From positions 1-8,739 of the forward strand of contig JAKADF010000112.1 of NCBI GenBank assembly GCA_021820805.1: a stretch of DNA of 8,739 nt, written 5' to 3'. Origin of the DNA: Bacillota bacterium (GTDB lineage: Bacteria > Bacillota > Bacilli > Alicyclobacillales > Alicyclobacillaceae). Numbering within the stretch: the stretch's first letter is position 1; each line of letters begins with the position of its first letter. Shown piece by piece: positions 1 through 8,739 of the stretch. The notes under the pieces are model-generated. The model worked only from the letters and a program-made list of their open reading frames with translations, searched no databases and was not told where the DNA came from. A program made the position numbers and the translations under genes.

Positions 1-179
1 CGTAAGGCGGAAAGTTCATTCACTCGGGACAGTAATGTTGTTGGATTAACTTTATAGTTATATATCCAGTTTTTTGGCTGTCAAACCCGTTAACGAACAG
101 GTGAGGCTTATTCAATGATTTGAATCGAAAAAATTATGGACTAGAGCAATAGGAATTCCCTCAACTCCTTTAAAGATGT
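1..179. other. Non-coding edge / leader of the ArsB-like gene
   Basis: No gene can be supported here. Two short forward frames run in from the window edge and stop near 49 and 57; either could be the last codons of an upstream gene, but they are too short to judge. The stretch leads into the ArsB-like gene at 192. TTGTTG at 38-43 and TATATC at 61-66 are 17 bases apart and could be a weak sigma-A-type promoter, but both hexamers match consensus poorly. No ArsR-type operator dyad was recognised. Confidence 0.3.
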
Positions 180-191
180 GGAGGTCTCGCT

Positions 192-1742
192 ATGGTCATG
201 TCGTCAATCATACTCATTGCCGTCGTGTTGACGATACTGTTGAGGCCTTGGAAAATAAATGAATCGATTCCTGCTATTGTTGGAGCCCTATTAGTTCTTG
301 CACTAGGTATAGTGAATTTATCTGATTTAAAAGTAGTATCAAATGCTGTGTCCGGTGCAGCAATTACGATTATATCGACAATCATCATGTCATCTGTTTT
401 GGACAAAGCGGGCTTTTTCCGGTGGGCAGCAATTCAGGTTGCGAGAAAAGCAGGAGGTAACGGGAGAAAACTGTTCATTTTAACTTTGTTGCTTAGTTTC
501 CTTATGACGATGTTTTTCAATAATGACGGAAGTATTCTCATTACGACGCCAATTATCCTACAAATTATGAGTCGATTACAGTTCAACAAAAAAGAAGCAT
601 TTCCGTATTTGATTGGGGGGGCGCTAATCGCATCCGCTTCAAGTGCACCGATTGGCGTAAGCAATTTGGCAAATTTAATAGCGCTTCGTATTGTAGGTTT
701 AAATTTGAATACATATGCGGCACTCATGTTCGTACCATCAATAATTGGTATTATCGTTTGTGGTGATTTGTTGTTTCTCCTATTTCGTAAGGTCATACCA
801 GAGCATTACGATATCAAACTCTTAAATCAAACTTCAAGTGAAAAGTTTTATATTGAGGGTTCACTACGCGGGCCATTTGAAGTTCCAAGGCCTGAACCCC
901 TTGGAAAGCCAAAGCTTGTGCCTCATGAGGGCCCTAAGCATGTGCTGCACGAAGGCCCAAAGCCTGGACCCCCTAGAGGCCTGAAACCCGGCCCTCTTGG
1001 GGGCCCAAAGCCTGTGCCGCACGAAGCTTTAAAGCCTTGTCCACCGCCTCCACTCCCAAAGAAAACTTTGGATAAAGAGCAAACAGCCACTCAGGAAGAG
1101 TCGAAGATTGACCGTCCTTTGTTCATATTTGGTATTTCAGTCGTTGTTATAGTTAGAATTGGATTTTTTATCGGTGCTTATTTCGGTATACCGGTAGAGT
1201 TTATTGCCATTACTGGTGCGCTGTGCCTATTGCTGTTTTATGGGATTAGACAGCCAACTGGTGTTGTTAGCATTATTCGCCAAGCACCATGGTACATTGT
1301 AGTTTTTGCCTTTGGTATGTACGCAGTAGTGTACGGGTTCCATATGTCAGGTGGTACCGAGTTGTTCAAAGATATTGTCCAGTTTGGCGCATCACACGGT
1401 CTGTTGGCCTCGCTTTTGGTTACAGGAATACTACTCACAGTTATGTCTTGCTTAATGAACAATTTACCATCAGTAATGATAGGAACAATTGTACTTACTG
1501 GTGTGAATTTGAGCCCGCATGTTTTACAATTGTCGTATTTAGCAAATGTTCTTGGTAGCGATATCGGGTCGCTTTTACTCCCAATCGGAACTTTAGCCTC
1601 ACTGCTTTGGTTTCATATAGTACGGCAACAAATGAGCTTTACATGGCTTGACTATATGAAAGTTTCGTTTGTAGTTATACCACCCAGTTTGTTGATATCC
1701 ATTTTGGCGTTATATGAATGGGGGAACTTGATCATTAAATAA
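192..1742 (+). CDS. ArsB/NhaD-type membrane permease with a proline-rich octapeptide-repeat loop
   Basis: A 516-residue integral membrane protein of the ArsB branch of the ion transporter superfamily. Characterised ArsB proteins expel arsenite or antimonite from the cytoplasm. Visible signatures are the NNDG motif (residues 110-113) followed by a helix ending in a TTPI motif, and the matching second-half NNLPS motif (423-427). A late NVLGSD...LLPIGTLASLLW-like stretch closely resembles the end of classical ArsB. ArsB proteins are usually about 430 residues; the excess of about 85 lies between the two six-helix halves, at residues about 215-300, and includes seven Pro/Lys/Gly-rich octapeptides. 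ATG 192 is supported by GGAGGT at 180-185. No arsR, arsC or arsA gene is within view, so the substrate is not settled; a different anion or a Na+/H+ role is possible. It is convergent with the coat-protein gene downstream. Confidence 0.92.
   Translation: MVMSSIILIAVVLTILLRPWKINESIPAIVGALLVLALGIVNLSDLKVVSNAVSGAAITIISTIIMSSVLDKAGFFRWAAIQVARKAGGNGRKLFILTLLLSFLMTMFFNNDGSILITTPIILQIMSRLQFNKKEAFPYLIGGALIASASSAPIGVSNLANLIALRIVGLNLNTYAALMFVPSIIGIIVCGDLLFLLFRKVIPEHYDIKLLNQTSSEKFYIEGSLRGPFEVPRPEPLGKPKLVPHEGPKHVLHEGPKPGPPRGLKPGPLGGPKPVPHEALKPCPPPPLPKKTLDKEQTATQEESKIDRPLFIFGISVVVIVRIGFFIGAYFGIPVEFIAITGALCLLLFYGIRQPTGVVSIIRQAPWYIVVFAFGMYAVVYGFHMSGGTELFKDIVQFGASHGLLASLLVTGILLTVMSCLMNNLPSVMIGTIVLTGVNLSPHVLQLSYLANVLGSDIGSLLLPIGTLASLLWFHIVRQQMSFTWLDYMKVSFVVIPPSLLISILALYEWGNLIIK
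882..1049 (+). repeat. Seven in-frame 24-bp repeats (octapeptide G-P-K-P-x-P-x-x) in the ArsB-like gene
   Basis: Seven consecutive 24-base units encode residues 231-286: VPRPEPLG, KPKLVPHE, GPKHVLHE, GPKPGPPR, GLKPGPLG, GPKPVPHE and ALKPCPPP. Units 2, 3 and 6 end in HE. Units 3 to 6 share the nucleotide pattern GGCC(C/T)(N)AA(G/A) at their start. The units are clearly more GC-rich (about 58 to 71 percent in two counted by hand) than the surrounding AT-rich gene, which fits local repeat expansion. The array lies in the predicted cytoplasmic loop between the two transporter halves and is followed by a Pro-rich and charged linker before the seventh helix. Confidence 0.85.
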
Positions 1743-1993
1743 ATTCACAGGGCTATATTTCGGAGATGTTTGTAAAAAAGGAAGTGCTCCATAAGTTAAT
1801 TTGGAATTTATAGAAAGGAATACTGTCAACATTCCAAAGTGGGCTGTTAAAGCAAAGAAGGAGTACAATGGCCATTGCCTTTTAAGGAATTCCCCCATTT
1901 TCAGTAATAGGTATTGTATGGCTGAAAGATGGGGGTCATTCATCAAAAAGTACAAACGATTTAACGGTGAATTTCTTCTTTATGGCCCTAAAA
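1743..1993. other. Convergent intergenic gap with two inverted repeats
   Basis: This 251-base gap separates the ends of two convergent genes. It holds an 8-bp perfect inverted repeat (TTTGGAAT at 1800-1807 with ATTCCAAA at 1831-1838) and a longer imperfect one at 1892-1935. Neither is followed by a T-run, so neither is a typical intrinsic terminator. A forward reading frame from TTG 1801 crosses the region but has no ribosome binding site and runs into the repeat array, so no gene is called. Confidence 0.5.
1892..1935. repeat. Imperfect long hairpin
   Basis: CCCCCATTTTCAG at 1892-1904 pairs with CTGAAAGATGGGGG at 1922-1935. This gives a 13-bp stem with a single bulged base and a 17-base loop. 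It lies between convergent genes and could slow transcription or stabilise 3' ends from either side. There is no adjacent U-tract. Confidence 0.5.
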
Positions 1994-2314
1994 CTAATGC
2001 CCAGTAGACCTGTGCCCAGAAGACTTATGCCCAGAAGACCTGTGCCCAGAAGACTTATGCCCAGAAGACTTGTGTCCAGAAGACTTGTGTCCAGAAGACT
2101 TGTGCCCGGTAGACTTGTGTCCAGAAGACTTGTGCCCAGTAGACTTGTGTCCAGTAGACTTATGCCCGTGAGACTTGTGCCCGTGAGACTTGTGTCCGTG
2201 GGACTTCTTCAAATCTTTTTCAACGGGATCCCGCCTCATAAACATTTCTTTAAGTTCTGGGTCCACAACTTCTTCAACAATATGGCGAATTTCTTCCTGT
2301 GTTGTAACGCTCAT
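1994..2314 (-). CDS. CotG-like Ser/Gly/His/Lys pentapeptide-repeat protein, putative spore-coat protein and CotH substrate
   Basis: A 106-residue protein in two parts. Residues 1-37 are charged, without repeats, and look helical (TQEEIRHIVEEV, then DPELKEMF). Residues 38-106 are fourteen pentapeptides S-(S/T/H)-G-H-(K/R), the last lacking its basic residue. The repeats hold 17 His and about 25 Ser/Thr and end directly at the stop codon. The start at 2314 is supported by AGGAAGAGGTG (complement of 2320-2330), five bases upstream. The gene is divergent from cotH with a 242-base gap, as cotG is from cotH in B. subtilis. B. subtilis CotG also has a short head and a long array of Ser/Lys-rich repeats that CotH phosphorylates. 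By arrangement and composition this is likely the functional counterpart, but the repeat sequence differs and I infer no direct homology. His-rich metal binding is an alternative or additional role. Confidence 0.82.
   Translation of the reverse strand: MSVTTQEEIRHIVEEVVDPELKEMFMRRDPVEKDLKKSHGHKSHGHKSHGHKSTGHKSTGHKSSGHKSTGHKSSGHKSSGHKSSGHKSSGHRSSGHKSSGHRSTGH
1997..2203 (-). repeat. Tandem 15-bp repeats, 14 units
   Basis: Fourteen direct 15-base units, the last three bases short, encode the pentapeptide array of the CotG-like protein. A typical unit on the minus strand is TCTTCTGGACACAAG. Reading from the start-proximal end, the units are three SHGHK, two STGHK, one SSGHK, one STGHK, then SSGHK/SSGHR types, with a final STGH. 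The ordered change along the array suggests growth by local duplication. The periodicity keeps other frames open, which produces spurious reading frames on both strands. Confidence 0.95.
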
Positions 2315-2401
2315 TTGTGCACCTCTTCCTTTGTTTGTATCAATCTAAGAACGCTACAAATACCATTAAAAAACCGAATTAAGAACATAAGCCTCCTCAC
2401 G

Positions 2402-2423
2402 ATGTGGATTTTCACATACAATA
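2402..2423 (+). promoter_or_regulatory. Possible sporulation-type promoter element and small dyad upstream of cotH
   Basis: CATACAATA at 2415-2423 matches the -10 pattern of mother-cell sigma factors (sigma-K CATANNNTA; it also contains sigma-E-like CATACAAT). It overlaps a perfect dyad, ATGTG-GATTTT-CACAT, at 2402-2417. The expected -35 is not convincing: the nearest AC (2399-2400) is only 14 bases from the -10, shorter than the usual sigma-K spacing. It lies about 130 bases before the cotH start. A mother-cell promoter is expected for cotH, but this assignment is tentative. Confidence 0.3.
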
Positions 2424-2556
2424 CGATGAAGTTTTTAAAATTGCGTGTGTTTTGGTCCGGCATAAGAAAAAATGGATAAATGCCGTCGGAATGCTCCCTC
2501 GCTGCCTGCCATGAACGCGATATTATACGGTGATTTGTAACAAAGGGGTGACAGTG

Positions 2557-3657
2557 ATGACCGAGTCCTCGCCTAATAAAGTTGAAATATACTCCTTTTT
2601 TATCCATCCAAATCATGTGCAAGAACTTAACAGTGACATATGGTGTGAGGATACTGTCCCTGCCCAGTTGAAAGTAGGAAAATTACGCTATTTTGTTGAG
2701 TTGGCATATCGTGGCTCTCATATAAGAAAGTTGCCAAAGAAGTCATACCGAGTAATTTTTAAGCAGCCCCGCACATTTCATTGTGCAAGGGAAATTCATG
2801 TAAACGCTGAATATTACGATCCGTCTATAATGCGCTCTAAATTGTCATTCGATTTTTTTCGCGAGCTTGGCGTATTGTCTCCAGATTGCTTTTACTGTCT
2901 CGTAAAAATAAATGGGGTATCACAGGGAGTTTATCTACAGTTGGAGTCGGTTGATGAGTTATTTTTTCAAAAAAGAGGATTGATGTGCAGAAGTATTTAC
3001 TATGCAGTCAACGACAATGCAAACTTTTCGCTTATTAGCCCTATTCATGATGATGTTAAAAAAAGATTAGATTCAGGATATGAGTTAAAATTTGGTGATG
3101 AAAGTGAAACAGAGTTGCTGCGTAAATTTATTCTTCGCCTGAATACTGTTTCACGTGCTGATTTTGGCGAGTATATTCAGGAACAGTTAAATATAGAGGA
3201 ATATCTACATTGGTTAGCAGGCGTTGTGTGTACACAAAATTTTGATGCTTTTATTCAAAATTACGCACTTTATCGAAATGAACAAACGGGACGATATGGA
3301 ATAATACCATGGGATTATGATGCAACTTGGGGGAGAGACGTAAGAGGTAAGCGTTTGTCACACGATTATGTTCCAATCGAAGGGTATAATACACTCTCTG
3401 CTCGACTTCTAGATGTACCCAAATTTCGAAAAATGTATCGCACAATTATAGAGGAGATTTTGGAGACAACTTTTACAGTAGAGTATATTGAGCCTCAAGT
3501 TACACGTTTGTATGGATTGCTTAGGCCATATGTTAGTCGGGATCCTGTTGTTTCTGTAAATCTCCGTAAGTTTGAGGGTGAACCAGAAGTGATTTTAAAC
3601 TTTATTAAGAAGAGAAATCTTTATCTGAAAGAGCATTTGAATGATTTGTCTGTTTAG
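2557..3657 (+). CDS. cotH: Spore-coat protein kinase CotH
   Basis: A 366-residue CotH-family atypical protein kinase, close to the length of B. subtilis CotH (about 362). In B. subtilis it acts in the mother cell on the forming coat, phosphorylating CotB and CotG and steering outer-coat assembly. Family motifs are RGSHIR with the following KKSY (residues 52-64), REIHVNAEY (78-86) followed by DPS and MRSKLS, and NFDAF with D230. WDYDATWGRD has metal-site aspartates D253 and D255. D230 and D253 fall two residues from the B. subtilis positions I recall as catalytic (D228, D251), so the enzyme appears intact. ATG 2557 is preferred because AAAGGGGTGA sits five to six bases upstream; an in-frame GTG at 2530 would add nine residues but has no comparable site. 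It is divergent from the CotG-like gene and monocistronic, ended by the terminator at 3717-3740. Confidence 0.95.
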   Translation: MTESSPNKVEIYSFFIHPNHVQELNSDIWCEDTVPAQLKVGKLRYFVELAYRGSHIRKLPKKSYRVIFKQPRTFHCAREIHVNAEYYDPSIMRSKLSFDFFRELGVLSPDCFYCLVKINGVSQGVYLQLESVDELFFQKRGLMCRSIYYAVNDNANFSLISPIHDDVKKRLDSGYELKFGDESETELLRKFILRLNTVSRADFGEYIQEQLNIEEYLHWLAGVVCTQNFDAFIQNYALYRNEQTGRYGIIPWDYDATWGRDVRGKRLSHDYVPIEGYNTLSARLLDVPKFRKMYRTIIEEILETTFTVEYIEPQVTRLYGLLRPYVSRDPVVSVNLRKFEGEPEVILNFIKKRNLYLKEHLNDLSV

Positions 3658-3716
3658 GTAGTTGATTTGTAATGTGCTTGGATTAATAAAAAGTGTTGAT
3701 CTCGAGTAACATTATT

Positions 3717-3740
3717 AGCGTCCGAAAGGACGCTTTTTTT
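3717..3740 (+). terminator. Intrinsic terminator of cotH
   Basis: A perfect 7-bp stem, AGCGTCC (3717-3723) and GGACGCT (3728-3734), with a stable GAAA tetraloop and a run of seven T ending at 3740. It lies about 60 bases after the cotH stop codon. Confidence 0.95.
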
Positions 3741-3764
3741 ATAAATAGGACTTCTAATAGGATT

Positions 3765-3773
3765 CATAATGTA
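3765..3773 (+). promoter_or_regulatory. Possible sigma-K-like -10 upstream of the small membrane gene
   Basis: CATAATGTA fits CATANNNTA. An AC dinucleotide at 3750-3751 could be part of the -35, but the gap of 13 bases is shorter than usual. It lies just after the cotH terminator and about 130 bases before the small gene at 3901. Weak evidence on its own. Confidence 0.2.
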
Positions 3774-3807
3774 ATCATGGCTGTCTCTTCAATATGGGTG
3801 GCTTGTA

Positions 3808-3820
3808 GGATATTTTATCC
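3808..3820. promoter_or_regulatory. Dyad GGATA-TTT-TATCC, possible operator
   Basis: A perfect 5+3+5 inverted repeat about 80 bases upstream of the small membrane protein gene. The same half-sites and the same 3-base spacer recur at 5541-5553 upstream of the MFS gene, suggesting a shared DNA-binding regulator. No regulator gene is in the window, and I do not recognise the site as that of a known family. Confidence 0.4.
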
Positions 3821-3900
3821 GCATTTAGGACAACAACAGCTTAAGTTTGCAATAGATATAGATTAAGGATGGTAATCTGCTTTTGGACGGGGGGTAGGTG

Positions 3901-4116
3901 ATGAGAAAATTCATCATGTGGAATAGCATTTTCATAATAACTGATATGGTCGCAAACCTGCTTACCCATACCCCGTTTACTTTACGCAGTGTTTTAATTG
4001 AATGGTTTTGGTGGAATGCAGCGTTCTGTATTGTAATCGCGGTTGGGTTTGTATCGTTGCATCTTGGTAAGCAAATCGTTAGTAAGATAAAACGCTTTTT
4101 TAAATATTTTATTTGA
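3901..4116 (+). CDS. Small membrane protein of unknown function
   Basis: A 71-residue product that I do not recognise. It has a moderately hydrophobic N-terminal segment (about residues 4-22) and a stronger, Trp-rich membrane segment (WFWWN at the start, about 35-58). It ends in a basic tail (KQIVSKIKRFFKYF), so the tail is probably cytoplasmic by the positive-inside rule. ATG 3901 is supported by GGGGGGT at 3889-3895; the adjacent in-frame GTG 3898 would add one residue. The overlapping reverse frame has no such support. It stands between the cotH terminator and the convergent MFS gene, with no obvious terminator of its own. The evidence for a real gene is the ribosome binding site, the membrane-protein composition and the dyad upstream. 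The length is short enough that chance cannot be excluded. Confidence 0.55.
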   Translation: MRKFIMWNSIFIITDMVANLLTHTPFTLRSVLIEWFWWNAAFCIVIAVGFVSLHLGKQIVSKIKRFFKYFI

Positions 4117-4184
4117 TACAGCCTCATCCATCGATAATGCTTTGAATGTACTTTCTAGCACGAGGATTCTTACGTTATGGAATG

Positions 4185-5450
4185 TTAGTCAAATTGCCGT
4201 ATCGATGGAACCATTAGGACAGCGAATGTAACTAAAAGGATGAAAATGGCATCAAGAGCAATTGTTGCAATACCTCCAACTTTCATGGCTAACCAGCCTG
4301 TCAATATGTTTCCAACGGGTAGAAGTGCAAAAGAGCCAAACATATCTAAGCTGGCAACCCGTCCAAATGCATCCTTTGCGACCAACTCTTGAAGGCTCCC
4401 TTCCCAAGTTAACCCGAACATCATAATACAAGCACTAGATGCTGCTGTAACGACCATTAGCAAAAATGGTGAATGAACGAATACCAGGGCGAGCCCAGCA
4501 ATCCCACTGCCAGCTACGCCTGCATAAGCAATCAATCCTCTCTTGTGCCATTGTTTTCGTCGCCCGTATACTAATGCGCACACAATGGCTCCAATGCCTG
4601 ATGCGCTGCTGACTAGGCCATAAAGGGCCGCAGATAATCCAAGATGAACTTTAATCAACCAAGGCAAAAGTATTGTGCTAATTCCACTGCTGGCAATGTT
4701 GATGAAGGCGAAGGCGATAATCGTGATCCATAACCACTGATGTTTTCGCAGTTCTTGAAAGCCGCCCGTGAGTTCGTGTAAAAAGCCGAGCAGGGCACCC
4801 GAAGTTTTTAATGAGGTTCGCTCTGGTGCACCCAGGTGGAGGAAAGCAAGGCTTGAGACTGAAACGAAAAGTGTCAGTGCATCTATGGCAAACCCTGCTG
4901 CTACAGTAGCAAGCCCGATGGCGGCACCGCCGATAGCAGGCCCGAGCAGGCGTGCGGCCTGTTGACTCACTTGTGTAAGTCCATTAGCTCTATTACGAAT
5001 ATCAGGTGTAAATACCTCTGCGCGAGTTGCTGAGTATGCTGGCTGAAACAGGGCGTCCATTGAGCCAAATAATAGTACAAATGTATAGAGAAGTGGAACT
5101 GTTAACTGATGTTCCTTCGCGAGTACTGAAAGCCCTATTACAAGTGTGCAGCGGAAACTGTCAGTAATCATCATAACCTTAGACCGAGATACACGGTCTA
5201 CGAGAATTCCTGTAAACGGTAGCAGCAAGACTTGAGGCAACATCAAAAGGCCCATGACAAAACCCATCTGTAAAGTAGATTGGCCCATCGAATAAACGGT
5301 AAGCGGAAGCGCAACCCATAGAATTGCATCGCCAAATTGAGAAAAAGTTTGTCCAAGCCACAGAGCTGTAAAACTCCGTGATTTAAGCAGCTTTGAAAAC
5401 GAAATATTTTCGGCTTTTACACTTGTGCTTGTTGAGAGTGACGGCGGCAT
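4185..5450 (-). CDS. MFS transporter, probable drug/metabolite exporter
   Basis: A 421-residue major facilitator superfamily protein of the 12-helix exporter type (MFS_3 or MFS_1-like, the kind that includes macrolide and siderophore exporters). The first helix region reads FTALWLGQTFSQFGDAILW. The conserved loop 2-3 motif GILVDRVSRSK (residues 81-91) has the expected Asp and Arg residues. Two six-helix halves are separated by a hydrophilic loop around residues 210-235. The start at 5450 is chosen because AAGGGAGA lies seven bases upstream and family proteins begin close to the first helix. An in-frame ATG at 5495 has GGAG five bases upstream and would add 15 residues, so it remains possible. 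It is divergent from rmuC. The substrate cannot be told from sequence. Confidence 0.92.
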   Translation of the reverse strand: MPPSLSTSTSVKAENISFSKLLKSRSFTALWLGQTFSQFGDAILWVALPLTVYSMGQSTLQMGFVMGLLMLPQVLLLPFTGILVDRVSRSKVMMITDSFRCTLVIGLSVLAKEHQLTVPLLYTFVLLFGSMDALFQPAYSATRAEVFTPDIRNRANGLTQVSQQAARLLGPAIGGAAIGLATVAAGFAIDALTLFVSVSSLAFLHLGAPERTSLKTSGALLGFLHELTGGFQELRKHQWLWITIIAFAFINIASSGISTILLPWLIKVHLGLSAALYGLVSSASGIGAIVCALVYGRRKQWHKRGLIAYAGVAGSGIAGLALVFVHSPFLLMVVTAASSACIMMFGLTWEGSLQELVAKDAFGRVASLDMFGSFALLPVGNILTGWLAMKVGGIATIALDAIFILLVTFAVLMVPSIRQFD

Positions 5451-5473
5451 TCTAATATCTCCCTTGCTGACCT

Positions 5474-5523
5474 GCGAGTATATCCAGACGAGCATATTTG
5501 CTCCAGATTACGGCGAGTATATC
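5474..5523. repeat. Direct repeat GCGAGTATATC in the MFS leader
   Basis: Two exact 11-base copies, at 5474-5484 and 5513-5523, start 39 bases apart between the MFS start and its putative promoter. The distal copy overlaps the proposed -10. They could be binding sites for a regulator or a trace of a small duplication. Confidence 0.4.
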
Positions 5524-5554
5524 ATAGATATAATAAGACTGGATACAATATCCA
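5521..5554 (-). promoter_or_regulatory. Putative MFS promoter overlapped by the dyad TGGATA-CAA-TATCCA
   Basis: On the minus strand TTGTAT (5548-5543) and TATGAT (5526-5521) are 16 bases apart and form a plausible sigma-A promoter, with a good -10 and a weak -35. The -35 lies inside a perfect 6+3+6 inverted repeat at 5540-5554, so a protein bound there would block RNA polymerase. The core GGATA-N3-TATCC is identical to the dyad at 3808-3820. Another TATCCA half-site lies at 5481-5486. Confidence 0.4.
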
Positions 5555-5684
5555 TTTGGACATGTTACAATTGATAATAAAATTTAAGGGTTTCAAACAT
5601 TTTTCCATCTGCAGTTTAGTGCTCAAATTTTTTCTATAAAATAGTAGGTGGGAAAGATTAAAGGATCTCGCTGGAGGTTATTGC

Positions 5685-7025
5685 ATGACCGATATATTAC
5701 TTGGCGTTGTTGCTGTCTTTCAAGTGATTATACTAATATCACTTATGAATAAAAGGTCTTCCACGCCATTGTTTCTGCGTGCACTCGAACAAATAAAAAA
5801 AGATTTAATTGTATCTTTCCAAACGGAGATTAAGCGTCTTCGTGAAGATGACATGCAGCAATCGAAACTTGCGCGTGAGGAGTTATCCAACAATTTCAGC
5901 CGTCAATTTACTCAAATTTCGCAAGTTTTAACGCAAAGCTTCTCCACACAGAACACTCAGCACAAGGCGTTATTTGATGCTTTTTCTTTGCAGTTAACCA
6001 CTTTGACCGAAATGAACGAAAGAAAACTCGAGCGGGTGCGAAGCGTTGTGGAAGAACGGCTTTCTAAAATGCAGGAAGATAATACAAAGAAATTAGAGCA
6101 AATGCGTCAAACGGTTGATGAAAAACTGAACGCCACTCTAGAAAAACGGCTTGCAGAATCGTTTAAGCAAGTCAGTGAACGTCTTGAAGCTGTACATAAG
6201 GGACTTGGTGAAATGCAGTCACTTGCCGGAAGCGTCGGTGATCTTAAGAGAGTCCTGACCAATGTGAAAACTCGCGGTACGTTTGGTGAAGTACAGTTAG
6301 AAATGTTGCTTGAACAACTCCTGTCGCCTGAACAATATGAGAAGAATGCCACGACCAAAAAAGGGTCTAGTGATCGTGTTGAATTTGCCATTAAACTTCC
6401 GGGACAAGAAGATGCCGCAAAAATTGTTTACCTCCCAATTGATTGTAAGTTTCCGATTGAAGATTACCAACGAATGCTGGATGCACAGGATAACGTAGAT
6501 GCAGGTGCGTTCAATGAAGCTTCTAAAGCCTTATTCAACCGTATAAAGACAGAGGCGAAGTCCATCTCCACCAAATACATTGACCCGCCGAATACTACCG
6601 ATTTTGCAATTATGTATTTGCCGATTGAGGGGTTGTTTGCGGAAGTTCTCCGAAATTCAGGATTGATGGAGTCAATCCAGCGGGATTATCGAGTCATTAT
6701 TTCTGGACCTACAACATTAACAGCTCTTTTAAACAGTTTGCAGATGGGCTTTCGAACACTTGCAATTCAAAAGCGATCAAGTGAGGTATGGGAACTTCTT
6801 GGAGCTATCAAAACACAGTTTGGAACGTTCGGAGATTTATTGCAAAAGACACAAAAGAAGCTTCGGGAAGCAAGCAATTCAATTGACGCTGCTGCGAGGA
6901 AATCACGTACTATTGAACGAAAGTTACGTACAGTGGAGGAATTGCCAACATCTGATGCAGAACTGTTACTTCCAGAGCTTTCTGAATCCGATGACCAAGA
7001 TAGTCATTTCGAAGAGAGTGTTTAG
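5685..7025 (+). CDS. rmuC: DNA recombination protein RmuC
   Basis: A 446-residue RmuC-family protein. The first 20 residues form one hydrophobic anchor helix. Residues about 30-170 are a long charged coiled coil rich in Lys, Glu and Gln. Residues about 175-420 are the RmuC nuclease-like domain of the PD-(D/E)XK fold. Candidate active-site residues are E202 in GTFGEVQLE and D253 with K255 in LPIDCKFP. The conserved GPTTLTALLNSLQMGFRTL stretch follows. In E. coli RmuC limits recombination at short inverted repeats and has been proposed to be a nuclease. The C-terminal 25 residues are acidic and variable. GGAGGT at 5673-5678 supports ATG 5685. It is divergent from the MFS gene and probably a single gene or head of a loose unit with the antiporter, 143 bases downstream. 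Confidence 0.96.
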   Translation: MTDILLGVVAVFQVIILISLMNKRSSTPLFLRALEQIKKDLIVSFQTEIKRLREDDMQQSKLAREELSNNFSRQFTQISQVLTQSFSTQNTQHKALFDAFSLQLTTLTEMNERKLERVRSVVEERLSKMQEDNTKKLEQMRQTVDEKLNATLEKRLAESFKQVSERLEAVHKGLGEMQSLAGSVGDLKRVLTNVKTRGTFGEVQLEMLLEQLLSPEQYEKNATTKKGSSDRVEFAIKLPGQEDAAKIVYLPIDCKFPIEDYQRMLDAQDNVDAGAFNEASKALFNRIKTEAKSISTKYIDPPNTTDFAIMYLPIEGLFAEVLRNSGLMESIQRDYRVIISGPTTLTALLNSLQMGFRTLAIQKRSSEVWELLGAIKTQFGTFGDLLQKTQKKLREASNSIDAAARKSRTIERKLRTVEELPTSDAELLLPELSESDDQDSHFEESV

Positions 7026-7168
7026 TAACGAACTGTGAGTGTTATTCTGGACGCCGATTTTCTGCGTAATGAATATTACAAGCAATCTTTCTTAACGATA
7101 CTGTAGTAAGGAAAGATGGATTAATGTTTGAGCTGGCATGAGCGTGATAAAAGAAATGGGGGCATGCT
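7026..7168. other. rmuC-antiporter spacer with two hairpins
   Basis: The gap holds a perfect 5-bp inverted repeat, GTAAT-GAAT-ATTAC, at 7066-7079. It also holds an imperfect hairpin in which ATCTTTCTTA (7085-7094) pairs with TAAGGAAAGAT (7107-7117) with one bulge. Neither carries a T-run, so termination is uncertain and readthrough from rmuC is possible. Confidence 0.4.
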
Positions 7169-8644
7169 GTGGAATCGATTTTGCTCTTGTTGTCTGTGAT
7201 ACTCTTTGCCGGTGTATGGTCGGCGCGTGTTGGGAGCAAGATAGGATTCCCTGTTTTAATCGGGTTCGTTGCAATTGGTGTTTTTTTAGGCCAAGGGGGT
7301 TTAGGATTAACTCCGCACGTGCCGCTTTCAACGGCAAAATCTGTTGGCTATATTGCTCTTATTTTGATTCTCTTTGAGGGCGGTTTGCATACTTCATTAA
7401 CAAGCATTCGTAAAGCGTGGGTTCCTGCTCTTTCGTTAGCAACTATAGGTGTATTGATTAGTTCCCTCATTATGTCTATTCTTGCATTCTTCCTGTTAGG
7501 GCTGCCTGTATACCCAGCGGCTCTGTTTGGGGTTGCAGTAAGTTCTACTGATGCAGCATCGGTTTTTTCTATACTCGGCGGACAGTCTCTTCGCAAACGA
7601 TTGGTCAATGTACTTGAAGTTGAATCAGGTACAAATGATCCGATGGCATTTTTTTTGACACTGGTTTTGATTAATTGGTCGGTAAGTGGTATTGGTCCAA
7701 TTTGGCATGCCGCTTGGTACGTTATCGGTACTTTTGCTTTACAGATGTTTGTCGGTTTGGCTGTGGGAATAGGTACAGGATATTTAGGTTCTTTTACAAA
7801 CCAGCGTATCAAGTTGGACACAGGCGGCCTGTATCCCACCTTGTCGTTAGCATTTGCCATTTTGTCTTATGCGATTGCAGTTTTATTCCATGGGAGTGGT
7901 TTTCTTTCTGTCTACGCTGCCTCGGTTGTAATAGGTAATCGGAGACTTGAACACAGGTACAGCATCATGCGCTTTCACGAAGGACTCTCTTGGACGGTTC
8001 ACATCTTAATGTTCGTTGTGCTTGGGCTTCAATTGGTACCCGGAAGGCTGGTTCAGGTTTTGTTGCCAGGCTTAGGGTTAGCAGTTGGGGTACTTTTCAT
8101 CGCTAGGCCAGTTTCGGTCTGGTTATCAACTCTCGGTATGGGTTTTACTTGGAAAGAGAAGCATTTCTTGTCATGGGCGGGACTTCGCGGCGCAGTTCCT
8201 ATCGTACTCGTTCTAACTGCCATACTCGCACCAGGCTATACTCCAAATACGATGATGGATGCAGTTTTCTTTGTGGTTATCGCATCCACACTCGTTCAGG
8301 GATTAACAGTAAAACCTTTTGCAAAAAAACTTGACCTTTTTGATCCGTCGCCTTCAGAAGGATTGCTCGAACTCGTTGCTATTGCACGTGAAAATGCAGT
8401 TATACTGCCAGTGGAAATTACAGATGAATCTCGCTTAATAGACAGAAAAATGGTGGATATTTCATTCCCGCAAAATACCCTCTGTTACGCAATTGTAAGG
8501 GACAATAAAGTGATAGTGCCTCGGGGTGCTACCCGTCTGCAAGCTTCTGATCACTTACTCGTACTGTCGGATCGTCGACATATTGACGACCTTCGGATTT
8601 TGCTTAAAGGGGAATTAGTTGGGGAGCCTTCATTTCTTCCGTAA
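7169..8644 (+). CDS. K+/H+ antiporter of the NhaP2/CvrA type with RCK_C domain
   Basis: A 491-residue cation/proton antiporter of the CPA1 family. Residues about 1-385 form the membrane Na_H_Exchanger domain. The conserved transport-site motifs are AVSSTDAASVFS with D128 and EVESGTNDPMA with E152, N156 and D157. The ESGTNDPMA form is typical of proteins annotated as potassium/proton antiporters (V. cholerae NhaP2, E. coli CvrA). A TrkA_C/RCK_C domain at about 400-485 is likely to sense a ligand or nucleotide. E. coli CvrA is longer (about 578 residues), and its extra C-terminal part is absent here. The start is GTG 7169, with GGGGG at 7158-7162 six bases upstream. The expected role is export of K+ (or Na+) in exchange for protons at the cell membrane, for pH or volume control. 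The cation cannot be fixed from sequence. Confidence 0.92.
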   Translation: MESILLLLSVILFAGVWSARVGSKIGFPVLIGFVAIGVFLGQGGLGLTPHVPLSTAKSVGYIALILILFEGGLHTSLTSIRKAWVPALSLATIGVLISSLIMSILAFFLLGLPVYPAALFGVAVSSTDAASVFSILGGQSLRKRLVNVLEVESGTNDPMAFFLTLVLINWSVSGIGPIWHAAWYVIGTFALQMFVGLAVGIGTGYLGSFTNQRIKLDTGGLYPTLSLAFAILSYAIAVLFHGSGFLSVYAASVVIGNRRLEHRYSIMRFHEGLSWTVHILMFVVLGLQLVPGRLVQVLLPGLGLAVGVLFIARPVSVWLSTLGMGFTWKEKHFLSWAGLRGAVPIVLVLTAILAPGYTPNTMMDAVFFVVIASTLVQGLTVKPFAKKLDLFDPSPSEGLLELVAIARENAVILPVEITDESRLIDRKMVDISFPQNTLCYAIVRDNKVIVPRGATRLQASDHLLVLSDRRHIDDLRILLKGELVGEPSFLP

Positions 8645-8669
8645 AAGTTGAGTATCGACTGCAAAAGAC

Positions 8670-8720
8670 GGTCATCATAAGGTCATAGAGGATATAATCA
8701 ATTACCGATTTCGGGGGGTG
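8670..8720 (+). promoter_or_regulatory. Possible promoter and ribosome binding site for a gene beyond the window
   Basis: TATAAT at 8693-8698 is a perfect -10. No good -35 lies upstream, but GGTCAT occurs twice (8670-8675 and 8681-8686) exactly 11 bases apart in the place of the -35. Such spacing is common for activators of the OmpR/PhoB class. GGGGGGTG at 8713-8720 looks like a ribosome binding site. GTG 8718-8720 could itself be a start, but no start codon at proper distance is visible before the edge at 8739. Confidence 0.35.
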
Positions 8721-8739
8721 TATACAATCACGATCGCGA

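What the first reader, a model, noticed from the sequence alone, without database searches (positions are those of the whole stretch)
1994..3657. Divergent CotH kinase and a new-type repeat substrate (CotG counterpart)
The sequence shows an intact CotH with catalytic aspartates next to a divergent gene whose product is two-thirds Ser/Thr-Gly-His-Lys pentapeptides. In B. subtilis CotH phosphorylates repeat-rich CotG, encoded in the same divergent place. The pentapeptide S-(S/T)-G-H-(K/R) is unlike the B. subtilis repeats I know, so this may be a distinct class of CotH substrate with up to about 25 acceptor residues. Conservation of arrangement despite different sequence would suggest that the kinase keeps a fast-evolving repeat partner nearby.
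Basis: partly seen in the sequence, partly recalled or inferred. Interest (0 to 1): 0.75.

Follow-up and report, generated by a model that had tools for sequence, protein, structure and literature searches.

The report
CotG-like repeat protein beside CotH kinase
A spore-forming bacterium known only from this short contig carries the usual pair of a spore-coat kinase (CotH) and, read in the opposite direction, a repeat-rich coat protein of the CotG type; its His-rich repeat spelling is unusual, but the arrangement and the family are already known.

Summary
CotH (best start 2557) is intact, with both catalytic Asp residues. Of 112 cotH loci, window included, 90 have such an N-terminus plus tandem repeats divergently upstream. 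Among 398 genomes of one class, strong N-terminal matches occur in 17 of 32 with a canonical cotH and 0 of 366 others; in all 17 the best match is divergent, 130-318 bp from cotH. But the idea is not new: papers of 2020 and 2022 describe CotG-like proteins with unrelated repeats in this place, and NCBIfam has a CotG/ExsB N-terminal model, though it misses this branch. KSxGH is one of many repeat spellings; Effusibacillus has KSSGKH, an Alicyclobacillus-order genome KSGGHEH. Phosphorylation by CotH is likely but untested. Verdict: a new, His-rich member of a known kind.

The parts
1994..2314 (-). CotG-like repeat protein, 106 aa
2207..2314 (-). Conserved N-terminal segment (36 aa), homologous to other cotH-divergent CotG-like proteins
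   Evidence: 42.2 bits to a model built without it, best of 2000 shuffles 8.5; alignment A1
1997..2206 (-). 14 tandem pentapeptides K/R-S-(H/T/S)-G-H (15-bp units)
2557..3657 (+). CotH atypical Ser/Thr kinase, 366 aa (GTG 2530 is the longer, less likely start)
   Evidence: PF08757 2.3e-83; 5jd9 7.5e-126; Asp228/Asp251 kept
2315..2556 (.). Divergent intergenic region; holds a sigma-K-like -10 (CATACAATA, consensus recalled) at 2415-2423(+), not beyond chance in number and with a poor -35 spacing
   Evidence: 7 matches in window, 4.9 expected; spacing read by eye
3717..3734 (+). Terminator-like hairpin with T-run after cotH, not beyond chance in number
   Evidence: 1 found, 1.7 expected in shuffles
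192..1742 (+). ArsB-family permease, a recurrent cotH neighbour, here on the cotG side

Best explanation
A cotG-cotH pair of a spore former whose CotH groups with Alicyclobacillus dauci. The small protein is a CotG-family coat scaffold. Its conserved N-terminal segment probably docks to another coat protein or to CotH, and its basic, His-rich repeat tail, presumably disordered, is the multi-site acceptor for CotH. In each unit the invariant K/R-S presents a serine; phosphorylating only those 14 would turn the tail from about +14 to -14 at neutral pH (His uncharged), making it assembly-competent and stable in the outer coat, as reported for B. subtilis CotG. Shown: gene pair, homologous N-terminus, repeats, intact kinase residues, pairing across genera. 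Inferred: sporulation expression, phosphorylation, coat location, docking, charge-reversal role.
For: N-terminal homology independent of repeats; profile-profile match of this branch (7 rows, window included) to the Bacillus branch, 97% probability, E 5e-11. Of 112 cotH loci, window included, 90 have N-terminus plus repeats in the divergent place, 8 N-terminus only, 6 repeats only, 8 neither. Repeat ORFs in 63 of 71 loci there against 6 of 71 in a control stretch. In 398 genomes, 17 of 32 with canonical cotH against 0 of 366 without; Fisher 2e-21, or 2e-12 after removing the 8 genomes that supplied model rows. CotH residues kept. B. subtilis precedent: CotH phosphorylates CotG in its Ser/Lys/Arg repeats (PMC7821199, sections read), and cotG is divergent to cotH there (PMC4130616, passage).
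Against: NF047410 does not call this protein. A first model of 41 mostly Bacillus-type N-termini gave it only 5.3 bits, E 4.3. No homologue of the protein by word search in 5.8 billion sequences. 15 of 32 canonical-cotH genomes gave no strong N-terminal match with A1. No cotB among the window's identified genes. No convincing sigma-K promoter. Pfam sees nothing above cut-off. No evidence on expression or phosphorylation.
Confidence: 0.82

Rival explanations
1. The His-rich repeat tail is mainly a metal-binding or pH-sensing coat layer (17 His in 70 residues), and phosphorylation is secondary or absent.
For: His is 24% of the repeat region; other His-rich partners are those of G130 (L089, 32%), G203 (L117, 27%) and G410 (L118, 20%). 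The neighbour is an ArsB-family permease.
Against: Near partners such as those of Collibacillus (L084) and Tumebacillus (L091) have no His in the repeats, while Ser/Thr is present in nearly all repeat regions listed. ArsB neighbours also occur beside His-free partners (L057, L091).
Confidence: 0.1
2. The repeat protein is only a spacer scaffold whose charge matters little, and CotH's real substrates lie elsewhere in the genome.
For: In B. subtilis the CotG repeats act as a spacer and could be replaced by differently charged ones (PMC9765600 abstract); one cotH partner here (L113) has acidic repeats with no Lys/Arg.
Against: CotG is phosphorylated by CotH in vivo and in E. coli (PMC7821199); Ser/Thr stays high in repeats across genera.
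Confidence: 0.06
3. The repeat ORF is a chance by-product of a DNA tandem array (an antisense ORF, 1967-2479, also runs open).
For: A 170-aa antisense ORF overlaps the array; one antisense frame has as many synonymous changes as the coding frame.
Against: Homologous N-terminus outside the array; GAGGTG before its ATG; synonymous bias in the minus frame; the antisense ORF matches no Pfam family.
Confidence: 0.02

Closest known systems
Bacillus subtilis CotG/CotH (with CotB)
   Same: Divergent gene pair; kinase with the same two Asp; short N-terminus then basic Ser-rich tandem repeats
   Different: Repeat unit KSxGH (5 aa, Gly/His-rich) instead of Ser/Lys/Arg units of 5-7 residues; no C-terminal segment after the repeats; no cotB among the window's identified genes
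NCBIfam NF047410 CotG_ExsB_Nterm
   Same: Same N-terminal pattern (I, V, L, F/Y-M/L, D/E-P)
   Different: The curated model does not call this protein or the Collibacillus, Effusibacillus and P. foliorum ones scanned, and finds no match in 8 genomes where alignment A1 does
   Same: M-R-(N/R)-(D/E)-P-V-E motif at the N-terminus, divergent to cotH; repeats KSSGKH and KGRHHS
   Different: Unit length 6, other spelling; CotH 54% identical
ExsB of the B. cereus group
   Same: CotG-like repeat protein, multiply phosphorylated (PMC7821199 passages)
   Different: Thr as acceptor; not compared by sequence here

Membership tests
CotH atypical kinase (PF08757) | Profile match over the whole domain | tested here: met
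   E 2.3e-83, profile 1-322 of 322
CotH atypical kinase (PF08757) | Catalytic Asp228 and Asp251 (from PMC7821199) | tested here: met
   Aligned Asp in both places
CotH atypical kinase (PF08757) | Kinase activity on coat repeat proteins | not testable with these tools
   needs an assay
CotG-like family | Chromosomal place: divergent to cotH | tested here: met
   compared with 111 other loci
CotG-like family | Modular build with tandem repeats, mostly positively charged | tested here: met
   14 units, 14 basic residues, no acidic ones in the array
CotG-like family | N-terminal homology to other members (not a feature of the published definition) | tested here: met
   42.2 bits, E 2.4e-11 with a model lacking it; hhalign 97% to the Bacillus branch; but 5.3 bits with the mostly Bacillus-type model
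CotG-like family | CotH-dependent phosphorylation and coat location | not testable with these tools
   no wet-lab data for this organism
NCBIfam NF047410 CotG_ExsB_Nterm | Score at or over 28 bits | tested here: not met
   no hit at E up to 1; so not filed under this model as it stands
B. subtilis CotG orthologue in the strict sense | SHKKSxxS-type repeats and a C-terminal segment | tested here: not met
   best repeat 3-mer cosine is 0.47 (Effusibacillus); no B. subtilis-group protein among its top eight; the protein ends with the array

The most novel reading that the evidence does not exclude
The divergent partner of CotH is one old family defined by a ~30-residue N-terminal docking segment kept from Bacillus to Paenibacillus, Alicyclobacillus-type bacteria and Desulfosporosinus, while the repeat tail is rewritten lineage by lineage under little more than the need to offer many Ser/Thr. 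In this lineage it has become a His-rich, pH- or metal-responsive tail whose state is set jointly by CotH phosphorylation and by acidity or metal.
Probability: 0.2. Interest if true: 0.55.

Novelty: new member of a known kind. Interest (0 to 1): 0.33.

Why it matters
It ties CotG-like proteins of other genera, called non-homologous in the paper whose passages I read, to the CotG/ExsB N-terminal domain, and gives a simple handle (the N-terminus) for finding likely CotH substrates in spore formers. It also offers a short, regular pentapeptide substrate for asking what CotH recognises, since Ser beside Lys/Arg turns out not to be a strict rule.

Tried and rejected
Word-based protein searches with the repeat protein found nothing. 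No own genome is held. A first N-terminal model of 41 mostly Bacillus-type segments gave the window only 5.3 bits, E 4.3. An iterated model that was allowed to lengthen crept into the repeats and gave erratic window scores, from -0.3 to 29.6 bits; it was dropped for a fixed N-terminal model. A viral-contig scan had no confirmed relative. Rfam: no match at the gathering scores. Sigma-K-like and sigma-70 scans were not above chance. In one search the repeat-only rows L107 and L120 look like wrong-frame picks. Nine loci were left out before that count: eight redundant or partial ones (L081, L082, L083, L093, L094, L097, L114, L119) and L115, which holds only 124 bases upstream of its cotH and shows no repeat ORF. 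Two canonical-cotH genomes (G078, G377) gave no locus and were not inspected. In one search, before the unnamed-genome loci on the minus strand were turned round, some had been read on the wrong side; two CotB-like 'divergent' neighbours seen there (L086, L088) were downstream genes.

Full report
WHAT IS THERE. The window is probably a whole metagenomic contig: its CotH is a singleton cluster on a contig of 8739 bases (P0001) and no genome is held for it. Its genes are an ArsB-family permease (192-1742, +), the repeat protein (1994-2314, -), CotH (2557-3657, +), an MFS transporter (4185-5495, -), RmuC (5685-7025, +) and a K+/H+ antiporter (7169-8644, +). CotH matches PF08757 end to end (E 2.3e-83) and the solved CotH 5jd9 (E 7.5e-126), and keeps the two Asp residues that B. 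subtilis CotH needs (roles from PMC7821199). Its nearest relatives are three unnamed database proteins of 63-70% identity, then Collibacillus ludicampi at 57%. In a 45-row tree it groups with those three and, next, Alicyclobacillus dauci (support 98/90).

THE REPEAT PROTEIN. It has 106 residues: a 36-residue N-terminus (net charge -4) and 14 pentapeptides without a gap, K/R-S-(H/T/S)-G-H, with 12 Lys, 2 Arg, 21 Ser, 4 Thr, 17 His, 14 Gly and no acidic residue. The variable third place runs from His near the N-terminus to Ser/Thr further on. The array is not chance (score 51.4, highest of 30 shuffles 5.6). Differences between copies are more often synonymous in the coding frame than expected (14 of 26, expected 7.8; 7 of 1000 simulations reach it). 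This is weak support: one antisense frame scores 16 with three stop-making changes, distinct changes split 4 to 4, and tandem copies are not independent.

IS IT A COTG COUNTERPART? After leaving out nine (named in Tried and rejected), 112 loci remained, the window included. In 90, window among them, the divergent place upstream of cotH holds an ORF with both the family N-terminus and tandem repeats; in 8 the N-terminus only; in 6 repeats only (two look like wrong-frame picks); in 8 neither. For two of those 8 (L012, L045) an earlier, weak scan lists a CotG-like candidate downstream of cotH instead (E 0.018 and 2.3). The N-terminal counts are partly circular, since 41 and 12 segments from these loci made the two models. 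The repeat counts are not: repeat ORFs in 63 of 71 named loci with full flanks, against 6 of 71 for the stretch 1.7-4 kb upstream of cotH on either strand.

The window was not in either scoring model. The best of 2000 shuffles gets 8.5, the best ORF not in the divergent place 13.0. The two branches do match profile to profile (97%, E 5.2e-11, window in the first profile). The nearest N-termini by identity are those of G130 (54%), Collibacillus (50%) and A. dauci (47%).

CO-OCCURRENCE. Of 398 genomes drawn evenly from the class of G001 (the genome of Paenibacillus foliorum, L011), 32 have a canonical CotH (E at most 1e-100, a line I drew after seeing the list; G029 and G199 fall just short of it). 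A 22-row N-terminal alignment, window included, finds matches under 1e-5 in 17 genomes, all among those 32, none in the other 366 (Fisher 1.8e-21; 9 of 24 against 0 of 366 after removing the 8 genomes that gave model rows, 2.5e-12). The 1e-5 line was also drawn afterwards. In each of the 17 the best match is divergent and 130-318 bp from the cotH match (coordinates). At the looser limit of 0.01 there are 39 genomes; the other 22 have best matches of 7.7e-4 or worse, most of them in frames of over 300 residues, and I take them as chance. Three of the 17 (G071, G038, G165) have a second, weaker match away from cotH.

NCBIfam's own CotG/ExsB model finds 10 of the 398 over its cut-off, all with canonical cotH (10 of 32 against 0 of 366, Fisher 2.6e-12). 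Two of these (G017, G330) alignment A1 missed, while NF047410 lists no match for G001, G038, G055, G098, G130, G164, G185 and G372, which A1 finds. So 13 of 32 canonical-cotH genomes gave no strong match with either. Of these 13, five (G109, G120, G142, G184, G245) do have an N-terminus-plus-repeat ORF in the divergent place (two, G109 and G142, only at E about 0.01), G262 shows only a dubious repeat, five (G076, G113, G124, G146, G341) show neither, and two (G078, G377) were not inspected.

HOW FAST THE REPEATS CHANGE. Among 89 proteins (3916 pairs), repeat 3-mer similarity (median cosine) falls from 0.78 for CotH pairs at 90% identity or more, to 0.64 at 80-90%, 0.35 at 70-80%, 0.04 at 60-70% and 0.00 below. 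Repeat spellings include RTSRN, SHKKS, GSKGS, TGKGTG, NSSGRK, GSGNRS, KSSGKH, KGRHHS and KSGGHEH. The window's KSSGH is closest to Effusibacillus KSSGKH (cosine 0.47). Ser/Thr beside Lys/Arg is a tendency only: 62 of 87 proteins above their shuffle mean; window 0.56 against 0.36 (7 of 300 shuffles reach it); L101 0.06 against 0.58. L113 has acidic repeats with no Lys or Arg.

MECHANISM. In B. subtilis CotH phosphorylates at least 13 Ser in the CotG repeats, CotG does not accumulate without active CotH, and CotG is seen as the main organiser of the outer coat (PMC7821199, sections 2.1 and Discussion read). [quoted passage not shown] That the N-terminus is the conserved part here fits this. By arithmetic, 14 phosphoserines would change the tail's charge from +14 to -14. 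Phosphorylation, docking, disorder and coat location remain inferred.

WHAT IS KNOWN. PMC9765600 states that most species have a CotG-like protein 'not homologous' to B. subtilis CotG but sharing chromosomal organisation, modular structure and repeats (passages). PMC7821199 says CotG-like proteins occur in nearly all spore formers that code for CotH (passages). PMC4130616 describes cotG as divergent to cotH, inside the long untranslated leader of cotH (passage). The underlying 2016 paper (Saggese et al.) is not held, so I do not know whether it noted the N-terminus. My searches listed no paper whose title or abstract start deals with CotG-like proteins of Alicyclobacillus-type bacteria, but the library lacks most subscription journals. 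NF047410 shows that NCBI knows the N-terminal domain; it does not reach this branch.

VERDICT. Observation confirmed. Interpretation right in kind, overstated in novelty: a new, His-rich member of the CotG-like family, plus a modest extension of the family's N-terminal domain.

Noticed in passing
window 192-1742 and L057, L090, L091, L092, L100, L101 and others: An ArsB-family permease lies near cotH in many genomes (hits in 18 of the 80 named loci and several unnamed ones; flanks often too short to tell). In five loci of the order of G038 it starts shortly downstream of cotH; in the window it sits on the cotG side.
   Followed up: partly
window 909-1014: The ArsB-family permease (516 aa) has a Pro-rich tandem insert in its middle; complete relatives found are mostly 436-463 aa, two 495 and 499.
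   Followed up: no
L113 (G142), divergent ORF starting 164 bp before the cotH match: The divergent neighbour of this cotH has acidic repeats (SGDDSGND type, no Lys/Arg) behind a weakly CotG-like N-terminus (E 0.01): possibly a scaffold that carries negative charge without phosphorylation.
   Followed up: partly
   Followed up: no
L057 (Desulfosporosinus metallidurans): CotH of Desulfosporosinus nests inside a Paenibacillus/Peribacillus clade (99/92) with its own divergent TGTGK-repeat protein and ArsB neighbours, which suggests transfer of the whole module between classes.
   Followed up: partly
orders of G372, G130 and G038: cotH is patchy: matches at E up to 0.001 in 5 of 59, 2 of 15 and 8 of 14 genomes.
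   Followed up: no
L117 and L118: Two genomes of the order of G372 with distant CotH have KSGGHEH-type His-rich repeats behind a different N-terminus (VREELQ.LW), perhaps a second or convergent partner family.
   Followed up: partly
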